A stretch of 64,000 nucleotides of DNA from Pollutibacter soli (lineage in GTDB: Bacteria > Bacteroidota > Bacteroidia > Chitinophagales > Chitinophagaceae), in the NCBI GenBank assembly GCA_029269725.1, contig JARJHS010000001.1, forward strand, positions 1,054,001 through 1,118,000. Direction: 5' to 3'. The notes under the pieces are model-generated. The model was given only the letters and a program-made list of their open reading frames with translations. It searched no databases and had not been told where the DNA came from. Within the stretch, counting starts at the first letter, position 1. Every line of letters begins with the position of its first letter. Of this stretch, positions 1 through 64,000 are shown in pieces. A program made the translations under genes and the position numbers.

Positions 1-1493
1 GGATTTGTTGCTTGATCTATCGCAGGTTGCTGATCAATCGAATGATCATATGGGTATCCTTCAACAATTTCGAAAATTACATCTATGCTCTGATCACTAA
101 ATTTTGAAACGGGATTTTCCAGTTCAAGTACACCCTGCCATTTGGCGATGGCCTCCATTTCCTCAATAAACAAATGGGGATCTGGTTGCGGCCGGAATAT
201 CGACCTGATACTGAAATGTTCTGTTTCATACGTTGGCCAGGTCAGTGCAAAGCCACCTTCAATATAATGAATCAGGAATCTCGCCTGCTGAACCTCTTTT
301 GTCAGTTCGATCAGGTGAATTTCAGCAATATGAAAAATCTCCAGTAATTGTTGCTTCTGTTCCACGGGAACTGTTTCAGCAATAGCAACTTTTATTTTCG
401 AGAAAGATTGCTGGATCAATGACGCAGTATATTCACCTGAAGTATAGTATGGGGGAAAGCTAACAACACTATGATCTGCTTCCACTTGCTCGACAGTCAC
501 TTCTGAGCCATCAGGCAATCCGAAAACCGTTGACATAAATGGCAAAGAATTTCTCAGCCCCTGGTTAGCCCCTGCATTTAACTTCCATTTCGAATCAGAG
601 CCATCAAAATATATTTTATATGCTGATGAATTTTTTATGGTTGGAGAAAACAATCGGTATTGAAGAATACTTTCAGGAATTGCTGTGAGTTTCGGCCTTC
701 GGGTTTCCTCTGATTGCGACATACGTAAAACAATGCGCTCAAAAAATTCTTTGTAAGAATAATGGAATCCTTCTCCTTCGAGCAACCCAATCAGCGTTTC
801 TGAAAAAATATTGTTGTCATCAAAACTGGCTTCTTCAGCAACCGCCGGTCGCACTTTATGCGGAGAACAGTTCTGAATGCATAATAATCGGTTATCTCCC
901 AGTGAAGGAAACACTACTTCTCTTGTATCATCCGGAAGAAAAACAGATCTGGCGAAATCCAGGATCAGGACAATATTTGTAGACAACCCTTCGGTTACCC
1001 GTTGAAGATGACTTCCGAAGCTTTCATTATCTCCTTCGAGTAAATTCCCTGCTTCAACCCTGTCGTTGCTGAAAAGCAAATCAATAAATCCTTTCTCCAG
1101 AACAGGGTTTGCAAGACAAATGCCACTATAATAAATTATGCAGATGTCATTTTCACCGGCTTCTCTAAAACCATGCAAATACATATCCCTCCTGCTAACA
1201 GCGCCCCAGAATAGTCCCGGAAGATAGTCGACATTACCATTCTGATTTTCGGTGTATTTTTTTAAGGCAGCGTTTATTCTTTCAACATTTGCTTTTCCAA
1301 AAGTCAGATCACCTGAGGGAAGATAATCAGCATAACCTATACCTACTCCGGTGAAAAAAATTCTTCTTTTGGTTTTGATTTCTTTACCCAGATCCGCGCT
1401 TTTTTCTTTCAATGCAAATATGTGCGGTTCCGCGGCCCAGATGGCCTTTTTCAAAACATAAGTACCGTTATTATCGTTTGATACTACTCCCAT
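1..1493 (-). CDS. Degenerate caspase-like protein, 3' end beyond the window (partial)
   Basis: An open frame runs without a stop from an ATG at 1491-1493 to the left edge, giving at least 497 residues. It begins 8 nt after the stop of the 739-residue protein, so it is the fifth gene of the operon. Residues about 44-185 follow a caspase-like pattern. A beta-strand ending YYSGIC (121-126) lies where active members have YFSGHG, so the catalytic His is Ile125. A second strand, LILDFARS (176-183), lies where active members have LILDCCHS, so the catalytic Cys is Ala181. Both catalytic residues are therefore replaced while the fold-determining strands remain. Residues about 190-497 match no family I recognise. 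I see a pseudo-peptidase; a regulatory, scaffold or decoy role is inference. The true C-terminus is not visible. Confidence 0.75.
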   Translation of the reverse strand, partial: MGVVSNDNNGTYVLKKAIWAAEPHIFALKEKSADLGKEIKTKRRIFFTGVGIGYADYLPSGDLTFGKANVERINAALKKYTENQNGNVDYLPGLFWGAVSRRDMYLHGFREAGENDICIIYYSGICLANPVLEKGFIDLLFSNDRVEAGNLLEGDNESFGSHLQRVTEGLSTNIVLILDFARSVFLPDDTREVVFPSLGDNRLLCIQNCSPHKVRPAVAEEASFDDNNIFSETLIGLLEGEGFHYSYKEFFERIVLRMSQSEETRRPKLTAIPESILQYRLFSPTIKNSSAYKIYFDGSDSKWKLNAGANQGLRNSLPFMSTVFGLPDGSEVTVEQVEADHSVVSFPPYYTSGEYTASLIQQSFSKIKVAIAETVPVEQKQQLLEIFHIAEIHLIELTKEVQQARFLIHYIEGGFALTWPTYETEHFSIRSIFRPQPDPHLFIEEMEAIAKWQGVLELENPVSKFSDQSIDVIFEIVEGYPYDHSIDQQPAIDQATN

Positions 1494-1501
1494 ATATTGA
1501 A

Positions 1502-3721
1502 CTAGCGATAGTATTGAGGAAATATTTCGTTCAGATGCTGGCCATCCAGCAATTTCTGCATAATATAAATTCCGCTACGCATGGCGAGATCATCATCGAT
1601 ACTTCCTTTTACACCAAAGGCATACTTCACTCCGATCTTGGTGGACATTTCAGCGAAATAGTCGGATCTGCAGGTATTCAGCACCAGCATATCCAGTTGA
1701 TCCTGGTAGTCAATAATTCTGCCGAAATCCTGAATTGTGAATGCTCCATCTTTTAACACCAGGTCACCATTTAAATCGAAGCCAGCGAGATAAAGCAATT
1801 GAATTCTGTTTCTGTTATTTGAATCCATGAAAAACTTATCCATTTTTGCTTTATCGGGATCTTCTAAAAAAACCGGCTCAAAAGCGTATTGCTCTTTTCT
1901 GCTTTCAAGAAGTTGACGAAGGCTTTGTTGTTCTTCTGCCATATAAGGCAGTTTTTTTTCAGGATCAGAAAAAACAAATCCCCAGACCGGAATGGCGGAT
2001 TCCATTTTTATTTTTTTAAGATGCTCTAACTCCGAGATATAAAATTGCCGCGATTCTTTCTTACTGAAATTTTTACTCCTGGCAAAGCTGGTCAGCGCCT
2101 CTGCTGTAGCAGCATCCCATTTTCCGTTGGAATGAAATTGGAAAAAACCGGTGTCTCTCAGGAGATCCTGCAGGTAGCCCATGCTGGGATTATCCGTCTT
2201 AAAAATCCTCCTGTACCCTTCTTTCGTTCCAATCATTTCAGGCCTTGCTTTCACATCTGCCGGTGTATGTTTTTGCACGGCCTCAAGTGTGCGAAGAAAG
2301 ACCTGCCGGATGTTTTCAATGTGCCCGTAACTCACCAGTACAATGGAAAGTTCTTTGGTAAAAAGACTACAGACTTTGTCGCCGATTTTTACATCACGAG
2401 CATTTTTCACACCTGATTGAATCACGAGGTTGGTTTTATTTGCCGGATCCAGCCAGCGATCGGAACCTTCAGCATCAATCTGTAAAACCATAGTAACGGA
2501 ATTACAATTGAAACTTTTACCCATCGTACAGATTTGCTGAGCACTGAGCCATCCATTCATATCACCAAAGGCGGGATCGGAATCAAAACACTCGAGATGG
2601 TCGCCATCATCATTGAATTTTGTTTCCGCAGAAAAGTAAATAATGACATCATCGTTTTTATCTGCCTTACCCGCAACTGAAACCAGGGTCTGCAGTACTG
2701 AGTGTTTGATAAAGTTTGCATCAGTCAGACTTATCAGGTGATCTTCATCCGGATCAAAATGTTTTTTTAATGATTCGAGTACAAATGTTGTGTTGTTCAG
2801 ATGTATATCCTGTTGATCAGGATTTTGTTTCTCTCTCGAAGTGCCGCCTGCGACAATCAGCCAGGTATTTTTTTTGGTAAGCTGTTTGAATTTCTCAGCA
2901 GCTGTTCCACTGATCCTGACAGGAATTCCTTCTTTTCCTGTTTTACTCAGGTAACTCAGAAGCGTTTTATCTTTTCGAAGCCGTTCAACAAAACCTTCAC
3001 TGTTTTCCTGAACGAGTTCCGACCATGCCTCGAGAATATGACTATGCTTATCATAAAACTCCAAAACGCTCTGGTCTGAGTCTTCATTACTCAGGTAACG
3101 TAGACGCTTACCTGTTTTGACAAACCGGTCAAGCGTGCGCATCATCTCCGTTTCCTGTTGCTGTTCAGCAGCTTTCTGCAAACGTGAAAGAAGAATGGCA
3201 GCAGTTTGCTCTGGACGCGTGTATGATATCGCCTCCAAAATCTGTAATTCACTGAATTCCGGCCCCCAACGATATAAAGCTGAATTTGGCAGATGATGAT
3301 ACTCTTCAACAAAAGCAGCGATCTCAGCGATCGACCTCAATTCTCTTTTTTTCCAGATGGGATTGGCTCCTTCCTGTTCCAGCCATTTCAAAAATGCAAG
3401 CCTGATTTCACTGCTCATTTCATACAACTCCAACCCCACTTCCCTGCACATTGGAGAAAGTAGTATATCGGAAACGGCCACCCGATGGATGGAAACCGGC
3501 GCTCCCGCCCAACGGTAACCGTTGAAATTCTGCCAGGTCTTGTACAACAGGTCGGGTGTCAGCAAGGCAGGTACCGAAGCATACGCAGCCATAATAAAAT
3601 GACCGTAGCGATATTCTTCAAAATAGCCATCGACATAACGTTGAAAGAACCATTCGATCTTACTCTGATCGCCACTGGAAAGTGATTCAGTTGGAAAATT
3701 TGGCGGAAGCTGACTTACCAT
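1502..3721 (-). CDS. Large protein with two degraded caspase/CHAT-like modules
   Basis: 739 residues, fourth gene of the operon; its ATG overlaps the stop of the vWA gene by one base (TAATG). Residues 1-285 are mostly helical and unrecognised. Residues about 286-490 resemble a caspase fold that has lost its active site: IIYFSAET (360-367) replaces the GHG strand and MVLQIDAEGS (411-420) replaces the DxC strand. Residues about 512-552 look like a peptidoglycan-binding-type three-helix unit (LQDLL, then GKWDAATAEAL). Residues about 577-739 resemble a CHAT domain: LLYLAGFDLNG (642-652) has Phe in place of the active His, while LVLNTCRSD (679-687) keeps the Cys. The tail, with GVKGSIDDD and RSGIYIMQKLLDG, is typical of CHAT ends. 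I infer a pseudo-enzyme or adaptor partnering the MoxR and vWA proteins. Domain calls are by eye and need profile or structure comparison. Confidence 0.7.
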   Translation of the reverse strand: MVSQLPPNFPTESLSSGDQSKIEWFFQRYVDGYFEEYRYGHFIMAAYASVPALLTPDLLYKTWQNFNGYRWAGAPVSIHRVAVSDILLSPMCREVGLELYEMSSEIRLAFLKWLEQEGANPIWKKRELRSIAEIAAFVEEYHHLPNSALYRWGPEFSELQILEAISYTRPEQTAAILLSRLQKAAEQQQETEMMRTLDRFVKTGKRLRYLSNEDSDQSVLEFYDKHSHILEAWSELVQENSEGFVERLRKDKTLLSYLSKTGKEGIPVRISGTAAEKFKQLTKKNTWLIVAGGTSREKQNPDQQDIHLNNTTFVLESLKKHFDPDEDHLISLTDANFIKHSVLQTLVSVAGKADKNDDVIIYFSAETKFNDDGDHLECFDSDPAFGDMNGWLSAQQICTMGKSFNCNSVTMVLQIDAEGSDRWLDPANKTNLVIQSGVKNARDVKIGDKVCSLFTKELSIVLVSYGHIENIRQVFLRTLEAVQKHTPADVKARPEMIGTKEGYRRIFKTDNPSMGYLQDLLRDTGFFQFHSNGKWDAATAEALTSFARSKNFSKKESRQFYISELEHLKKIKMESAIPVWGFVFSDPEKKLPYMAEEQQSLRQLLESRKEQYAFEPVFLEDPDKAKMDKFFMDSNNRNRIQLLYLAGFDLNGDLVLKDGAFTIQDFGRIIDYQDQLDMLVLNTCRSDYFAEMSTKIGVKYAFGVKGSIDDDLAMRSGIYIMQKLLDGQHLNEIFPQYYR

Positions 3722-4914
3722 TAGTTCATTAAAGCGGGTTTCTGATGTTTCAAAATTGTTCGGAGTGTTTCCTGGAATTTATCACCATATCTATCCAGCA
3801 CCGGTGCCATGAGGAAAACTTTTTTGCTGATTAGCTCTGCCGCATTTCCTTTCCACCTGTGCATCGGCATGGGGTTCAACCAAATGGTATGAGCGCAGGT
3901 CTCATCAAGAAAATCAAGAAATGCACCAGTGATTTCTGTTCTTGACTTTCGTCTTTCCGGATTACTGTTTCCCCTTGCAGCGCCTGCATCACTGATCACA
4001 ACAGCGAGTGTAAAATTCCTATTTGTTTTCAGTAATGCCTCTTTGATCTTTACCGGCCCGCTCATATTCGGATTGGTAAAAACATATCCGACGGGATGAT
4101 TCTGAAAATAGTACACCGGAACCCTGGGATGCCCACCACCCTTTCTTGCAGTTTCGATTAACCGGTTGGTGAGTTCATGAAAAGGAGCCATCGATCCACG
4201 GTAATCGGCAAAAATGATTAATGTGTCCTCACGGTTACGTTCACCTGATTTATATACCGGATTCAGAAATAATCCATCTTTTGCAACTTGCTTTATAGTT
4301 TCTTCTACATCGATTCCCTCTCTTGCATCACTTTTTTCTTTCAGTCTTAAAAACTGCCAGCCTTTTACCATTTGTCTTCTCGTTACCGGGAAATATTCAT
4401 CTGTCTGCAGAAACTCTGTTTCAGAAGATGAATACTGAACCTGCTGCTCATGTGCAACCACCTGGATCGGCAGGAACTGAAGCTGAAGTGTTTCCTCCTG
4501 CTCCATGGGCTCCGGCATGATGGATGTATCGGCTGCATTATCCATTTGTGGATGGTGTTGGGATACATTATCTTTTACCGGAGAACCAGGTGAAGGATTT
4601 TCTTTTTTCGGCTCCGGCTTTATTTTTGAAGCATCTGTCGCCTGGCTTGTTTTTGCCACAAGCGACTCCAGGAAAATTTTTTCTTTTTCAATGGCAACAT
4701 CCAGTAACGTATCAAACTGACGCTCATCCCGGAAATCCTGCAGAAACATGAATTTGCAGAATTGCCTGAACTGTTTCCAGTCTTCGTCGTATGACACATG
4801 GCCGCCTTCCAATGACTTCAGGAATTGCTGGTATTTGTCGATCCAACGCTCGTAGCTGAGCTTCTTTTCGAGCTCATGAAAAAAATTCCAGAAGGGTAAT
4901 CTTGCAAGGCTCAT
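3721..4914 (-). CDS. von Willebrand A domain protein, CoxE-like, partner of the MoxR ATPase
   Basis: 397 residues. The start overlaps the end of the MoxR gene by 4 nt (ATGA), which suggests translational coupling. Residues 1-85 are helical, 86-165 form a Pro/Glu/Gln-rich linker, and about 228-390 form the vWA domain. The first strand reads TLIIFADYRGSM (231-242), so the metal-binding DxSxS motif is D-Y-R-G-S: Asp237 and Ser241 are kept and the first Ser is Arg. A second acidic site sits in VVISDAGAARG (305-315). Proteins of this type usually act as substrate or metal-chelation adaptors for MoxR AAA+ chaperones, as in CoxD/CoxE. Position next to MoxR and caspase genes points to a vWA-MoxR ternary system. 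No signal peptide or membrane segment, so probably cytoplasmic. Confidence 0.85.
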   Translation of the reverse strand: MSLARLPFWNFFHELEKKLSYERWIDKYQQFLKSLEGGHVSYDEDWKQFRQFCKFMFLQDFRDERQFDTLLDVAIEKEKIFLESLVAKTSQATDASKIKPEPKKENPSPGSPVKDNVSQHHPQMDNAADTSIMPEPMEQEETLQLQFLPIQVVAHEQQVQYSSSETEFLQTDEYFPVTRRQMVKGWQFLRLKEKSDAREGIDVEETIKQVAKDGLFLNPVYKSGERNREDTLIIFADYRGSMAPFHELTNRLIETARKGGGHPRVPVYYFQNHPVGYVFTNPNMSGPVKIKEALLKTNRNFTLAVVISDAGAARGNSNPERRKSRTEITGAFLDFLDETCAHTIWLNPMPMHRWKGNAAELISKKVFLMAPVLDRYGDKFQETLRTILKHQKPALMN

Positions 4915-6197
4915 GCAGGTTTGGTGGTTTTTATTGATTGCTCACGCCTGTTCACTGCAGCGTATGTTTTTAACAGCGCCTGGAAATAGAATGGAAGATG
5001 TTTTAAACCATTCTCTGCAAAATCTTCACTCAAACCATTCGCCTTGTTTTTCTTATAATCGTTTATCCAATCACGTACCTCTTTCGATTGAATATTTTCA
5101 GGATTCTCTAAATCGAATTGGTATGCTCTTAACCAGTCAAGTAACTCTGAAGTCGAAACGCGTTTATTATCAGCAGGATCATTTTTGATATCTTCTCTCA
5201 GCTGGTTAAAGTGGCGAATGGCCAGGTCGACAAACGACATTTGTTTCGGATGTCCGTTTGCGTTGGCGGGATCGGCGCTCATATTGACCAGGGCAAACTG
5301 TTCTTCAAGCAATCCAGGCATATGAGCACGGATGATTTCGACCAGTTGTGAATCATCAGGAAATCGGATGTACATAAAAAGGCATCTTCTCAGGAAAGCT
5401 TCGGGCAATTCCCGTTCATCGTTACTGGTGATAAATATAATTGGCGGATAACGGGCTTCAATAACTTCGCCAGTTTCCGAAGAAGGAATAGTGAAACGCC
5501 GCTCATCGAGTTCCAGCAGCAGATCATTCGGAAAATCAATATCTGCTTTGTCAATTTCATCGATTAGTAAAATGGAAGGATTTTCTGCTGTTGATGTAAG
5601 AAACGCCTTCCCCATAGGACCAAAAGTTCTGTACTTTTTCAGATCCTGTTCTACCGGCGCTGGGTCGGTTGAAAGATTTTTCGCAATCTGCGCATCACGC
5701 AACCTTGCAATATGATCGAAGTAATAAAGGCCATCAACTGCTTTCGACGTGCTTTTGACCTGCCATTCAAAAAAATGATTTTTGTATTCGTCGCCATACC
5801 ACTCAAAAGCGAGTGACCGTGCCAGTTGGGTCTTGCCACTGCCCGGTTCCCCCTTAATCAATACAGGACGATTCAATATTTGTGCGAGACGTACAAGTTC
5901 TTTAATCTCCGGCGAAGGCAGGTAAGGCGGGATCGGTCTTGCCTTTGTGAATTTTGGATTACCGGCATGGTCTTTTTGCTGGACATAACTCCATGTCTCA
6001 GTTGTTTTATCAAATTCAAGTTCAGACACGGGAATCACCGGAGTAGCTGGCATCAGTCTTTCACGGATAATTTCATTGCCGCTGCTGTCTTTTGCTTTTA
6101 TCAGTTCAACCGTGAACCTGCTGGTGGAACCTTTGATGCCGGGATTCGGTGTTGGAAATGGTCTGATCAAAACATCATTATTTGGCATAAGGCGCAT
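4911..6197 (-). CDS. MoxR-family AAA+ ATPase
   Basis: 428 residues. Residues about 95-290 are the AAA+ core: Walker A GEPGSGKT (116-123), Walker B ILLIDEID (209-216), sensor-1 IIFITSND (253-260) and candidate arginine-finger Arg270/Arg271 in FLRRC. The first 90 residues are an unrecognised, Pro-rich extension. The C-terminal lid is helical. MoxR ATPases remodel protein complexes, usually with a vWA partner, and here the next gene supplies one. The start lies 7 nt after the caspase gene's stop, so the two are co-transcribed. A second ATG three codons in (6188) is equally possible. All core ATPase motifs look intact, so this is probably the motor of the operon. Confidence 0.92.
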   Translation of the reverse strand: MRLMPNNDVLIRPFPTPNPGIKGSTSRFTVELIKAKDSSGNEIIRERLMPATPVIPVSELEFDKTTETWSYVQQKDHAGNPKFTKARPIPPYLPSPEIKELVRLAQILNRPVLIKGEPGSGKTQLARSLAFEWYGDEYKNHFFEWQVKSTSKAVDGLYYFDHIARLRDAQIAKNLSTDPAPVEQDLKKYRTFGPMGKAFLTSTAENPSILLIDEIDKADIDFPNDLLLELDERRFTIPSSETGEVIEARYPPIIFITSNDERELPEAFLRRCLFMYIRFPDDSQLVEIIRAHMPGLLEEQFALVNMSADPANANGHPKQMSFVDLAIRHFNQLREDIKNDPADNKRVSTSELLDWLRAYQFDLENPENIQSKEVRDWINDYKKNKANGLSEDFAENGLKHLPFYFQALLKTYAAVNRREQSIKTTKPA

Positions 6198-6204
6198 TTA
6201 ATCG

Positions 6205-7923
6205 TTAGAAAAGCCAGAGTTGTTCCTCGAGTTTCAATTTGTCCACGCCCATTTTGGTACTCACTTCAACAATAAAATTTTCGATCTCATAATTACGTGC
6301 ATCCTGGAAATACCAGTTCATGTCAACAGACTGCAGATTTTTCGATTGAATCTCTCTTTTGGATAGATCGAGCCATCTTTTTGCATGGCCGAGAAACAAC
6401 GGTTCAACAGGTGCTGAGATCACCACTTTTACTGAATTACCCACTTTGTTTACAAAATGATCTCTTTTAAAGAAAGGCGTTTCAGCAATTCTTGTTTCTG
6501 CAATTACGAGTATTATTCTGTCGAAGGATTTATTGAGATAGGGCGCTGATTGTTTTACGATATTGATTTCTTCATATAACTCCTTACAGAATTGAATGAT
6601 GTTTTCACTTTGCGTAGCAGATTGAAAATTACAACCCAGGTAGATAATTAATGGTTTATCAGGATTTTTCTGCGTTTCATCTCTTAGTATTTGTCCGCAA
6701 ATACTTATTGCACATTGCTGCCTGAAATTGCTTTCCGTTGTAATTATTCCTTTAGATGCAGCCAATGCCTCCCAGGCACCGCTGCTGGTTTTGTCCGGCT
6801 CGAGGACGATATGATGCGAGAATTTCAGATCTATATTTTGCTGGTAGCGCAATTCTTCGAAAAAAACTTTTCCCTGCAGTTTGTGTATGTTAAAATTGGA
6901 ACACATGGTGGTGATGATGATAAAATCATCGTTGCCACCCTGGCTATAATCGCGAAGAAGATCATCACGCTGACGTATAAAATTCAGATGTCTGATGAAT
7001 GAAACCGAAAGCTGATCCACGGGCGGCACATCAGGATCTTTTAATTCAAAGATAAATTCACCCTGACCGTATTCTGTCGGAAGTGTGAAGTAACTGATTT
7101 CCTGGCTCGGATTTTCTTCCAGCATTTCAACATAATACCTGCTGAATTTTTCCTGTAACAGTTTTTTATCGATGGCTGATTTCGGATAAGTATTTGTCTG
7201 AAGCAAATTGCAAAGTGCTTTAGCGAACGGACTGCCCTGGCCGGGTGCGCCATCGCTTGCTTTCTGGTGTAATGAAGATGAAACCAATGCCCTCCTGGAG
7301 AAAAAATAAGGCTTGGCCAATGCAAAACCTAAACTTCCCGATCCTGCAAAACAACAATCAAGAATGAGCAACAGATCCAGACAATTTTTTCTGTTTATAA
7401 AATCGTAGAAAGATTCGTAGAGATCGCCAATGCGTACCCATGTGTTTCGGTACAAGTCACTTTTAATTCCATCGAAAGGGATGATGAAACCGGTAGTACC
7501 GCCTTTGTCAACTCCATGACCTGCAAAATAGATGAGCAGGTTGTCTTTTTCTGTGAGGGTCTGAGAAAGGAATTGAATGTGTTTCGAAATATTGACAGAA
7601 GTTGCATTCCTGTTGTAAAGGCATTTTACATCCGGTGAATCGTATTCGATGATTTCTTCGTTATAACCTTCCAGCTTTTTACCCGTCGCCTGCGAATTGA
7701 ATTTGTATTTCGACAGCAATACTTTCGTTACAGCATTGGCATCAGAAACTGCATTATCAAGTTTATTAAACCTGAATTTTTCGACCGGTCCTTCTGAAAG
7801 CGGAATTTGTGGAAACTCGGCTTCATCATAATTGTCTATAGCGATGACAAAAAGATAATTCCTGAGGTCTTTTGGTTTCTCAGCTCCGTTGACGGTAAGC
7901 GTATCTAGTCCGATATCGCGCAT
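6205..7923 (-). CDS. Caspase-like (C14 family) peptidase with unassigned C-terminal domain
   Basis: 572 residues, first gene of the operon. Residues about 20-290 form a caspase fold: LFVIAIDNY at the first strand, LLIYFAGHG (129-137) with catalytic His136, and LLLILDCCFAGSG (184-196) with catalytic Cys191. Both active-site residues are present, unlike in the two downstream relatives. Residues about 310-572 are a second alpha/beta domain without a P-loop (strands such as DDFIIITTMCSNF, PLIIYLGCNF and RIILVIAE). This could be an inactive STAND-like NTPase domain, as reported for other bacterial caspases, but I cannot confirm it. No signal peptide. Bacterial caspase-like enzymes in such clusters are thought to cleave host proteins on a stress signal. 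Target and trigger are unknown. Confidence 0.88.
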   Translation of the reverse strand: MRDIGLDTLTVNGAEKPKDLRNYLFVIAIDNYDEAEFPQIPLSEGPVEKFRFNKLDNAVSDANAVTKVLLSKYKFNSQATGKKLEGYNEEIIEYDSPDVKCLYNRNATSVNISKHIQFLSQTLTEKDNLLIYFAGHGVDKGGTTGFIIPFDGIKSDLYRNTWVRIGDLYESFYDFINRKNCLDLLLILDCCFAGSGSLGFALAKPYFFSRRALVSSSLHQKASDGAPGQGSPFAKALCNLLQTNTYPKSAIDKKLLQEKFSRYYVEMLEENPSQEISYFTLPTEYGQGEFIFELKDPDVPPVDQLSVSFIRHLNFIRQRDDLLRDYSQGGNDDFIIITTMCSNFNIHKLQGKVFFEELRYQQNIDLKFSHHIVLEPDKTSSGAWEALAASKGIITTESNFRQQCAISICGQILRDETQKNPDKPLIIYLGCNFQSATQSENIIQFCKELYEEINIVKQSAPYLNKSFDRIILVIAETRIAETPFFKRDHFVNKVGNSVKVVISAPVEPLFLGHAKRWLDLSKREIQSKNLQSVDMNWYFQDARNYEIENFIVEVSTKMGVDKLKLEEQLWLF

Positions 7924-8217
7924 ATAATATCACAGGTCGGGAATACATGGTGGGTCGGTAAATAAATCCAGAAAAGCAATCTTTTAAGCCTTGGGATCCA
8001 CAATGAATTCCGTGATTTTCTTACTACAGAAACAGAACCATATCTGTGCTGAGAGACAAACAGCAAAACGACTGTCTGTGAAAGTGGAAGAAATATGGAA
8101 TCAGCAGGTCAGTTTCGAAAGGGTTCTGGTTTCGGCCATTAAGTTAACAAATTATTTCGCAACAACCGTAAAGGGATAGCTGCGTACCCGCATTATGTTA
8201 TGATAAGCCATATAAAA
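7924..8217. other. Gene-free stretch upstream of the caspase operon
   Basis: About 300 bp between the caspase start and the terminator of the next gene. It must hold the operon promoter, but I could not find a convincing -33/-7 pair. A 62-codon frame at 7991-8179 on the plus strand starts with TTG and has no recognisable features, so I do not call it. Confidence 0.4.
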
Positions 8218-8248
8218 GCAAAAAAGTCATCTCTTACGAAATGACTTT
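8218..8248 (-). terminator. Intrinsic terminator after the DUF6249 gene
   Basis: On the minus strand, AAAGTCAT and ATGACTTT (arms at 8241-8248 and 8223-8230) form an 8-bp stem with a 10-nt loop, followed by a run of six T. It lies 35 bp past the stop of the minus-strand membrane protein gene and separates it from the caspase operon. Confidence 0.7.
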
Positions 8249-8282
8249 GATATAAAACAACTCCGACTTCCAGACTTATAAA

Positions 8283-8633
8283 CTACAGCCGCTCTTTGTC
8301 CAGTAATTCTCTCTTTTCGATCCTGTAGGAGCTGATCAGTCCGAGGCCGCCGCCTATGCCGATGAAAGCAAACCACAGTGCGGGATTTTCGTCATCGTGC
8401 AGGATATACTGTGTGATCAGGTAGGCGAGTGCGAGACCTATGCCTGCGCCGAGCAATAAAAGACCATTTTTCAGGTTGCGATAAGGTGCGGGCCTGTTGG
8501 CAAATTCCTTAGGGTTCATTCCTTTTTCAATCATTGCCGTTGCTTCTCTGTTCTTCAGGTAAAAAATGCCAAATATTAAAGCCATACCGCCGAGTGGAAC
8601 CAATATCGGAATAAGTACTTCTCCGCTATCCAT
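8283..8633 (-). CDS. DUF6249-like small membrane protein
   Basis: 116 residues with three predicted membrane helices: about 6-26 (ILVPLGGMALIFGIFYL), 53-74 (NGLLLLGAGIGLALAYLITQYI) and 83-102 (ALWFAFIGIGGGLGLI). A cytosolic MIEKGMNPKEF stretch lies between the first two. This pattern matches small Bacteroidota proteins of the DUF6249 type, often found beside ECF sigma factor genes, as here: the sigma factor starts about 350 bp away, divergently. Function unknown; a link to the envelope stress response is inference from position. It has its own terminator. Confidence 0.75.
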   Translation of the reverse strand: MDSGEVLIPILVPLGGMALIFGIFYLKNREATAMIEKGMNPKEFANRPAPYRNLKNGLLLLGAGIGLALAYLITQYILHDDENPALWFAFIGIGGGLGLISSYRIEKRELLDKERL

Positions 8634-8780
8634 AAAATTTGTGTTTAGTGTTTTTGTAAAAACTTGTTACGAAATATCAGACTACGCGTGGTTCGGGAAG
8701 GTTACAGAATTTTGGAAGAATTTTCAGGTCGCTGATTTTCAGCAACTTAATTGGCGGCGTCGGTGTTTGGACTACAAACA

Positions 8781-8930
8781 CCTCCCAGGTTTAAGACCTC
8801 GCAGGTTTAAGACCTCGCAGGTTTAAGACCTAACAGGTTTTAAGACCTAACAGGTTTTAAGACCCGGCAGGTTTTAAGACCTGGGAGGTTTTAAGACCCG
8901 GCAGGTTTGAAGACCTCGCAGGTCTCTTTT
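8781..8930. repeat. Tandem array of about nine 16/17-bp units
   Basis: Three 16-bp units followed by five 17-bp units and a decayed last copy. Consensus is CCTCGCAGGTTTTAAGA, with the variable triplet after CCT being CCC, CGC, AAC, GGC or GGG. Each unit core (ACCTCGCAGGT) is nearly palindromic, so the array could fold as a row of small hairpins. It lies between the divergent DUF6249 and sigma factor genes and ends 55 bp before the sigma factor start, in its probable leader or promoter region. Confidence 0.9.
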
Positions 8931-8985
8931 GAAAAGTTTAATTTTAATAAAGCATGTAACCTCTAAAAACAAGCTGTAGTCATAT

Positions 8986-9582
8986 ATGCAGGACATGCAG
9001 AACGGACAAACAGATAACGAGCTGATCAGAGTTGTTTTATCGGGTGACCATCAGGCATATAAAACATTGGTGGAGCGATACCAGCATTATATTTTCACGC
9101 TGGCTATGCGCCTCACCGGATCAAGAGAGGATTCAGAAGAAATAGCTCAGGATGTATTTGTAAAAGCATTTCGTTCACTGGCCGACTTCAAGTTCACCGC
9201 CAAATTCAGTACCTGGCTCTATACCATAGCTCATAACACCGGCATTACCCATCTCCGAAAGAAAAAATTATCCATTCAATCGTTAGATCAGGAAGGAACT
9301 TTTATCCAGGTGGAGAACCAGGAATCGGATTTTAAGGCGAATCAGATAGAAGAAAAACATCGGAGGCAAATGGTAAACAAGGCAATTGAATTGCTTTCGC
9401 CTGAAGACGCCCAGATAATAACGCTGTTTTATAAAGGCGAACAAACGCTTGAAGAAATAGCGCGAATACTTGCGGTAGAACCGAATACTGTTAAAGTAAG
9501 GTTGTTCCGGGCGAGACAAAGATTGAAAGAAAAGATGGAACGCTATTTCGCAGAAGAGGTTAAATCGCTGACGAGTATGTAG
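8986..9582 (+). CDS. ECF-type RNA polymerase sigma factor
   Basis: 198 residues. Region 2 spans about 25-95 (YQHYIFTLAMRLTGSREDSEEIAQDVFVKAF, then FKFTAKFSTWLYTIAHN), the classical -10 recognition core. Region 4 spans about 130-185 and is a helix-turn-helix (LSPEDAQIITLFYKGEQTLEEIARIL, then VEPNTVKVRLFRARQRLKEKM). This is a cytoplasmic SigE-like factor of the kind common in Bacteroidota. The next gene, 155 bp downstream, encodes a membrane protein that probably acts as its anti-sigma factor. An alternative ATG lies three codons in. No TonB-dependent receptor sits next to it, so it is not a typical FecI-type uptake system. Confidence 0.93.
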   Translation: MQDMQNGQTDNELIRVVLSGDHQAYKTLVERYQHYIFTLAMRLTGSREDSEEIAQDVFVKAFRSLADFKFTAKFSTWLYTIAHNTGITHLRKKKLSIQSLDQEGTFIQVENQESDFKANQIEEKHRRQMVNKAIELLSPEDAQIITLFYKGEQTLEEIARILAVEPNTVKVRLFRARQRLKEKMERYFAEEVKSLTSM

Positions 9583-9737
9583 ATGGAATTGCTGATTCAG
9601 CTAGCGTATTTGGGTAAAAGTTGAAGGTTGTAAGTTTTAGGTTATAAGTTGTAGGTAAAACTTGTAGGTTAAACAGCCATTATCGGCGGAATTGAAAATG
9701 CTCTGATTAATTAAAAAGGATTTTTTAAATTGAGTAT

Positions 9738-10259
9738 ATGGACCAGGAAAAAAACATGGAGTTGCTCTTGTGGGAATATATTGACGGACAACTTTCCGGC
9801 GAAGAGAAAATAAGAGTTGAACAACTACTTCACCAGGACGCAGAATGGAAGAAAACATTTTTTGAAATAAAAGAGATGAATGCTTTGCTCATGAGCAGTG
9901 AGACCGAACAACCGTCCATGCGTTTTTCAAAAAATGTAATGGATGAAATTGCGCGGTATAAAATTGCTCCAGCGACTAAATCGTATGTCAATAAAAAGAT
10001 CGTTTTTGGTATTGCCGGATTTTTCCTCGTATTAATCGCCGGCTTCCTTATATATTTATTTACCCAGATTGATTTCAGTGCATCTTCATCAACGCCGATG
10101 CCTGTTGAACTTCCTGAATTAAAACTTGACTGGAAGAAATGGATCAATTCAACTTCAGTTCAATTGTTCCTGATGGCTGATATTGTTTTCGGATTGATGC
10201 TCCTGGACAGGTTTCTTACGAAAAGAAAAAATGCTGCGATCAACAAGCTCCAGCATTGA
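9738..10259 (+). CDS. Probable anti-sigma factor, membrane protein
   Basis: 173 residues. The N-terminus reads MELLLWEYIDGQLSGEEKIRVEQLL and is followed by DAEWKKTFFEIKEMNALL. This is the short helical sigma-binding unit seen in Bacteroidota anti-sigma factors; the zinc-binding HxxxCxxC motif is absent. Membrane helices lie at about 87-109 (IVFGIAGFFLVLIAGFLIYLF) and 141-160 (LFLMADIVFGLMLLD), with a Pro-rich periplasmic stretch between. It follows the ECF sigma factor gene on the same strand. It probably holds the sigma factor at the membrane until an envelope signal arrives. Role is inferred from architecture and neighbourhood. Confidence 0.75.
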   Translation: MDQEKNMELLLWEYIDGQLSGEEKIRVEQLLHQDAEWKKTFFEIKEMNALLMSSETEQPSMRFSKNVMDEIARYKIAPATKSYVNKKIVFGIAGFFLVLIAGFLIYLFTQIDFSASSSTPMPVELPELKLDWKKWINSTSVQLFLMADIVFGLMLLDRFLTKRKNAAINKLQH

Positions 10260-10913
10260 TTAAACGGGCTTCTCCAATAAAACTTCAGCAATTATTGAGT
10301 TGATGTCATCGGCGCGGTCCATCACCATTAGATGACCACCTTTAATGATCGTGTGTGATGGCTTTGTATATCGATGCGGAAAAACAAAATCATCTGTTCC
10401 GTGGATATGCACATAATTGCTGCTTTCGGATACAGCCTCCCATTCCAATGCTGCAATCATAGCCCAGCGAATGAAACCAGGATCTGCATTCCGCACCATT
10501 GAACGAATTATGTCTTTGTCTTCATTGGTTTCTGCAGTAAAAAGGCGCCGAAACATCACACCATTTTTTATCAGGCTGATGGGAACGAAACGAGGCAGAC
10601 CTGCTTTGTACATCCATCTGAAATAACCGGGCAATTGTTTGTGTTCAGGAACGCTCGCAATGAGTATGGTTTTATCGGAAGGAAAAAGTCTGCTGATTTC
10701 GACAGCAAGCATACCGCCAAAAGAAACACCAACCAGAATAAAATTCACACTGGTATCCATTTGCCCGGCCATACGACGCGCATAGCTTACGAGACTCTCA
10801 TTTTTTTCAGGTACAATCCAGTTCAGGAATACAGGTTCATAGTTGTCCGGAAACCGGATGTGCCGGAATACTCTTTCATCTGCGGCAAGCCCTCCAATCA
10901 AGTATGCTTTCAT
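10260..10913 (-). CDS. Alpha/beta hydrolase
   Basis: 217 residues, short for the family. The nucleophile elbow is GVSFGG (62-67) with Ser64. A late acid (GTDDFVFP) and His in KGGHLMV (near 195) complete a plausible triad. The N-terminus, MKAYLIGGLAADERVF, matches the oxyanion-hole strand of small carboxylesterase-like hydrolases. No signal peptide, so cytoplasmic. Its stop abuts the stop of the anti-sigma gene, the two being convergent. The structured element at 10971-11141 lies just upstream of its start and could be its leader. Substrate unknown. Confidence 0.85.
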   Translation of the reverse strand: MKAYLIGGLAADERVFRHIRFPDNYEPVFLNWIVPEKNESLVSYARRMAGQMDTSVNFILVGVSFGGMLAVEISRLFPSDKTILIASVPEHKQLPGYFRWMYKAGLPRFVPISLIKNGVMFRRLFTAETNEDKDIIRSMVRNADPGFIRWAMIAALEWEAVSESSNYVHIHGTDDFVFPHRYTKPSHTIIKGGHLMVMDRADDINSIIAEVLLEKPV

Positions 10914-10970
10914 ATACCAAAGTTAACATGTCGGGAATTTTGCGATAATCGACATCTGTTAAATATCCAG

Positions 10971-11141
10971 AGCCCGTGCCGGGCTCCCTCCCTCCCCCAC
11001 CTGCCAGCCGTCCAATGGGTGGTGCTGAAAATGGCTGAAGAATGATCTTCTGGTGGGAAGATCCTGACAAATCCATTTCAGCACCAAAAGATGCTTTGCA
11101 AAGCAGGCATGACTTTCATTCCCGGGCAATCAGTCATGCCT
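10971..11141. ncRNA. Strongly structured intergenic element (candidate leader RNA)
   Basis: Four nested or consecutive inverted repeats. AGCCCG/CGGGCT is at 10971-10985. A 13-bp stem with one bulge (GGTGCTGAAAATGG with CCATTTCAGCACC) closes 11021-11085. Inside it lies a 7-bp hairpin, GATCTTC/GAAGATC, at 11044-11063. A perfect 10-bp stem (AGGCATGACT/AGTCATGCCT) spans 11105-11141. Such density is unusual for spacer DNA. It sits between divergent genes and could be a 5' leader for either. It matches no riboswitch I can recognise; a decayed mobile repeat is the alternative. Confidence 0.45.
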
Positions 11142-11328
11142 TGTTAACGATAATACCATCAACACTTCAAAGATCCAATTTCAAACCTGCGATTCCAAGT
11201 GTAAAACACGAATACACCTGCGAAAAACACATCCGACTAATGGTTTTTTATCGTTGCTGTGTTTCGTGACTTAATCAACCTCAGAAAACGAATCCTGTTT
11301 GCCTAACTTTATAAAAAAAATTCCACGC

Positions 11329-12690
11329 ATGGATATCAGGAACAATATTCTGGAAACGATTGGCAATACTCCTTTGATCAAATTAAATAAAATAACACGC
11401 GATTTCCCCTGTGATGTGGTTGCCAAGGTTGATTATTTCAATCCCGGCAATTCAATCAAAGACAGGATGGCTGTGAAAATGGTTGAAGTTGCGGAACAAC
11501 AGGGTTTGCTGAAACCTGGTGGAACCATTATAGAATGCACAAGTGGAAATACAGGTATGGGTCTCGCTCTGGCAGCTATCGTAAAAGGATACAAATGCAT
11601 TTTTACTACCACCGATAAACAGTCAAAAGAAAAAATGGATATCCTGAAGGCTGTAGGTGCCGAAGTAATCGTCTGTCCGACTAACGTGGAACCTGATGAT
11701 CCAAGAAGTTACTATTCTGTAGCACGCAGACTGGCGAAAGAAATTCCCAATTCATTTCATGCTAATCAATATGATAACCTGGCAAACCGCTTAGCGCATT
11801 ACGAAACAACCGGACCTGAGCTGTGGAACCAGACGGATGGAAAAATCACTCACCTGGTTTGTACTGCAGGTACCGGTGGTACGGTAACAGGTACTGCACA
11901 GTTTCTGAAAGAGAAGAATCCCGATATTAAAGTATGGGCAATCGATGTGTATGGTTCATTGCTCACAAAATATTTCAATACCGGTGAGATTGATATGAAT
12001 GAAGTTCATCCTTACATATCGGAAGGATTCGGTGAAGATTTTGTTCCTGAAAATTATGATATGTCGGTCATCGATCATTTCGAACAGGTGACGGATAAGG
12101 ATGGCGCTATTATGGCGCGAAGGATTGCTAAGGAAGAAGGTTTGTTTTGTGGTTACAGCGCGGGTAGCTGTTTACAGGGATTGATGCAACTCAAATCATC
12201 TTTGAAAAAAGGAGATCTTGTGGTGTGTATTTTTCATGATCATGGCAGCAGGTATGTTGCGAAAATTTATAATGATCAATGGATGATGGAACGTGGTTTC
12301 CTCGAAGTGAAAACATTCAAGGATATCATCAATGGTCGTGGAGTAAGACAGAGATTGGTTTCAGTGGAACCAGATCGCACAATCGCAGAAACTGTTGAGT
12401 TAATGAAAAAGTATGATATTGAACATATTCCGGTGATCAGTGAAAGTGAACCTATAGGTGCGATTAGTGAGAACGGACTGTTTCAAAAAGTGTTCTCCAA
12501 CCCTGATATAAGAAACGAAAAAGTTAAAGCGGTAATGGAATCACCTTATCCATTAGTTGATTTTAATACTCCGGTGGAAAGAATCAGTACACTAATCAAT
12601 AAAGAAAACGGTGCAGTATTAGGAAAAGATGAGAGTGGGAATTTTCACATTGTAACCAAGTACGATATTCTGCAGGCTCTTGCCAAATAG
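11329..12690 (+). CDS. Cystathionine beta-synthase / cysteine synthase-like PLP enzyme with CBS domains
   Basis: 453 residues from the ATG at 11329; a TTG-initiated extension of ten codons is possible but less likely. Residues about 1-320 are a fold-type II PLP enzyme: GNTPLIKL near the start, NPGNSIKDRMA with Schiff-base Lys44, ECTSGNTGMGLA as substrate loop, and TAGTGGTVTGTA as phosphate cup. Residues about 335-453 hold two CBS motifs (VSVEPDRTIAETVELMKKYDIEHIPV is the core of the first). It joins serine or O-acetylserine with a thiol, in transsulfuration or cysteine synthesis. The C-terminal CBS pair usually senses adenosyl ligands. The gene stands alone, with a structured element upstream and a long gene-free stretch downstream. 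Confidence 0.9.
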   Translation: MDIRNNILETIGNTPLIKLNKITRDFPCDVVAKVDYFNPGNSIKDRMAVKMVEVAEQQGLLKPGGTIIECTSGNTGMGLALAAIVKGYKCIFTTTDKQSKEKMDILKAVGAEVIVCPTNVEPDDPRSYYSVARRLAKEIPNSFHANQYDNLANRLAHYETTGPELWNQTDGKITHLVCTAGTGGTVTGTAQFLKEKNPDIKVWAIDVYGSLLTKYFNTGEIDMNEVHPYISEGFGEDFVPENYDMSVIDHFEQVTDKDGAIMARRIAKEEGLFCGYSAGSCLQGLMQLKSSLKKGDLVVCIFHDHGSRYVAKIYNDQWMMERGFLEVKTFKDIINGRGVRQRLVSVEPDRTIAETVELMKKYDIEHIPVISESEPIGAISENGLFQKVFSNPDIRNEKVKAVMESPYPLVDFNTPVERISTLINKENGAVLGKDESGNFHIVTKYDILQALAK

Positions 12691-12699
12691 GTTCCAAAA

Positions 12700-13570
12700 T
12701 TTTACATCGCTCATTATCATAACATTAAGCCGCTTTACTGCTTCAGGTGATTCAAATAGGAACAGCTGTTCGCGTAGATTTACGAATGGTAAATACTGTA
12801 TATCTCCTATCCCAGAGGTAAAAAATGCGGTGTTAAAAATGAGTGAAAATGCTCTTGCACACGCATGTATGGGCTATTATCTTTGTTCCAGAAGTTGATT
12901 GAAAGGATAAGTACACCTTAACCGCCAATATCCAAAACCATCCAAGAAAAAGTTATCATCCAATATCAATGAAAGGGTGAAGCTACTCCTCTACAATCTT
13001 CTTCAAATAGCTCGTTCCACGGGCACCGTTTTTAAAGATCCAATATCATCCTAAGCATTCCTGCTGACCAGAAAGACCGAAACCAATTCCTGATTCGACT
13101 TAAAGTAAAACTTGAGTTGAGTTCGAAAAACCAGAATTATCCAAGATCCAAAAAACCAAAACAAAATCCAACGTCTTAGACAAACCAAGAGAAATCCAAT
13201 GTTATTTTGAAGACCAAGTTTTCCAATTATCCTGAAACCAAATTTGAAATCCAATTCCACTGAACCAAACCACCAGAAACCTCAAACAAAAAATTGTTTG
13301 ATTCAATTTCCGGAAAAACCAAAACAAACCCTTTATTCTGAGAAACCACAAATCCAATTACCATTGAAAGAAACCACAAACAATCTAATAGGAATTGTTT
13401 GACACTATCCAGAAAAACCAGGTATCCAATTTATCCGAGAAACCAAAAGAAAAAAATCCAAGTCCTGTACACACCATCCGAAAAAAAAATTGTCAGATTC
13501 AGGTTAATTCCTGGTAACGAAAATCAATCCTATTAAAAACCAGTAGAATTTAAGGCTTCTGACAAATGAA
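12700..13570. other. Long A/C-rich, G-poor gene-free stretch with degenerate short repeats
   Basis: No convincing gene lies in the 1.1 kb after the PLP enzyme gene. From about 12,900 to 13,530 the plus strand is visibly rich in A and C and poor in G. Words such as AAACCAAA, ATCCAAT and GAAACCA recur every 20-40 bp in a degraded pattern. The stretch ends at a strong plus-strand terminator (13573). Strand asymmetry plus a terminator suggest either an unstructured transcribed RNA or a decayed repeat array. The 72-codon frame at 12680-12898 looks non-coding. Confidence 0.6.
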
Positions 13571-13572
13571 TT

Positions 13573-13601
13573 GTCCCGCTCAAAAGGCGGGACTTTTTTT
13601 T
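13573..13601 (+). terminator. Strong intrinsic terminator
   Basis: A perfect 7-bp GC-rich stem (GTCCCGC/GCGGGAC) with a TCAAAAG loop is followed by eight T. It lies about 900 bp after the nearest plus-strand gene, so it may end a transcript covering the A/C-rich stretch. Confidence 0.85.
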
Positions 13602-13676
13602 GTTTATAGTTGCTAGTTGTTAGTTCTTAGTTCTTAGAAGGCAACAGATCATTGAAAATAACCGGATGGATAAAGT

Positions 13677-13702
13677 TTCGTTGTTCGTTGTTCGTTGTTC
13701 GG
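13677..13702 (+). repeat. TTCGTTG heptamer repeat
   Basis: About three and a half tandem copies of TTCGTTG. The same motif recurs at 18322-18390 and 56271-56310, always in gene-free spacers. Confidence 0.7.
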
Positions 13703-13805
13703 TGAAACGCCCAGTTTACCGTTTTCCGTTTTTTTCGGCTTTTCTGAATGCCTTTTACCTTAACTATTGCCTGGCTGTACCTTTTGCCCCCTTACTTTTG
13801 CCTGA

Positions 13806-14597
13806 ATGATCACTTCCATCGACCAGATTAGCGAGAAAATTCAATTGCAGAATTTTCCTGAAAGAATTGTTTCGTTGGTGCCGTCACAAACGGAATTACT
13901 TTATGATTTCGGATTAAACGAACAGGTAAAGGGAATCACGAAATTTTGCACAATGCCTGCTTCATGGTTTCATCAAAAAATTAAAATAGGCGGTACAAAG
14001 AATCTGAATATCAAAAAAATCCGGGATCTGGGGCCTGATCTGATTTTTGCAAATAAGGAAGAAAATGAAAAAGATCAGGTTGAACTGCTTAGAGAAATTG
14101 CGCCGGTTTGGACGTCGGATGTTTCAGATCTGGTAAGCGCTTTAAGAATGATCACTTCGATTGGAGAGCTCACTGGTCGCAAAAACAAATCGGATCAGAT
14201 CGTAAAGGTTATTTCTGAAAACTTCTCCAATCTGAAACAGGCTCAATACAAGCCATCTGTTGCTTACCTGATCTGGTATGACCCGATAATGGTGGCAGGG
14301 GGCGACTGTTTTATAAACGATATGATAAGTAAAGCCGGTTTCCGAAATTGCTTTTCCGATCAGTCGAGATATCCCAAAATTGATATTGAAGAAATCAGGC
14401 AATTCTCTCCCGAACTCATTTTTCTATCTTCTGAACCATTTCCTTTTTCAGAAAAACATAAACGCGAGTTTGAGCTGCTCTTTCCTGCATCTGCAATAGT
14501 ATTGGTAGCCGGTGAAATGTTCAGTTGGTATGGAAGCCGGCTGCTATATGCTCCTGCATACTTCCGAACCTTGCATGTTCCCGCGTTGGACGTTTAA
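13806..14597 (+). CDS. Helical-backbone metal/corrinoid-binding protein (BtuF/FepB-like)
   Basis: 263 residues. RIVSLVPSQTELLYDFG (20-36) is the hallmark N-terminal strand-helix of periplasmic cobalamin and siderophore binding proteins. KIGGTKNLNIKKIRDLGPDLIFANKEEN (60-87) and DIEEIRQFSPELIFLSSEPFPF are the two-lobe repeats. PSVAYLIWYDPIMVAGGDCFINDMISKAGFRN matches the second lobe. There is no signal peptide, which is odd for a binding protein, so it may be cytoplasmic or use another route. No ABC permease sits nearby. The gene is preceded by a short spacer and ends within an inverted repeat (14597-14636). Confidence 0.85.
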   Translation: MITSIDQISEKIQLQNFPERIVSLVPSQTELLYDFGLNEQVKGITKFCTMPASWFHQKIKIGGTKNLNIKKIRDLGPDLIFANKEENEKDQVELLREIAPVWTSDVSDLVSALRMITSIGELTGRKNKSDQIVKVISENFSNLKQAQYKPSVAYLIWYDPIMVAGGDCFINDMISKAGFRNCFSDQSRYPKIDIEEIRQFSPELIFLSSEPFPFSEKHKREFELLFPASAIVLVAGEMFSWYGSRLLYAPAYFRTLHVPALDV

Positions 14598-14636
14598 CGT
14601 TCAACTCCTGCCTGCCGGCAAAGGCAGGTTGAACGT
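14597..14636. repeat. Dispersed palindromic repeat with CCTGCCGGCAAAGGCAGG core
   Basis: ACGTTCAACTCCTGCC pairs with GGCAGGTTGAACGT, giving a stem of about 14 bp with one small bulge. It overlaps the last base of the preceding stop codon. Related copies are at about 47730-47765 and 52374-52398. It may act as a bidirectional terminator or be a miniature repeat. Confidence 0.65.
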
Positions 14637-14687
14637 AAAACCTACATATCCCCTATATTTGCCCCAAAATCTAAAACCAACTCCATC

Positions 14688-15746
14688 ATGGCCAATCAGA
14701 GACTCCTTGATCTTTTAGGTGATAAAGCCGAATACCTCCTCAATCATAAATCCACCGCTATAGATAAATCCACCCTTCACCTTCCTTCACCGGATCATAT
14801 TGATAAGATCTGGATCAACAGTAACAGGAGCAACCAGGTATTACGCAATTTCCAGGATCTTCTTGGTCATGGGCGTCTGGCCGATACAGGTTATTGCTCA
14901 ATTTTCCCTGTAGACCAGGGAATCGAGCACAGTGCAGGCTCCGCCTTCTCTCCTAACCCGATTTATTTCGACCCTGAATCAATTATTAAACTGGCTATCG
15001 AAGGTGGCTGTAATGGTGTAGCATCTACTTATGGCGTATTGGGTATCATGAGCCGTAAATACGCACACAAAATTCCTTTCATTGTAAAGATTAACCATAA
15101 TGAATTTTTAAGCCTTCCTAACCGCTACGACCAAACGATGTTTGGTACCATCAAAAGCGCATGGAATATGGGTGCTGTAGGGATCGGCGCTACCATTTAT
15201 TGGGGTTCTGAACCAAGCGCTCGCCAGCTGAAGGAAGTAGCTGAGGCTTTTGAATATGCACATGAGCTGGGAATGGTAACCATCCTCTGGTGCTATACCC
15301 GCAATAACGGATTTAAAGTTGATGGCGTAGACTATCATACTTCTGCAGATCTTACCGGACAGGCTAATCACCTGGGTGTAACACTGCAGGCAGACATCAT
15401 CAAACAAAAACTCGCTACCAATAATGGTGGATACCTGGCAACCAAGCATGGTAAAACGTCACCACTGGTGTATGAAAAACTGACTACTGATCACCCTATT
15501 GATCTTTGCCGTTACCAGGTATTGAATTGCTTCAACGGTCGTGTAGGTCTGATCAATTCAGGCGGAGAATCCAAAGGAACTTCTGACCTCGCTGAATCAG
15601 TATATACGGCTGTTATCAATAAAAGAGCTGGCGGTATGGGGCTGATCCTTGGACGAAAAGCCTTCCAGCGCCCATTTAAAGAAGGTGTGGAAATCCTACA
15701 GGCAACTCAGGATGTGTATCTCGACAAGGATATCACAATAGCCTGA
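14688..15746 (+). CDS. fbaB: Class I fructose-bisphosphate aldolase (DhnA/FbaB type)
   Basis: 352 residues, the usual length. It cleaves fructose-1,6-bisphosphate to dihydroxyacetone phosphate and glyceraldehyde-3-phosphate in glycolysis and gluconeogenesis, through a Schiff base. Diagnostic stretches are [16 protein letters not shown] near residue 73, [40 protein letters not shown] and the phosphate-binding INSGGESKG near the C-terminus. Metal-independent class I enzymes of this family are widespread in Bacteroidota. Cytoplasmic. It is followed by accD 166 bp later with no clear terminator. Confidence 0.93.
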
Positions 15747-15912
15747 CAACCAAGATCCTAGACTATTTTTATTGCCCTGGATGCAATAATCGCCGAAGCG
15801 GTTTTTGCAGTATTTTTAATTACATTTGTTTTGGTTAGGGACCGGAACTGTCTTTGATAGTATTACCGGGAAGTACGAAAGTGTGTGATTCCGGTACAAA
15901 TAAAAATGTGAT

Positions 15913-16830
15913 ATGGCCTTAAAAATTGAGGAAGATTTCGACGATCAGCTTTCTGGAGAGCCGGGGAAAACAGACGCTTCTACCAGCCGCTGGTTTAAAA
16001 GGATGAAAAAGGGTATCAACACGTCTACCTCCGAGAAAAAAGAGGCTCCGGACGGGTTGTGGACCAAATGTCCGCAATGCAAGTATACCTGCACCACCCT
16101 TGACCTGAAAGAAAATCTGTACGTATGTCCGAAATGTGAATATCATCACCGTATTGGCAGTACCGATTATTTCGAAATACTTTTTGACGATAAACAGTAT
16201 ACTGAGTTTTTCGCAGGTGTAAAATCTATCGACTATCTCGGATTCAATGACCTAAAGCCTTATAAGAAAAGGTTGGAGGAAGCCTATTACAAAACCGGGC
16301 TGCATGATTCACTCACGGCGGCACTGGGAAAAGTAAATGGTTTTGAACTGATGGTCTGTTGTATGGATTTTAATTTCATCGGTGGGTCATTGGGAAGTGT
16401 GATGGGAGAAAAAATTGCGCGCGCGGCGGATTACTGCCGGGAACACAAAGTACCACTGATGATCATCAGTAAGAGCGGAGGAGCAAGAATGATGGAAAGC
16501 GCTTTCTCTTTAATGCAGCTTCCAAAAACACTTGGAAAACTTACCCTGCTTGCAGAAGCCGGCGTTCCCTATATTTCTTTATGCACTGATCCCACCTATG
16601 GCGGTACAACCGCTTCATTCGCCATGGTGGGTGACATCAATATCGGCGAACCTGGTGCAATGATTGGTTTCGCAGGTCCTCGTGTTATCCGCGAAACCAT
16701 TAAGAAAGATCTGCCGGATGGATTCCAGAGTTCTGAATTTGTAATGAATCACGGATTTCTGGATCTCATCATCAATAGAAAACAACTCAAAGAAAAGATC
16801 AGCACTCTCCTGCTTCTTTTTAAACATTAA
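15913..16830 (+). CDS. accD: Acetyl-CoA carboxylase carboxyltransferase subunit beta
   Basis: 305 residues. A zinc ribbon with Cys53, Cys56, Cys72 and Cys75 (CPQCKYTC, then VCPKCEYH) precedes a crotonase-fold carboxyltransferase core. Diagnostic parts are FIGGSLGSVMGEKIARA, the SKSGGARMMESAFSLMQL strand and DPTYGGTTASFAMVGDINIGEPGAMIGFAGPRVI. With AccA it transfers the carboxyl group from biotin to acetyl-CoA, giving malonyl-CoA for fatty acid synthesis. accA is not in the window. The N-terminal 45 residues are a low-complexity extension before the zinc finger. Confidence 0.96.
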   Translation: MALKIEEDFDDQLSGEPGKTDASTSRWFKRMKKGINTSTSEKKEAPDGLWTKCPQCKYTCTTLDLKENLYVCPKCEYHHRIGSTDYFEILFDDKQYTEFFAGVKSIDYLGFNDLKPYKKRLEEAYYKTGLHDSLTAALGKVNGFELMVCCMDFNFIGGSLGSVMGEKIARAADYCREHKVPLMIISKSGGARMMESAFSLMQLPKTLGKLTLLAEAGVPYISLCTDPTYGGTTASFAMVGDINIGEPGAMIGFAGPRVIRETIKKDLPDGFQSSEFVMNHGFLDLIINRKQLKEKISTLLLLFKH

Positions 16831-16831
16831 C

Positions 16832-16872
16832 CCTTAACGTTTAACGCTGAACGTTAAACGTCAAACGTTCAA
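16832..16872. repeat. AACGTTTAACG-type inverted repeats in the accD-smpB spacer
   Basis: ACGTTTAAC and GTTAAACGT form a 9-bp stem, followed by two further AACGT-rich half sites. Similar words occur before the thuA-like gene (47722-47780) and after 14590. It may be a weak terminator or a dispersed repeat. Confidence 0.5.
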
Positions 16873-16880
16873 CGTGACTG

Positions 16881-17318
16881 ATGGAATTAAAAAACCGCTC
16901 CGCTTATTTTGATTATTTCATCGATGATGAATTCGATGCGGGGATGGTATTGGCCGGTACCGAAGTAAAATCCATCAGGGCAGGAAAAGTAAGCTTCAAT
17001 GATAGCTATTGCTTTCTCCATAAAGGTGAGCTTTGGGTAAAGAGCCTGCACATCGCACCGTATGAGTTTGGGACATATGCCAATCATGATCCGGTGAAAG
17101 AAAGAAAGCTGTTGCTCACGGCAAGAGAACTGAAAAAGCTTGATACCAAAACCAGGGAGAAAGGATTTACTATCATTCCCCTGAAAATCTTTTTCAATGA
17201 TAAGGGGTTTGCAAAAATGAAGATAGGGCTCGCGAGAGGTAAGAAAACCCATGATAAAAGAGAAAGCATTAAACAGAAAGACGCAGCCAGGGAAATCAAA
17301 CGCCACCTGAAAAGATGA
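16881..17318 (+). CDS. smpB: SsrA-binding protein SmpB
   Basis: 145 residues, full length. N-terminal KNRSAYFDYFIDDEFDAGMVL and GTEVKSIRAGKVSFNDSYCF match the SmpB oligonucleotide-binding barrel. The ending GKKTHDKRESIKQKDAAREIKRHLKR is the typical basic tail that enters the ribosomal decoding centre. SmpB binds tmRNA and drives rescue of stalled ribosomes. No tmRNA gene was seen in the window. The gene follows accD by 50 bp of repeat-rich spacer. Confidence 0.96.
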   Translation: MELKNRSAYFDYFIDDEFDAGMVLAGTEVKSIRAGKVSFNDSYCFLHKGELWVKSLHIAPYEFGTYANHDPVKERKLLLTARELKKLDTKTREKGFTIIPLKIFFNDKGFAKMKIGLARGKKTHDKRESIKQKDAAREIKRHLKR

Positions 17319-17389
17319 TCTGCATGATCACACGACAGAGTATCAATGGTTTATACAGATGGCATGATATTTTCACTCATTCTCCATTT

Positions 17390-18319
17390 ATGAGATCAAC
17401 AATCACCCTTACCCTCATCCTTCTCACATTTACAGTTTCTGCACAAAAAATCGATGGAAGTTGGTATGGTCGTGCTGATGTTTTATTGGAAGGGTCTCAC
17501 AACAACTACCTCGCTGAACTTACGATAAAACAGAAAGGGTCTGAAGTACAGGGTATTATGGGATACTATTTTAAAAATAGTTACCAGAGTTTTTTTGTTC
17601 GTGGTCGCTACAATCCAAAGACACGGTTGATCGAATTGAAGAACGTTCCGATCATGTATTTCAGAACCTCGATGGCTAAAGCTACGGTGGATTGCAGGAT
17701 GGATTTTGAAGCAACCCTGGTTAGCAGTCAGCAAAGAACATACCTGAAAGGTTATTTCCTGCGCGATCCGCAATACAAATACACCTGTCCTGACCTTAGC
17801 ATTAATTTTACAAAAGATCTTGATGAAAAAAATCCGGACAGCGTCTTACGTGATGGCATAGCCGCGCAAAGAATCTGGAAACCCGCCGAGGAAGAACCTG
17901 TCGTTACCCCCGAATTTATTGTCGAACAGAAAAAAATAGAACCTACTCCGCTTCAGCTGGCGTTTGAAAAAAGAAAGCCATTGGTTATAAAGGAGCTTCA
18001 GGTCGAATCGGATTCGCTGCGAATGACTTTTTACGATAACGGAACTATCGATGGCGATACGATTTCTGTTTTCTTCAATAAAGTTCCGGTATTGACAAGT
18101 CGTGGCCTTTCCGTTCAGGGCATAAACCTGTATGTTGGTCTTGATCCGAATGTTGAACTGAATGAACTGAGTGTTTTCGCAGAAAGTCTTGGTACAATCC
18201 CGCCTAATACTGCCCTTGTCATTATTGAGGATGGCATCAACAGGTTCGAGCTATTTTCTACGGCTGACTTTGCAAGGAACGGAACAGTTTATATCAGGCG
18301 AAAGAAAGTGCAGAACTAA
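17390..18319 (+). CDS. Secreted protein of unknown function
   Basis: 309 residues from the ATG at 17390. This start is chosen because it opens directly with a signal peptide (MRSTITLTLILLTFTVSAQ). An upstream ATG overlapping the smpB stop would bury that signal. The mature part begins KIDGSWYGRADVLLEG and contains beta-rich stretches (AELTIKQKGSEVQGIMGYYF), an acidic proline-rich middle and a C-terminal beta domain. I recognise no family beyond Bacteroidota envelope proteins. Gene position suggests independence from smpB. Confidence 0.75.
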   Translation: MRSTITLTLILLTFTVSAQKIDGSWYGRADVLLEGSHNNYLAELTIKQKGSEVQGIMGYYFKNSYQSFFVRGRYNPKTRLIELKNVPIMYFRTSMAKATVDCRMDFEATLVSSQQRTYLKGYFLRDPQYKYTCPDLSINFTKDLDEKNPDSVLRDGIAAQRIWKPAEEEPVVTPEFIVEQKKIEPTPLQLAFEKRKPLVIKELQVESDSLRMTFYDNGTIDGDTISVFFNKVPVLTSRGLSVQGINLYVGLDPNVELNELSVFAESLGTIPPNTALVIIEDGINRFELFSTADFARNGTVYIRRKKVQN

Positions 18320-18321
18320 TA

Positions 18322-18390
18322 GTTCGTTGTTCGTTTTTCGTTGTTCGTTGATCGTTTTTCGTTAATTGTTCTTCGTTGTTTGTTTGAATT
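18322..18390 (+). repeat. TTCGTTGTTCGTT repeat cluster
   Basis: Imperfect copies of TTCGTTG and TTCGTTTTTCG fill most of the spacer between two convergent genes. Same family as 13677-13702 and 56271-56310. The rest of the spacer to 18532 shows nothing recognisable. Confidence 0.65.
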
Positions 18391-18532
18391 GCTGCAACAG
18401 GATTTGCAAACCTATACGCAATTGCTGAAGCCTATGAGAAGTAAACTTTTCTAAAGCCATATCTTTTTGTATGCAAGGAGTGATTTCTTTACAACATCCG
18501 GCCTTTCAGCCTGCAGACTCACTCATTTGATG

Positions 18533-20026
18533 TCAGCTTTTCCCCGCAAGTACTACGGCGTTTTTTCTTCTATAGAGGTAATATCCGGCAATAGCGCCAA
18601 TCGCCAAAGCTCCGGCTCCGGCCATATATCTTTTCAGGGTACGGTTTAACGCGAGTTTTCGTTTATCCACCAATGTGGCATAGTCAAGCAATGGTAACAA
18701 ACTGTTATCCGGTAAAATCTTATCAACACAAAGCCTGACTTCTTCCGGAGCGGTTTGTGTGGCAAGCCCCAACCCCGCAGATTGAAGCATAGCAACATCT
18801 TCAAGTGAATTGCTGATAAATACAATATTCTTTTCAGGAATACTGAATTTCTCCGTGAGGTAAGTAAGGATATTTGTGCGGTCAAATCCATGCTCAGGGT
18901 GACTGAAATATCTTGGAAATTCCAACACCCCGGTAGTCAGACCTTTTTTCATCTGCAGTTTGTTGGAAAAGCAATAATCAAAACCCAATCTGTTTTTGAT
19001 ATGGTTTGCAACGACGTCAAATCCTTCTGAAAGAAGAATGGTGATATAACCATTTTGTCGAAGCAGTTTTATTACTTCTTCCGCATGTTTTATTGTATCT
19101 ACTTCATCTGCGATAGCCTGCAATTCCGGGAGAGAAATTCCTCTGAAAAGTTCAGCAATCTTTCTCAGTCTCGTTGCTGAATCTCTTGCTGTGTCATTGA
19201 TATACCTGAGATCATCTTCAATGCCAAAATGATATGCCGCTATCTCATTAAAATCTGCTTTTAAAATAATATCCAGATCAATGATCATTATTTTTCGCAG
19301 ATTCAAAATGGATTCCTTAATTGCGAAATCCATCTCGTCGCTGATCGCATGGATATTGGAAAGTGTTTCCAGGTTTTCAATCGATGATACAGAGGCACGT
19401 TGCAAAATTGTTCTCGAGACCTGGCGTGACATTTTACTCAGTGACTCCAGGCTCTGCATATCATTTTTTATAAATCCGATACTAACTTCTTTTATGCGCA
19501 ATTGCATATTGTATGCGTCGATCAGCAGCGCGATATCCACACCATAGTCGTTTTCAAATTCAAGTCTCTCCAGATATTTTTTTCTTGAAGCGATCATGCC
19601 GCTCAACGGTTGGGTAAATTTTTCCAGCTCGGGGAAAAAAATACTGAGTAAAGGTTTGGCAACGAGCTGGGTTACACGACCAGCCTGCCTGTCAAAAAAA
19701 GATTTTACAAAATCTGCTTCATCATTGATCAACGGATCCGATAAGATGGATACAACATCAGGAGGATAGGTGAGGATATCAGCATCGAGGTATACGATTA
19801 TATCGTAACGGGCAGCAATCATGCCTTCGTGCATAGAAATACCCTTCCCCTTGTGAGAACTGGTAATAACACGAGCGCCTTCTTTTAACGCTTCTGACAC
19901 AGTATTATCCGTAGAGTTATCATCCACCACTATGATTTCATATTCGAAAGCTGTGGGCCTGATTCTCTGGATCACTTTTCTTATTGTGGCACCTTCGTTT
20001 AAAGCGGGTATAATTATACTTACCAT
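18533..20026 (-). CDS. GT81-like glycosyltransferase fused to a HAD-like domain, C-terminal membrane helix
   Basis: 497 residues from the ATG at 20026; a TTG at 20140 would add 38 residues. Residues 1-240 resemble glucosyl-3-phosphoglycerate synthase: VSIIIPALNEGATI, EIIVVDDNSTDNT, SSHKGKGISMHEGM, the metal-binding DADIL, then RVTQLVAKPLLSIFFPELE with FTQPLSGMIASRKKYL. Residues about 245-440 look like a SerB-type HAD phosphatase: first motif DLDII, a mid Lys in QMKKGLTTG, and last motif SNSLEDVAML, where the usual GDGxND is degraded. Residues about 470-490 form a membrane helix (AGALAIGAIAGYYLY) ending in YRRKN. It could make and dephosphorylate a glycosyl-phosphoglycerate on one chain. Whether the HAD part is active is uncertain. 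Confidence 0.75.
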   Translation of the reverse strand: MVSIIIPALNEGATIRKVIQRIRPTAFEYEIIVVDDNSTDNTVSEALKEGARVITSSHKGKGISMHEGMIAARYDIIVYLDADILTYPPDVVSILSDPLINDEADFVKSFFDRQAGRVTQLVAKPLLSIFFPELEKFTQPLSGMIASRKKYLERLEFENDYGVDIALLIDAYNMQLRIKEVSIGFIKNDMQSLESLSKMSRQVSRTILQRASVSSIENLETLSNIHAISDEMDFAIKESILNLRKIMIIDLDIILKADFNEIAAYHFGIEDDLRYINDTARDSATRLRKIAELFRGISLPELQAIADEVDTIKHAEEVIKLLRQNGYITILLSEGFDVVANHIKNRLGFDYCFSNKLQMKKGLTTGVLEFPRYFSHPEHGFDRTNILTYLTEKFSIPEKNIVFISNSLEDVAMLQSAGLGLATQTAPEEVRLCVDKILPDNSLLPLLDYATLVDKRKLALNRTLKRYMAGAGALAIGAIAGYYLYRRKNAVVLAGKS

Positions 20027-20140
20027 AGATATCACCAATTCATTATGTAAATATTGTTCCAGCTGACCCGGATCAGCGCAATTATACAGCAATTGTTTAA
20101 CCAAACCGGGAAGAGAGGTCCTGACTGCGTTAGAAGACAA

Positions 20141-20788
20141 TTAGAATTGAACAGCAGTGGAAGACTGAAATTGGCTGAAACCCTGGGTATAAACAGTTTC
20201 TGCCAGGGAAAGTTTGGATAATGGCAAAATAGTCAGCATCAGGTCGTAAAAAAGACTGCAAAATGCAGCTAAATAATGTGTTTTAATTGTTTGTTATGAA
20301 TTTTAATGGCAGCAGTTTAATGAGATAGCGATTCAAATGCACAGAAATAAAAGTGAAGAACATCTTTGTTTACCAGGGAACATCAGATGGGCTGAAGCCC
20401 GATTTCTTTTTTTGCACTTTAGCCTCTGGCTCAAGCAAGGGAATTGAAAGGCTAAGATTTGTTAAGATTAATTTCAGTCAATAATTATTTCAATTATCCC
20501 AACTTCAGCTGGGGATATACAAGATTTTAAGAAACTTGGTTTAGCCCCTCAATAAAAACCAATTTTGAATTCTCACAATAATGATCAGATCGATGCGATT
20601 TCAGTTTTTCGCTTATTAACTGACGATCCCGTGATTGATAAAGTGTGAACTATTAATAGAGATGATAATCACTGGTGATTTCAACTATTTCCGGCTTTAG
20701 CTGGGTGATGCCGACAATAAAAAGAAACCAGACTTTAGCCCATCAAACACAATTGTTTTATCAACTTCATTTTAATCCTGCCTTACGG
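20141..20788. other. Gene-free stretch with GGCTGAAGCCC-type short palindromes
   Basis: About 650 bp with no supported gene. It has several related words: GGGCTGAAGCCC near 20390 followed by a T-rich run, TTCAGCTGGGGATA near 20500, and CGGCTTTAGCTGGG near 20693. These look like scattered copies of one decayed repeat. Nothing else was recognised. Confidence 0.5.
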
Positions 20789-20820
20789 CAAAAAAAAGAG
20801 ACGCAAAGCTTTGCATCTCT
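20789..20820 (-). terminator. Intrinsic terminator after parC
   Basis: On the minus strand AGAGATGCAAAG pairs with CTTTGCGTCTCT with one mismatch (G-T) and almost no loop, followed by seven or more T. It sits 28 bp past the parC stop. Confidence 0.8.
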
Positions 20821-20847
20821 ATACATTCTTTTTTCTTTACGCCTGGA

Positions 20848-23361
20848 CTAAAATAACTCTCCCTGCGGACTCTCAGGCTTATGCACCCATTCCATCTCTG
20901 TGCTCTTAGTGAAATCGGCAAGCTTATTACCTACGGCTTTCCATCCCATTACTTCAACAAATCCATCCAGTTTAACCTTGGTCGTGCGCGCCTGCTGACC
21001 CCGACCGGATTTGATTTCGACAATCGGTTTGTCGACTGTTGTCACAGCCTCGAGCATATTCCCTTCGCCTTCTTTGATGAAGCTGAATTTGCTGTGTAAC
21101 GTTGTTGTTTCAATCTTGAATCGCTTGACATTGAATTGCAATTTTTCCATGTCGCGATAAATAGCTGTTAGCAGTTTTTCAGGATTGAATTTTTCTATAA
21201 GAATGATTTGCTTTATATCGAAACGCTGATTCTGATCCGTATCGGTAATCTCGTAAGTACCATCCTGGTAAATGACAAGAATTTTCTCATCAGGCTGAAA
21301 GCTTCCCAGGAACTCCCCTTTCTCTTCTGTATTCAATCTTCCGAACTGATCATCAAACCAGAGTTTCAATGCTCCCAATGTAGATACCCCGGCTTCCTTC
21401 AGTTTAATAGAACGAATCGGATATTTCGTTACCTGGTTTCCAATTGAAGATCGGTTCTTGATTTCCATTTCTTCAAAATAGAAATCAATATTCTTATTGC
21501 GTGCTGAACTGTTTGCACTTAGTGTAATGCTTACTGATTCAGCTTCACCGTTGGGATTTGCGCTGAAATAGTTGACTTTACTCTTTTCATGACCACGCGT
21601 GAGATCATAAATTTTATCTCTAGTAATACCGGTGACATTGAAACGCTTTGCATATGCAATTCCCGTTTCGCCGTCGGTGTAGATCATATTGTAAGTAAGG
21701 CGATCGTCATTCTTTTGAAATACCGCGAGGTGAATAATATCCTTTCCGATATACACCTTCTCTCCTACTTTTACGATTTTCATCTGCCCGCGCCTGGTAA
21801 AAACGATGATGTCATCGAGATCAGAACATTCAACTACAAACTCATCTTTTTTCAATGACGTACCAATAAATCCGTCAGCACGATTAACATATAGCTTCGC
21901 ATTTGCAATCGCCACCTGTCTCGCTTTGATGACGTCGAAGGGTTTAAGCTCAGTTCTGCGTTTTCTGTCTGCACCATATTTCGATTTCAGGTTTTCGAAA
22001 TAAGCAACTGCAAAATCAACAAGATTGGCCAGGTTATTTTTCGTGTCCTTAATATCTTTCTCGATACCCTTAATCTTTTCATTCAGTTCATCGATATCGA
22101 GCTTATAAATTCTTCGTACGGGCTTTTCCGTAAGCCTGAGGATATCTTCTTTCGCGATTGCTCTTTTAAGTTTTTTCAGAAACGGTTCAAAGGCTTTGGC
22201 GATCGCTTCAATCACTTTGTCCCAGGTAGCGTGTTTTTTCTCGAGCTCTTTATAAATCTTTTCTTCGAAGAAGATTTTTTCCAGAGAAGAATAGTGCCAT
22301 TGATCCTGCAGTTCTGCCAGCTTAATTTCCAGCTCTCTTTTCAGCAGCTCACTGGTACGGTCAGTTGAAATTTTAAGCAGTTCAGAAACACTCAGGAACA
22401 AAGGTTTCTGATTGACGATAACGCATGCATTCGGCGCAATACTCACTTCACAATCCGTGAACGCATAAAGCGCATCGATGGTGATATCCGGTGAAATCCC
22501 CGGTGCTAATTCGATCGCCACTTCTACATTCTTTGCCGTGTTATCGGTTACCTTTTTTATTTTTATTTTGCCCTGGTCATTGGCTTTCACAATGGAGTCC
22601 ATCAACTGTGTTGTGGTAACGCCATAAGGCACATCGCGGATAGCGAGTGTTTTCTTATCAACTTCCTCTATTGTCGCACGGCACCTGATTCTTCCTCCTC
22701 TTTTACCATCATTGTACATGCTGGTATCGGCCATTCCTCCCGTTTGGAAATCAGGATACAGTTCAAACTTTTTTCCACGCAGGTATTTGATCGATGCGTC
22801 AATCAGTTCATTAAAATTGTGAGGCAGAATTTTTGTTGACAACCCCACTGCAATGCCCTCAGCACCTTGCGCGAGCACCAATGGAAACTTCATCGGCAGC
22901 GACACCGGTTCTTTTTTTCGGCCATCATAGCTTAACTGCCATTCTGTTGTTTTGGCATTGAAGGCAACCTCTAACGCGAACCTGCTCAGTCTCGCTTCAA
23001 TATACCTGGGTGCAGCCGCATCATCTCCCGTCCTTACATCGCCCCAGTTTCCCTGGGTTTCAACGAGTAATTCTTTCTGACCCAAATTCACCAGCGCGTC
23101 CTGGATACTCGCGTCTCCATGCGGATGGTATTGCATGGTCTGCCCGATAATATTGGCCGCTTTATTCAGCCTGCCATCATCCATTTCCTTCATGGCATGA
23201 AGGATGCGGCGTTGTACGGGTTTCAATCCATCATCAATCGCCGGTACCGCACGCTCGAGTATTACATAAGATGCATAGTCCAGGAACCAGCTTTTGTACT
23301 GGCCATGGATACCGGATTCCATCCCTGTTACTTCATTCAATAATTGCTTCGAATTCGTCAT
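20848..23361 (-). CDS. parC: DNA topoisomerase IV subunit A
   Basis: 837 residues. The N-terminal breakage-reunion domain has YASYVILERAVPAIDDGLKPVQRRIL, the HPHGDASI loop, and AAPRYIEARLS with the DNA-attacking Tyr in PRYIE. A coiled coil lies at about 430-470, and the C-terminal region from about 500 is a divergent beta-pinwheel (EFVVECSDLDDIIVFTRRG). The protein cuts and passes duplex DNA to unlink replicated chromosomes, as an A2B2 complex with ParE. Subunit B is encoded upstream in the same operon, with a DUF1835 gene between. It is ParC rather than GyrA because of the paired gene and the C-terminus lacking a clear GyrA box. Confidence 0.93.
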   Translation of the reverse strand: MTNSKQLLNEVTGMESGIHGQYKSWFLDYASYVILERAVPAIDDGLKPVQRRILHAMKEMDDGRLNKAANIIGQTMQYHPHGDASIQDALVNLGQKELLVETQGNWGDVRTGDDAAAPRYIEARLSRFALEVAFNAKTTEWQLSYDGRKKEPVSLPMKFPLVLAQGAEGIAVGLSTKILPHNFNELIDASIKYLRGKKFELYPDFQTGGMADTSMYNDGKRGGRIRCRATIEEVDKKTLAIRDVPYGVTTTQLMDSIVKANDQGKIKIKKVTDNTAKNVEVAIELAPGISPDITIDALYAFTDCEVSIAPNACVIVNQKPLFLSVSELLKISTDRTSELLKRELEIKLAELQDQWHYSSLEKIFFEEKIYKELEKKHATWDKVIEAIAKAFEPFLKKLKRAIAKEDILRLTEKPVRRIYKLDIDELNEKIKGIEKDIKDTKNNLANLVDFAVAYFENLKSKYGADRKRRTELKPFDVIKARQVAIANAKLYVNRADGFIGTSLKKDEFVVECSDLDDIIVFTRRGQMKIVKVGEKVYIGKDIIHLAVFQKNDDRLTYNMIYTDGETGIAYAKRFNVTGITRDKIYDLTRGHEKSKVNYFSANPNGEAESVSITLSANSSARNKNIDFYFEEMEIKNRSSIGNQVTKYPIRSIKLKEAGVSTLGALKLWFDDQFGRLNTEEKGEFLGSFQPDEKILVIYQDGTYEITDTDQNQRFDIKQIILIEKFNPEKLLTAIYRDMEKLQFNVKRFKIETTTLHSKFSFIKEGEGNMLEAVTTVDKPIVEIKSGRGQQARTTKVKLDGFVEVMGWKAVGNKLADFTKSTEMEWVHKPESPQGELF

Positions 23362-23384
23362 ACACTTTTTATATCAGCTACTCA

Positions 23385-24209
23385 TTAAACCTGTTCTGCT
23401 ACTTTTGATTTGATCTCAAAGTCTTTCATTCCTTTCAATTCGCCCTGTACGTCAAAGCCAGATCCTTCTGATATGTTCTTCTTTAACCGCCACAACAAAT
23501 AGGCGTCACCGGTAGCGTTTTTATTTTTTGAAAGAAAGTGGTGTATTACTTTGCTTGCTTTTTGCCAGTCAGCGGTAATGTGTTTTAATAATGTTGCATC
23601 GTAATAATCTTCATCAAACTGCACCAGCTTTTTTCCACCTTCAAGAATTCGCACCATTTTCCCCTCGTTGCAGATACGAGCCCATTCATCGGGATCAACT
23701 TCAAACTCGCTCAGCGTTATCGGGCGGGCCAGTTTTTTTGCTTTAATAAATTCCTTCGGAGGAATCTGGCTCAGCCATTCAGGATAAAAAATCTGCCCTT
23801 TTTCATTGATGAATGGAAGATTATTGAGGTACAAAATGTACACCCTACCCTGGTAATCTTTCAGCTGCGACATCAGCCAGTAATATCCACTCACATCATG
23901 TTTATTCTGTGCCGCCCAGATCCACAAAACCTCTTTCTCATCAGCATTCAGTTTTTCCTTTAAAGAGGAAACCAGCAACGGATCATCAATATTATTCTCT
24001 TTTGCCAGTCCGCTGAATTCGCTGTTGGCAAGGATCTCTGCCCACCAATTAGAACGGGCAACAATTCCTACTTCAGAAAAAATATCCTGCAGAGGGCCAA
24101 CTGCAAAATCATCTTTTACCTGCAAGACTTCGCCTTTCAGACTTTCATCCATTTCAATCGCTTTTTCGAGCGTCTCAACATCAGCAGCATTGAATACTAT
24201 ATGTATCAT
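23385..24209 (-). CDS. DUF1835 domain protein inside the topoisomerase IV operon
   Basis: 274 residues. The N-terminus, MIHIVFNAADVETLEKAI, followed by LQVKDDFAVGPLQDI, is characteristic of DUF1835. A second part (about 150-260, ARPITLSEFEVDPDEWARICNEG) resembles the DUF3658 partner. No catalytic motif stands out. It lies 23 bp before parC and 48 bp after parE on the same strand, so it is probably co-transcribed. Function unknown; the location may reflect convenience rather than a role in DNA topology. Confidence 0.82.
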   Translation of the reverse strand: MIHIVFNAADVETLEKAIEMDESLKGEVLQVKDDFAVGPLQDIFSEVGIVARSNWWAEILANSEFSGLAKENNIDDPLLVSSLKEKLNADEKEVLWIWAAQNKHDVSGYYWLMSQLKDYQGRVYILYLNNLPFINEKGQIFYPEWLSQIPPKEFIKAKKLARPITLSEFEVDPDEWARICNEGKMVRILEGGKKLVQFDEDYYDATLLKHITADWQKASKVIHHFLSKNKNATGDAYLLWRLKKNISEGSGFDVQGELKGMKDFEIKSKVAEQV

Positions 24210-24257
24210 CTATGGACAGATTAATCGTTTTGTGTTTTGTCAAATTGAAATTCCAGC

Positions 24258-26174
24258 CTAAGCTTCAGCCATTGGCAGCTCAGCGTTATCTTCCACTTTA
24301 TCCAGTTCAACTTTCAGATTGGAAACAATAAATTCCTGGCGCTCCTGCGTATTCTTCCCCATATAATATTCCAGCAGGTACTGGATATGTGTATGCTGTT
24401 CCAGAAATACAGGTTGCTTGCGGATATCCGGTCCGATAAATTTTCCGAATTCTTCGGGAGAAATTTCACCCAGGCCTTTGAAACGGGTAATCTCCGCTTT
24501 TGCTCCCAGCTTTTTAATGGCTGCAGCTTTTTCCTGTTCGTTGTAACAATAGATCACTTCCTGTTTATTCCTCACCCGAAATAAAGGCGTATCGAGAATG
24601 TATACATGTCCGTCACGAATCAGGTCAGGGAAAAACTGCAGAAAAAAAGTCATCAGCAATAAACGGATATGCATTCCATCGACATCAGCATCGGTAGCAA
24701 TGATGATGTTCTTATACCTCAACCCTTCATTGCCATCTTCGATGTTCAGCGCATGCTGCAGGAGGTTGAACTCTTCGTTTTCGTAAACAATCTTTTTGGT
24801 AAGCCCGAAACAGTTCAAAGGTTTACCGCGCAAACTGAAAACGGCCTGAGTTTCTACATCACGTGATTTGGTTATGGATCCGCTGGCAGAGTCTCCTTCG
24901 GTTATAAATATGGTACTCTGAAGCTGACGTGCGATGAATTCTTCTTTGCCTTTATTCGGAGGATCATCATTCATGTGGATACGGCAATCCCTGAGTTTTC
25001 TGTTGTGCAGGTTGGCTTTTTTTGCGCGCTCGTTAGCAAGCTTTTTAATCCCTGCAAGCTCTTTTCTTTCCTTCTCGCTTTGCTCAATTCTCTTTTTCAA
25101 CGCTTCTGCAACAGCAGGATTCTTATGCAGGTAATTATCCAGTTCACGTGTAAGAAAATCCGACATGAAATTCTTCATGCTCGGACCTCCCTCAGAAATC
25201 GTCAATGAACCCAGTTTTGTTTTTGTCTGTGATTCGAACACCGGTTCCTGCACCCGAACAGCAATTGCCGCAACGATACTTGCACGTATATCTGATGCCT
25301 CGTAATCTTTTTTATAGAAATCCCTTACTGTTTTTACCAGGGACTCCCTGAACGCCGCCACATGTGTTCCTCCCTGGGTCGTGTATTGACCATTCACAAA
25401 ACTGTACAGATCTTCACCATACTCATTGTTGTGGGTCATCGCTATTTCGATATCCTCTCCTTTGAGATGGATGATCGGGTACCTGATCTCATCTTCATTG
25501 GTTTTCCTTTTCAGCAAATCCAGTAATCCGTTTTTACTGATGAATTTTTTTCCATTGAAACTGATCAGCAGGCCGGCATTGAGATAACAATAATTCCAGA
25601 GCTGGTTTTCCAGGTAATCCGGGATAAAATGAAAATTCCGGAAAACAGTATTGTCAGGTATGAATGTTACCAGCGTACCATTGGATTGCCCTGATTTTGA
25701 TTCCTTTTCCTCTTTTATTAAAACACCTTTTTCAAACGAAGCAGACTTTTCTTTTCCGTCACGAAATGCAGTAACACGAAATGAACTGCTGAGGGCATTT
25801 ACTGCTTTCGTACCTACACCGTTAAGTCCGACACTTTTCTGGAAAACCTTACTATCGTATTTAGCACCGGTATTGATTTTGCTGACAACATCAACCAGCT
25901 TTCCGAGGGGAATTCCGCGACCATAATCGCGAATTGTTACCGTATTATCTTCTATGGTAAGATCAATCTGCTTGCCATAACCCATCATATGCTCGTCGAT
26001 ACAGTTGTCCAGTACTTCTTTCAATAACACATAAATTCCATCATCCGGACTGCTTCCGTCGCCAAGTTTACCGATATACATTCCGGGTCTGAGCCGGATA
26101 TGCTCACGCCAGTCAAGGCTTTTGATGGATTCCTCGTTATATTCAAAAAGGGTGGACTCTTTTTCCTTCGCCAT
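24258..26174 (-). CDS. parE: DNA topoisomerase IV subunit B
   Basis: 638 residues. The GHKL ATPase domain has [22 protein letters not shown] and [14 protein letters not shown]. The TOPRIM domain has [11 protein letters not shown] and the acidic [13 protein letters not shown]. The C-terminal part ends with [13 protein letters not shown]. It supplies ATP-driven strand capture for topoisomerase IV. First gene of the parE-DUF1835-parC operon. The promoter must lie in the 640 bp upstream. Confidence 0.95.
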
Positions 26175-26800
26175 AGTCTCAATCAGGTTTTTTAAAGGAA
26201 GTGAACCGCGAATGTATCGCTAATTTTTTTAGCAAAAAATCCGGCGCGCAAATATAGTAAAACCAGATGGGCGGTTTTCGGTCGGTTTTCAACGGGATGT
26301 TAATAATTAGTGAGGATTATGAAGTGAAGAGAATGAAGCGGGATTAATACCAATACAAAACAGAATTATGATCAAAATAAGTATTTCTTAAGTCAGGCCC
26401 TGCCTCTACCCGAAACAATACGCGTGCAATTTTTCAAACAAGCCGTGATTCAGGGGAGTCATCGGCCGGCCTGTACCTGCTCACTACTACCTCCTACTGC
26501 TTACTGATAAGTTCTTTAGTAATAAATTTCTACCACATATCCATCAGTAAATGTACGAAATGGTTTAAACGCGAGTGCTAAAAATTGTATATCAACCACT
26601 TACATATAAGATTTGAGGATAAAAATTAATTAACTAAAAGGATTGGAAATTACTCATTTGAAATTGTAAATTGCAAATACAAATCAGGAATTCCTATGGA
26701 TTCTGATATCCAATCTACTCAGCTGCGCACTACCCGTTAAATTCTACGAACCCGTTATTTATCGCTTGCTGGCCTGTTGATAATTTAAATCTTTACTTTT
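26175..26800. other. Gene-free stretch between parE and a small hypothetical gene
   Basis: About 630 bp between divergent genes, AT-rich in the second half. No supported gene, no hairpin of note and no recognised repeat. It should contain the parE promoter near 26180-26260. Confidence 0.4.
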
Positions 26801-26814
26801 AAAACAGTAGATGT

Positions 26815-27084
26815 ATGTACTCGTTTGCCCTGCTGGAGTCTGGATGTTATTACCTGATTCAGGAAAAAGAAAATACTCCCCTGAGTCTGATAAGGATTAA
26901 CATGGATAGTGATCATTGCGTTTTCATATCGCAATACGGAGATGAAGAAAAACTGATCTGGAAACGGAAGTCTGACCCGATTCTGGATATAGTTGAACTT
27001 TTGGATGACAAAGCTGTTGAAGCATGGGAAGCAACTTATAATAAGGATGCTTTCAATTATGAAGAAGAGGAGGAGGATGAATAG
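26815..27084 (+). CDS. Small acidic hypothetical protein
   Basis: 89 residues, ending in a glutamate/aspartate-rich tail (YEEEEEDE). The body (YLIQEKENTPLSLIRINMDSDHCVFISQY, then EEKLIWKRKSDPILDIVELLDD) suggests alternating strands and helices. A TACTTTTA sequence at 26794-26801 could be a -7 box. A perfect 11-bp hairpin follows the gene. I recognise no family; coding nature is supported by regular codon use and the flanking terminator. Confidence 0.6.
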   Translation: MYSFALLESGCYYLIQEKENTPLSLIRINMDSDHCVFISQYGDEEKLIWKRKSDPILDIVELLDDKAVEAWEATYNKDAFNYEEEEEDE

Positions 27085-27168
27085 TGTGTAGGCTCTACTG
27101 ACTAAAATCTCTGAAATTCTTTCAAACCTGTTTCAGAATAGTTTGCCATTCAGTATGATAACTGATCA

Positions 27169-27204
27169 GGAGGCTAAAATGATTAACGTTTTAGCCTCCA
27201 ATTT
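27169..27204 (+). terminator. Perfect 11-bp hairpin, probable terminator
   Basis: GGAGGCTAAAA and TTTTAGCCTCC flank a 9-nt loop, followed by AATTTT. It lies 85 bp after the small acidic protein gene. The T-run is short, so termination may be partial. Confidence 0.6.
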
Positions 27205-27254
27205 TAACAGGTGTTCCATAAATTTAGTTGCTAACTTTTCGTTACGTAAAAGGT

Positions 27255-28163
27255 ATGGCTCCAAACGAACAGAACAGGGAACTGGCTAGAAATTTCTTCT
27301 TTAACTTACTCGGGCTTTTAACCGTAATTCCACTCGCCCCATTGGTGAACAGAGTCATTCCCCCTATTCTTATCGGGAGTTTCAATGCAGATCTCCTTAT
27401 CGCCATCTTAATTTCTTTTCTCTTCGTACGTTTTATTCTCTGGATTTTTCGTCCCCTGATCATCCCGTCATTCATCATGGTCGTGGTGGTAGTCCTGTTT
27501 CAGATATTTACCCATAGCTATAACCTGCAAAGCATGGTGAATGATTACCGGAACCTGGTAATGCAGAATTGGAAGAACAAGGACAAGAAAGAGAAAGAGC
27601 TATTCCTGATAAAATCCTCCCTTTTCGACACCGATGTGGAAATGGCGGTGAAGGGAATGAAATCAAAAATGAACCACAAGGATTCGGTGGTGCGGAATTT
27701 TGCGGTGAAACATTCACTTGAAAATTTTGACGAAGCATATCCTAAGTATGGTTTCTATGTAAGATTTCTTTCGCTCTTTAAATACATCAACAGCAATTTC
27801 AAATATGTTTCAGATGCGCAGCGTGATGAATATTATGCAACAGCGCGCGAAACAATTGAATCCGGCCTTGGGGGTGATTGCGATGACCATACCATCCTGA
27901 TGATCTCTACGATGAGATCCATCGGTGCAAAATGCAGAATGGTTTTATCAGTTGACCACGTTTACCCGGAATTACATTGCGGAGACAAACAAAGTTTTCT
28001 GAAATTTCAGAATGCAATCACTGATTTATTTTATGATCAGCCGTTCTCAGGTTTGTATTACCGCGAAGAAAATGGCCAGTACTGGATTAATCTTGATTAC
28101 ACCGCACGCCATCCCGGCGGTCCTTATGTCGACAATAAAGCCTATGCTGTTGTTGAATTCTGA
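27255..28163 (+). CDS. Transglutaminase-like membrane protein
   Basis: 302 residues from the ATG at 27255; a TTG nine codons upstream is less likely. The first 90 residues hold two to three membrane helices (NLLGLLTVIPLAPLVNRVI, then LLIAILISFLFVRFILWIF and IIPSFIMVVVVVLFQIF). Residues about 165-300 are a papain-like transglutaminase core: GLGGDCDDHTILMISTMRSIG supplies the Cys, VDHVYPELH the His region and YWINLDYTA the Asp. Such proteins may act as peptidases or crosslinkers on the cytoplasmic face or in the envelope. Substrate unknown. Confidence 0.75.
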   Translation: MAPNEQNRELARNFFFNLLGLLTVIPLAPLVNRVIPPILIGSFNADLLIAILISFLFVRFILWIFRPLIIPSFIMVVVVVLFQIFTHSYNLQSMVNDYRNLVMQNWKNKDKKEKELFLIKSSLFDTDVEMAVKGMKSKMNHKDSVVRNFAVKHSLENFDEAYPKYGFYVRFLSLFKYINSNFKYVSDAQRDEYYATARETIESGLGGDCDDHTILMISTMRSIGAKCRMVLSVDHVYPELHCGDKQSFLKFQNAITDLFYDQPFSGLYYREENGQYWINLDYTARHPGGPYVDNKAYAVVEF

Positions 28164-28257
28164 TTTGTAGTAATTTTTTTACATCCCGGGCGCTCACCCA
28201 GATTTTTTTTGTGATAAAGACAGGTGGAATTATCTTTTACGGATAAACCTCACCGTA

Positions 28258-30006
28258 ATGAGACAAACCTTTTTCTTTCACGGATTTTTTATCCTGTTTT
28301 TTTTCCTGTTCATACCGGACAACAGAAATCAGTCTTTCACCGATGCAGATCCGTTGTTCCGTATTCAGAAGAAAAAATTACAGGCCCTGAAATGTTATCC
28401 GGACCTTACCCAGGATAATCTTTTACCTGAGGATGCCATGTCCATGATCCCGCTGCCTGATTGGGGAAAACATCAATGGAAGATCTCAACAAAGAGTGAC
28501 AGTGCCCAGTTCTATTTTAACCAGGGCGTGACGATGTATTACAGCTTTCATATCATAGAGGCGCTTGCATCATTTAAAAAAGCAAGAACAATTGATTCCA
28601 CTTCGGCGATGTGCTGGTGGGGCGAAGCACTCTCCTATGGACCAAACATCAATGACGTTGAATATGCTGCTGCACCTGATGCATTGTTTGCTGCACAAAA
28701 AGCCAGCGTTCTTTCAACAGCTGCTTCCGCGAGAGAAAAAGGCCTGATCAATGCAATGATGGTCAGGTATACGAATGACACATCAGTTTCCCGTGCTGAT
28801 TTGAACAACAGGTACCTTAATTCGATGAAAAGCCTCTATAAACAGTTTCCGAATGATGCAGAAGTTGGTACTCTTTATGCGGACGCTATCATGCTCGTTC
28901 ATCCCTGGGATCTGTATGATGATCAGTCGTTGCCCAAACCCTGGACACCTGAATTGACCGGCGTTCTTGAAAAAATGATCAAACTGAATCCGAATCATCC
29001 GGGAGCAAATCACTATTATATTCATGCGGTGGAAGCATCGCTGAATCCAGAAAAAGCAAATCACAGCGCAACTGTTCTACCCCGCATTACCCCGAAAGTT
29101 TCACACACCGTGCATATGCCTTCTCATATTTATATACGCACAGGTGATTTCGAGAAAGGAATGCAGGTAAACATCGCTGCAAATAAAAGCTATAGTGAAT
29201 ACCTGGGATTGATGCCTGAAGTAGTTAACAATGCATTTCTCTACCAGCTGCACAATGTACATATGCAGGCTAACTGTGCAATGATGTTTGGGGATGCGCA
29301 ACTCAGTGCAGAGACAGCTGCGGGTTGCAGATCAGACATTCCGGTGGAATACCTTTCCTGGGATGCACCATTCGGTGAATATATCCAGTATATGTACATG
29401 ACGCCCGCTTTTGATCTCATCAGGTATGGTAAATGGAATGATATTCTGCAGATGGCGGAAATCCCTGACAGTCTTGCCTATGCGAAAATAATTTTTCATT
29501 TCAGCCGGGGTACGGCTTTCGCCCGACAGCAGCAAACCTTATCTGCAAAACAGGAGCTGACTAAAATGCAACAAATCCTGGAAAATACTCCCAAATTAAA
29601 AATCAAAATGGGTGCATTTAATTCCGCATATGACGCTGGAAAAGTTGCAGAGAACATGTTGTCAGGCTTTATTGCTGAATCTGAAAACCAATACATGAAG
29701 GCTGCTGAGTTGCTGACTATGGCAGTGGATTCAGAAACAAAACTGGTGTACAACGAACCGCGCGACTGGATCCTTCCTGCGCGAGCGTACCTGGGAAATG
29801 TTTTGCTGAAGGATAAAAAATTTGCAGATGCTGAACGGGTGTTCCGTAAAGACCTCGTCATACATCCCGGTAATGGTTGGTCGACCATTGGCCTGTCAAA
29901 AGCACTCGAGGGACAAGGAAAATCCGCAGCGGCAAAAACTGTTTTGACTAAGGCTAAGCTTGATGTTCAGAACAAAAATTTTAACCCGGCGGGCCCTGTT
30001 TTTTAA
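28258..30006 (+). CDS. TPR-repeat protein, secreted or membrane-anchored
   Basis: 582 residues. An N-terminal hydrophobic segment (FFFHGFFILFFFLFIPD) looks like a signal peptide or anchor. After it, FNQGVTMYYSFHIIEALASFKKARTIDSTSAMCWWGEALSYG is a TPR-type unit, and DPKNPGW-like units recur to the C-terminus (FADAERVFRKDLVIHPGNGWSTIGLSKAL). A conserved centre, NPNHPGANHYYIHAVEAS with HTVHMPSHIYIRTGDF, is typical of a large family of bacterial TPR proteins of unknown role. No enzyme motif was seen. A small membrane protein gene follows 52 bp later. Confidence 0.8.
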   Translation: MRQTFFFHGFFILFFFLFIPDNRNQSFTDADPLFRIQKKKLQALKCYPDLTQDNLLPEDAMSMIPLPDWGKHQWKISTKSDSAQFYFNQGVTMYYSFHIIEALASFKKARTIDSTSAMCWWGEALSYGPNINDVEYAAAPDALFAAQKASVLSTAASAREKGLINAMMVRYTNDTSVSRADLNNRYLNSMKSLYKQFPNDAEVGTLYADAIMLVHPWDLYDDQSLPKPWTPELTGVLEKMIKLNPNHPGANHYYIHAVEASLNPEKANHSATVLPRITPKVSHTVHMPSHIYIRTGDFEKGMQVNIAANKSYSEYLGLMPEVVNNAFLYQLHNVHMQANCAMMFGDAQLSAETAAGCRSDIPVEYLSWDAPFGEYIQYMYMTPAFDLIRYGKWNDILQMAEIPDSLAYAKIIFHFSRGTAFARQQQTLSAKQELTKMQQILENTPKLKIKMGAFNSAYDAGKVAENMLSGFIAESENQYMKAAELLTMAVDSETKLVYNEPRDWILPARAYLGNVLLKDKKFADAERVFRKDLVIHPGNGWSTIGLSKALEGQGKSAAAKTVLTKAKLDVQNKNFNPAGPVF

Positions 30007-30058
30007 TAATTGGTTTGTTTCAAAATAATTTTAGATATTTGACCCGTTAAAATTCTAT

Positions 30059-30235
30059 ATGGATAAAAGAATTTCTACCCTGATATTTTTGTTCGTGATA
30101 TATTTTATCGTGGCATTGACCATGACGTTATTTACACCCGTGCAGCAGGTACTCACTTTCCTGTTCTATAGTTTTACCGGATTGTTGCTGTTTTTTTTAT
30201 TTTTCTTCCTGTGGATGTTACACAGGAAAGACTAA
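30059..30235 (+). CDS. 58-residue membrane protein with two helices
   Basis: ATG at 30059 to TAA at 30233-30235. The chain is MDKRISTLIFLFVIYFIVAL, a short polar turn (TPVQQ), then a second hydrophobic stretch (VLTFLFYSFTGLLLFFLFFF) and a basic end, LWMLHRKD. This layout is typical of a small two-helix inner membrane protein. It follows the TPR gene by 52 bp on the same strand and is followed by a terminator, so it may be the last gene of that unit. I recognise no family. Confidence 0.6.
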   Translation: MDKRISTLIFLFVIYFIVALTMTLFTPVQQVLTFLFYSFTGLLLFFLFFFLWMLHRKD

Positions 30236-30258
30236 GAACCAATACCAACTGTAATAGA

Positions 30259-30284
30259 AAATCCTGCCTTGTGCAGGATTTTCG
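30259..30284 (+). terminator. Intrinsic terminator
   Basis: AATCCTGC and GCAGGATT form an 8-bp stem around a 5-nt loop, followed by TTTTCG and preceded by AAAA. It lies 25 bp after the small membrane protein. Confidence 0.75.
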
Positions 30285-30339
30285 CATTATATGAGGATTG
30301 CATAAAATATTCAGAACGACTTCTATATAATTGCTTTAC

Positions 30340-30660
30340 TCAAATTTTAATTTATAAGTGTCGGCAATTCGTTATTCGCGAACTGGCCTTCGGCCTTCAA
30401 TCAATCGCCTTCGGCGAGTCGAACAACCTTCACGCGGAGGACGCAATGGAAATACACGCAAAGTCCCCGGAGGAAATTCAAAAAACAATTGCAATTGAAA
30501 AATCTAACAACTATAAACTTCTCCGCGTACTCCGCGGGCTGTTTCTTCGCGTACTCCGCGTGATTCATTTGAATCTCGCCGCAGGCGATTCAGAGATATG
30601 CGAGTCCTGCTTCGCGGGTGCGGTCGATTTGGTATGCTGTCGATAAAACGCGAAGCAGAG
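30340..30660. repeat. Mosaic of short GC-rich direct and inverted repeats
   Basis: Contains GGCCTTCGGCC, CGCCTTCGGCG, two copies of a TCCGCGTACTCCGCG unit (about 30522-30560), CGCCGCAGGCG and CGAAGCAG/CTGCTTCG. It differs from neighbouring DNA in GC content. A 125-codon frame runs through it but looks like a by-product of the repeats. It may be a decayed palindromic repeat cluster. Confidence 0.55.
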
Positions 30661-30670
30661 ACCCGCATAA

Positions 30671-30692
30671 AGAAGGCCGGATTTCTCCGGCC
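30671..30692 (-). terminator. Probable terminator of the oxidoreductase operon
   Basis: On the minus strand GGCCGG AGAAAT CCGGCC forms a 6-bp GC stem followed by TTCTTTATG. It lies about 140 bp past the end of the Gfo/Idh/MocA gene. Confidence 0.5.
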
Positions 30693-30833
30693 CGTAGTTG
30701 CTGTGTGCTAAGTAATGACTTATAAAAGATACTGATGGATATCTGTGATAAGAGAAAGATACAAAAAGTACCCAAAAATTTCCAGAGATTTTAAGCTCTC
30801 CATTCGGCTTTCACTATCGTCGTTCGTAGCTTC

Positions 30834-32273
30834 TTACATCACCAGTTTCCAACCATCCCTGTAATCTCTCTTCACAAACTGGTTCGCCTCATCGAAGTTC
30901 GTAATCTTCATGTTCTTCGCATCCCAGAGTAATTTTTTTCTTCCGAGATATTTGTCTTCCCAACCTTTCAGATTCGGATTCTGCATCATCCAGCTGCGGA
31001 TAGCGAGATTACCAATCAGGATACTTTCAGTGAAAGGACCGGCAAATTCAAACGGCGAACTCGTTTTTCCTTTTCCATATCCATCAATAGCGGCATTCAC
31101 CCACTGTACATAGTGTCCTTCAGGTACGCGTTTGATGGTTTCTTTTGGTAATGTTTTTTCTTTCATCAGTTTTGTAGGCAACAATCTTGGGTTTGCTCCA
31201 TAACAATCTGCGAGCAGTTTTCCTTTTGTTCCAACAAATAAAACACCACCATCCCAGTTACCAAAAGCTTCTTCCGGCTTCAGTTCATCAGGACGCTCAG
31301 GCAACAGGCCTCCATCGTGCCAGGACACTTTTACATTTCCTTTTCCATCTTTTCTTGGATAGTTAAGATGTATGATTGATGCAGGAGGACAGCTGTCAAG
31401 ATAGGGTTTGTCGTTCCACATTTCACGCCAGATAGTAACTACACTACACTCAACTTCGGTAGGATAATCAATCGGTAAGCAGCGGAACACCGGATCCATA
31501 ATATGACAAGCCATGTCGCCCAGTGCGCCTGTACCAAATGCCCACCATCCGCGCCAGTTGAATGGCAGGTATGCAGGATTATATTCCATTTGTTTTGCAG
31601 GGCCGAGCCAGAGATCCCAGTTGAGTTCTTTCGGAACTTCAAAACTTCCTGTAGGCGTTGGTATACCTTGTGGCCATACAGGTCTGTTCGTCCAGCAATC
31701 CACTTTATAAACATCTCCGATCAAACCGGCATTGATGATTTCCTGTGTTCTGCGAACGCCATCGCCGGAACCACCCTGGTTACCCATCTGTGTAACCACT
31801 TTGTATTTTTTAGCCGCTTCAGTTAAAATTCGCGCTTCATAGATGTCGTGTGTAAGCGGTTTTTGTACATACACGTGCTTACCCAGTTGCATAGCCGCTA
31901 AAGCTGCGACAGCGTGTGTATTATCAGGCGTTGATACACTTACAGCATCTATATTGTTTTTTTCTTTTTCCAGCATCTCCCTGAAATCCTTGTAGTAGGT
32001 CGCTTTAGGGAAACGCTCGCGGGATTTGACCGCCTGGCGATCATCAACGTCAACAAGACTTACAATTCTTGCTTTCGGACTCTTTGCAAACTCCGCAAGA
32101 TCACTTTCCCCTTTTCCACCGGCACCAATACCTGCGATATTGAGCTGGTCACTCGGAGGAATATATCCTTTTCCTAAAACATTCCGGGGTACAATAGTAA
32201 ATGCTGCGAGGCCCATAGATGCATCACGGATAAACTGACGACGCTCGTATCTGTTCTTTTTTTGCTTTGACAT
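30834..32273 (-). CDS. Gfo/Idh/MocA family oxidoreductase, Tat-exported
   Basis: 479 residues from the ATG at 32273; a longer ATG start at 32312 would overlap the upstream gene and bury the signal. The N-terminus carries a twin-arginine signal (ERRQFIRDASMGLAAF). The Rossmann domain has LNIAGIGAGGKGESDL and VSLVDVDD. The usual EKP catalytic lysine motif appears as VYVQKPLTHD. The C-terminal half is the family's beta-sheet domain (PYLPFNWRGWWAFGTGALGDMACHIMD). These enzymes oxidise or reduce sugars or cyclitols with NAD(P). Third gene of an operon with a GMC dehydrogenase and its subunit 3, so probably a periplasmic sugar-processing set. Confidence 0.88.
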   Translation of the reverse strand: MSKQKKNRYERRQFIRDASMGLAAFTIVPRNVLGKGYIPPSDQLNIAGIGAGGKGESDLAEFAKSPKARIVSLVDVDDRQAVKSRERFPKATYYKDFREMLEKEKNNIDAVSVSTPDNTHAVAALAAMQLGKHVYVQKPLTHDIYEARILTEAAKKYKVVTQMGNQGGSGDGVRRTQEIINAGLIGDVYKVDCWTNRPVWPQGIPTPTGSFEVPKELNWDLWLGPAKQMEYNPAYLPFNWRGWWAFGTGALGDMACHIMDPVFRCLPIDYPTEVECSVVTIWREMWNDKPYLDSCPPASIIHLNYPRKDGKGNVKVSWHDGGLLPERPDELKPEEAFGNWDGGVLFVGTKGKLLADCYGANPRLLPTKLMKEKTLPKETIKRVPEGHYVQWVNAAIDGYGKGKTSSPFEFAGPFTESILIGNLAIRSWMMQNPNLKGWEDKYLGRKKLLWDAKNMKITNFDEANQFVKRDYRDGWKLVM

Positions 32274-32308
32274 AGCTGGATCATTGATTTTTTTATCTGC
32301 TAATAATA

Positions 32309-32980
32309 TCAATCGAATTTTACAGTCTCATTAAGTTCTTTCTCTGAGTAGGCAAGATTATACTGCTTCAATACATCATCCGGAACACCTTTCCATTGGT
32401 TCGGAGTATTGCCAACATAACCCAGATCTTTCACGCCGATTTCAGAAGTATAAAAACCGGTTACCGTCAGGTTGCGCATCAATGTAAAAAATGCAACGCC
32501 TTGTTCGAGACCCGGTTTTACTTTTTTGGGATACGCGATATCATCCACGATCGCGATACGCTGTTCGGGTGTGATATCAGTAAATGATTTCTGATAACGT
32601 TTGTATGTTTCAAGTTCAAGCCAGCGAAGTCCTCCTCGCATGGGTGTTTTGTGACTGGGCTGATCTTTTACAATAAACTCGATGAATTCAGGAACTTTTG
32701 CGTCAGTGGCACTACCGCTGACTTCATCTTTTGGTACGATGATGTCTGCAAGAACGGTGATGATCGCCATTTCTGCAGGAGTGAAATAAGTATATGAAGT
32801 AACTTCTTCGTACTGCTTTATCTCCTGAGGCTGCCTGTCCAGCGTAAATCCACCAGGTGCGGCTTTTGCATCTGCTTTCGCAGCTGTTTCAGCACCATCT
32901 TTTGGTTTACAGGCATCAAGCAATACACCTGCAGAAAGGGTTCCTACGGCAAGGGTTTTTAACGATTTTCTCCTGTCCAC
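32309..32980 (-). CDS. Gluconate 2-dehydrogenase subunit 3-like Tat lipoprotein
   Basis: 223 residues. The N-terminus, MDRRKSLKTLAVGTLSAGVLLDAC, combines a twin-arginine motif with a lipobox ending at Cys24. A low-complexity Ala/Lys linker follows. The domain from about 65 (YFTPAEMAIITVLADIIVPKDE) is typical of the small subunit of flavin-dependent sugar dehydrogenases. It probably carries the unsignalled GMC flavoprotein through the Tat system. It lies 46 bp after the GMC gene and 35 bp before the Gfo/Idh/MocA gene. Confidence 0.85.
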   Translation of the reverse strand: MDRRKSLKTLAVGTLSAGVLLDACKPKDGAETAAKADAKAAPGGFTLDRQPQEIKQYEEVTSYTYFTPAEMAIITVLADIIVPKDEVSGSATDAKVPEFIEFIVKDQPSHKTPMRGGLRWLELETYKRYQKSFTDITPEQRIAIVDDIAYPKKVKPGLEQGVAFFTLMRNLTVTGFYTSEIGVKDLGYVGNTPNQWKGVPDDVLKQYNLAYSEKELNETVKFD

Positions 32981-33026
32981 AATAATGAGTATTTAAAGTG
33001 ATAAAAGATTGTAGCATTTAAAATGA

Positions 33027-34766
33027 TCAGGCGATGTTTTTCTTTTTCATCTGATCAACGAGGTATTCCGAAGCGCGCATAGAAAGTGCGAGGATCGTCC
33101 AGGTGATGTTTTTATCCGCCTGAGAGGTGAAGGCCGCGCCGTCAACCACAAATAGATTTTTACAATCATGTGCCTGGTTGTATCCGTTCAGAACCGAAGT
33201 CTTTGGATTAGAGCCCATCCTTGCAGTACCCGCTTCGTGAATAATTTTACCAGGAGATTCGAGACCATAATTGTTGTCCGGTCCGTCATCACCCCAGGTG
33301 ATCACTGCTCCCATGCCATGCATGATTTCTTTAAATGTCTCCTTCATGTGTTTGGCCTGTTTGATTTCATAATCCGTATACTTAACATTGAAACGAAGTA
33401 CCGGTATACCATATTTGTCAACCACGTTGGGATCGATTTCACAATAATTAGATTCAAGCGCAATTGCTTCTCCCCTTCCTGCCATACCTACACCTGCACC
33501 ATAGAAAAAGCGGACATCTTCTTTCAGCGATGCGCCATAGCCACCCGCTTCTTTTTTCTTCCCGTTAACCGGATAGGAACCATTCTGTCCTTCAATACCC
33601 ATCCCGAATCCATATGCCGGCTGCCCCATTCCGCCCCAGTATTCAATATGATAACCTCTTGGGAAATCGAGCTTCTTATTGTCTCCCCACCAGGGTGAGT
33701 ATACGTGCATACCACCGACTCCATCTTCGTTGTAACGTTTTCTACCGAAGAGCTGCGGAAGATAACCTCCCATTGCTGCGCCGGTAGAATCATGCAGGTA
33801 TTTACCAACCACATTGCTGCTGTTGGCAAGACCGTTCGGATATCTTGAAGATTTGGAATTAAGCAAAAGCCTTGACGATTCGCAGGCGCTTGCAGCGAGG
33901 ATCACTGAACGACCAAAAACCTGGTATTCAGATAAATCATTTTTATCGACATAAGATACACCAGTGGCGAGTCCGTTGCTATCGGTCAAAACTTCACGGG
34001 CCATGGCATTGTTGATGACCGTGAGGTTTCCTGTTTTCATCGCTGGAAGAACCAGTACAGAGGAGGAAGAGAAATCGGCGTGAACAGTACAACCCCTGTT
34101 ACACTGAGAACAGTAAAAGCACTGCCCGCGATCATCATTTATTTTTTTGGTAAGAATCGACAAACGGGAAGGGATAACCGGAACACCCATTTTGGTAGCG
34201 GAATTCTTGATCATCAGCTCGTGCAGCCTGGGCTTTGGAGGAGGAAGAAAAATACCGTCGGGCTCATTATCAATTCCTTCCACAGAACCGAACACACCGA
34301 TCAACTTGTCTATACGATCATAGTATGGTTTAATATCGTCATAGCTGATGGGCCAGTCTTCTCCAAGCCCGTCGATACTGCGTCTTTTAAAATCTTTTGG
34401 TCCGAAGCGAAGTGATATCCGGCCCCAGTGATTGGTACGTCCCCCAAGCATACGTGCACGCCACCAGTCCCACTGTGTGCCTTTTGCCGTCGTATAAGGT
34501 TCACCATCAATCTGCCAGCCCCAATAGCTGGCATCGAAATCACCGAAAGGTCTGAAAGCTGTACTCGCACCGCGCCTGGGCGATTCCCAGGGATTCTTTA
34601 ATTGTGTAACATTCTTTGCCGGATCATACATCGGGCCTGCTTCGATCAGGCATACCTTTAATCCTTCTTTCGAAAGGATATAGGCGGCCATTCCACCACC
34701 CGCTCCTGAACCGACAATTACTGCATCAAACTTTTCTGCATTCTTTTTAACCTGGAAATCTGGCAT
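33027..34766 (-). CDS. GMC-family flavoprotein dehydrogenase
   Basis: 579 residues. The FAD-binding N-terminus reads FDAVIVGSGAGGGMAAYILSKEGLKVCLIEAG. A Cys-rich patch, CFYCSQCNRGC, lies near residue 215. The C-terminal active-site block contains HEAGTARMGSNP and the closing LFVVDGAAFTSQADKN. There is no signal peptide of its own. With the Tat-type subunit 3 next door it would form a periplasmic sugar or sugar-alcohol dehydrogenase resembling gluconate or glucoside 3-dehydrogenases. No cytochrome c subunit is seen in the window. First gene of the operon. Confidence 0.9.
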   Translation of the reverse strand: MPDFQVKKNAEKFDAVIVGSGAGGGMAAYILSKEGLKVCLIEAGPMYDPAKNVTQLKNPWESPRRGASTAFRPFGDFDASYWGWQIDGEPYTTAKGTQWDWWRARMLGGRTNHWGRISLRFGPKDFKRRSIDGLGEDWPISYDDIKPYYDRIDKLIGVFGSVEGIDNEPDGIFLPPPKPRLHELMIKNSATKMGVPVIPSRLSILTKKINDDRGQCFYCSQCNRGCTVHADFSSSSVLVLPAMKTGNLTVINNAMAREVLTDSNGLATGVSYVDKNDLSEYQVFGRSVILAASACESSRLLLNSKSSRYPNGLANSSNVVGKYLHDSTGAAMGGYLPQLFGRKRYNEDGVGGMHVYSPWWGDNKKLDFPRGYHIEYWGGMGQPAYGFGMGIEGQNGSYPVNGKKKEAGGYGASLKEDVRFFYGAGVGMAGRGEAIALESNYCEIDPNVVDKYGIPVLRFNVKYTDYEIKQAKHMKETFKEIMHGMGAVITWGDDGPDNNYGLESPGKIIHEAGTARMGSNPKTSVLNGYNQAHDCKNLFVVDGAAFTSQADKNITWTILALSMRASEYLVDQMKKKNIA

Positions 34767-34951
34767 GAGAAGAGAAATTGTATTTATAAGAAGAAATGAA
34801 TCTGTTTAAAAAATTACGATTGCCGAAAATAGAAAATCATTGTAAAAATGAAGGTGAAAATCAGGTAAGCAGGAAAATTACAGAATAAAATGATTCATGC
34901 AATTATAATAAGCATCGTATATTTCAGATTTTATATAAATGAATTTTATAG

Positions 34952-37117
34952 ATGTATTTTTCAAACGGTTTTGTCATTAAACAACTCTATCGCCCATATA
35001 TTCTGACCGTTGCTATACTCTTTCTTTCCTTCATTTCCTGTAAAGACAAGCCGGATGTCAAAGCAGATCAGGCTGTTGAGCCGAGAGCAAAAAAAATCGC
35101 AGACACTTTTCGTGAACACGGTAAAGAACGCATAGATTTTTATAAGTGGTTGAGCAACCCTGATGATTCCGCTGTAATTCAGCAACTGGAAGCAGAAAAT
35201 AATTATGTTGAACAATATCTGAAGCATACGGCGGCTTTGCAGGACACGATCTACAATGAACTGGTGAGCAGGATAGAGCAGGATTACACATCTCTTCCTG
35301 AAAAATCCAATGGCTATTGGTACTATACCCGATATGAGCAGGGTAAACAGTATCCCCTGTACTGCAGAAAAAAAGAAACGACTGCTGCTCCGGAGGAAAT
35401 CATACTGAATGTAAACGACCTCGCCGAAGGATATGAGTTTTATTCGGTATATGGAAGAGAAATCAGCAGAGATAATCAATGGCTGGCTTATGCAGAAGAT
35501 ACTACGGGTGGAAGGCAGTGCCGTGGTCAGTTTTTTAATCTGAAAACGCAAACTTACTCGCCCGAAAAATTAGCGGATATCAGTGGGGATTTTGCCTGGT
35601 CGGATGATAACAAGACAATTTATTATGTTACAAACGATCATACCGTCCGGCCCTGTAAAGTATGGAAACACGTTTTAGGCACAGATCCTGGGCGTGATCA
35701 ATTGTTGTATACGGAAACGGACAGCACTTTCAATGTTTCCGTATCTGCTTCCCAGAATCATAAATTCATTTTTATTATTTCCGGAAGTACAAACACAACC
35801 GAGGCGAGGTATTTACCTGCAGACAATCCTGATGCCGCTCCTGTGCTCATTCAGCAACGCAAAAAAGATCTTCTCTATTACCCTGATTATTTTGATGGTG
35901 ATCAGTTTGTAATTTTTAATAATGACAAAGCAAAGAATTTCAAGTTATCTCAGACACCTGTTGCATCAACTGGAATAAACTCATGGAAAGACATTGTTCC
36001 TGTGCAGGATTCGGGCCTGTTGGTATCTTTTGAAATGTTCCGCGATTACCTGGTAATACAACATACGGTGAAAGGTCTTGCAGTTGTTACAGTAATGAAC
36101 CGGAAAGATAACAGTTCGTATAAAATAGATTTTGGCGAGCAATCGTATGTCGCTTACGTTGAGTCAGCCACAGACCAATTTGACCAGGACAGTATACGTT
36201 ACAGTTATACCTCATTAACCACTCCATCTTCCGACTATACTTTCAATCTTTCAACCAAAGAAAAAAAATTGCTGAAGCAACAAAAAGTCGGCGGAAACTA
36301 TGACGCTTCCTTATACCAGACTGAAAGAATCTGGGCACCTGCCACAGATGGCGTGCTTGTTCCGGTTTCACTGGTATACAGGAAAAATCTTTTCAAAAAA
36401 GATGGGAGCAATCCGATGTTACTATATGCCTATGGATCGTATGGATATAGTACAGATGCTGATTTTGATGCCTCTGTCATTTCATTACTTGATCGTGGTT
36501 TTGTATACGCAATTGCGCATATCCGCGGTGGCCAGGAAATGGGCAGGTATTGGTATGAAGATGGTCGTCAATTAAAAAAGAAAAATACGTTTACTGATTT
36601 CATTGATTGCGCAGCTTTTCTTGAAAAAGAAAAATATACTTCCGCAGATCGCATGTTTGCCAATGGTGGAAGCGCCGGTGGAATGCTGATGGGCGCCATT
36701 ACGAACCTTCGGCCGGAATTATTCAAAGGTATCCTGGCAGAAGTTCCGTGGATGGATGTGATCACCGATATGTACAATCCCAATCTTCCATTGACAACAC
36801 TCGAGTATGAAGAATGGGGCGATCCGCATGATGATGCTTTTTACAGCTATATGCTGAGTTGGTCACCTTACGACAATATTAAGCCAACAAAGTTTCCTGC
36901 AATATTGGCTACGGGTGGATTGAATGACACGCAGGTACCTTACTATTCTCCGGCAAAATGGGTTCAGAAAATCAGGGATAATAATACCGGCGATGCGCCT
37001 GTTTTATTCAAATGCAATATGGGCGCGGGTCATGGTGGTGCATCGGGAAGATTTGAACGACAGAAACTGACCGCATTGAAATATGCATTCATGATCGATC
37101 AGCTGAACAGTAAATAG
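34952..37117 (+). CDS. Prolyl oligopeptidase family (S9) peptidase, lipoprotein
   Basis: 721 residues. The signal ends in a lipobox, FLSFISC, at about residue 30, so it is probably anchored in an envelope membrane. Residues about 90-440 form the seven-bladed propeller that screens substrates. The hydrolase domain follows, with Ser in NGGSAGGMLMG (near 573), Asp in ATGGLNDTQVP (near 655) and His in GAGHGGASGR (near 694). The family cuts short peptides after proline or basic residues. The next gene starts 28 bp later on the same strand, so the two may be co-transcribed. Confidence 0.92.
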   Translation: MYFSNGFVIKQLYRPYILTVAILFLSFISCKDKPDVKADQAVEPRAKKIADTFREHGKERIDFYKWLSNPDDSAVIQQLEAENNYVEQYLKHTAALQDTIYNELVSRIEQDYTSLPEKSNGYWYYTRYEQGKQYPLYCRKKETTAAPEEIILNVNDLAEGYEFYSVYGREISRDNQWLAYAEDTTGGRQCRGQFFNLKTQTYSPEKLADISGDFAWSDDNKTIYYVTNDHTVRPCKVWKHVLGTDPGRDQLLYTETDSTFNVSVSASQNHKFIFIISGSTNTTEARYLPADNPDAAPVLIQQRKKDLLYYPDYFDGDQFVIFNNDKAKNFKLSQTPVASTGINSWKDIVPVQDSGLLVSFEMFRDYLVIQHTVKGLAVVTVMNRKDNSSYKIDFGEQSYVAYVESATDQFDQDSIRYSYTSLTTPSSDYTFNLSTKEKKLLKQQKVGGNYDASLYQTERIWAPATDGVLVPVSLVYRKNLFKKDGSNPMLLYAYGSYGYSTDADFDASVISLLDRGFVYAIAHIRGGQEMGRYWYEDGRQLKKKNTFTDFIDCAAFLEKEKYTSADRMFANGGSAGGMLMGAITNLRPELFKGILAEVPWMDVITDMYNPNLPLTTLEYEEWGDPHDDAFYSYMLSWSPYDNIKPTKFPAILATGGLNDTQVPYYSPAKWVQKIRDNNTGDAPVLFKCNMGAGHGGASGRFERQKLTALKYAFMIDQLNSK

Positions 37118-37145
37118 TAAAACATAAACAGGTCTTCATTACATT

Positions 37146-39404
37146 ATGATGAAGCAATTCAAATTCAACCTGATCCTTCTCGTGGCCTTTTGCTCGCAGG
37201 CAAATGATGCATTCTGCCAGGATATCAAAGGCAAGAGACCGAAAATTGGTGTGACACTCAGTGGCGGTGGCGCCAAAGGACTTGCTCATATCGGAATTTT
37301 AAAAGCGATCGATTCCGCCGGTATCAAAGTGGACTATTTAACGGGAACGAGTATGGGCAGTATTGTCGGAGCACTTTATGCGATTGGATATTCCGGAAAA
37401 CAGATTGAAGAAATGGCCGGTGACATGGATTGGAGTACTCTCCTCACCAATCAATCCAACCAGGATGAAATCATCATGGAAGAAAAAGAAGAGTATGGAA
37501 AATATGCTGTTGAAATACCTTACCGTAGCGGTAAATTCAAAATAAAAACAGGGATACTGGAGTCGGAAGAGTTATGGTTAAAATTATCGAATGTATTTTA
37601 TCCGGTTTTCGGTATCAAGGATTTCAACCAGTTTAGTATTCCATTCAAATGTATTGCCACAAATGCTGCCAATGGCCAGGCTGTTGTTTTGGACAAAGGA
37701 GAAATCGTTACGGCTGTACGATCAAGTATGGCCATACCATCTATATTTACTGCAGTTCGATTGGACAGTATGAAGCTGGTAGATGGAGGCGTAGTGCGGA
37801 ATTTTCCGGTGGAAGACGTCAAAGCAATGGGTGCTGATTTTGTTATCGGTGTGAATGTGTCCGCAGGTTTAGCCCCCACCTCCCAACTGAATAATCCGAT
37901 TGCTATCCTGATGAATGCAGTGTTTTTTAAAGCAGCAGAAGATGCAAAAAAAGAAATTCCGTTATGTGATATCTATATCCCGATGCCGGTCGAAAATTTT
38001 TCTACCGGGTCTTTCAACAGGTCGGCAGCAATCATCGATACAGGTGTTGACGTAGGAAACAGGCTATATCCGATGTTTAAGAAATTGAAAGATTCATTGG
38101 ATGCTATCTACGGATACCAACCGCCTCCGGGTCCCCGCCTTCCGGAAATAAAAGAAGTTCTGATTTCAGAAGTTGAAATTGAAGGATTGGTCAAAACAAG
38201 TAAGGAATTTTTCCTGGAGTTTATGGGTTTCGAACTTAATAAAGAGTACGGCCCTGACGATATTGGATTAATGATCAGGCGTGGCTTTGGTCACCGGTAT
38301 TATGATCGCATTACTTATGAACTGGAATCACTGCCCGACGGAAAAACAAAAATTAAATTTTTAGTTTCTGAGAATCCACTGGCCACAGCGAAGATGAGTG
38401 TTCACTTTAATAAATTCAGTGGGCTCGCATTGATCGTAAACTTTACGATTCGCAACCTTATTACTGATGCTTCGCGTTCACTGATCACTGCAAACCTCGG
38501 GGAACGACTGCGGGCTCGAGCAGAACATATGGAGTTTTTTGGAAAACATAAAAATTTTGCAACAAAACTTTCTGCTTATTATGAATTCCTGGACTTTACT
38601 TCATACCAGAATTATTCGGAAACCGGGATATACCGACAGCGATATTTTAATGTAGACTTTCATGCGATGTATTCGATGGACTATCGGTTTACCATCGGTC
38701 TTGGTTCAAGATATGAATACCTGGATTATACTCCGTCGATAAAAGCTTATATCGATGCCAAGGGAAGAACCAGGTTTTTCACATCGTACCTGATGTTCAA
38801 GTACAATACTGTTGATCGAAAAATCTATCCGCGACGAGGTATGCGCGGAGATGCTTCGGTAGAATGGGTATATGGTCAGAAAGGAAATATCGTGCTGCTG
38901 CAGAATGGTCAGGAGATTCTGAATACGGATACCATTTCGTTAGAAGACAAAAACTATCTGAGGACTAATTTTTATCTCGAAGGATACATACCTGTTGGTC
39001 AGCGTGGAACAATTACAGCGCTTGCTGAGTCAGGAATGAATTACGATTACAATTTGTTTTTTCAGAATGATTATTACATCGGCGGTCTTACCAGGCAGTT
39101 CAGAAACCAGGTGGTGTTCGCTGGCTATCCTGAAGGAGTAAATACTACATCCAGCTACGCATCACTTCAGTTGGGTTATCGTTTTCAGTTATTCAATAAC
39201 CTGTTCCTGATCTGGCGATCCAATGCCATGTTTTACGATCTGCTCGATCATCAATACCTGGATGTCAAATCCAGTTTTCTTTCCGGGCACGCACTCAGTA
39301 TAGGATATCTTTCGATTATTGGGCCGATTGAATTCAGTGTGATGTACGGGGATCAGTCAAAACAATTTCAGACCTATATCAATATTGGCTTTTCGTTTTA
39401 TTAG
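37146..39404 (+). CDS. Patatin-like phospholipase with C-terminal outer-membrane barrel
   Basis: 752 residues. A signal peptide (FNLILLVAFCSQANDAFCQ) precedes a patatin domain: oxyanion loop SGGGAKG (39-45), nucleophile GTSMGS with Ser69, and the Asp of DGG at 213. A POTRA-like section follows at about 330-410 (IKEVLISEVEIEGLVKTSKEF). The remainder is rich in alternating beta strands ending in INIGFSFY, a C-terminal Phe/Tyr as in outer-membrane barrels. This matches the PlpD-type V-d autotransporter design. It probably hydrolyses lipids at the cell surface or in the outer membrane. Confidence 0.88.
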   Translation: MMKQFKFNLILLVAFCSQANDAFCQDIKGKRPKIGVTLSGGGAKGLAHIGILKAIDSAGIKVDYLTGTSMGSIVGALYAIGYSGKQIEEMAGDMDWSTLLTNQSNQDEIIMEEKEEYGKYAVEIPYRSGKFKIKTGILESEELWLKLSNVFYPVFGIKDFNQFSIPFKCIATNAANGQAVVLDKGEIVTAVRSSMAIPSIFTAVRLDSMKLVDGGVVRNFPVEDVKAMGADFVIGVNVSAGLAPTSQLNNPIAILMNAVFFKAAEDAKKEIPLCDIYIPMPVENFSTGSFNRSAAIIDTGVDVGNRLYPMFKKLKDSLDAIYGYQPPPGPRLPEIKEVLISEVEIEGLVKTSKEFFLEFMGFELNKEYGPDDIGLMIRRGFGHRYYDRITYELESLPDGKTKIKFLVSENPLATAKMSVHFNKFSGLALIVNFTIRNLITDASRSLITANLGERLRARAEHMEFFGKHKNFATKLSAYYEFLDFTSYQNYSETGIYRQRYFNVDFHAMYSMDYRFTIGLGSRYEYLDYTPSIKAYIDAKGRTRFFTSYLMFKYNTVDRKIYPRRGMRGDASVEWVYGQKGNIVLLQNGQEILNTDTISLEDKNYLRTNFYLEGYIPVGQRGTITALAESGMNYDYNLFFQNDYYIGGLTRQFRNQVVFAGYPEGVNTTSSYASLQLGYRFQLFNNLFLIWRSNAMFYDLLDHQYLDVKSSFLSGHALSIGYLSIIGPIEFSVMYGDQSKQFQTYINIGFSFY

Positions 39405-39432
39405 ACCTACCAGTCTCTAAGACGTGTCAGGT

Positions 39433-40485
39433 TTAATCCAAGGACGCTTTTACGAAATCCGCAACAAGATATGCCGGAAGTTTTCCCATCAGCGGATCAA
39501 GTATACCCTGTTGAAGCATCATCGCTCCTTCGCAAATATGAACATACCCGGTTTTGCCATGATGCCCTGCGAAACACATATACTGTCTGGCATGCATAAC
39601 CGAAATGCCCGATGGAGAAGATGCACTGGAAGGAATGCGTTCGACTGCGTCCAGGTCCAGCTCAACACCGGTGATATTATCATCAGTAAAGCTGAACGCC
39701 TGGGCGACCGCCTGCGTGAAATTTAAACGTTCCTGCAGGAAAATATCTTCATAAAAAACATACTGCGCATTGATATTGCTGTACAAATCATCAAGCATGC
39801 TTTGCGGGTTGTAATTTTCATGCAACCCGATTACCGCATATTTACCGAGATAAGATTCCTCCATCGCATATCGGAAACCGTTACCACTATGACGCCCTTC
39901 CATGATCCGGTAGTCTGCATGCGCATCGACATTGACGGCATTTATTTTTGATTGCGGAATGTTACCCGATTTTGCCAGCGCTTTTGCTGTTCCTTTGATC
40001 AGCGGGTAGCAATTGTTGTGACCACCACCGATAGCTATCGGGATCTTTCCCGCTGCCACAATCATCTTCACAAATTCTTCCACTGATTCATCGATAATAT
40101 TCGCCACTGCGTGACGACAGGCATCTACCTTTTCTTCCTGGCTTTTGGAATTGTTATTGATCACATCGAGTACCTCACTAAAATCAAAATGCCCGGCGAG
40201 TAAAACCTCCGGGCCATTGAATTTATCCGTACTCTGGATATTTACAAAAGAAGGGAAAAACGCAGGCCATAATGTTTCAGTACCAGGAATCCCCTGATTG
40301 GCTATTACTCCAATGCATTCCGGGATTCCAAACAATACAAATTTTGCTGAAGAATTTCGTAGTTGCTCTGCGTAATTTTGATCCTGGTCAAATACCTTGA
40401 GCTTCTCGCCCAGCTTCGTTTCGTACCGTCGGAGTCGGGTATGATTGAGCAGGTCCTGCCTGTTGTAGAATTTGAAATATTTCAA
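39433..40485 (-). CDS. hutG: Formimidoylglutamase (arginase family)
   Basis: 350 residues. Manganese-binding motifs of the ureohydrolase fold are visible: GGGHNNCYPLIKG, NVDAHADYRIMEG and GVELDLDAVERIPSSAS. HARQYMCFAGHHGKTGYVHICEG completes the core. The reaction would release glutamate and formamide from N-formimidoyl-L-glutamate, the last step of histidine degradation. It lies downstream of hutI on the same strand, separated by a membrane protein gene only 24 bp upstream. HutH and HutU are not in the window. Confidence 0.85.
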   Translation of the reverse strand: MKYFKFYNRQDLLNHTRLRRYETKLGEKLKVFDQDQNYAEQLRNSSAKFVLFGIPECIGVIANQGIPGTETLWPAFFPSFVNIQSTDKFNGPEVLLAGHFDFSEVLDVINNNSKSQEEKVDACRHAVANIIDESVEEFVKMIVAAGKIPIAIGGGHNNCYPLIKGTAKALAKSGNIPQSKINAVNVDAHADYRIMEGRHSGNGFRYAMEESYLGKYAVIGLHENYNPQSMLDDLYSNINAQYVFYEDIFLQERLNFTQAVAQAFSFTDDNITGVELDLDAVERIPSSASSPSGISVMHARQYMCFAGHHGKTGYVHICEGAMMLQQGILDPLMGKLPAYLVADFVKASLD

Positions 40486-40509
40486 TGGCTTGCAATTTAG
40501 AAGATAAAT

Positions 40510-42537
40510 TTAGATATCTGTTGTTTCAATCGTTTCAGAAATTCTTTTACGGGGACGAATAAAATCCAAAGGGTTAGCCTTAAAATATTTCCATAGAATC
40601 TGGAAAAACTCAGGGTACTCATTCAGCCTTATGCCACGGGAACGCACAGCTACAAAAAAGGCAAGTGTGAAGCTTACTAAAAAGTTGAAAAAGCCAATAG
40701 CAAGAATGCCAAAAAATACTATAAGCAAATATGACTTACCAATATGATCCCATCCGACGCCGTATAATCCTATGGAAGCATTACCTGCTGAAATTGTAAT
40801 ATGACGAATATCGAATGGAATACCAAAAATTTTTACTATTGAAGATGCCATACCTAAAAAAAATCCCAGCGTGATATTACCGATAAGGCTGCCAGCGTGT
40901 GAATCCCAATATGCAGCAATACTGGCAAGCCTGTTTTTTGATAGATTGAATCGAAGTAATGGATGCTGTATAATTCGTTCGCTAAGTTTACCGAATTTCA
41001 TTTTGTTCTGTACATAGCCGGCAATGATGCCACTTAAAAACAGGAATACTCCGGTATTGCAGGCATACAACAATGAAAGGCTTTCCCATGGATGCTGAGC
41101 TTTCAGAAGCTCAAATGCTGCAGGTCCGGACGCAATTTTCTTTTTGAAAATCGCATCGAATGCCCAGGCCAGCAGGTACGTTCCCGGGAAAACTATCAGC
41201 AGATTACCGGCAAATGAAGCAATCTGACTGCGCGATACTTTTGAAATCGTTACAGCAAGATTATAAAGATTAGGTTGATGGTCAGCTTTCCGGGAATCCA
41301 TAGAAACAGCAACAGCACTTGCAGTAAAGGCGGGCTGTTTGGTTGCCAGGGTGGATTTGGTTTCCTCTATAAATATAAAACCTAAGCTATAGTTTATACT
41401 GTAAGCAAAGCCTTGCCAGAACGGAGCCATCTTGAAAAAGGCCAGCAGATTTTTGAATACTGCAACAAAGCAAATGATCAATCCTCCGCCCATCGCACTA
41501 TAAATCATCTTACGGTATTCCGCAGGCGAAGAAGTTATATAGCTGCTGCCCTTTCTGCTTTTTTGCTCTGCAATCTGGTAGGCCAGGTATCCGGTAGTTT
41601 GGGAAAGTAGTTCACGAATACTGTTTCTCCTCGTTTCATTTCTTACCACGTCTAAAAAATAATTCACTAACCGGGACATATTAAAACGCTGATCCGTGTC
41701 AATAAGATCAACGAGCAATAGCATACGTTCTATCTTTTGCTCCAGCTGGTATAAAATAAATGATTGAGCAAGGCTTGCGCCAAACTGATCGGAATTTTTT
41801 TTTATCTGATCGATTGTTTCACGACAGTATTTAAGCGCTGAGAGCAATTCTTCTGCTTTTTCATTTACTATCCATGGAGCTTCATTTTCATAACAGATTT
41901 TTAATTCCCGCAGCAGGTAAAGCTGAACCATAAAGGGGTTCGCTTTTTCATTTATGGGAAGATGGTCTGCCAGATCTTTCTCCCATCCAAGTTGTGCCAC
42001 CCGTGCAGATAAAACTTCCAGCGATACCATTACCTGCCTTACCAGGCCGGACTCAGCACCACGAAAACTCAACCCGAGTAACTCAAAAAATTTCAGCCAT
42101 GACTCACGCTCGATTTTTTCGACCCATTTGAAATCATAGCTCTTATAAAAAATAACATCGATTACATAAAGAAAATCATTCTGATTCGTGACCGGCGGGA
42201 TAAACTTATGCTTAAGTCGTCCATACAATTCTTTACCGACACTACGTGACAGCGCCATTCCACTGTCAGTCAATGTGGGCACCATATCTGCATTGACCAG
42301 ATTAATAAGTAATGCACGCCTTAGATTGGAAACAACACCTGGCTCTTCATAGAGGAGTTTCAATGTTAGCTGCATATTTGCTTCCGCATCATCAAATCTG
42401 CGAGCGCGCGGTCGGATCAATGCAATAAAATCTCTCAGGTAGGCAAGGCTGTTCGAGCGGTCCCCGGCGCGGATTTCAAGTTTATTGTCCCTGAAATGAT
42501 ATACCAGATTTGTTTTCCTTTTTGTCTGTTCAACCAT
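40510..42537 (-). CDS. Gcr-type membrane protein (annotated elsewhere as site-specific recombinase)
   Basis: 675 residues. The N-terminal 330 residues are soluble and helical. About five or six membrane helices follow (MGGGLIICFVAVFKNLLAFF, then IASFAGNLLIVFPGTYLLAWAF, GVFLFLSGIIAGYVQ, LIVFFGILAIGFFNFLVSFTLAFFVAV). The overall layout matches the family named site-specific recombinase Gcr, for which no recombinase catalytic residues are evident here. I regard that name as misleading. Lying between hutI and hutG on the same strand suggests co-expression. Function unknown. Confidence 0.75.
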   Translation of the reverse strand: MVEQTKRKTNLVYHFRDNKLEIRAGDRSNSLAYLRDFIALIRPRARRFDDAEANMQLTLKLLYEEPGVVSNLRRALLINLVNADMVPTLTDSGMALSRSVGKELYGRLKHKFIPPVTNQNDFLYVIDVIFYKSYDFKWVEKIERESWLKFFELLGLSFRGAESGLVRQVMVSLEVLSARVAQLGWEKDLADHLPINEKANPFMVQLYLLRELKICYENEAPWIVNEKAEELLSALKYCRETIDQIKKNSDQFGASLAQSFILYQLEQKIERMLLLVDLIDTDQRFNMSRLVNYFLDVVRNETRRNSIRELLSQTTGYLAYQIAEQKSRKGSSYITSSPAEYRKMIYSAMGGGLIICFVAVFKNLLAFFKMAPFWQGFAYSINYSLGFIFIEETKSTLATKQPAFTASAVAVSMDSRKADHQPNLYNLAVTISKVSRSQIASFAGNLLIVFPGTYLLAWAFDAIFKKKIASGPAAFELLKAQHPWESLSLLYACNTGVFLFLSGIIAGYVQNKMKFGKLSERIIQHPLLRFNLSKNRLASIAAYWDSHAGSLIGNITLGFFLGMASSIVKIFGIPFDIRHITISAGNASIGLYGVGWDHIGKSYLLIVFFGILAIGFFNFLVSFTLAFFVAVRSRGIRLNEYPEFFQILWKYFKANPLDFIRPRKRISETIETTDI

Positions 42538-42680
42538 AAAAAATACCTGTCACCAGCCGGGATGATTATTTCTAATCTGATTCCTGAAAGTTAATTACTA
42601 TTTAAAGAAGGATCAGTATGAAAAAGTGATGCGGACAATATCTGTATTCCCACTGATAAAGATTCAATAACAAACTATGG

Positions 42681-43925
42681 TCATACAGGTTCACCGTTAA
42701 GTATCACTCTTTCAACAAGGTTTGAACCGAAGGCATAGGGAAGGTATGCAATTGAAGGAATTGGCTTTGTAATAATCAGATTTGCCTTCTTCCCAATGGT
42801 AATTGATCCGGTAATATGCCCAAGTTCGATAGCGTGGGCACCATTAATTGTTGCTGCATTGATGGCTTCTTCCGGAAGCATTTTCATCTGGATACAGGCC
42901 ATTGATACTACCAGGTTCATATTACCGGAAGGCGCTGAGCCCGGATTGAAATCACTTGCCAGGGCTATGGCGCAGCCATGATCAATCAATTCCCTTGCAG
43001 GCTGAAACGGCATGCGCAGAAAAAATGCAGCGTTGGGTAACAGCGTGCCGATGGTGGAAGATCCGGCAAGTGTCTCGATAGCATTTTTATCCATTGTTTC
43101 CAGGTGATCGACACTGACAGCATTTAACTTAACGCCAACCTCAGTTCCACCGGAAACATTCAGCTGATTCGCATGAATTTTGGGTTTAAGTCCATAGCTG
43201 ATGCCTGCACGACAGATCAATTCCGTTTCCTCCGGCGAGAAAAAGCCCCTTTCACAAAACACATCGACATAATCAGCAAGTTTATCTTTTGCAATTACCG
43301 GCAACATTTCGTTTACGATAAGATCGATATATCCCTGGTGATTATTCCTGAATTCCTGTGGATAAGTGTGCGCGCCAAGAAAAGTAGCTTTTACAGGAAT
43401 ATTTGCTTTTTCTTTAATTCTCTTTATTACACGAAGCATTTTCAATTCCGCCTCTACCGTTAAACCATAACCGCTTTTTATTTCGATAGCGCCCGTACCC
43501 AATCGCTTCAGTTCTTCAAGTCTTTTCCAAGCTTGATTAAACAGCTCGTCCTCGCCTGCATTACGGATTTTTTCTGCTGAATTCAGTATACCTCCTCCCC
43601 TTGCTGCAATTTCGGCATAGGTCATTCCTTTAATCTTATCGATAAATTCATTCTCTCTGCTGGCTGCAAATACTAGATGTGTATGGGAGTCGCACCATGC
43701 AGGCATTACCAATCCATGATGTGCCGGGATCACCTCGTTAAAATCATTCAGGCCATACTTCACCGGCAGTTCCTTCATCGTTCCGAAATCAGCTATATGA
43801 TCATCTTCAACAACAAGAAATGCATTGTCTATGACAGGCAGATTGGCAAGTTCTGATCCACGAAGAACCGGTGAGTCCGGACGAACGCCGACAAGTTGTT
43901 TAACATCGGTAATTAATACAGCCAT
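42681..43925 (-). CDS. hutI: Imidazolonepropionase
   Basis: 414 residues, full length. Amidohydrolase metal motif DSHTHLVFAA near residue 78, then IKSGYGLTVEAELKMLRVIKR, the metal-binding KIHANQLNVSGGTEVG, and the closing SDFNPGSAPSGNMNLV. It opens the imidazolone ring to N-formimidoylglutamate in histidine breakdown. hutG lies downstream with one membrane protein gene between. Cytoplasmic. No regulator is seen beside it. Confidence 0.95.
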   Translation of the reverse strand: MAVLITDVKQLVGVRPDSPVLRGSELANLPVIDNAFLVVEDDHIADFGTMKELPVKYGLNDFNEVIPAHHGLVMPAWCDSHTHLVFAASRENEFIDKIKGMTYAEIAARGGGILNSAEKIRNAGEDELFNQAWKRLEELKRLGTGAIEIKSGYGLTVEAELKMLRVIKRIKEKANIPVKATFLGAHTYPQEFRNNHQGYIDLIVNEMLPVIAKDKLADYVDVFCERGFFSPEETELICRAGISYGLKPKIHANQLNVSGGTEVGVKLNAVSVDHLETMDKNAIETLAGSSTIGTLLPNAAFFLRMPFQPARELIDHGCAIALASDFNPGSAPSGNMNLVVSMACIQMKMLPEEAINAATINGAHAIELGHITGSITIGKKANLIITKPIPSIAYLPYAFGSNLVERVILNGEPV

Positions 43926-43952
43926 ATGATTTTTTCCTGCTTTGGAAGTAAT

Positions 43953-45329
43953 TTAAAGCTGTTCCCAAAACCAGGCAGCAAATTTTTCGAGCGAAGGATC
44001 GCGCGCTCCCATCAGCAGTACAACGCAATCATCGGTCAGATGTTCGCGGATGGCAGCAGGCAAATCTTTTCTATCAGAAACAAAATATGCATGACTGCCT
44101 TTTTCTTTCAGATCATTGATCAGGTCAGCCGCAGAAATGTCTTTTATCGCGGTACCTCCTGCATAAAAAATCTCACTCATCCAGATTTCATCCTCCCGCC
44201 TTAATACAGAAGAAATCTCATGCACAAAATCATTCCTCAGAAACTTCGTCGGTCCGTATCCGTGCGGTTGAAACCAGGCAATAACTTTTGGGGCCAAAGC
44301 CTGGCACGCAGCAATGGAACCGGCACATTTTACCGGATTGTGCGCATAATCATCGATCACCAGCACTCCATTCTTCTTTCCAAGCACCTGGTGCCTACGG
44401 TAAATGCCTTTATAGTCACTGACTGCTTCCGCTGCCGTCCCGAGGCTCACACCAATTACATTTGCCACTGCCGCTGCAGCTAACGCATTTTCCATATTGA
44501 TCTTCCCGATCGTATGAATCACAAAAGGAGTTTCGTTAATCCGGAAACGACTGCTCAATCCGTCCGGATGAAAAAAGTCAGCATTGTAGCCTGCCCTGAT
44601 ATGCGGATCAGCAGAAAAATCTCTCCCGGCATCTACACCCAGTGATGCAGCCAACGGATGGGACCGGTTAACAATAAACTGTGCACTGTTGTTTTTAAAA
44701 ATGCCAAACACCTTCATCAGTTCATCCAGGTCTTTATGATCTTTATCGACATTGAGCAGCACCCCGATGGCAGGTTTATACTGCACAATTGAACCGTCAC
44801 TTTCGTCAGCTTCTATCACCAACCATTCTCCTTTACCGACTGCAGCATTTCCTATTTTGCCCTGCTCGATTAGCGAAATCAACCCGGCACCGCTGATGAT
44901 GCCTGGTTGCAGCCCCGCATGAAGTAAAATATCATACAGCATGCCCGCCGTCGTACTCTTTCCTGAGGTTCCGCCAATAGCAATTGTTTTCTTCGTTTCG
45001 GCTATCCGTGCCAGCAATTCGCTCCTTTTCAGAATCGGAATGTTGAGTTCACGTGTTTTAATGACTTCCGGAACCGTCTCCTCAATCGCAGTGGATACGA
45101 CTACAAGATCAGTATCCGCAGTTATTCCGTCTCCATTCTGTTCGAAACATCTGATACCTTCTGCTTCCAGTTTATCTCTTGTTTCGTTAAACACGCCCGG
45201 CTGAAAATAACGATCAGAACCACTGACGATTTTACCGCTTCCATGCAGGTATTGTGCTATCGCACTCATTCCCGTACCCGCGATACCGATAAAAAATATC
45301 TTCTGAAAAGGCAATGGATTATCAGGCAT
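43953..45329 (-). CDS. Mur ligase family protein, MurC/Mpl-like
   Basis: 458 residues from the ATG at 45329; a further upstream start gives a non-conserved extension. The UDP-sugar-binding start is FFIGIAGTGMSAIA. The ATP loop reads GGTSGKSTT rather than the usual GTHGKTTT, and further marks are EADESDGS and VIDDYAHNP. A second-domain QPHGYGPTKF replaces the typical QPHRYTRT. These changes, and isolation from a cell-wall gene cluster, suggest a paralog rather than the housekeeping MurC, possibly acting on recycled peptides (Mpl-like). Substrate is inference. Confidence 0.8.
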   Translation of the reverse strand: MPDNPLPFQKIFFIGIAGTGMSAIAQYLHGSGKIVSGSDRYFQPGVFNETRDKLEAEGIRCFEQNGDGITADTDLVVVSTAIEETVPEVIKTRELNIPILKRSELLARIAETKKTIAIGGTSGKSTTAGMLYDILLHAGLQPGIISGAGLISLIEQGKIGNAAVGKGEWLVIEADESDGSIVQYKPAIGVLLNVDKDHKDLDELMKVFGIFKNNSAQFIVNRSHPLAASLGVDAGRDFSADPHIRAGYNADFFHPDGLSSRFRINETPFVIHTIGKINMENALAAAAVANVIGVSLGTAAEAVSDYKGIYRRHQVLGKKNGVLVIDDYAHNPVKCAGSIAACQALAPKVIAWFQPHGYGPTKFLRNDFVHEISSVLRREDEIWMSEIFYAGGTAIKDISAADLINDLKEKGSHAYFVSDRKDLPAAIREHLTDDCVVLLMGARDPSLEKFAAWFWEQL

Positions 45330-45386
45330 AAGCAGCCAAAGATAGTGAGAAGTAAGAAGTATGGAGTAGGAAGGGAACAGCCACAT

Positions 45387-45800
45387 AGTAAGCCGGCAGA
45401 AGGCAAAAGGAACAGATAATACGGGTTATTTCTTCCGGCATTTAGTATTCTGTATTCCCTTCAGGCAACAGATAACGGATTCACAATTGTTCGTTTCAAA
45501 CTTGTAAGTAGAAGTTGAGGAACAATTGAAATTATTGAAACACCTGAATTCAATACTTCTGTTTCGAAATTTTCCATCGGACCAGTTGGATTGCAAGGCC
45601 TGGGGCCTTTTAAGAACAATGGACCGCAACCTTTTCAAACTATCAGCTGGCTGGTCCTTTTGCCTTTTGCCTGGCTGTTCAAACTATGAACTATGAACAA
45701 TCAACTATGAACTGGCTGTTCACAAGCATCATTTTAACTCTTTCAGCCAACCCTGACACTTTCATTACATCAAATCTGTTAAAACCATTACCCGCATGAA
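45387..45800. other. Gene-free stretch with repeated AACTATGAAC words
   Basis: About 400 bp with no supported gene. It has a run of GAACTATGAACAATCAACTA words near 45687-45715 and recurring CTGGCTGTTC. A 70-codon frame on the minus strand (45426-45638) lacks any recognisable feature and is not called. Confidence 0.45.
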
Positions 45801-45817
45801 TATGCTGCAACCGAAGC

Positions 45818-45848
45818 TTGCCCAAATCATACATTACATATAATTTTA
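45818..45848 (+). promoter_or_regulatory. Candidate Bacteroidota-type promoter of the M61 peptidase gene
   Basis: TTG at 45818-45820 and TAATTTTA at 45841-45848 are separated by 20 bp, close to the -33 TTG / -7 TAnnTTTG pattern. The start codon lies 15 bp past the -7 box. Single-site matches of this kind are common in AT-rich DNA, so support is modest. Confidence 0.35.
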
Positions 45849-45863
45849 TCCATCGACCGGTTT

Positions 45864-47714
45864 ATGCAAAAAAATAATTTGTTCATGAGAAACGCCTTCT
45901 TGATTGTGGCCCTCCTTTTGGGAAATCAAATTTTGTCTGCACAGGAAAAATATGTTTATACAGCTGACATTAAAAATATTACCAACGACCAGGTTAAAAT
46001 TGAACTGGTCACTCCGAAAATTAAAGAGAACGAAATCGTTTTCTCTTTTCCAAAAGTGATTCCGGGATCTTATAGTCAGAAGAACTACGGCAAGTATATT
46101 GTCGATTTTAAAGTGACGGATGAAAAAGGGAAGGAACTTAAAACGAAGAGGATCAATGAAAATCAATTTCGCATTTCGAATGCATCAAAAATCACGAAGA
46201 TCAACTACCGGGTAAATGATACCTGGGACACCAGAGAAAAAGATTTTGTGTTTCAACCTGGTGGTTCCAATATTGAGTCAGGGAAAAATGTGGTGATGAA
46301 CAACCATGCATTTTTTGGTTATTTCGAAGGTTACATGCAAAACCCATTTGAAGTCATTGTAAATAAACCTGCAGAATTTTTTGGTAGTACGCATCTGACA
46401 AAAGAAAGCGCAAGTCCGGAGCAGGATAAATTCACCGCACCCGGTTATCATTATCTAGCTGACAACCCGGTTATTTACAGCAAGCCCGATACAACATCTT
46501 TTATCGCTGGAGAAACAAAAATCAATGTTTCCGTTTATTCGGCAACAGGTAAAGTGACGAGCGAACAGGTAGCCGGTTATCTGAAACCCATAGCAACAGC
46601 CCTGCAGCAATTTTTCAATGGCTTACCGGTTGACGCCTACCAGTTCCTGTTTTATTTTGAAGATCCGGACAATGCATTGACAGGGAAAGATAATGACGGT
46701 GGTGGATATGGCGCTCTGGAACACAATTACTCCTCTCTTTACTTTCTGCCGGAAACATCATTCGAACCCCAGTTGAAGTCAATGGTAAATGATGTGGCAA
46801 GTCATGAGTTTCTGCACATTCTTACACCATTAAATCTGCATAGCGAAGAGATAGAGTATTTCAATTTTGTTGAACCAAAAATGTCGCGCCATCTCTGGTT
46901 GTACGAAGGCGTTACAGAATACTTCTCCAACCTGGTTCAGTTGAAAAGCGGACTGATCACGGAAAAGAAGTTTTTCAAAAACATGCAGGAAAAAATCGAA
47001 CAGGCAGAAGAGTATGGCAATTTTTCCATGACTACCATGAGTCAGCATGTACTGGATAGTGATAACCAGAAAAAATATTCCAGTGTTTATAACCGTGGAG
47101 CATTGATCGGGTTAATGCTGGATGTATTAATCAGGGAAAAAACAGACAATCAGAAGGATCTGAAATCGGTGATCACCACGCTGACAAAAAAATATGGTCC
47201 GGGTAAGCCATTTAAAGATTCAGCATTTCTTGCTGAATTTATCGAAGCTTCCCATCCGGATATGCAGGATTTTGTAAACCGTTATATCGATGGTGAAGAG
47301 CCCCTTCCATATACGCAGTACTTCCAGAAGCTGGGTTATGAATTCAGTCCGGTGAAACGCGTAGACGCATATTTTGCCGGACGTATGGGATTGAAATATG
47401 TTGAAGATGCAAAAGCATTTGCATTCACGGAAGTAGAATCTAAAAATGCGCTTGGCATTAAGAATGATGATCAGCTTGTTTCAGTCGAGAATATCCAGGT
47501 AACTGATGAAAACCTCGAGGAGTTATGGGAGAAATATTTCCTGAACAATTCAACCATTACAACACTTTCGATTACAGTGAAAAGAAGCGGCGTTGAGAAA
47601 GTACTTTCCGGTCCGCTCTTTCGTGGTTATGCTGAAGTAAAGAACTATCTTCAGCCGGTGACCAGCGCAAACCCGACCCAGACGGAAACACTGACAAAAT
47701 TTATTACCAAATAA
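45864..47714 (+). CDS. M61-family metallopeptidase, secreted
   Basis: 616 residues. The signal peptide is best seen from Met8 (MRNAFLIVALLLGNQILSAQ), so translation may begin at 45885. The zinc site is HEFLH at about residue 314, followed by the downstream Glu in LWLYEGVTEYFSN. An N-terminal beta domain (VYTADIKNITNDQVKIEL) and a C-terminal PDZ-like segment (FAFTEVESKNALGIKNDDQLVSV) match glycyl aminopeptidase-type M61 enzymes. It probably trims peptides in the periplasm. Single gene with its own probable promoter. Confidence 0.9.
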   Translation: MQKNNLFMRNAFLIVALLLGNQILSAQEKYVYTADIKNITNDQVKIELVTPKIKENEIVFSFPKVIPGSYSQKNYGKYIVDFKVTDEKGKELKTKRINENQFRISNASKITKINYRVNDTWDTREKDFVFQPGGSNIESGKNVVMNNHAFFGYFEGYMQNPFEVIVNKPAEFFGSTHLTKESASPEQDKFTAPGYHYLADNPVIYSKPDTTSFIAGETKINVSVYSATGKVTSEQVAGYLKPIATALQQFFNGLPVDAYQFLFYFEDPDNALTGKDNDGGGYGALEHNYSSLYFLPETSFEPQLKSMVNDVASHEFLHILTPLNLHSEEIEYFNFVEPKMSRHLWLYEGVTEYFSNLVQLKSGLITEKKFFKNMQEKIEQAEEYGNFSMTTMSQHVLDSDNQKKYSSVYNRGALIGLMLDVLIREKTDNQKDLKSVITTLTKKYGPGKPFKDSAFLAEFIEASHPDMQDFVNRYIDGEEPLPYTQYFQKLGYEFSPVKRVDAYFAGRMGLKYVEDAKAFAFTEVESKNALGIKNDDQLVSVENIQVTDENLEELWEKYFLNNSTITTLSITVKRSGVEKVLSGPLFRGYAEVKNYLQPVTSANPTQTETLTKFITK

Positions 47715-47721
47715 TAGAAAT

Positions 47722-47780
47722 TACGTTTAACGCCTGACTGCCGGCAGAGGCAGGTTGTACGTTAAGCGTAAACCGTTTAA
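47722..47780. repeat. AACGT-rich and CCTGCCGGCA-type repeat before the ThuA-like gene
   Basis: Contains CTGACTGCCGGCAGAGGCAGG, flanked by ACGTTTAACG and CGTTAAGCG words. Related to 14597-14636 and 16832-16872. It ends just before the start codon of the next gene. Confidence 0.55.
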
Positions 47781-47783
47781 CGC

Positions 47784-48626
47784 ATGAAACGATTCGCATG
47801 CCCGTCCCTCACCAGGAGGTTATTTGCAATAGCCATTTTATTGTCTTTACTATCGGCAAACGCAATTGCACAACCGAAATTCAGTGTAGTTGGATTTTTT
47901 ACAGCGAAACAGGATCGTGCGCATATTAGTTTCGTGCATGAGGCGAATCGTTTTTTCGCTGAACAGGCAGAAAAAAATAATTTTGTTTACGACTCCACTG
48001 ATGACTGGACAAACCTCAATGCAGAATTTCTCGCTAAATACCAGGTAATATTGTTTTTCGACACCAGGCCGGAAGCTCCAGAACAAAGAGCCGCATTTGA
48101 AAAGTATATGAAAAATGGAGGGGCCTGGATGGGATTTCATTTTGCTGGATTTGCATTAACGCCATCTGCATATCCACAAAACTGGGACTGGTATCACAAT
48201 GAATTTATCGGTTCGGGTCAGTATAAAGGAAACACATGGCGACCAACATCAGCAAACCTGAAAGTGGAAGCCCGAAAGCATCCGGCATTGAAAGGACTTC
48301 CAAAAGTCTTTAAGTCATCACCGAACGAATGGTATAGTTGGGAAAAAGACATTACGCAGAACAGGGATATCCAGATTCTCCTCTCAATTGATTCAACAAG
48401 TTTTCCTTTGGGTACGGGACCGAAGAAACATGAGATATGGCATAGCGGATATTACCCGGTGGCGTGGACGAATAAAAAATACAAGATGATCTATTCCAAT
48501 ATGGGTCATAATGATATTGATTATGAAGGAAAAACAAACAGGGAACTTTCATATCAATTTGCCAACACCGTTCAAAATAAGTTCGTACTTAATTCTCTTT
48601 TCTGGCTTGCCGGTGTAAAGAAATAA
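47784..48626 (+). CDS. ThuA-domain protein, secreted
   Basis: 280 residues. Signal peptide LFAIAILLSLLSANAIAQ. The ThuA-like amidotransferase fold shows in FSVVGFFTAKQDRAHISFVHEANRFF, VILFFDTRPE, GGAWMGFHFAGFA and PVAWTNKKYKMIYSNMGHNDIDY. ThuA proteins take part in disaccharide (trehalose-type) use, sometimes alongside 3-keto sugar enzymes. A link to the GMC/Gfo operon of this window is only a thought, as it lies 13 kb away. A dispersed palindromic repeat sits just upstream. Confidence 0.88.
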   Translation: MKRFACPSLTRRLFAIAILLSLLSANAIAQPKFSVVGFFTAKQDRAHISFVHEANRFFAEQAEKNNFVYDSTDDWTNLNAEFLAKYQVILFFDTRPEAPEQRAAFEKYMKNGGAWMGFHFAGFALTPSAYPQNWDWYHNEFIGSGQYKGNTWRPTSANLKVEARKHPALKGLPKVFKSSPNEWYSWEKDITQNRDIQILLSIDSTSFPLGTGPKKHEIWHSGYYPVAWTNKKYKMIYSNMGHNDIDYEGKTNRELSYQFANTVQNKFVLNSLFWLAGVKK

Positions 48627-48767
48627 TGCGAAATCACAACTTCAGTGCATTGATTTAATATATAAGCGTTTACGTTTCAACGTAATGCTGAAAATTGTTT
48701 AAAACTTACAATTTAACACATGATTAGCCAGGGTTTTACCGTTATATGCTGAGTTAAAACCCTTCTT

Positions 48768-50381
48768 GTGAAAACCCTAAAAATCTGGATACTTGCTATC
48801 CTTTGTTTCCCTGCAGCCTATGGACAAATGGCGCTGGATACAACGGGAGACATTCTCAAACCGAAAAAAGATCTTACGATTACTGAAGGAACGATTATCA
48901 AAATCGAGAACCTTGGATTCCGTGTAAATTCTGAGCTGGCAGAGTTACGCCCAACAGTTTCCCCGGATGGCAACCTGCTGTTTTTTATCTGCGAAAATCA
49001 TCCGGCAAATACAAAATTCAGATCCGTACAAAATTCCCAGGATATCTGGTTTTCCGAACGGGATACCATCACCGGAAAATGGAAAAATGCCAAACATATG
49101 GGCGGCTATCTGAACACCACACACTACAATGCTGTATACTGGATCAGTCCGGGAAATACCCAGCTGTTAATCAAAGGCGCCTTTGTAGATGGTGAATATC
49201 TTGGTGACGGACTCAGTATCTGCAACAAACAGAAAGATGGTAGCTGGGGGAAACCTGAAATGCTGGGAATAAAAAATTACGGCAACTACGATCGTGGCCG
49301 CGCTTCAGGCGCAACTATGTCGCACGACGGTAAAACACTTTTGTTGTACATGTCCGAGCAGGTGGAAGGTGAACTAAATGATTTGTATGTAAGTTTTCAG
49401 GTGGAAGACGGCACATGGACTGAGCCTAAAAACCTCGGGAAAAAAATAAATAATCCGAAAACGAATGAACTGGCGCCATATCTCGCAGCTGATGGAGAAA
49501 CACTTTATTTCAGCAGCAACAGACCAGGTGGGTTTGGTGATAACGATATCTGGATGACAAAGAGATTGGACAAAACCTGGCTGAAGTGGAGCGATCCTGT
49601 TAACCTCGGTGAACCGATCAATACGGACGGCTGGGATGCATTTTTTACTATGGATGCAGGAGGTGAATATGCTTATCTCGCCAGCGAATTCAAATCACTG
49701 GGAGAAAGTGATATAGTACGTGTAAAGCTTCTTGAAAAAGAAAAACCAAATCCTGTCGTACTCGTAAGTGGCAATGTGTACAATGCGAAAACAAAAGAGC
49801 CTTTGAGTGCTGACCTGGTATATGAAACCCTGCCTGACGGAAATTTAGCCGGAAGCGGAATTTCAGATCCAGGAAATGGTGCGTTTAAAATTGTGTTGCC
49901 GTATGACAAAAACTACAGTATCAGGGCAACTGCGGATCATTTCTTTGCTATTTCAGAAAATCTGAACCTCGACTCACTGATCAAAGTCGGATACAAAGAA
50001 ATTCATAAAGATCTTTATCTCGTTCCGATTGAGATCGGCCAGGTGGTCAGGTTGAATAATGTATTCTTCGATTTTGACAAATGGGATCTACGGCCGGAAT
50101 CGTTTGTTGAACTTGATCGGGTTGTCAAATTGTTGACTGAAAATCCGACTATTGAAATTGAAATGAGTGCACACACCGATAGCAAGGGTACAGATCAGTA
50201 CAATATCACGCTCAGTGATAATCGTGCAAAATCAGTACGCGATTACATTCTTTCGAAAGGCATCAATGCGAAACGTATTATTTCCATCGGTTATGGTGAA
50301 TCAAAACCCGTTGTTGCAAATGATACTGATGAAAACAGGCAATTGAATCGTCGCGTTGAGTTTACGATATTGAAAAATTAG
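48768..50381 (+). CDS. OmpA-family protein with beta-propeller-like N-terminal half
   Basis: 537 residues, GTG start, chosen because it opens the signal peptide (KIWILAILCFPAAYG). Residues about 55-320 hold several PD40-type units (RPTVSPDGNLLFFIC, APYLAADGETLYFSSNRPGGFGDNDIWM). A carboxypeptidase-regulatory-like beta domain spans about 325-415. The C-terminus is an OmpA domain with FDFDKWDLRPESF, SAHTDSKGTDQYN and GYGESKPV ending in NRRVEFTI, which binds peptidoglycan. It probably links the outer membrane to the wall. Similar proteins occur beside type IX secretion genes, not seen here. Confidence 0.92.
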   Translation: MKTLKIWILAILCFPAAYGQMALDTTGDILKPKKDLTITEGTIIKIENLGFRVNSELAELRPTVSPDGNLLFFICENHPANTKFRSVQNSQDIWFSERDTITGKWKNAKHMGGYLNTTHYNAVYWISPGNTQLLIKGAFVDGEYLGDGLSICNKQKDGSWGKPEMLGIKNYGNYDRGRASGATMSHDGKTLLLYMSEQVEGELNDLYVSFQVEDGTWTEPKNLGKKINNPKTNELAPYLAADGETLYFSSNRPGGFGDNDIWMTKRLDKTWLKWSDPVNLGEPINTDGWDAFFTMDAGGEYAYLASEFKSLGESDIVRVKLLEKEKPNPVVLVSGNVYNAKTKEPLSADLVYETLPDGNLAGSGISDPGNGAFKIVLPYDKNYSIRATADHFFAISENLNLDSLIKVGYKEIHKDLYLVPIEIGQVVRLNNVFFDFDKWDLRPESFVELDRVVKLLTENPTIEIEMSAHTDSKGTDQYNITLSDNRAKSVRDYILSKGINAKRIISIGYGESKPVVANDTDENRQLNRRVEFTILKN

Positions 50382-50416
50382 CATCCATCGTTTAGAACCA
50401 TCCGTTATAGCTTTTT

Positions 50417-50455
50417 CAGCCGCTGCTTAATTGCATGCGGCTGATAGCTTTTTAA
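50417..50455 (+). terminator. Hairpin after the OmpA-family gene
   Basis: CAGCCGC and GCGGCTG form a 7-bp stem with a 13-nt loop, followed by ATAGCTTTTTAA. The same TAGCTTTTT word also precedes the stem. It lies 36 bp after the stop. Confidence 0.5.
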
Positions 50456-50734
50456 GGGATATCCAATCGCTTTTTTTATTTACATTTAATTATGGATGGC
50501 TGATTAAGTGAGAACTGGCATCGTTCTTCCTTGTTCGTTGAACTGTTGCATTTTACAGAAACGCAACCCGGAGCGGTATGAATTTTAACCGAAAGCTGAA
50601 AAAAACCTGGCGGAAGAAATTTCACGCATTGACTTTTAAATCCTTGTTGGGGTTGATATTAGATTTTCTTTGTAATTCAATATAAGATAGGGTTCGCACT
50701 TTAAACAGCAGGCCCGGATTACTGACCAAAATAT
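50456..50734. other. Spacer before the DUF3667 gene
   Basis: No gene seen. There is one stray TTGTTCGTTG word near 50530, related to the heptamer repeats. It should hold the promoter of the next gene; none was identified. Confidence 0.4.
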
Positions 50735-51556
50735 ATGGTAAAAGAACTAACAGATCATTTTTGTCTGAACTGCGAAACAGTTAACCCTCCCGGCAATAAA
50801 TTTTGTGGTCAGTGTGGTCAGAAGATGGAGATACATCGCATCAGTGCTCATGAAATCACGCATGATGCGGTTCACTATTTTACGCATGCTGACAGGGGTA
50901 TCTTTTTTCTGTTGAAAAAACTGGCAACAAAACCCGGCGTTGTGGCCCGCGAATATCTTGCTGGTAAAAGGACGCAATATTTTAAGCCCCTGAATTTTTT
51001 GCTGATTGTTGCGGCACTTACAGTTTTCATGACGTCGTTCTTAAGCAGCCAGAATCAGCGGCCTCCCGGGAGAAGCGGGTCGGCAGGACAATCATCTTCA
51101 TTAACTGAAGAGCAGAAAAAAGTGTATGCGGCCCGTTATGCCAATCTCAATAAAGTGACAACAAAGTATACAAACGTCATACAAATATTTGCGACGCCAT
51201 TAATTACTTTGTTCGTTTTTCTTTTTTATTTAAAAAGGCCTTATAGCTATCTGGAACACCTGGTAGCTAATATGTATTTTGTCGGAGCAGTTATGATTTT
51301 TTATGCTTTAGTGACTATACCTCTATCCTATTTCAGTAATTCTTTTTTATGGGGACGGATATTTCTTGCAGTATTTTTTCTTTTCGAAATAGTGTATCGC
51401 GGGATCGCCTATTACCAGTTTATGAACCAGAAGGGCACAAAATATAAATTAAAAGCGCTGGGCGTTTCCGTTCTCGCTTCTGTATTCTGGATAGTAATTA
51501 GCGGTACACTAACATATAAATACATTCAAGATGGACTATGGGGAATATTTAAGTAA
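50735..51556 (+). CDS. DUF3667-type membrane protein with zinc ribbon
   Basis: 273 residues. An N-terminal zinc ribbon (CLNCETVNPPGNKFCGQCGQ) precedes a characteristic HEITHDAVHYFTHADRGIFF helix. Then GVVAREYLAGKRTQYFKPLNFLLI leads into four or five membrane helices (LIVAALTVFMTSFLSS, IFATPLITLFVFLFYL, NMYFVGAVMIFYALVTI). This is the DUF3667 design common in Bacteroidota; the function is unknown. Monocistronic in appearance; the next gene is convergent and ends 4 bp away. Confidence 0.85.
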   Translation: MVKELTDHFCLNCETVNPPGNKFCGQCGQKMEIHRISAHEITHDAVHYFTHADRGIFFLLKKLATKPGVVAREYLAGKRTQYFKPLNFLLIVAALTVFMTSFLSSQNQRPPGRSGSAGQSSSLTEEQKKVYAARYANLNKVTTKYTNVIQIFATPLITLFVFLFYLKRPYSYLEHLVANMYFVGAVMIFYALVTIPLSYFSNSFLWGRIFLAVFFLFEIVYRGIAYYQFMNQKGTKYKLKALGVSVLASVFWIVISGTLTYKYIQDGLWGIFK

Positions 51557-51560
51557 AAAT

Positions 51561-52316
51561 TTATCTCAGAAAAATAAATACTGCTCCCAACAAGGTTAAC
51601 GTAAGTACCACTTTACGGTAGCTTTCTTCTTTGATCCTGTTCACAAGTTTCAATCCCAGCCAAAAACCCAGGAATAAAGGGGGAAGAAGATAGAGATCGT
51701 GTCTCAGGGTATTGCCGTCGATATTTTTCCAGAAGATTATCTGGAATGGGAGTTTGAAAATATTGATAATAAGAAAGATCCATGCAGCAGTACCGATGAA
51801 ATCATTCTTCGGAATTCTCAAAGCAAGAAAATAAATATTGGCAAAAGGGCCTGCGAGATTTCCGAGCATGGTAGTAAATCCGGAAATCAGTCCCATAACG
51901 GCAACGAACAATCGATTATTTGGGATTTTAATATCTTTTTTCAGTTCAAGTATTATCATAATTACAGCTACCAGGACAATGATAATGGCCATGATCCGGC
52001 TGAAAATCTTTTCGTTCAGATCAGCACCAATCCATACGCCCAGCAGAATTCCGATCACCATCCAGGGCATGAGTTTCCAGAAATGCGACCATTGTGCATG
52101 CCGGTTATAATAAAAGACGGCGATAATATCTCCGATAATCAAAAGAGGGAGCACGATAGCAGTGGATCTCATCCCTCCAAAAACAATGGCCATCAGGGCT
52201 ACATTCATCATGTCCAGACCTTTGATCCCGGACTTGGCGAGACCTATAATAAAAGCCGCAAGACAGATCAGGAACCAGTTGAGTACAGTAGGGTTGAAAA
52301 GGAATTCGTTTGGCAT
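51561..52316 (-). CDS. TauE/SafE-family sulfite or organosulfur exporter-like permease
   Basis: 251 residues from the ATG at 52316. About seven or eight membrane helices; the family pattern LAAFIIGLAKSGIKGLDMMNVALMA opens the first repeat and VMGLISGFTTMLGNLAGPFANIYFLAL the second. LRHDLYLLPPLFLGFWLG is the C-terminal repeat. Family members move sulfite, taurine-derived or related anions; the actual substrate is not predictable here. Ends 4 bp from the convergent DUF3667 gene. Confidence 0.85.
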   Translation of the reverse strand: MPNEFLFNPTVLNWFLICLAAFIIGLAKSGIKGLDMMNVALMAIVFGGMRSTAIVLPLLIIGDIIAVFYYNRHAQWSHFWKLMPWMVIGILLGVWIGADLNEKIFSRIMAIIIVLVAVIMIILELKKDIKIPNNRLFVAVMGLISGFTTMLGNLAGPFANIYFLALRIPKNDFIGTAAWIFLIINIFKLPFQIIFWKNIDGNTLRHDLYLLPPLFLGFWLGLKLVNRIKEESYRKVVLTLTLLGAVFIFLR

Positions 52317-52577
52317 ATTTGTGTTACCTGCCAAATGTACGGAACGACAAGTTCATAGTTCATGGTTCTTAGCGTGCCCGCCTGCAGGCAGGTTTGAACA
52401 GCCAGCCAACAGGCAAAAGATAATTTCAGAATAGCATAATGAATAGCTCTGTTGAAGAACTTCAATTATTATTTCCTGACACATTCTGTTGTATCAGAGC
52501 CAATCATTTCTTCTTCCGTTCCTCGGATTTGGCTTGTGGCCTGTAAACTCTTACAACGTACGATCTTTGTCTGCCGA
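52317..52577. other. Spacer with a CCCGCCTGCAGGCAGG palindrome
   Basis: The palindrome CCTGCAGGCAGG at 52378-52391 belongs to the dispersed repeat family of 14597 and 47730. It is followed by AACAGCCAGCCAACAGG. No gene seen. Confidence 0.45.
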
Positions 52578-53387
52578 TTACCTACTATCAACTTTTTCGC
52601 CTCCCTCGTACTGCTTCTCCTGCTTTCTACTTACTTTCCCCGGTTTGTCCACTTCATGAAAAATCAGCATCTCTCCGATCCTCGATGAGGCACCGTTATA
52701 AAAACCAGTTTCGTATTGGTATTTCTCAGGATTACGAAACGTGCGAAAAATGATATCAAATAATGGAAGGTCAGAATAATTGTAGGCATGTATCCCTTTT
52801 GCATGATGCACTGTATGGCTCTCGGGTCTCTGAATAAAATAGCCCAGCCATTGCGGGGTTTTTATATTCGCATGTTGGAAAATGCTGAGAAAATTGGTGA
52901 ACAATAACGTGATCGTTATAGCCTGTGGCGTGAGTCCGAGTAAAATTGAAAAACACAATGTGCCAAGGGCCGTCCATCCCAATATATCCAGTGGACTAAA
53001 GAAAAAAGCACCATAGGTATCCAGGCGTTCCGCACTGTGATGTAACTGATGAAACATCCGCCAGAGCCATTTACTTCGATGCATGGTTCGATGCCATACA
53101 TACATGCCAAGCTCGTAAAGCAGTATTCCCGCAACAGCTCCGCCAATATCACCCCATCGGGAAAGATTGATCAATGCAGCATCCGGGAGCCAGTTCGCCC
53201 ACCAGATGGGCAGATAAGCGGAGAGAAAAAAGTATACAAAAAATCCTATAAGACCCCGGAGCTTCCAGAATTTTATACGCGGCAATATTCGTCCCGGGAA
53301 AACAGCTTCCCATACCATGAGAAATATATACATCGCAATAATGGCAACTGACACCGGGTCGGTCAGCAAATCGAATGGAGTAGGCAT
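52578..53387 (-). CDS. Sterol desaturase/fatty acid hydroxylase family membrane protein
   Basis: 269 residues with about four helices. Histidine clusters that bind a di-iron centre: HRTMH near 98, HQLHH near 111 and HTVHH near 193. FGGFM-like helices frame them (GGAVAGILLYELGMYVW, ITLLFTNFLSIFQHANI). The family introduces hydroxyl groups or double bonds into lipids at the membrane. Substrate could be fatty acids, carotenoids or sphingolipid bases, the last being common in Bacteroidota. The C-terminal 25 residues are a charged, non-conserved tail. Confidence 0.88.
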   Translation of the reverse strand: MPTPFDLLTDPVSVAIIAMYIFLMVWEAVFPGRILPRIKFWKLRGLIGFFVYFFLSAYLPIWWANWLPDAALINLSRWGDIGGAVAGILLYELGMYVWHRTMHRSKWLWRMFHQLHHSAERLDTYGAFFFSPLDILGWTALGTLCFSILLGLTPQAITITLLFTNFLSIFQHANIKTPQWLGYFIQRPESHTVHHAKGIHAYNYSDLPLFDIIFRTFRNPEKYQYETGFYNGASSRIGEMLIFHEVDKPGKVSRKQEKQYEGGEKVDSR

Positions 53388-53610
53388 AAAATCAGTTTAT
53401 TAACTTATAGAATGGTGTCGCCATAACGCAGTTGAAATCCAATCCTGGTGGTGACGCAAGCGGATTAATCAGATGGATCTGCTTCTGTTTCATGACACAT
53501 CTTTAAGTCATAAAACTGCAGGAATAATCAAGGAGCAGAAATCACCGAAATAGAGAGAGAGATGCCCGAATACGGGGACCTTTAACATGTAACGTTATAC
53601 CTAAAACGTT

Positions 53611-54051
53611 TCATTTACCTGCAACGGCAACAAACCTTGCCAGCGGAGCCATTCTTGCGCGGTTTAACTGGAGTGTATCACCCTTGATAACGTAGCTGTC
53701 GGTGTTTTCGAGTGCGCGGTAGAGTGAGTTCTCAACATCAAGACCATCACAGGCCATCATGGTACTGATCATTCTGGAAAACTTAATACGGTCGCCATTA
53801 CCCAATGTGTAATTACCTCCGAATCCATTGCATCCGCCGTTGCCTTGTACGGTAGAATCTGTTGAACTGATTTTCAGGTACACTTCTTTCACACCTTCCC
53901 TTGCGGTAACTGCTGTACCTGCGAGTTCAGTGAGTTTCCAGTAAGTACCTTTCAATGAAGCTCCGGAAGCTGACTCCGTCGTTGATTTTTTTGAAGAGTC
54001 ACAGGAAACTGAAAAAGTAATTATTAGTATGATGGCAATGAAGGATTTCAT
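53611..54051 (-). CDS. META-domain lipoprotein (HslJ-like)
   Basis: 146 residues. Signal with lipobox FSVSC (Cys at about 17). The META domain has YWKLTELAGTAV, NGGCNGFGGNYTL and the closing SMMACDGLDVENSLYRALENTDSYVIKGDTLQL, all typical. The family is linked to outer-membrane stress and heat response in other bacteria. Single gene. Confidence 0.88.
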   Translation of the reverse strand: MKSFIAIILIITFSVSCDSSKKSTTESASGASLKGTYWKLTELAGTAVTAREGVKEVYLKISSTDSTVQGNGGCNGFGGNYTLGNGDRIKFSRMISTMMACDGLDVENSLYRALENTDSYVIKGDTLQLNRARMAPLARFVAVAGK

Positions 54052-54196
54052 ATATTAAAATTGAATCATGCTAAAATAAAGTTTTTTTCTTAAGAGAGGT
54101 TGAGAAGAATAATGGCGCTGATTATTTTTATTACATCATTGGGTAATGTGCGCTATTTTCAAAATTCACAAATTGCTGCCCTTTGCTATCTACCCA

Positions 54197-55492
54197 TCAT
54201 TTCTTCCTCCTCACAAAAAAATAAATAACGATCCCCACGGCTACAGAAATAATAACATCCCGCATTTTATTCAAAGGAGAACCTGACAGCAACCAGATGG
54301 TCAATATAAAACCAATAACAGCCACCACATTACCATAACGTACACGAAAAACTGCCTCTGTGGTTGATCTTCTTCTCAGTCTGATCAAAGCAATACAGAC
54401 AATTGCATAGATCATCACCCGGGTAATAGCACTGATTGTCGCAGCGTCAATAAAAGTATTGTACAATGAAACAATGATGGTCACAACGAGAAACAATAAC
54501 AATGACCACGTGGGAGTATGGTATCGCGGATGCACAAACGAAAAAACACCTGGGAATTGCCCTTCCTGGCTGAAGGCATAAGGTAATCGCGAACCTACAA
54601 GCATGATTGCATTAAGAGTGCCGGCTATGGATAGCAGCGCGCCGATGGCAATAAATATCGCTCCACCCCTGCCCATAAATTTCTCCGCTGCCTCCGCAAG
54701 TGGTTTTTCTGATGTGGCAAGATCAGGCAGAGTTTCAATACATACAAACTGAATCAACAGATATGTTGTTGCAATGATTAACGGAGCAACAAGCAACGCA
54801 AAAGGCAGCGTCTTTCCGGGATTCTGAACTTCACCGCTGTTTACCAGTACAGATTCAAATCCGCCGAAAGAAAACATCAATACCAGTACCGTGGCAGAAA
54901 ATGTAGTAAAGGAAGGAGGCGGAGAAGCTGGAAAATAATCTGGATTTATAAAAAATAATCCAGCAAGAATGAATATGATCAATGCAGTCATCTTTCCAAC
55001 AGCAAGAAAATTATTTACTGAAGTTGTATTGCGGATACCAACGTGATTGATCAACCCAAACATAAGCGTTAGTCCGGTAATGGTAATTACTCTTCCCTGG
55101 TCCGTACCAAACCAATGATTAAACACAGTTAAGTAAGTAACAAGAAGATTGATCAGTGCCGCATAGGTGAGGAAACGTGACAGCAATAACAACCAACCAG
55201 TCACAAATGCCGGCAATGGCCCGAACGCTTCCAAAGCATAAACATAAGGCCCACCGGTCTTATCAAATCTGCTGCTTACTTCTGCAAAACATAATATGAT
55301 AAAATATACAGCGATTGCACAGACAAGAAATGCAACCAGGCTCCAGCTTCCAGTTTCCCGGAACGCTTTTGAAGGAAGTCCGAATATTCCAGCACCGATG
55401 ACACCATTGATCATCAGCAAAACCATCTCGTATTTACGGATACTTCGCTTTAGCATGAGGGAAAATAATGAAATATCAGCATTGTTGATCAT
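54197..55492 (-). CDS. APC-family amino acid permease
   Basis: 431 residues, twelve predicted helices. The first helix has the diagnostic MINGVIGAGIFGLPSK, the unwound substrate-binding turn. LMFSFGGFESVLVNSGEVQNPGKTLP is the helix-6 region, with FGGFE. Likely imports amino acids or amines by proton or exchange coupling at the inner membrane. Substrate not predictable. No catabolic genes adjoin it. Confidence 0.9.
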   Translation of the reverse strand: MINNADISLFSLMLKRSIRKYEMVLLMINGVIGAGIFGLPSKAFRETGSWSLVAFLVCAIAVYFIILCFAEVSSRFDKTGGPYVYALEAFGPLPAFVTGWLLLLSRFLTYAALINLLVTYLTVFNHWFGTDQGRVITITGLTLMFGLINHVGIRNTTSVNNFLAVGKMTALIIFILAGLFFINPDYFPASPPPSFTTFSATVLVLMFSFGGFESVLVNSGEVQNPGKTLPFALLVAPLIIATTYLLIQFVCIETLPDLATSEKPLAEAAEKFMGRGGAIFIAIGALLSIAGTLNAIMLVGSRLPYAFSQEGQFPGVFSFVHPRYHTPTWSLLLFLVVTIIVSLYNTFIDAATISAITRVMIYAIVCIALIRLRRRSTTEAVFRVRYGNVVAVIGFILTIWLLSGSPLNKMRDVIISVAVGIVIYFFVRRKK

Positions 55493-55683
55493 CGATTAAG
55501 CATACGATGTTCTCCTTCGATTATCATATGCAAGATATATCCCGGCGAACTGCTCATCGATTACTAATCCTATTTTATCGGGCTGAATGCATGATCTCAA
55601 CAAACTAATATCAGCTCTGATGATTGTGTAGTATTTTAGTAAGGCAGACATCGACTCAATCTCTAATAACAAAAACCATTACT

Positions 55684-56223
55684 ATGCTTAAAAAATCAAT
55701 CCGCTTTTCCGCTGTAATCATTTTAATCAGCATGATTGTTTTATCGTGTCAAAAAGGCGATACAGGTCCCGCAGGACCAGAAGGACCTGAGGGACCAGAA
55801 GGTCCACCCGGTGCTAATGTGATCTATTCACCGTGGCTGGATGTTACATATGCGGAAGGTGATGACGACAATGGTGATGGTGATCCGGATTTTTATGGAG
55901 CTACCATACCCGCTGCAAAACTGACCGCTTCAATAATGAATTCAGGCGCAGTTCATGTATATCTTAATATCGGAGCTTCAAATGATCCCGTGGTAGTGTC
56001 CATTCCTTATGGTGTAAATATCCTCTCTGCATTTTATGAGAATACCATTGAACTGATCGGTGATGATGATTATTCAACATTCACCGTACAAGGTGTTAAA
56101 GTAAATCAATACCGTTATGTGCTAATTCCTGGTGAAGAAACCGCACGTGTTATGGCCGGCGGTAAAAAAATTGACTGGAAAAATTATAACGAGGTAAAAG
56201 CATATCTGCAACTCAAGGACTAG
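55684..56223 (+). CDS. Lipoprotein with short collagen-like segment
   Basis: 179 residues from the ATG at 55684; an upstream start adds 20 non-signal residues. Signal with lipobox IVLSC (Cys22). Directly after it are about seven G-X-Y triplets rich in GPEGPE and GPPG. The rest is a beta-rich domain with a DDDNGDGDPD acidic loop that could bind calcium. It is a surface or outer-membrane lipoprotein of unknown role. Short collagen-like stems of this type often act as spacers or trimerising stalks. Confidence 0.75.
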   Translation: MLKKSIRFSAVIILISMIVLSCQKGDTGPAGPEGPEGPEGPPGANVIYSPWLDVTYAEGDDDNGDGDPDFYGATIPAAKLTASIMNSGAVHVYLNIGASNDPVVVSIPYGVNILSAFYENTIELIGDDDYSTFTVQGVKVNQYRYVLIPGEETARVMAGGKKIDWKNYNEVKAYLQLKD

Positions 56224-56270
56224 TGCCTATTGATAATTAGGGCGCGCTGAATAACTGAGCGCTGAGGGCG

Positions 56271-56310
56271 TTCTTCGTTTATCGTTGTTCGTTGTTCGTT
56301 TTTCGTCGAA
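56271..56310 (+). repeat. TTCGTTGTTCGTT repeat cluster
   Basis: TTCTTCGTTTATCGTTG followed by TTCGTTG units. Third cluster of the heptamer family in this window. Confidence 0.6.
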
Positions 56311-56420
56311 CCGTTGCGTTTGTCACTTTTAAGTCAGTGCAGGTGCTGACACCAGAATTCCATTGTAATTTAAAATTGAATGGGATTCGCACAATAAATA
56401 GCAGAATCTGATAACAATAA

Positions 56421-56450
56421 AAAACATCCGGCTATCCGGATGTTTTTTTT
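56421..56450. terminator. Bidirectional intrinsic terminator
   Basis: An 11-bp stem, AAAACATCCGG/CCGGATGTTTT, with a CTAT loop, followed by T on one side and preceded by A on the other. It lies between the convergent collagen-like and proline-rich genes and can serve both. Confidence 0.85.
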
Positions 56451-56483
56451 ACTAATCGGCATTGATGTCAATATTATTCTTCG

Positions 56484-57821
56484 CTATTGTGCAGGCCTGG
56501 GCGTCGGTTTTGGAGCCGGCCTTGGAGCCGGTTTCGGAGCAGGCCTCGGTGTTGCAGGTTTTGGAGCTGGCGTTGGCAATGGTCTTGTTGTAGTCGGCGG
56601 TTTTGTCACAGGCCTTGTTGTTGTCGGCGGCCTCGTACCCGGTCTTGATGCTGGCGGCAGTTTATTTCCGGGAGGTGTTGCCGGCTTTGTAGTCGAAGGT
56701 GGCAATTTATTCCCGGGCCTTGTCGGATTCGTTGTCGGCGGAGGCAGTTTGTTTCCGGGCCTTGAGGGATTGGTTGTTGAAGGCGGAAGCCTATTGCCCG
56801 GCCTTATTCCGACATTTCCATTACCAGGATTTACGGGTAAGGGCCTTGGTTTTGCAATCGGAGGCCGGCGATCGGGCACTTTTACCGGGGGCACTTTCGT
56901 GTTATAACCCGGTGAATTCGGGTATGTTTTTCTGTAGTAATTAGATCCATCCCGAAGCATATCCGGACGGTTATATGTCATCCTGAAATCACCACGGTTA
57001 TACCTGTTATAATACACATTGGATCTGTATCGCCACCCCGGCTGATGATAGTACCGGTTATACCACCATGGGTTACGATAATGATACCAGCGGCGATAAT
57101 AGCCCTGATAATAATAATTCCAATGATAATGATATCCGTAATAATAGTGGAAGAAATAAGGATGCCAAGGGCGCCAATAGGATGGATAATATCCCCAGTA
57201 CCAGGGAGAACGCCAGGCAACATACGCAGGCCTGTATATGTGAACAATAATGGGCCAGGTTGCTATCTGTACAGGTGTAATAATTTCCTTTTGTACAATT
57301 ACAGTTTGTGTCTGTTGCTGGGGTGCGGCACTATTCACAGCTGAACTTCCCTTGTAACCCGGATTGGGTGTTGCATCCGGTTTATCATCATTGTTATCGT
57401 AGTTGGGTTCAATAATATAATCCTTCCCATACAGATCCTCATCACCCACCACCTGGATCTGCGGTTGTCCGCTACTGTTATCTACAACAAATACAGCAAC
57501 ATTCTGCATTTCATTCCTGTTGGTCGCCACCTTGAGTGAAATGGAATGCACATTATTTTCGACCTCGTCGTTAACAGTGATATAGTCGACATTGTTATCC
57601 CCGTCAAGGTCGAGATTGTTGATTTTATTTTCAGGGTCGTTCAGCTTTTTCTCAAACTCTTCAAGCGTCTCCGACTCCTGGAAGATCTTCAATACCGCAT
57701 ACAGATTCAGATTATCTCCGGGTAATCCCAAAGACTCAACTTCGCCCGGAGATTGCCCAACCGACCGGGAAGACATCACTAAAAAGAACAGAAACAAACT
57801 GTTGCGCAACAGACCTTTCAT
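56484..57821 (-). CDS. Secreted protein with Tyr/Trp/His-rich centre and Pro-rich tail
   Basis: 445 residues. Signal peptide LFLFFLVMSSRSVGQ. Residues about 25-135 form a soluble domain with a DLDGDNNVDY calcium-loop-like motif. Residues about 190-285 are extraordinarily rich in Tyr, Trp, His and Arg (YWGYYPSYWRPW, YYYGYHYHWNYYY). Residues about 305-445 are Pro-rich with GNKLPPSTT units repeated about four times and a PAPKP tail. I recognise no catalytic site. It is probably exported and may bind surfaces or polysaccharides; this is inference from composition. Confidence 0.8.
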   Translation of the reverse strand: MKGLLRNSLFLFFLVMSSRSVGQSPGEVESLGLPGDNLNLYAVLKIFQESETLEEFEKKLNDPENKINNLDLDGDNNVDYITVNDEVENNVHSISLKVATNRNEMQNVAVFVVDNSSGQPQIQVVGDEDLYGKDYIIEPNYDNNDDKPDATPNPGYKGSSAVNSAAPQQQTQTVIVQKEIITPVQIATWPIIVHIYRPAYVAWRSPWYWGYYPSYWRPWHPYFFHYYYGYHYHWNYYYQGYYRRWYHYRNPWWYNRYYHQPGWRYRSNVYYNRYNRGDFRMTYNRPDMLRDGSNYYRKTYPNSPGYNTKVPPVKVPDRRPPIAKPRPLPVNPGNGNVGIRPGNRLPPSTTNPSRPGNKLPPPTTNPTRPGNKLPPSTTKPATPPGNKLPPASRPGTRPPTTTRPVTKPPTTTRPLPTPAPKPATPRPAPKPAPRPAPKPTPRPAQ

Positions 57822-57888
57822 ATTCCATTTTTTTTAAATATACGACTTATGACCAAAGTCCATCCTTTCACCAACCGGAATAAAATCG

Positions 57889-58881
57889 TTAATTATTCAT
57901 TCTTATTCTGCAACAATCTGCAGGGTCAATATAGATTTCAACAATAGTTCCGGTATTAAAATCATCAACACTAAAAACAGATAAGAGTTCATCATTTACC
58001 CTCACTACTATTATAAAATGTAATCCAAAAAAATGGCGGGATATCACTTTGCCCGTAAGTGAGATGATCTGTGATGAGCTGAGTTTAATTTTTTCGGGCC
58101 GGATCATCCATTTAACATTCTGTGTGGGATCGATTGGACTAAGGCCAAGATGGGAAGCAATGTTTTCAGGGATCACCTGGTAACGACCCAGCAGTGAGGC
58201 GGTATATTCAAACAAAGGATATCGATACAATTGTTCGGGTGTTCCCTGTTCAATCAGTTTTCCGTTTTTCATGATCAGTATCTGATCAGCCCATGCGAGA
58301 ATTTCTTCAGGATCATGCGAAACCATTATTTCAGTGAGTTGGAGCTTTTGTCTCATATCCCCCAACACCTCCCGGATCACTTTTTTACTGATGTTATCCA
58401 GGTTCGAGAAAGGCTCATCCAGAAGCAGGACCGTTGGATTGGTGAGGAGCAATCTTGCAAGCGCGGCTCTTTGTCGTTCCCCGCCGGACAACTCATTTGT
58501 TTTGCGCTTCAGTAAATGATCAACGCGACAAATATGTAAAATTTCGTCAGCTTCATCACCGGATAATTTGTTTGAATACTCCATAACTTCTTCGACACGA
58601 TAATTATTTCTCAATTCGAAATGCTGCGACAGATATGCTATTTCAGGATGGCCGGGCATCAGCTTTTCATCCGGGCCCAATAATTTTTTATCGTGAAGAA
58701 AAACCTCTCCACCATCACTCTGTAAAAAGCCTGCAATTATTTTTAACAAAGTTGTTTTTCCGGAGCCCGTACTTCCGGCGATAGCTAATTTTTCGCCTTC
58801 AGGAACAATAAAACTTACTCCATCAACAGCAATTGTAGTATTCAATTTTTTAAAAAGACGATCAACACGAAGCTTCGGCAT
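57889..58881 (-). CDS. ABC transporter ATP-binding protein with TOBE-like C-terminus
   Basis: 330 residues from Met at 58881; seven upstream codons are possible. Walker A GSTGSGKTT, signature LSGGERQR, Walker B VLLLDEPFSNLD and switch His in MVSHDPEE. The C-terminal 90 residues (WMIRPEKIKLSSS, then LTGKVISRHFFGLHFIIVV) resemble the TOBE extension of PotA/FbpC-type importers. No permease or binding protein gene adjoins it, so partners must lie elsewhere. It is followed 67 bp later by the proline-rich gene on the same strand. Confidence 0.9.
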   Translation of the reverse strand: MPKLRVDRLFKKLNTTIAVDGVSFIVPEGEKLAIAGSTGSGKTTLLKIIAGFLQSDGGEVFLHDKKLLGPDEKLMPGHPEIAYLSQHFELRNNYRVEEVMEYSNKLSGDEADEILHICRVDHLLKRKTNELSGGERQRAALARLLLTNPTVLLLDEPFSNLDNISKKVIREVLGDMRQKLQLTEIMVSHDPEEILAWADQILIMKNGKLIEQGTPEQLYRYPLFEYTASLLGRYQVIPENIASHLGLSPIDPTQNVKWMIRPEKIKLSSSQIISLTGKVISRHFFGLHFIIVVRVNDELLSVFSVDDFNTGTIVEIYIDPADCCRIRMNN

Positions 58882-58939
58882 ACATCGAAAATAATTCATC
58901 ACAGCTAATCCACCATCTGAACAGGTGAAAGGCTTTGTC

Positions 58940-58947
58940 TATATTTG
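58940..58947 (+). promoter_or_regulatory. Candidate -7 box upstream of the mechanosensitive channel gene
   Basis: TATATTTG matches the TAnnTTTG consensus exactly, 54 bp before the start codon. No convincing TTG at the proper distance upstream, so support is partial. Confidence 0.35.
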
Positions 58948-59001
58948 CGATCCAGTCTGGGAGTACCAGACCACGTAATTCTCGGGGTAAACTGTTTGAC
59001 T

Positions 59002-60102
59002 ATGGATGAATTTTTAAAGCGTGTTTATTGGGGAAATACAGTGCTTGATTATTCAATTGCACTCGGTAGTATTTTGTTGTTGTGGATTATAGTCCGGATT
59101 TTTAAAAACCGGGTAATTCATTATCTGCAATCTTTTTCTGAGAAGACAGATACCATATTTGATGATTTGATAATAAAAGGTATCAGCAACCTTGCACTCC
59201 CATTTGTATTTCTCGCAGGAAACATTGTGATCATCCGCCATCTTAATCTGCCAGCGAAACTTGACAATGTGCTGAACGTTGCACTGATTGTAATTGCAAC
59301 CTATTATCTCGTTCGTTTGATAAATTTTGTTATCCATGGCGCTGTGCATGTGTACATGGAGAGAAAAAATGAACCTAAGGAAAGAATCAGGCAACTTCGT
59401 GGAATTTTGATGGTGATATATACCTGCGTATGGATTGCAGGTATAATTATGATGATCGACAACCTTGGGTTTGATATCACTACGATAGTTGCAGGGCTTG
59501 GCGTGGGAGGTATCGCAGTTGCACTTGCTGCGCAAAATATCCTGGGGGATCTTTTTAGTTATCTCGTCATCTTTTTTGATAAACCGTTTGAGATCGGAGA
59601 TTTTATCAAAACAAATAATGGCAGCGGAACTGTTGAGCGAATCGGTATTAAGACATCACATGTACGCAGCCCTGATGGCCAGCAACTGGTCATGCCCAAT
59701 GCTGAACTGGTGAAATCAACCATCCAGAATTTCAAAAGACTCGAGCGAAGAAGAGTGTTGATGAATATCGGCGTGGTATATCAAACTCCCGCTGAGCAGT
59801 TAAGAAGAATTCCACAGATGATTGAAGAAATTATCAGGTCTCAACCGTCAGCAACATTTGACAGGGTACACCTGAAAAGCCTGGCCGATTTCAGCCTGGT
59901 TTTTGAAATTGTATTTTTTATTGAGTCTACCGATTATATGACTTATATGAATTCTCAGCAGGAAATACTGTTCCGGATTTTTGAAAAATTTGAAAACGAA
60001 AAGATTGGTTTCGCCTATCCGACACAGACATTATATGTGGAAAGAACTGGTACTGATGAAAAACCTTCGATCCAGGCGTTTCCGGAAGAAAGCAATAGAT
60101 AA
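59002..60102 (+). CDS. Small-conductance mechanosensitive channel (MscS family)
   Basis: 366 residues from the ATG at 59002, preferred over a longer start whose extra residues are not conserved. Four helices up to the pore helix (TTIVAGLGVGGIAVALAAQNILGDLFSYLVIFFD), then the beta domain KPFEIGDFIKTNNGSGTVERIGIKTSHVRSPDGQQLVMPNAEL. The C-terminal vestibule follows. It opens under membrane tension and releases solutes during osmotic downshock. Its last codon lies 7 bp from the convergent Nudix gene. Confidence 0.93.
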   Translation: MDEFLKRVYWGNTVLDYSIALGSILLLWIIVRIFKNRVIHYLQSFSEKTDTIFDDLIIKGISNLALPFVFLAGNIVIIRHLNLPAKLDNVLNVALIVIATYYLVRLINFVIHGAVHVYMERKNEPKERIRQLRGILMVIYTCVWIAGIIMMIDNLGFDITTIVAGLGVGGIAVALAAQNILGDLFSYLVIFFDKPFEIGDFIKTNNGSGTVERIGIKTSHVRSPDGQQLVMPNAELVKSTIQNFKRLERRRVLMNIGVVYQTPAEQLRRIPQMIEEIIRSQPSATFDRVHLKSLADFSLVFEIVFFIESTDYMTYMNSQQEILFRIFEKFENEKIGFAYPTQTLYVERTGTDEKPSIQAFPEESNR

Positions 60103-60109
60103 CAGGGCA

Positions 60110-60841
60110 TTACCTTTTCAGAAAGCTGTAGAGATAGGGTGCCTTGTGCGCTTTTCCGGAAAACTGCTTTTGATGCCGGCGAAGAATTTTCATGCCGAGC
60201 ATTTTCCGCTGAAAAGTACTACGTCTCAGTTCCTGGCCAAGAATGGATTCGTACACCTTTTGCAATTCATTCATTGTGAATTTCTGTGGCAACAGGTTGC
60301 CTCCCACTACTTTCCTGTCCAGATTATGGCGAAGGGTGTTCAAAGCCTTTTCAACTATTTCCTTGTGATCAAGTATCAACAGCGGTAGCTCATTTAAGCT
60401 GTACCATGTACAGGAATCGGAAAGAACATCGGGTTTTGGCTGAACATTTTTGTAGTTGATCAGTGCGTAATAAGCCACCGTAACGAATCGTCCCAGCATC
60501 CAGTGATCCGGATCGGGCTTTATTCCATTAGCCAGTAATATTTTCTTCAATACTGATGCATCAAATCTTCTGCGATCACCAAATGCATAATATTGCTCAA
60601 GAAAAATATCATCTAATCCTGTCCTTTCTTTTAACCCCTCCTTTACTGCTTCATTCAGATCTTCATCTTCCTGAATAAAACCTCCAGGCAATGCAAAGAG
60701 CCCGGTATTGTGATATTCCATCAAAAGGATCTTCAGTTGACCATCAGAAAAGCCAAAGATCACTGAATCATAAGCCAGGTTTTTAAGGAAGCCTTTGCCA
60801 TCGGCCCGGATGGCCGGATTGAGTTTTATTTTTTTCTTCAT
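60110..60841 (-). CDS. Nudix-domain transcription regulator (NrtR/AraR-like)
   Basis: 243 residues. Residues about 20-150 are a Nudix fold. The Nudix box GGFIQEDEDLNEAVKEGLKE keeps the first Gly and Glu, but the catalytic REUxEE part reads EGLKER, so hydrolase activity is probably lost. Residues about 160-243 look like a winged helix (FTMNELQKVYESILGQELRRSTFQRKM). This architecture is that of sugar- or nucleotide-sensing regulators of Bacteroidota. It is divergent from a carboxylesterase gene, with a perfect palindrome between, so it probably controls that gene and itself. Confidence 0.85.
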   Translation of the reverse strand: MKKKIKLNPAIRADGKGFLKNLAYDSVIFGFSDGQLKILLMEYHNTGLFALPGGFIQEDEDLNEAVKEGLKERTGLDDIFLEQYYAFGDRRRFDASVLKKILLANGIKPDPDHWMLGRFVTVAYYALINYKNVQPKPDVLSDSCTWYSLNELPLLILDHKEIVEKALNTLRHNLDRKVVGGNLLPQKFTMNELQKVYESILGQELRRSTFQRKMLGMKILRRHQKQFSGKAHKAPYLYSFLKR

Positions 60842-60889
60842 TTTGTCTGATGAATGTAAAAATAATTCAGAGAATCAGAATAATGCTTA

Positions 60890-60914
60890 TTATTGTCTCC
60901 TTTTGAGACAATAA
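60890..60914. promoter_or_regulatory. Perfect palindrome, probable operator of the Nudix regulator
   Basis: TTATTGTCTC and GAGACAATAA are exact inverted repeats with a 5-bp spacer. The site lies 12 bp before the esterase start codon and about 50 bp upstream of the regulator start, so binding would block or overlap both promoters. Confidence 0.7.
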
Positions 60915-60925
60915 ACAGATCATTT

Positions 60926-62557
60926 ATGTTGAAACGAGTCATACTGATCGTCCTTACCACATTTACTTTGGCTATGAGTGAAGCACAGACGAACAACTTT
61001 TTTGCTGTACAGACAAAAATCAAAAACGGAATCATTGAAGGTGATTATGACACCAGGTCCGGAGTTCAGTTTTACCTTGGAATTCCATTTGCAAAACCTC
61101 CCGTTGGTGATTTGCGTTGGAAAGCGCCTCAGCCATTGGAGAACTGGAAGGGCGTAAAGCTGACAAAGAAATTCGGCCCGCGCGCCATACAGGGAATTGT
61201 ATTTGGTGATATGAAAAGTCGTTCCGAAGGTTTGAGTGAAGATTGTTTGTACCTCAATGTATGGACGCCTGCAAAGCGCGATACAAAAGGCCTTCCTGTA
61301 CTGGTTTATTTTTATGGTGGTGGATTTGTTGCCGGAGATGGTGCAGAGCCAAGATATGATGGTGAAAGCATGGCGAAAAAAGGAATCGTGGTGGTGACGG
61401 TAAATTACCGTCTGAACATATTCGGATTTTTTTCGCATCCCGAGCTGAGTGCGGAGTCGCCGTACAAAGCATCCGGCAATTACGGTTTGCTTGACCAGGC
61501 TGCCAGTTTGAAATGGGTGCAGGAAAATATCGATGCCTTCGGTGGAGATCCTAAAAAAGTTACGATCGCTGGTGAATCGGCTGGATCTATTTCCGTCAGC
61601 GCGCAAATGGCTTCGCCCTTATCAAAAAATCTGATAGCCGGCGCCATCGGTGAAAGTGGTGCAGGAATTGAACCGACACTTGCACCGGTCCCTCTAAAGG
61701 ATGCTGAAAAGATCGGGCTGGAATTTGCACAGAAAGCAAAATATCCCACGCTCGCCGAATTACGCAAATTAAGTACAAGAGATTTGTTTGAGATTTACCA
61801 GGATTCAAAAAGATTTGGATTTCCGCTGGTGATTGATGGATATTTTTTACCCAAAAGCATAAACGAAATCTTCCGCGCGAAAGAACAGTCTCAGGTGCCG
61901 TTGCTGGTAGGCTGGAACAGTGCTGAAATACCAGGCATGGCTTTCATGCAAGGGTCGCCATATTCAGCTGAAAATTTTGAGAAAAAAGTTAAGCAGGTAT
62001 ATCCACAGGATTTTGCAGAAGTGCTCAAAGTATATCCTTATCAGACCGATAAAGAAGCAGAATGGGCAGCAACCAACCTGGGATCTGATAGATTCATTGT
62101 TTACAGTACATGGAAATGGTATGAGTTGCAATTGAAAAACAGTACAAAGCCTGCGTACAGGTATTTGTTCAGCAAATTGCCCGCGCCGTTGATCGATAAA
62201 AATCTCACCAAAGGATTAGCAGGCGGAACTTCAGCCGATCCGGGTGGATTTAAGGCGCCACCACCGATTGGTGCGCCACACGCTGCCGAGATCGAATATT
62301 GCATGGGCAATCTCCACCTGATGACCGATTTTGCATGGACGCCTGATGATTATAAAGTGTCAACAACCATGCAGAACTATTTTGCAAACTTTATAAAGAC
62401 TGGTAACCCCAATGGTGGTAGTTTGCCGGAGTGGCAGGCCGGGAAAGCCGGCGATGTGATGCAACCGGTGATGATCCTGGATACAAAATCAGAATTAAAA
62501 TCGGTTGATGATTCCCGTTATATATTGCTGGATAGACTTTACAAAAACGACAAATAA
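60926..62557 (+). CDS. Type-B carboxylesterase, secreted
   Basis: 543 residues from the ATG at 60926; a TTG start upstream would run through the operator. Signal peptide ILIVLTTFTLAMSEAQ. Alpha/beta hydrolase motifs: EDCLYLNVWTP, VYFYGGGFVAGDG with the oxyanion hole, and nucleophile IAGESAGSIS. A later acid-histidine pair is probably in the IGAPHAAEIEY region. The family hydrolyses carboxylic esters such as plant or xenobiotic esters. The adjacent regulator and operator suggest substrate-dependent control. A terminator follows. Confidence 0.9.
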   Translation: MLKRVILIVLTTFTLAMSEAQTNNFFAVQTKIKNGIIEGDYDTRSGVQFYLGIPFAKPPVGDLRWKAPQPLENWKGVKLTKKFGPRAIQGIVFGDMKSRSEGLSEDCLYLNVWTPAKRDTKGLPVLVYFYGGGFVAGDGAEPRYDGESMAKKGIVVVTVNYRLNIFGFFSHPELSAESPYKASGNYGLLDQAASLKWVQENIDAFGGDPKKVTIAGESAGSISVSAQMASPLSKNLIAGAIGESGAGIEPTLAPVPLKDAEKIGLEFAQKAKYPTLAELRKLSTRDLFEIYQDSKRFGFPLVIDGYFLPKSINEIFRAKEQSQVPLLVGWNSAEIPGMAFMQGSPYSAENFEKKVKQVYPQDFAEVLKVYPYQTDKEAEWAATNLGSDRFIVYSTWKWYELQLKNSTKPAYRYLFSKLPAPLIDKNLTKGLAGGTSADPGGFKAPPPIGAPHAAEIEYCMGNLHLMTDFAWTPDDYKVSTTMQNYFANFIKTGNPNGGSLPEWQAGKAGDVMQPVMILDTKSELKSVDDSRYILLDRLYKNDK

Positions 62558-62590
62558 ATACCTTAAGGCCCTGATTTCCCACCAGAAAAT

Positions 62591-62620
62591 TGCCGGATAA
62601 AAAGTCCGGCATTTTTTATT
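62591..62620 (+). terminator. Intrinsic terminator after the carboxylesterase gene
   Basis: TGCCGGA and TCCGGCA form a 7-bp stem with a TAAAAAG loop, followed by TTTTTTATT. It lies 34 bp past the stop. Confidence 0.85.
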
Positions 62621-62829
62621 TTCGGGCCCGCATCTTTAAAATTTAATTCGGTCGTTCAATTTTACACGACGCTCCTGACAGAGCGATAAGTTTGGCGTCC
62701 TCGTGATTTTTTTTTACAAACCGGATGCTCTTATTGAGCAAAAGGCTGGAACCCGCGCAAGTAGAAATTCGCCAAATTCGTAAACGCCTGTAAAGAATAG
62801 AAAAACTAAAAATGACGTCCCCGCCCTAT

Positions 62830-63470
62830 TTTTAACTGATTCCAATCCATCATGAGTTCGAAAATGATTCTTTCGCTCAGGCGGAGCGCCCTGTTTGTTG
62901 CTTGAATTGTAACCAGGAAATCGAACCATCGTTTTCGACAATCTTTTAAACTAATAAAAACGCTAGTTGCAATTAGTAAGGAAGTCGACATCATCTCTTC
63001 CGCCCCGGCGGAGCGCCCTGTTTGTTGCTTGAATTGTAACCAGGAAATCGAACCATCGTTTTCGACAATCTTTTAAACTATTAAAAATGCTAGTTGCAAT
63101 TAGTAAGGAAGTCGACATCATCTCTTCCGCCCCGCCGGAGTGCCCTGTTTGTTGCAGGAATGTCAACCAGGAAGTCGAACCATCGTTCTCTACAATCTTT
63201 TAAACTCTATTAAAAACGCTAATTGCAATTAGTAAGGTAGTCGACATCATCTCTTCCGCTCCGGCGGAGCGACCTGTTTGTAGCAGGAATGTCAACCAGG
63301 AAATCGAACTATCGTTTTCGACAATCTTTTAAACTATTAAAAACTCTAGTTGCAATTTGTAAGGAAGTCGACATCATCTCTTCCGCTCCGGCGGAGCGAC
63401 CTGTTTGTAGCAAGAAATGTCGAACATCGAACCGATCCATCGCTCCGTAGGAGCGTCCTGTTAAAACAAC
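62830..63470. repeat. Tandem array of REP-like hairpins, period about 127 bp
   Basis: Six near-palindromes of the form CGCTCCGGCGGAGCG lie at 62874, 63001, 63128, 63257, 63384 and 63441. The first five are spaced 127-129 bp apart. Each is followed by CCCTGTTTGTTG or ACCTGTTTGTAG, and the units share further blocks (AACCAGGAAATCGAAC, GTTTTCGACAATCTTTTAAAC, GTTGCAATTAGTAAGGAAGTC). The last copy is isolated and reads CGCTCCGTAGGAGCG. Frames across it encode no real protein. The array sits beside a RAYT-type transposase gene, as expected for REP elements. Confidence 0.88.
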
Positions 63471-63508
63471 AGGTATGATTTCTGGGAATGGCCAACCATA
63501 CAAACATT

Positions 63509-63973
63509 CTAAACGGTAATAAAATCAAAAAGATATTTTTCGTCGAAATCGACATTAAACTTCTGAAGTAATTGCAAATACTCTTCTCTGAATGTCTTCT
63601 TTCGGTGATGAATTTCCTGATTATTCACGTACTTGATTACACTATCGATCTGAGACCTTGAATATGAAAACACACCATATCCCTCCTGCCATGCAAATTT
63701 TCCTCGTGATAATCGACGTTGGTTTATAAATTCATTGCTTTCATTTTTTACTTCTTTTACAAAATCGGGAATGTGTTTTGCGGGATGATATCCTACGAAT
63801 AAATGACAATGATCCGGCATACAATGCACCGCCAGCATTTTAGCGTTTCGATGCTGCACAAGTCCGGTCAGGTATTTATGAATTTCCTCTTTGTTTTGTT
63901 TAGGAATCAATGCATATCTGAATTTTACCGCAAATACAAATTGAAGATAGATCTGATGGTTGGTATTCGGCAT
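63509..63973 (-). mobile_element. RAYT-type (REP-associated tyrosine) transposase
   Basis: 154 residues from the ATG at 63973; the TTG upstream gives seven extra residues. It has the HUH-type motif CMPDHCHLFVGYHP (HCH), the IS200-like start IYLQFVFAVKFR, and a tyrosine in VIKYVNNQEIHH. This is the single-strand DNA nuclease family of REP-associated transposases, a domesticated relative of IS200/IS605 TnpA. It appears intact. The REP-like array begins 38 bp after its stop. The frame continues no further at the right edge, and no left or right ends typical of an IS were seen. Confidence 0.9.
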
Positions 63974-64000
63974 TATGGCTTTTTGTAAAAACAAAATTTG

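Follow-up and report, generated by a model that had tools for sequence, protein, structure and literature searches.

The 64,000-nucleotide stretch of the Pollutibacter soli genome analysed here, which we call the window, opens within a compact operon of five minus-strand genes, G1 to G5 (Table 1). Re-measurement returned the spacings given in the original prediction (7 nt, a 4-nt overlap, a 1-nt overlap and 8 nt), and the last gene ends at G000:C1:1053283, 718 bases past window base 1, giving a complete G5 of 736 aa. The identities first assigned to G1, G2 and G3 likewise hold. G1 possesses both His136 and Cys191 and matches the Pfam Caspase family PF00656 at 42.8 bits (cut-off 21.4); G2 has a Walker A motif at 116, a Walker B motif at 210 and AFLRRC at 267, the last of which we label the putative "Arg finger"; and G3 carries the vWA motifs DYRGSM (237) and ISDAGAAR (307).

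Table 1. Genes of the operon, in window coordinates, and modules of G4, in amino acid positions.
Feature	Position	Strand	Description
G1	6205..7923	-	third component, caspase (C14) domain and ~260-aa C-terminal domain; 572 aa
G2	4911..6197	-	MoxR-clade AAA+ ATPase; AAA_5 above cut-off
G3	3721..4914	-	CoxE-type vWA protein; VWA_CoxE above cut-off
G4	1502..3721	-	vWA-L-type adaptor, pseudo-caspase, linker and CHAT-like module
G4 vWA-L-type adaptor	about aa 1-281		assigned by hhalign
G4 module 1, pseudo-caspase	about aa 282-505		Glu366 at His place, Glu418 at Cys place
G4 module 2, CHAT-like	about aa 575-739		Phe648 at His place, Cys684 kept
G5	1..1493 in window	-	caspase-like domain and beta-rich domain; extends beyond window

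The layout recurs outside this genome, contrary to the unconserved gene order that the original prediction had named as one refuting result. Its core is shared by eleven further loci, from ten genomes and one MAG, and the close-packed order of third component, MoxR, vWA and G4-type protein is kept in 10 of these; in the eleventh (L015) the vWA gene is cut by a contig end, and the order across all 12 loci holds as far as the contigs reach. A further locus, L124, is a duplicate of L046 and does not enter the counts. Because several loci come from single genera (L119, L121 and L122 from one genus; L014, L118 and L123 from one genus), the relatives' sequences are not independent. Walker A, Walker B and AFLRRC were found by pattern in 12/12 loci, while strict patterns recovered the first vWA motif in 8/11 vWA proteins (missing from L121, L122 and L123) and the second in 9/11 (missing from L120 and L123). 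The effector tails of the post-vWA proteins vary, with LRR, pYEATS, SLOG and extra caspase-like modules, and a CHAT-nSTAND1 gene is a neighbour in L117. The vWA protein of L010, a Chitinophagales MAG, is 71% identical to G3, and a search of viral contigs for relatives of G3 found none.

G1 looks like an active C14 caspase with an intact His-Cys dyad, the equivalents of His136 and Cys191 being invariant in all 11 third components whose N-terminus can be read (that of L010 lies off its contig and is excluded from the count). Six of the 11 N-termini match PF00656 above cut-off and three match Pfam CHAT; the remaining two (L014 and L119) have no Pfam match and are CHAT-like by alignment with other third components. 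Caspase is swapped for CHAT among third components over a C-terminal domain that the two types have in common (hhalign, 82% and 86%). This C-terminal domain resembles a diverged version of the inactive STAND (iSTAND) module. Its profile, built from 11 members, matched five class-level iSTAND proteins at 72% in hhalign (controls ≤1.9%) and a Nostoc carneum iSTAND protein at 94% (≤8.2% for that protein against other profiles), with 3% for an Anabaena iSTAND protein, 0.3% for a Crinalium EAD1 protein, and 17.5% when the caspase-type subset alone was set against Bacteroidota iSTAND. The Nostoc protein itself reached only 0.3% against the five class-level iSTAND proteins, so the hhalign comparison misses true kin too. 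The Pfam iSTAND model PF19995 has no match in G1, elsewhere in its own genome or in the third components of ten scanned relatives; HMMER, with a model built on three iSTAND proteins, returned nothing convincing from the set of 11 third components (E 0.005 at best for a full sequence); and hhalign found no iSTAND match from two or three sequences, nor with full-length profiles in the C-terminal part, the 72% and 94% coming from C-terminal profiles only. An AlphaFold2 model of G1 built with one homologue (L010) was unusable (mean pLDDT 39.1).

The class of the system is indicated by the adaptor of G4, which hhalign matched (99.9%, E 9.5e-35) to the proteins that follow vWA at three cyanobacterial loci; the third components of two of these three loci carry Pfam iSTAND. 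On the strength of this homology and of the matching vWA-L arrangement, with adjacent MoxR and vWA genes, a third component 5' of them and a vWA-L-type effector protein, the operon is by its sequence a MoxR-vWA ternary conflict system, where the original prediction had placed it, and probably one of an iSTAND-like branch. The name vWA-L is applied to the adaptor from passages of text in PMC8195603, not from the alignment of that paper. In hhalign the adaptor reached 7% against the fused vWA proteins that four class-level relatives (L059-L062) encode (E 0.005, with controls at E 0.2 or worse), and a HMMER search with it among 795 ORFs recovered G4 and its then known relatives, and nothing else. 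The domain may be helical, as a poor AlphaFold2 model of G4 suggests (one homologue, L010; mean pLDDT 36.1, otherwise unusable). Two other assignments were rejected: the EACC1-caspase two-gene system, as G1 scores 41.1 bits against the EACC1-associated caspase subfamily NF047832 (cut-off 140), and MADS, for which the MadB model gave 85.6 bits (cut-off 475). PADLOC matched the caspase proteins to its generic "caspase" model and G2 only to weak generic ATPase models, with no match for G3, G4 or G5, and comparison with PHROGs matched nothing informative.

Three degenerate caspase/CHAT-like modules had been predicted downstream of the vWA gene, and all three do have broken dyads, with the qualification that the CHAT-like module of G4 retains its Cys; their homology to caspases is supported strongly for G4 module 1 and moderately for G5 and the CHAT-like module. 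G4 module 1 matched active caspase domains at 98.5% and 98.2% in hhalign (two unrelated profiles, 13% and 0.3%) and metacaspases by profile, and among the ten proteins scanned, relatives and window together, PF00656 was above cut-off for module 1 in three (L046, L121 and L122). Both dyad residues occur together in none of the first caspase modules of 11 post-vWA proteins (L015 is excluded, as its contig ends). His alone is found in two (L122 and L123) and Cys occupies the Cys column in none when the proteins are aligned with active caspases; a nearby Cys of the L014 module falls in that column in one of two alignments, that of G4-type proteins only. The set of active caspases included the first 300 aa of the L046 caspase-hydrolase, its amidase part, and this row was ignored for the dyad reading.

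G5 has Ile125 and Ala181 at the His and Cys places. Its caspase part matched caspases at 62-63% in hhalign with two sequences (controls ≤0.3%) and at 26% and 1.8% with one, and we grade its caspase homology as moderate, less certain than that of G4 module 1. A blastp match that spans this part (E 6e-15, 19-protein set) leads to a caspase-alpha/beta-hydrolase protein with an intact dyad, encoded on C12 of the same genome, of which G5 is a hydrolase-less relative. In the window's genome the caspase-hydrolase gene is paired with a caspase-subtilase gene on C12, unlinked to the operon. In L120 a single row holds caspase-hydrolase, caspase-subtilase, third component, MoxR, vWA, G4 and G5, with gaps of -4 to 19 nt, which ties the C12 pair to the MoxR-vWA operon system; because the pair is unlinked in the window's genome, its joint action with the operon is something we only infer. 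Across a sample of 147 genomes, caspase-subtilase at E≤1e-70, a line picked after the matches were inspected, occurs in 3/3 vWA-positive genomes and 2/144 others, and at 1e-8 matches 12/147, several via one half only. Caspase-hydrolase at E≤1e-8 occurs in 3/3 vWA-positive genomes and 8/144 others, the match in G095 being confined to about 61 residues where a contig ends. Both genes are found also without MoxR-vWA. The original prediction had missed these linked genes and the kinship of G5 with the caspase-hydrolase. For the caspase-subtilases of L014 and L015 the His was unread, the first half lying outside the ORF used.

Set beside the iSTAND-type systems as portrayed in passages of PMC7159879 and PMC8195603, the operon is alike in having a peptidase domain at the N-terminus of its third component, but differs in that the C-terminal domain of that component escapes the Pfam iSTAND model, that in 11/11 proteins the first caspase module on the effector side has a broken dyad, and that several loci include linked genes for caspase-subtilase and caspase-hydrolase. 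Effectors with vWA-L are, in the sections of PMC8195603 that treat them, separate genes in iSTAND2 and in a minority of iSTAND systems; iSTAND2 and TERNS3 resemble the operon in encoding vWA-L and effector separately, 3' of the vWA gene, and are set apart by their descriptions there, iSTAND2 having mainly trypsin or cyclase and TERNS3 TIR, mainly in other phyla. The VMAP type shares with the operon a third-component caspase, mostly inactive effector-side caspases and a companion alpha/beta-hydrolase gene: sections of Kaur et al. (2020, PMC7159879) give about 70% of caspases at the vWA effector position as inactive, and a caspase in the vWA component as nearly always accompanied by a third-component caspase and an alpha/beta-hydrolase. 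Since inactive and active caspases with a companion hydrolase had already been published for that type, the layout is no novelty in kind; it resembles cell-suicide or antiviral switches that were predicted earlier, in a form with additional protease genes. VMAP-type identity is itself rejected, as no VMAP family, VMAP-C included, occurs among the Pfam matches of G1 (E up to 1) or of ten relatives (E up to 0.001-5). The hydrolase differs from that of the VMAP type in its fusion to a caspase of its own and to a beta-rich domain, and according to the same sections VMAP systems are less common in Bacteroidetes or missing there. As far as the literature was searched, what is new is the consistent split between intact and broken caspases in the clade, the caspase-subtilase partner and the fusion of the hydrolase to its own caspase. 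Pseudo-orthocaspases of photosynthetic bacteria (PMC6426788) are also prokaryotic caspase folds without a His-Cys dyad, but have Tyr/Ser replacements and belong to photosynthetic lineages, and the abstract describing them mentions no MoxR-vWA operon.

Taking these features together, we propose with moderate confidence that the operon is an iSTAND-like MoxR-vWA system in which dead caspases would gate a proteolytic cascade. Detection of an invader or of damage would fall to G1, with its caspase and iSTAND-like domain; G2, the MoxR ATPase, would spend ATP on remodelling G3, the vWA protein that would hold the adaptor protein G4; the broken caspase folds of G4 and G5 would bind active caspases or their substrates, restraining the active caspases until the trigger or gathering them after it; and G1, the C12 caspase-subtilase and the caspase-hydrolase would start a cascade leading to growth arrest or cell death. 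The sequences themselves show the homology of the parts, the conserved gene order, the split between intact and broken dyads and, in L120, the linkage of the two extra proteases; the conflict role, the MoxR-vWA switching and the cascade are deduced from the family, and binding to active caspases as the way in which the dead ones act is a guess. In animals, cFLIP is a catalytically dead caspase homologue that regulates caspases, and the operon may be likened to it, by analogy only, in having a dead caspase homologue beside active ones. A more ambitious version, which we offer tentatively and consider rather doubtful, is a multi-protease death cascade in which MoxR-vWA would control pseudo-caspases derived from their active partners (G5 from the caspase-hydrolase, G4 module 2 from a CHAT protease), gating several active caspases, the subtilase and the hydrolase, with part of the system encoded at a distant locus, as a functional parallel to cFLIP-type regulation on an ATPase switch.

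Several other explanations must be weighed against this proposal. With the system otherwise as proposed, its dead modules could be direct regulators that pair with G1 or the C12 proteases and inhibit or activate them, like cFLIP. This is the switch of the original prediction, and we regard it as plausible if short of probable: the C12 caspase-hydrolase is an intact-dyad relative of G5 within one genome, the G4-type part is fused with the beta-rich part of G5 in L117, and the caspase-like domain is kept although no member retains both catalytic residues. Unlikely, in our judgement, is that G4 and G5 are decoys which invader inhibitors would bind instead of the active caspases, MoxR-vWA sensing the binding. 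Between the window and L010 the pseudo-caspase of G4 does diverge faster (48% identity, pN/pS 0.44) than the adaptor domain (71%, 0.25), but this also fits relaxed constraint, and the ratios are rough because synonymous sites are saturated. The decoy explanation shares the system-level reading and competes on the last step only. Less likely again is a housekeeping or developmental machine, in which MoxR-vWA would mature a protease complex for stress or lysis; passages of PMC7159879 describe MoxR-vWA pairs that mature metabolic complexes elsewhere, and the G+C of the operon matches that of the remaining window (0.421 and 0.420), but presence is patchy, with the vWA protein in 10/394 family genomes and the adaptor domain in 2/395 of a sample from the phylum, both of them known before, and the effector tails are variable. 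That the dead modules are decaying copies is very improbable, for although the identity of the G4 pseudo-caspase is below that of the neighbouring adaptor domain, all 11 post-vWA proteins, one of them from another family, have open frames, a retained caspase-like domain and a broken dyad, a recurrence in relatives that is unlike decay, and whole G4 has a pN/pS of 0.36 (dS saturated).

If the proposed gating of a proteolytic cascade by dead caspases is correct, the operon would be a compact and genetically separable case in which, throughout the clade, an ATP-driven switch has an intact caspase fixed on one side and dead relatives of that caspase on the other. The published sequence-based prediction that inactive enzymes serve as MoxR-vWA effectors would then become directly testable, and the system would add protease-hydrolase partners that are unrecognisable from the operon alone.

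The window spans G000:C1:1054001-1118000. Five minus-strand genes, G1 to G5, lie in series at the edge of the window, with intergenic gaps of 7, -4, -1 and 8 nt. G5 is cut by the window edge and has a complete length of 736 aa, ending at C1:1053283 on the same contig; the nearest same-strand ORF of at least 100 aa lies about 1.3 kb beyond it, so G5 is probably the last gene of the operon. Both dyad residues that the original prediction assigned to G1, His136 and Cys191, are present in its sequence, and the Pfam scan returned nothing above cut-off for G4 or G5.

Coordinates of the operon genes and of related features at other loci (L007, L046, L102, L117, L121, L122)
Feature	Location	Strand	Description
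G1	window 6205..7923	minus	caspase-domain protein; PF00656, 42.8 bits against a cut-off of 21.4
G2	window 4911..6197	minus	MoxR-type AAA+ ATPase
G3	window 3721..4914	minus	CoxE-type vWA protein
G4	window 1502..3721	minus	
G5	window 1..1493	minus	
Caspase-CHAT pair of contig C33	L007 9724-11965		caspase adjoining a CHAT-like protein (345 aa), 44% identical to one in the L014 cassette
Amidase-caspase-lipase protein	L046 12584-16435		1283 aa; amidase, intact-dyad caspase and GDSL lipase, in place of the caspase-alpha/beta-hydrolase
Very large caspase-domain proteins	L102 2864-7879; 11202-16409		1671 and 1735 aa
Large separate caspase-domain proteins	L117 14508-19124; L121 1-3609; L122 16970-20000	opposite to core	adjoin the core operon

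A vWA profile search at E<=1e-15 was positive in 10 of 394 genomes of the family; with one genome of another family (G384) added from a MoxR search and a MAG contig (L010) from a contig search, the locus set comprised the window and eleven others. Across these 12 loci, a third component (a G1-type protein with an N-terminal protease and a C-terminal domain), MoxR, vWA and a G4-type gene occur in close succession wherever contig extent permits. The core order, whose conservation the original prediction had proposed to search for, thus recurs in further loci, one of them from another family.

The catalytic residues divide along this gene order. His and Cys are invariant in all 11 readable third components, whereas the first caspase module of the post-vWA proteins keeps both in none of 11: His is retained in two (L122, L123), and alignment to active caspases shows no retained Cys, a nearby Cys in L014 falling in the Cys column in a second alignment. 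The dyad is missing from both readable G5 proteins (window, L120), in 3/3 CHAT-like modules (window, L118, L120) His is gone but Cys remains, and the tails of L118 and L119 have additional caspase-like modules that, read by eye, lack His. Four genes were compared between the window and L010, G1 through its C-terminal part alone; pN/pS ranged from 0.19 to 0.36, with synonymous sites saturated. Together with the dyad pattern across loci, these ratios make neutral decay of the dead modules unlikely.

Homology of these modules to caspases is clearest for the first module of G4. Its profile, built from the second domain of the 11 G4-type proteins gathered, gave matches of 98.5% (E 2.4e-15, 205 columns) and 98.2% to the domains of active caspases, whereas the vWA profile scored 13% and the third-component C-terminal profile 0.3%; the whole-set G4-type profile picked out metacaspases from the solved structures (best E 1.5e-4). 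In this module three of the ten G4-type proteins scanned (L046, L121, L122) score above Pfam's cut-off for caspase, the window's own falling below it. On these profile matches we regard G4 module 1 as caspase-like. G4 terminates in a CHAT-like module. G5 is 22% identical over 519 aa (blastp) to an intact-dyad caspase-alpha/beta-hydrolase on contig C12 of the same genome, which as query in a whole-genome search recovered G5 at E 9.1e-13 through its residues 242-554. The beta-rich domain of G5 matched the equivalent part of caspase-hydrolases at 79.5%; its caspase part reached only 62-63% when two sequences were used, and 26% and 1.8% for a single sequence. G5 lacks the hydrolase part. At the dyad positions stand Glu366/Glu418 (G4 module 1), Phe648/Cys684 (G4 module 2) and Ile125/Ala181 (G5). 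The dyad is broken in all three of the predicted downstream caspase/CHAT-like modules, of which G4 module 2 keeps its Cys; homology support is strong for G4 module 1 and moderate for the other two. Both structure models were too poor in quality to weigh. Between the two G4 modules (aa ~516-561) there is sub-threshold similarity to a peptidoglycan-binding domain (E 0.011), as in the L014 homologue (E 0.0048).

Across the G4 family 12 positions are invariant, all of them within the first 164 residues, in the adaptor domain. A plasmid search matched three cyanobacterial proteins (profile comparison of the domain 99.9%, E 9.5e-35), each encoded immediately 3' of a gene that itself follows MoxR; the intervening gene matches VWA_CoxE in both of the loci in which it was scanned, and two of the three loci have a Pfam iSTAND third component. 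The adaptor agrees with the 'vWA-L' domain that PMC8195603 describes, together with effectors, in a separate gene, an arrangement given there for iSTAND2 systems and for a minority of those of iSTAND type.

Six loci have a caspase as the N-terminal protease of the third component; in five this protease is CHAT-like, and for two of these (L014, L119) Pfam gives no hit. Both types share a C-terminal domain (hhalign, 82% and 86%) for which the Pfam scan gave no match. Its 11-member profile matched iSTAND of five class-level relatives at 72% (control profiles <=1.9%) and a Nostoc carneum protein, iSTAND by Pfam (E 5.5e-22), at 94% (that protein's other profile matches <=8.2%); with two further third components from cyanobacteria, of which one is iSTAND by Pfam, it reached only 3% and 0.3%. 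We class the domain provisionally as iSTAND-like. The class-level relatives that supplied iSTAND references (L059, L061, L062) carry systems made up of CHAT-iSTAND, MoxR and a fused vWA-effector protein, with WD40 and WG repeats in one of them.

Further proteases accompany the core. L120 presents caspase-alpha/beta-hydrolase, caspase-subtilase, third component, MoxR, vWA, G4 and G5 (cut by the contig end) in one row with gaps of -4 to 19 nt; in L014 the core is preceded by a caspase-subtilase, a CHAT protein and a caspase-hydrolase, and in L015 by an immediately upstream caspase-subtilase. A same-strand upstream gene of caspase-hydrolase type occurs in six of the ten loci with a visible upstream side (L014, L046, L119, L120, L121, L122); L123 has one past the effector genes on the opposite strand, L117 has a separate hydrolase-only ORF, and none was found within the stretch examined in the window and L118. 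In the window's genome a caspase-subtilase and the caspase-hydrolase lie together on C12, and the additional caspase-CHAT pair on C33 may, by sequence, belong to this system too, as its third dispersed part. The caspase dyad is intact in all eight caspase-hydrolases; seven of them carry the hydrolase serine motif, the eighth (L046) having GDSL-lipase and amidase domains. Caspase-subtilase and caspase-hydrolase genes also occur without MoxR-vWA; in a 147-genome sample, caspase-subtilase (E<=1e-70) was found in 3/3 vWA-positive genomes vs 2/144 others, and a caspase-hydrolase match (E<=1e-8) in 3/3 vs 8/144. At L102 a 669-aa relative of the caspase-hydrolase front part lies between the two very large caspase proteins, and neither MoxR nor vWA was matched in the 20 kb examined there.

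The pseudo-caspase is followed, in the same tail or in the next genes, by LRR, pYEATS, SLOG and additional caspase-like or CHAT-like modules; at L117 a CHAT-nSTAND1 protein adjoins the core, and a G4-type part is fused to a G5 beta-rich part. A constant core with varied effectors is common to these loci and published MoxR-vWA systems.

The pairing of an active protease with degenerate copies, presented as an unfamiliar layout in the original prediction, has a precedent, because PMC7159879 describes mostly inactive (~70%) vWA-side caspases in VMAP systems, an alpha/beta-hydrolase companion gene, and a proposed switch and proteolytic cascade with decoy-like inactive enzymes; it also reports fusions of caspases to third components of VMAP or iSTAND type. 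Our search of open-licence papers listed several others that name MoxR systems; in the passages covered from two of them, PMC10907252 (retroelement-diversified sensors in MoxR ternary systems) and PMC10910872 (vWA-MoxR-VMAP near CRISPR), neither this layout nor a bench test of it appeared.

A mode of action in which dead caspases bind active ones is a tentative idea, which we consider somewhat doubtful. For the system as a whole, homology and gene order are observed, and we infer, with moderate confidence, sensing, switching, a cascade and its outcome: a MoxR-vWA switch would hold pseudo-caspase adaptors against active caspases and, on triggering, would release a protease cascade.
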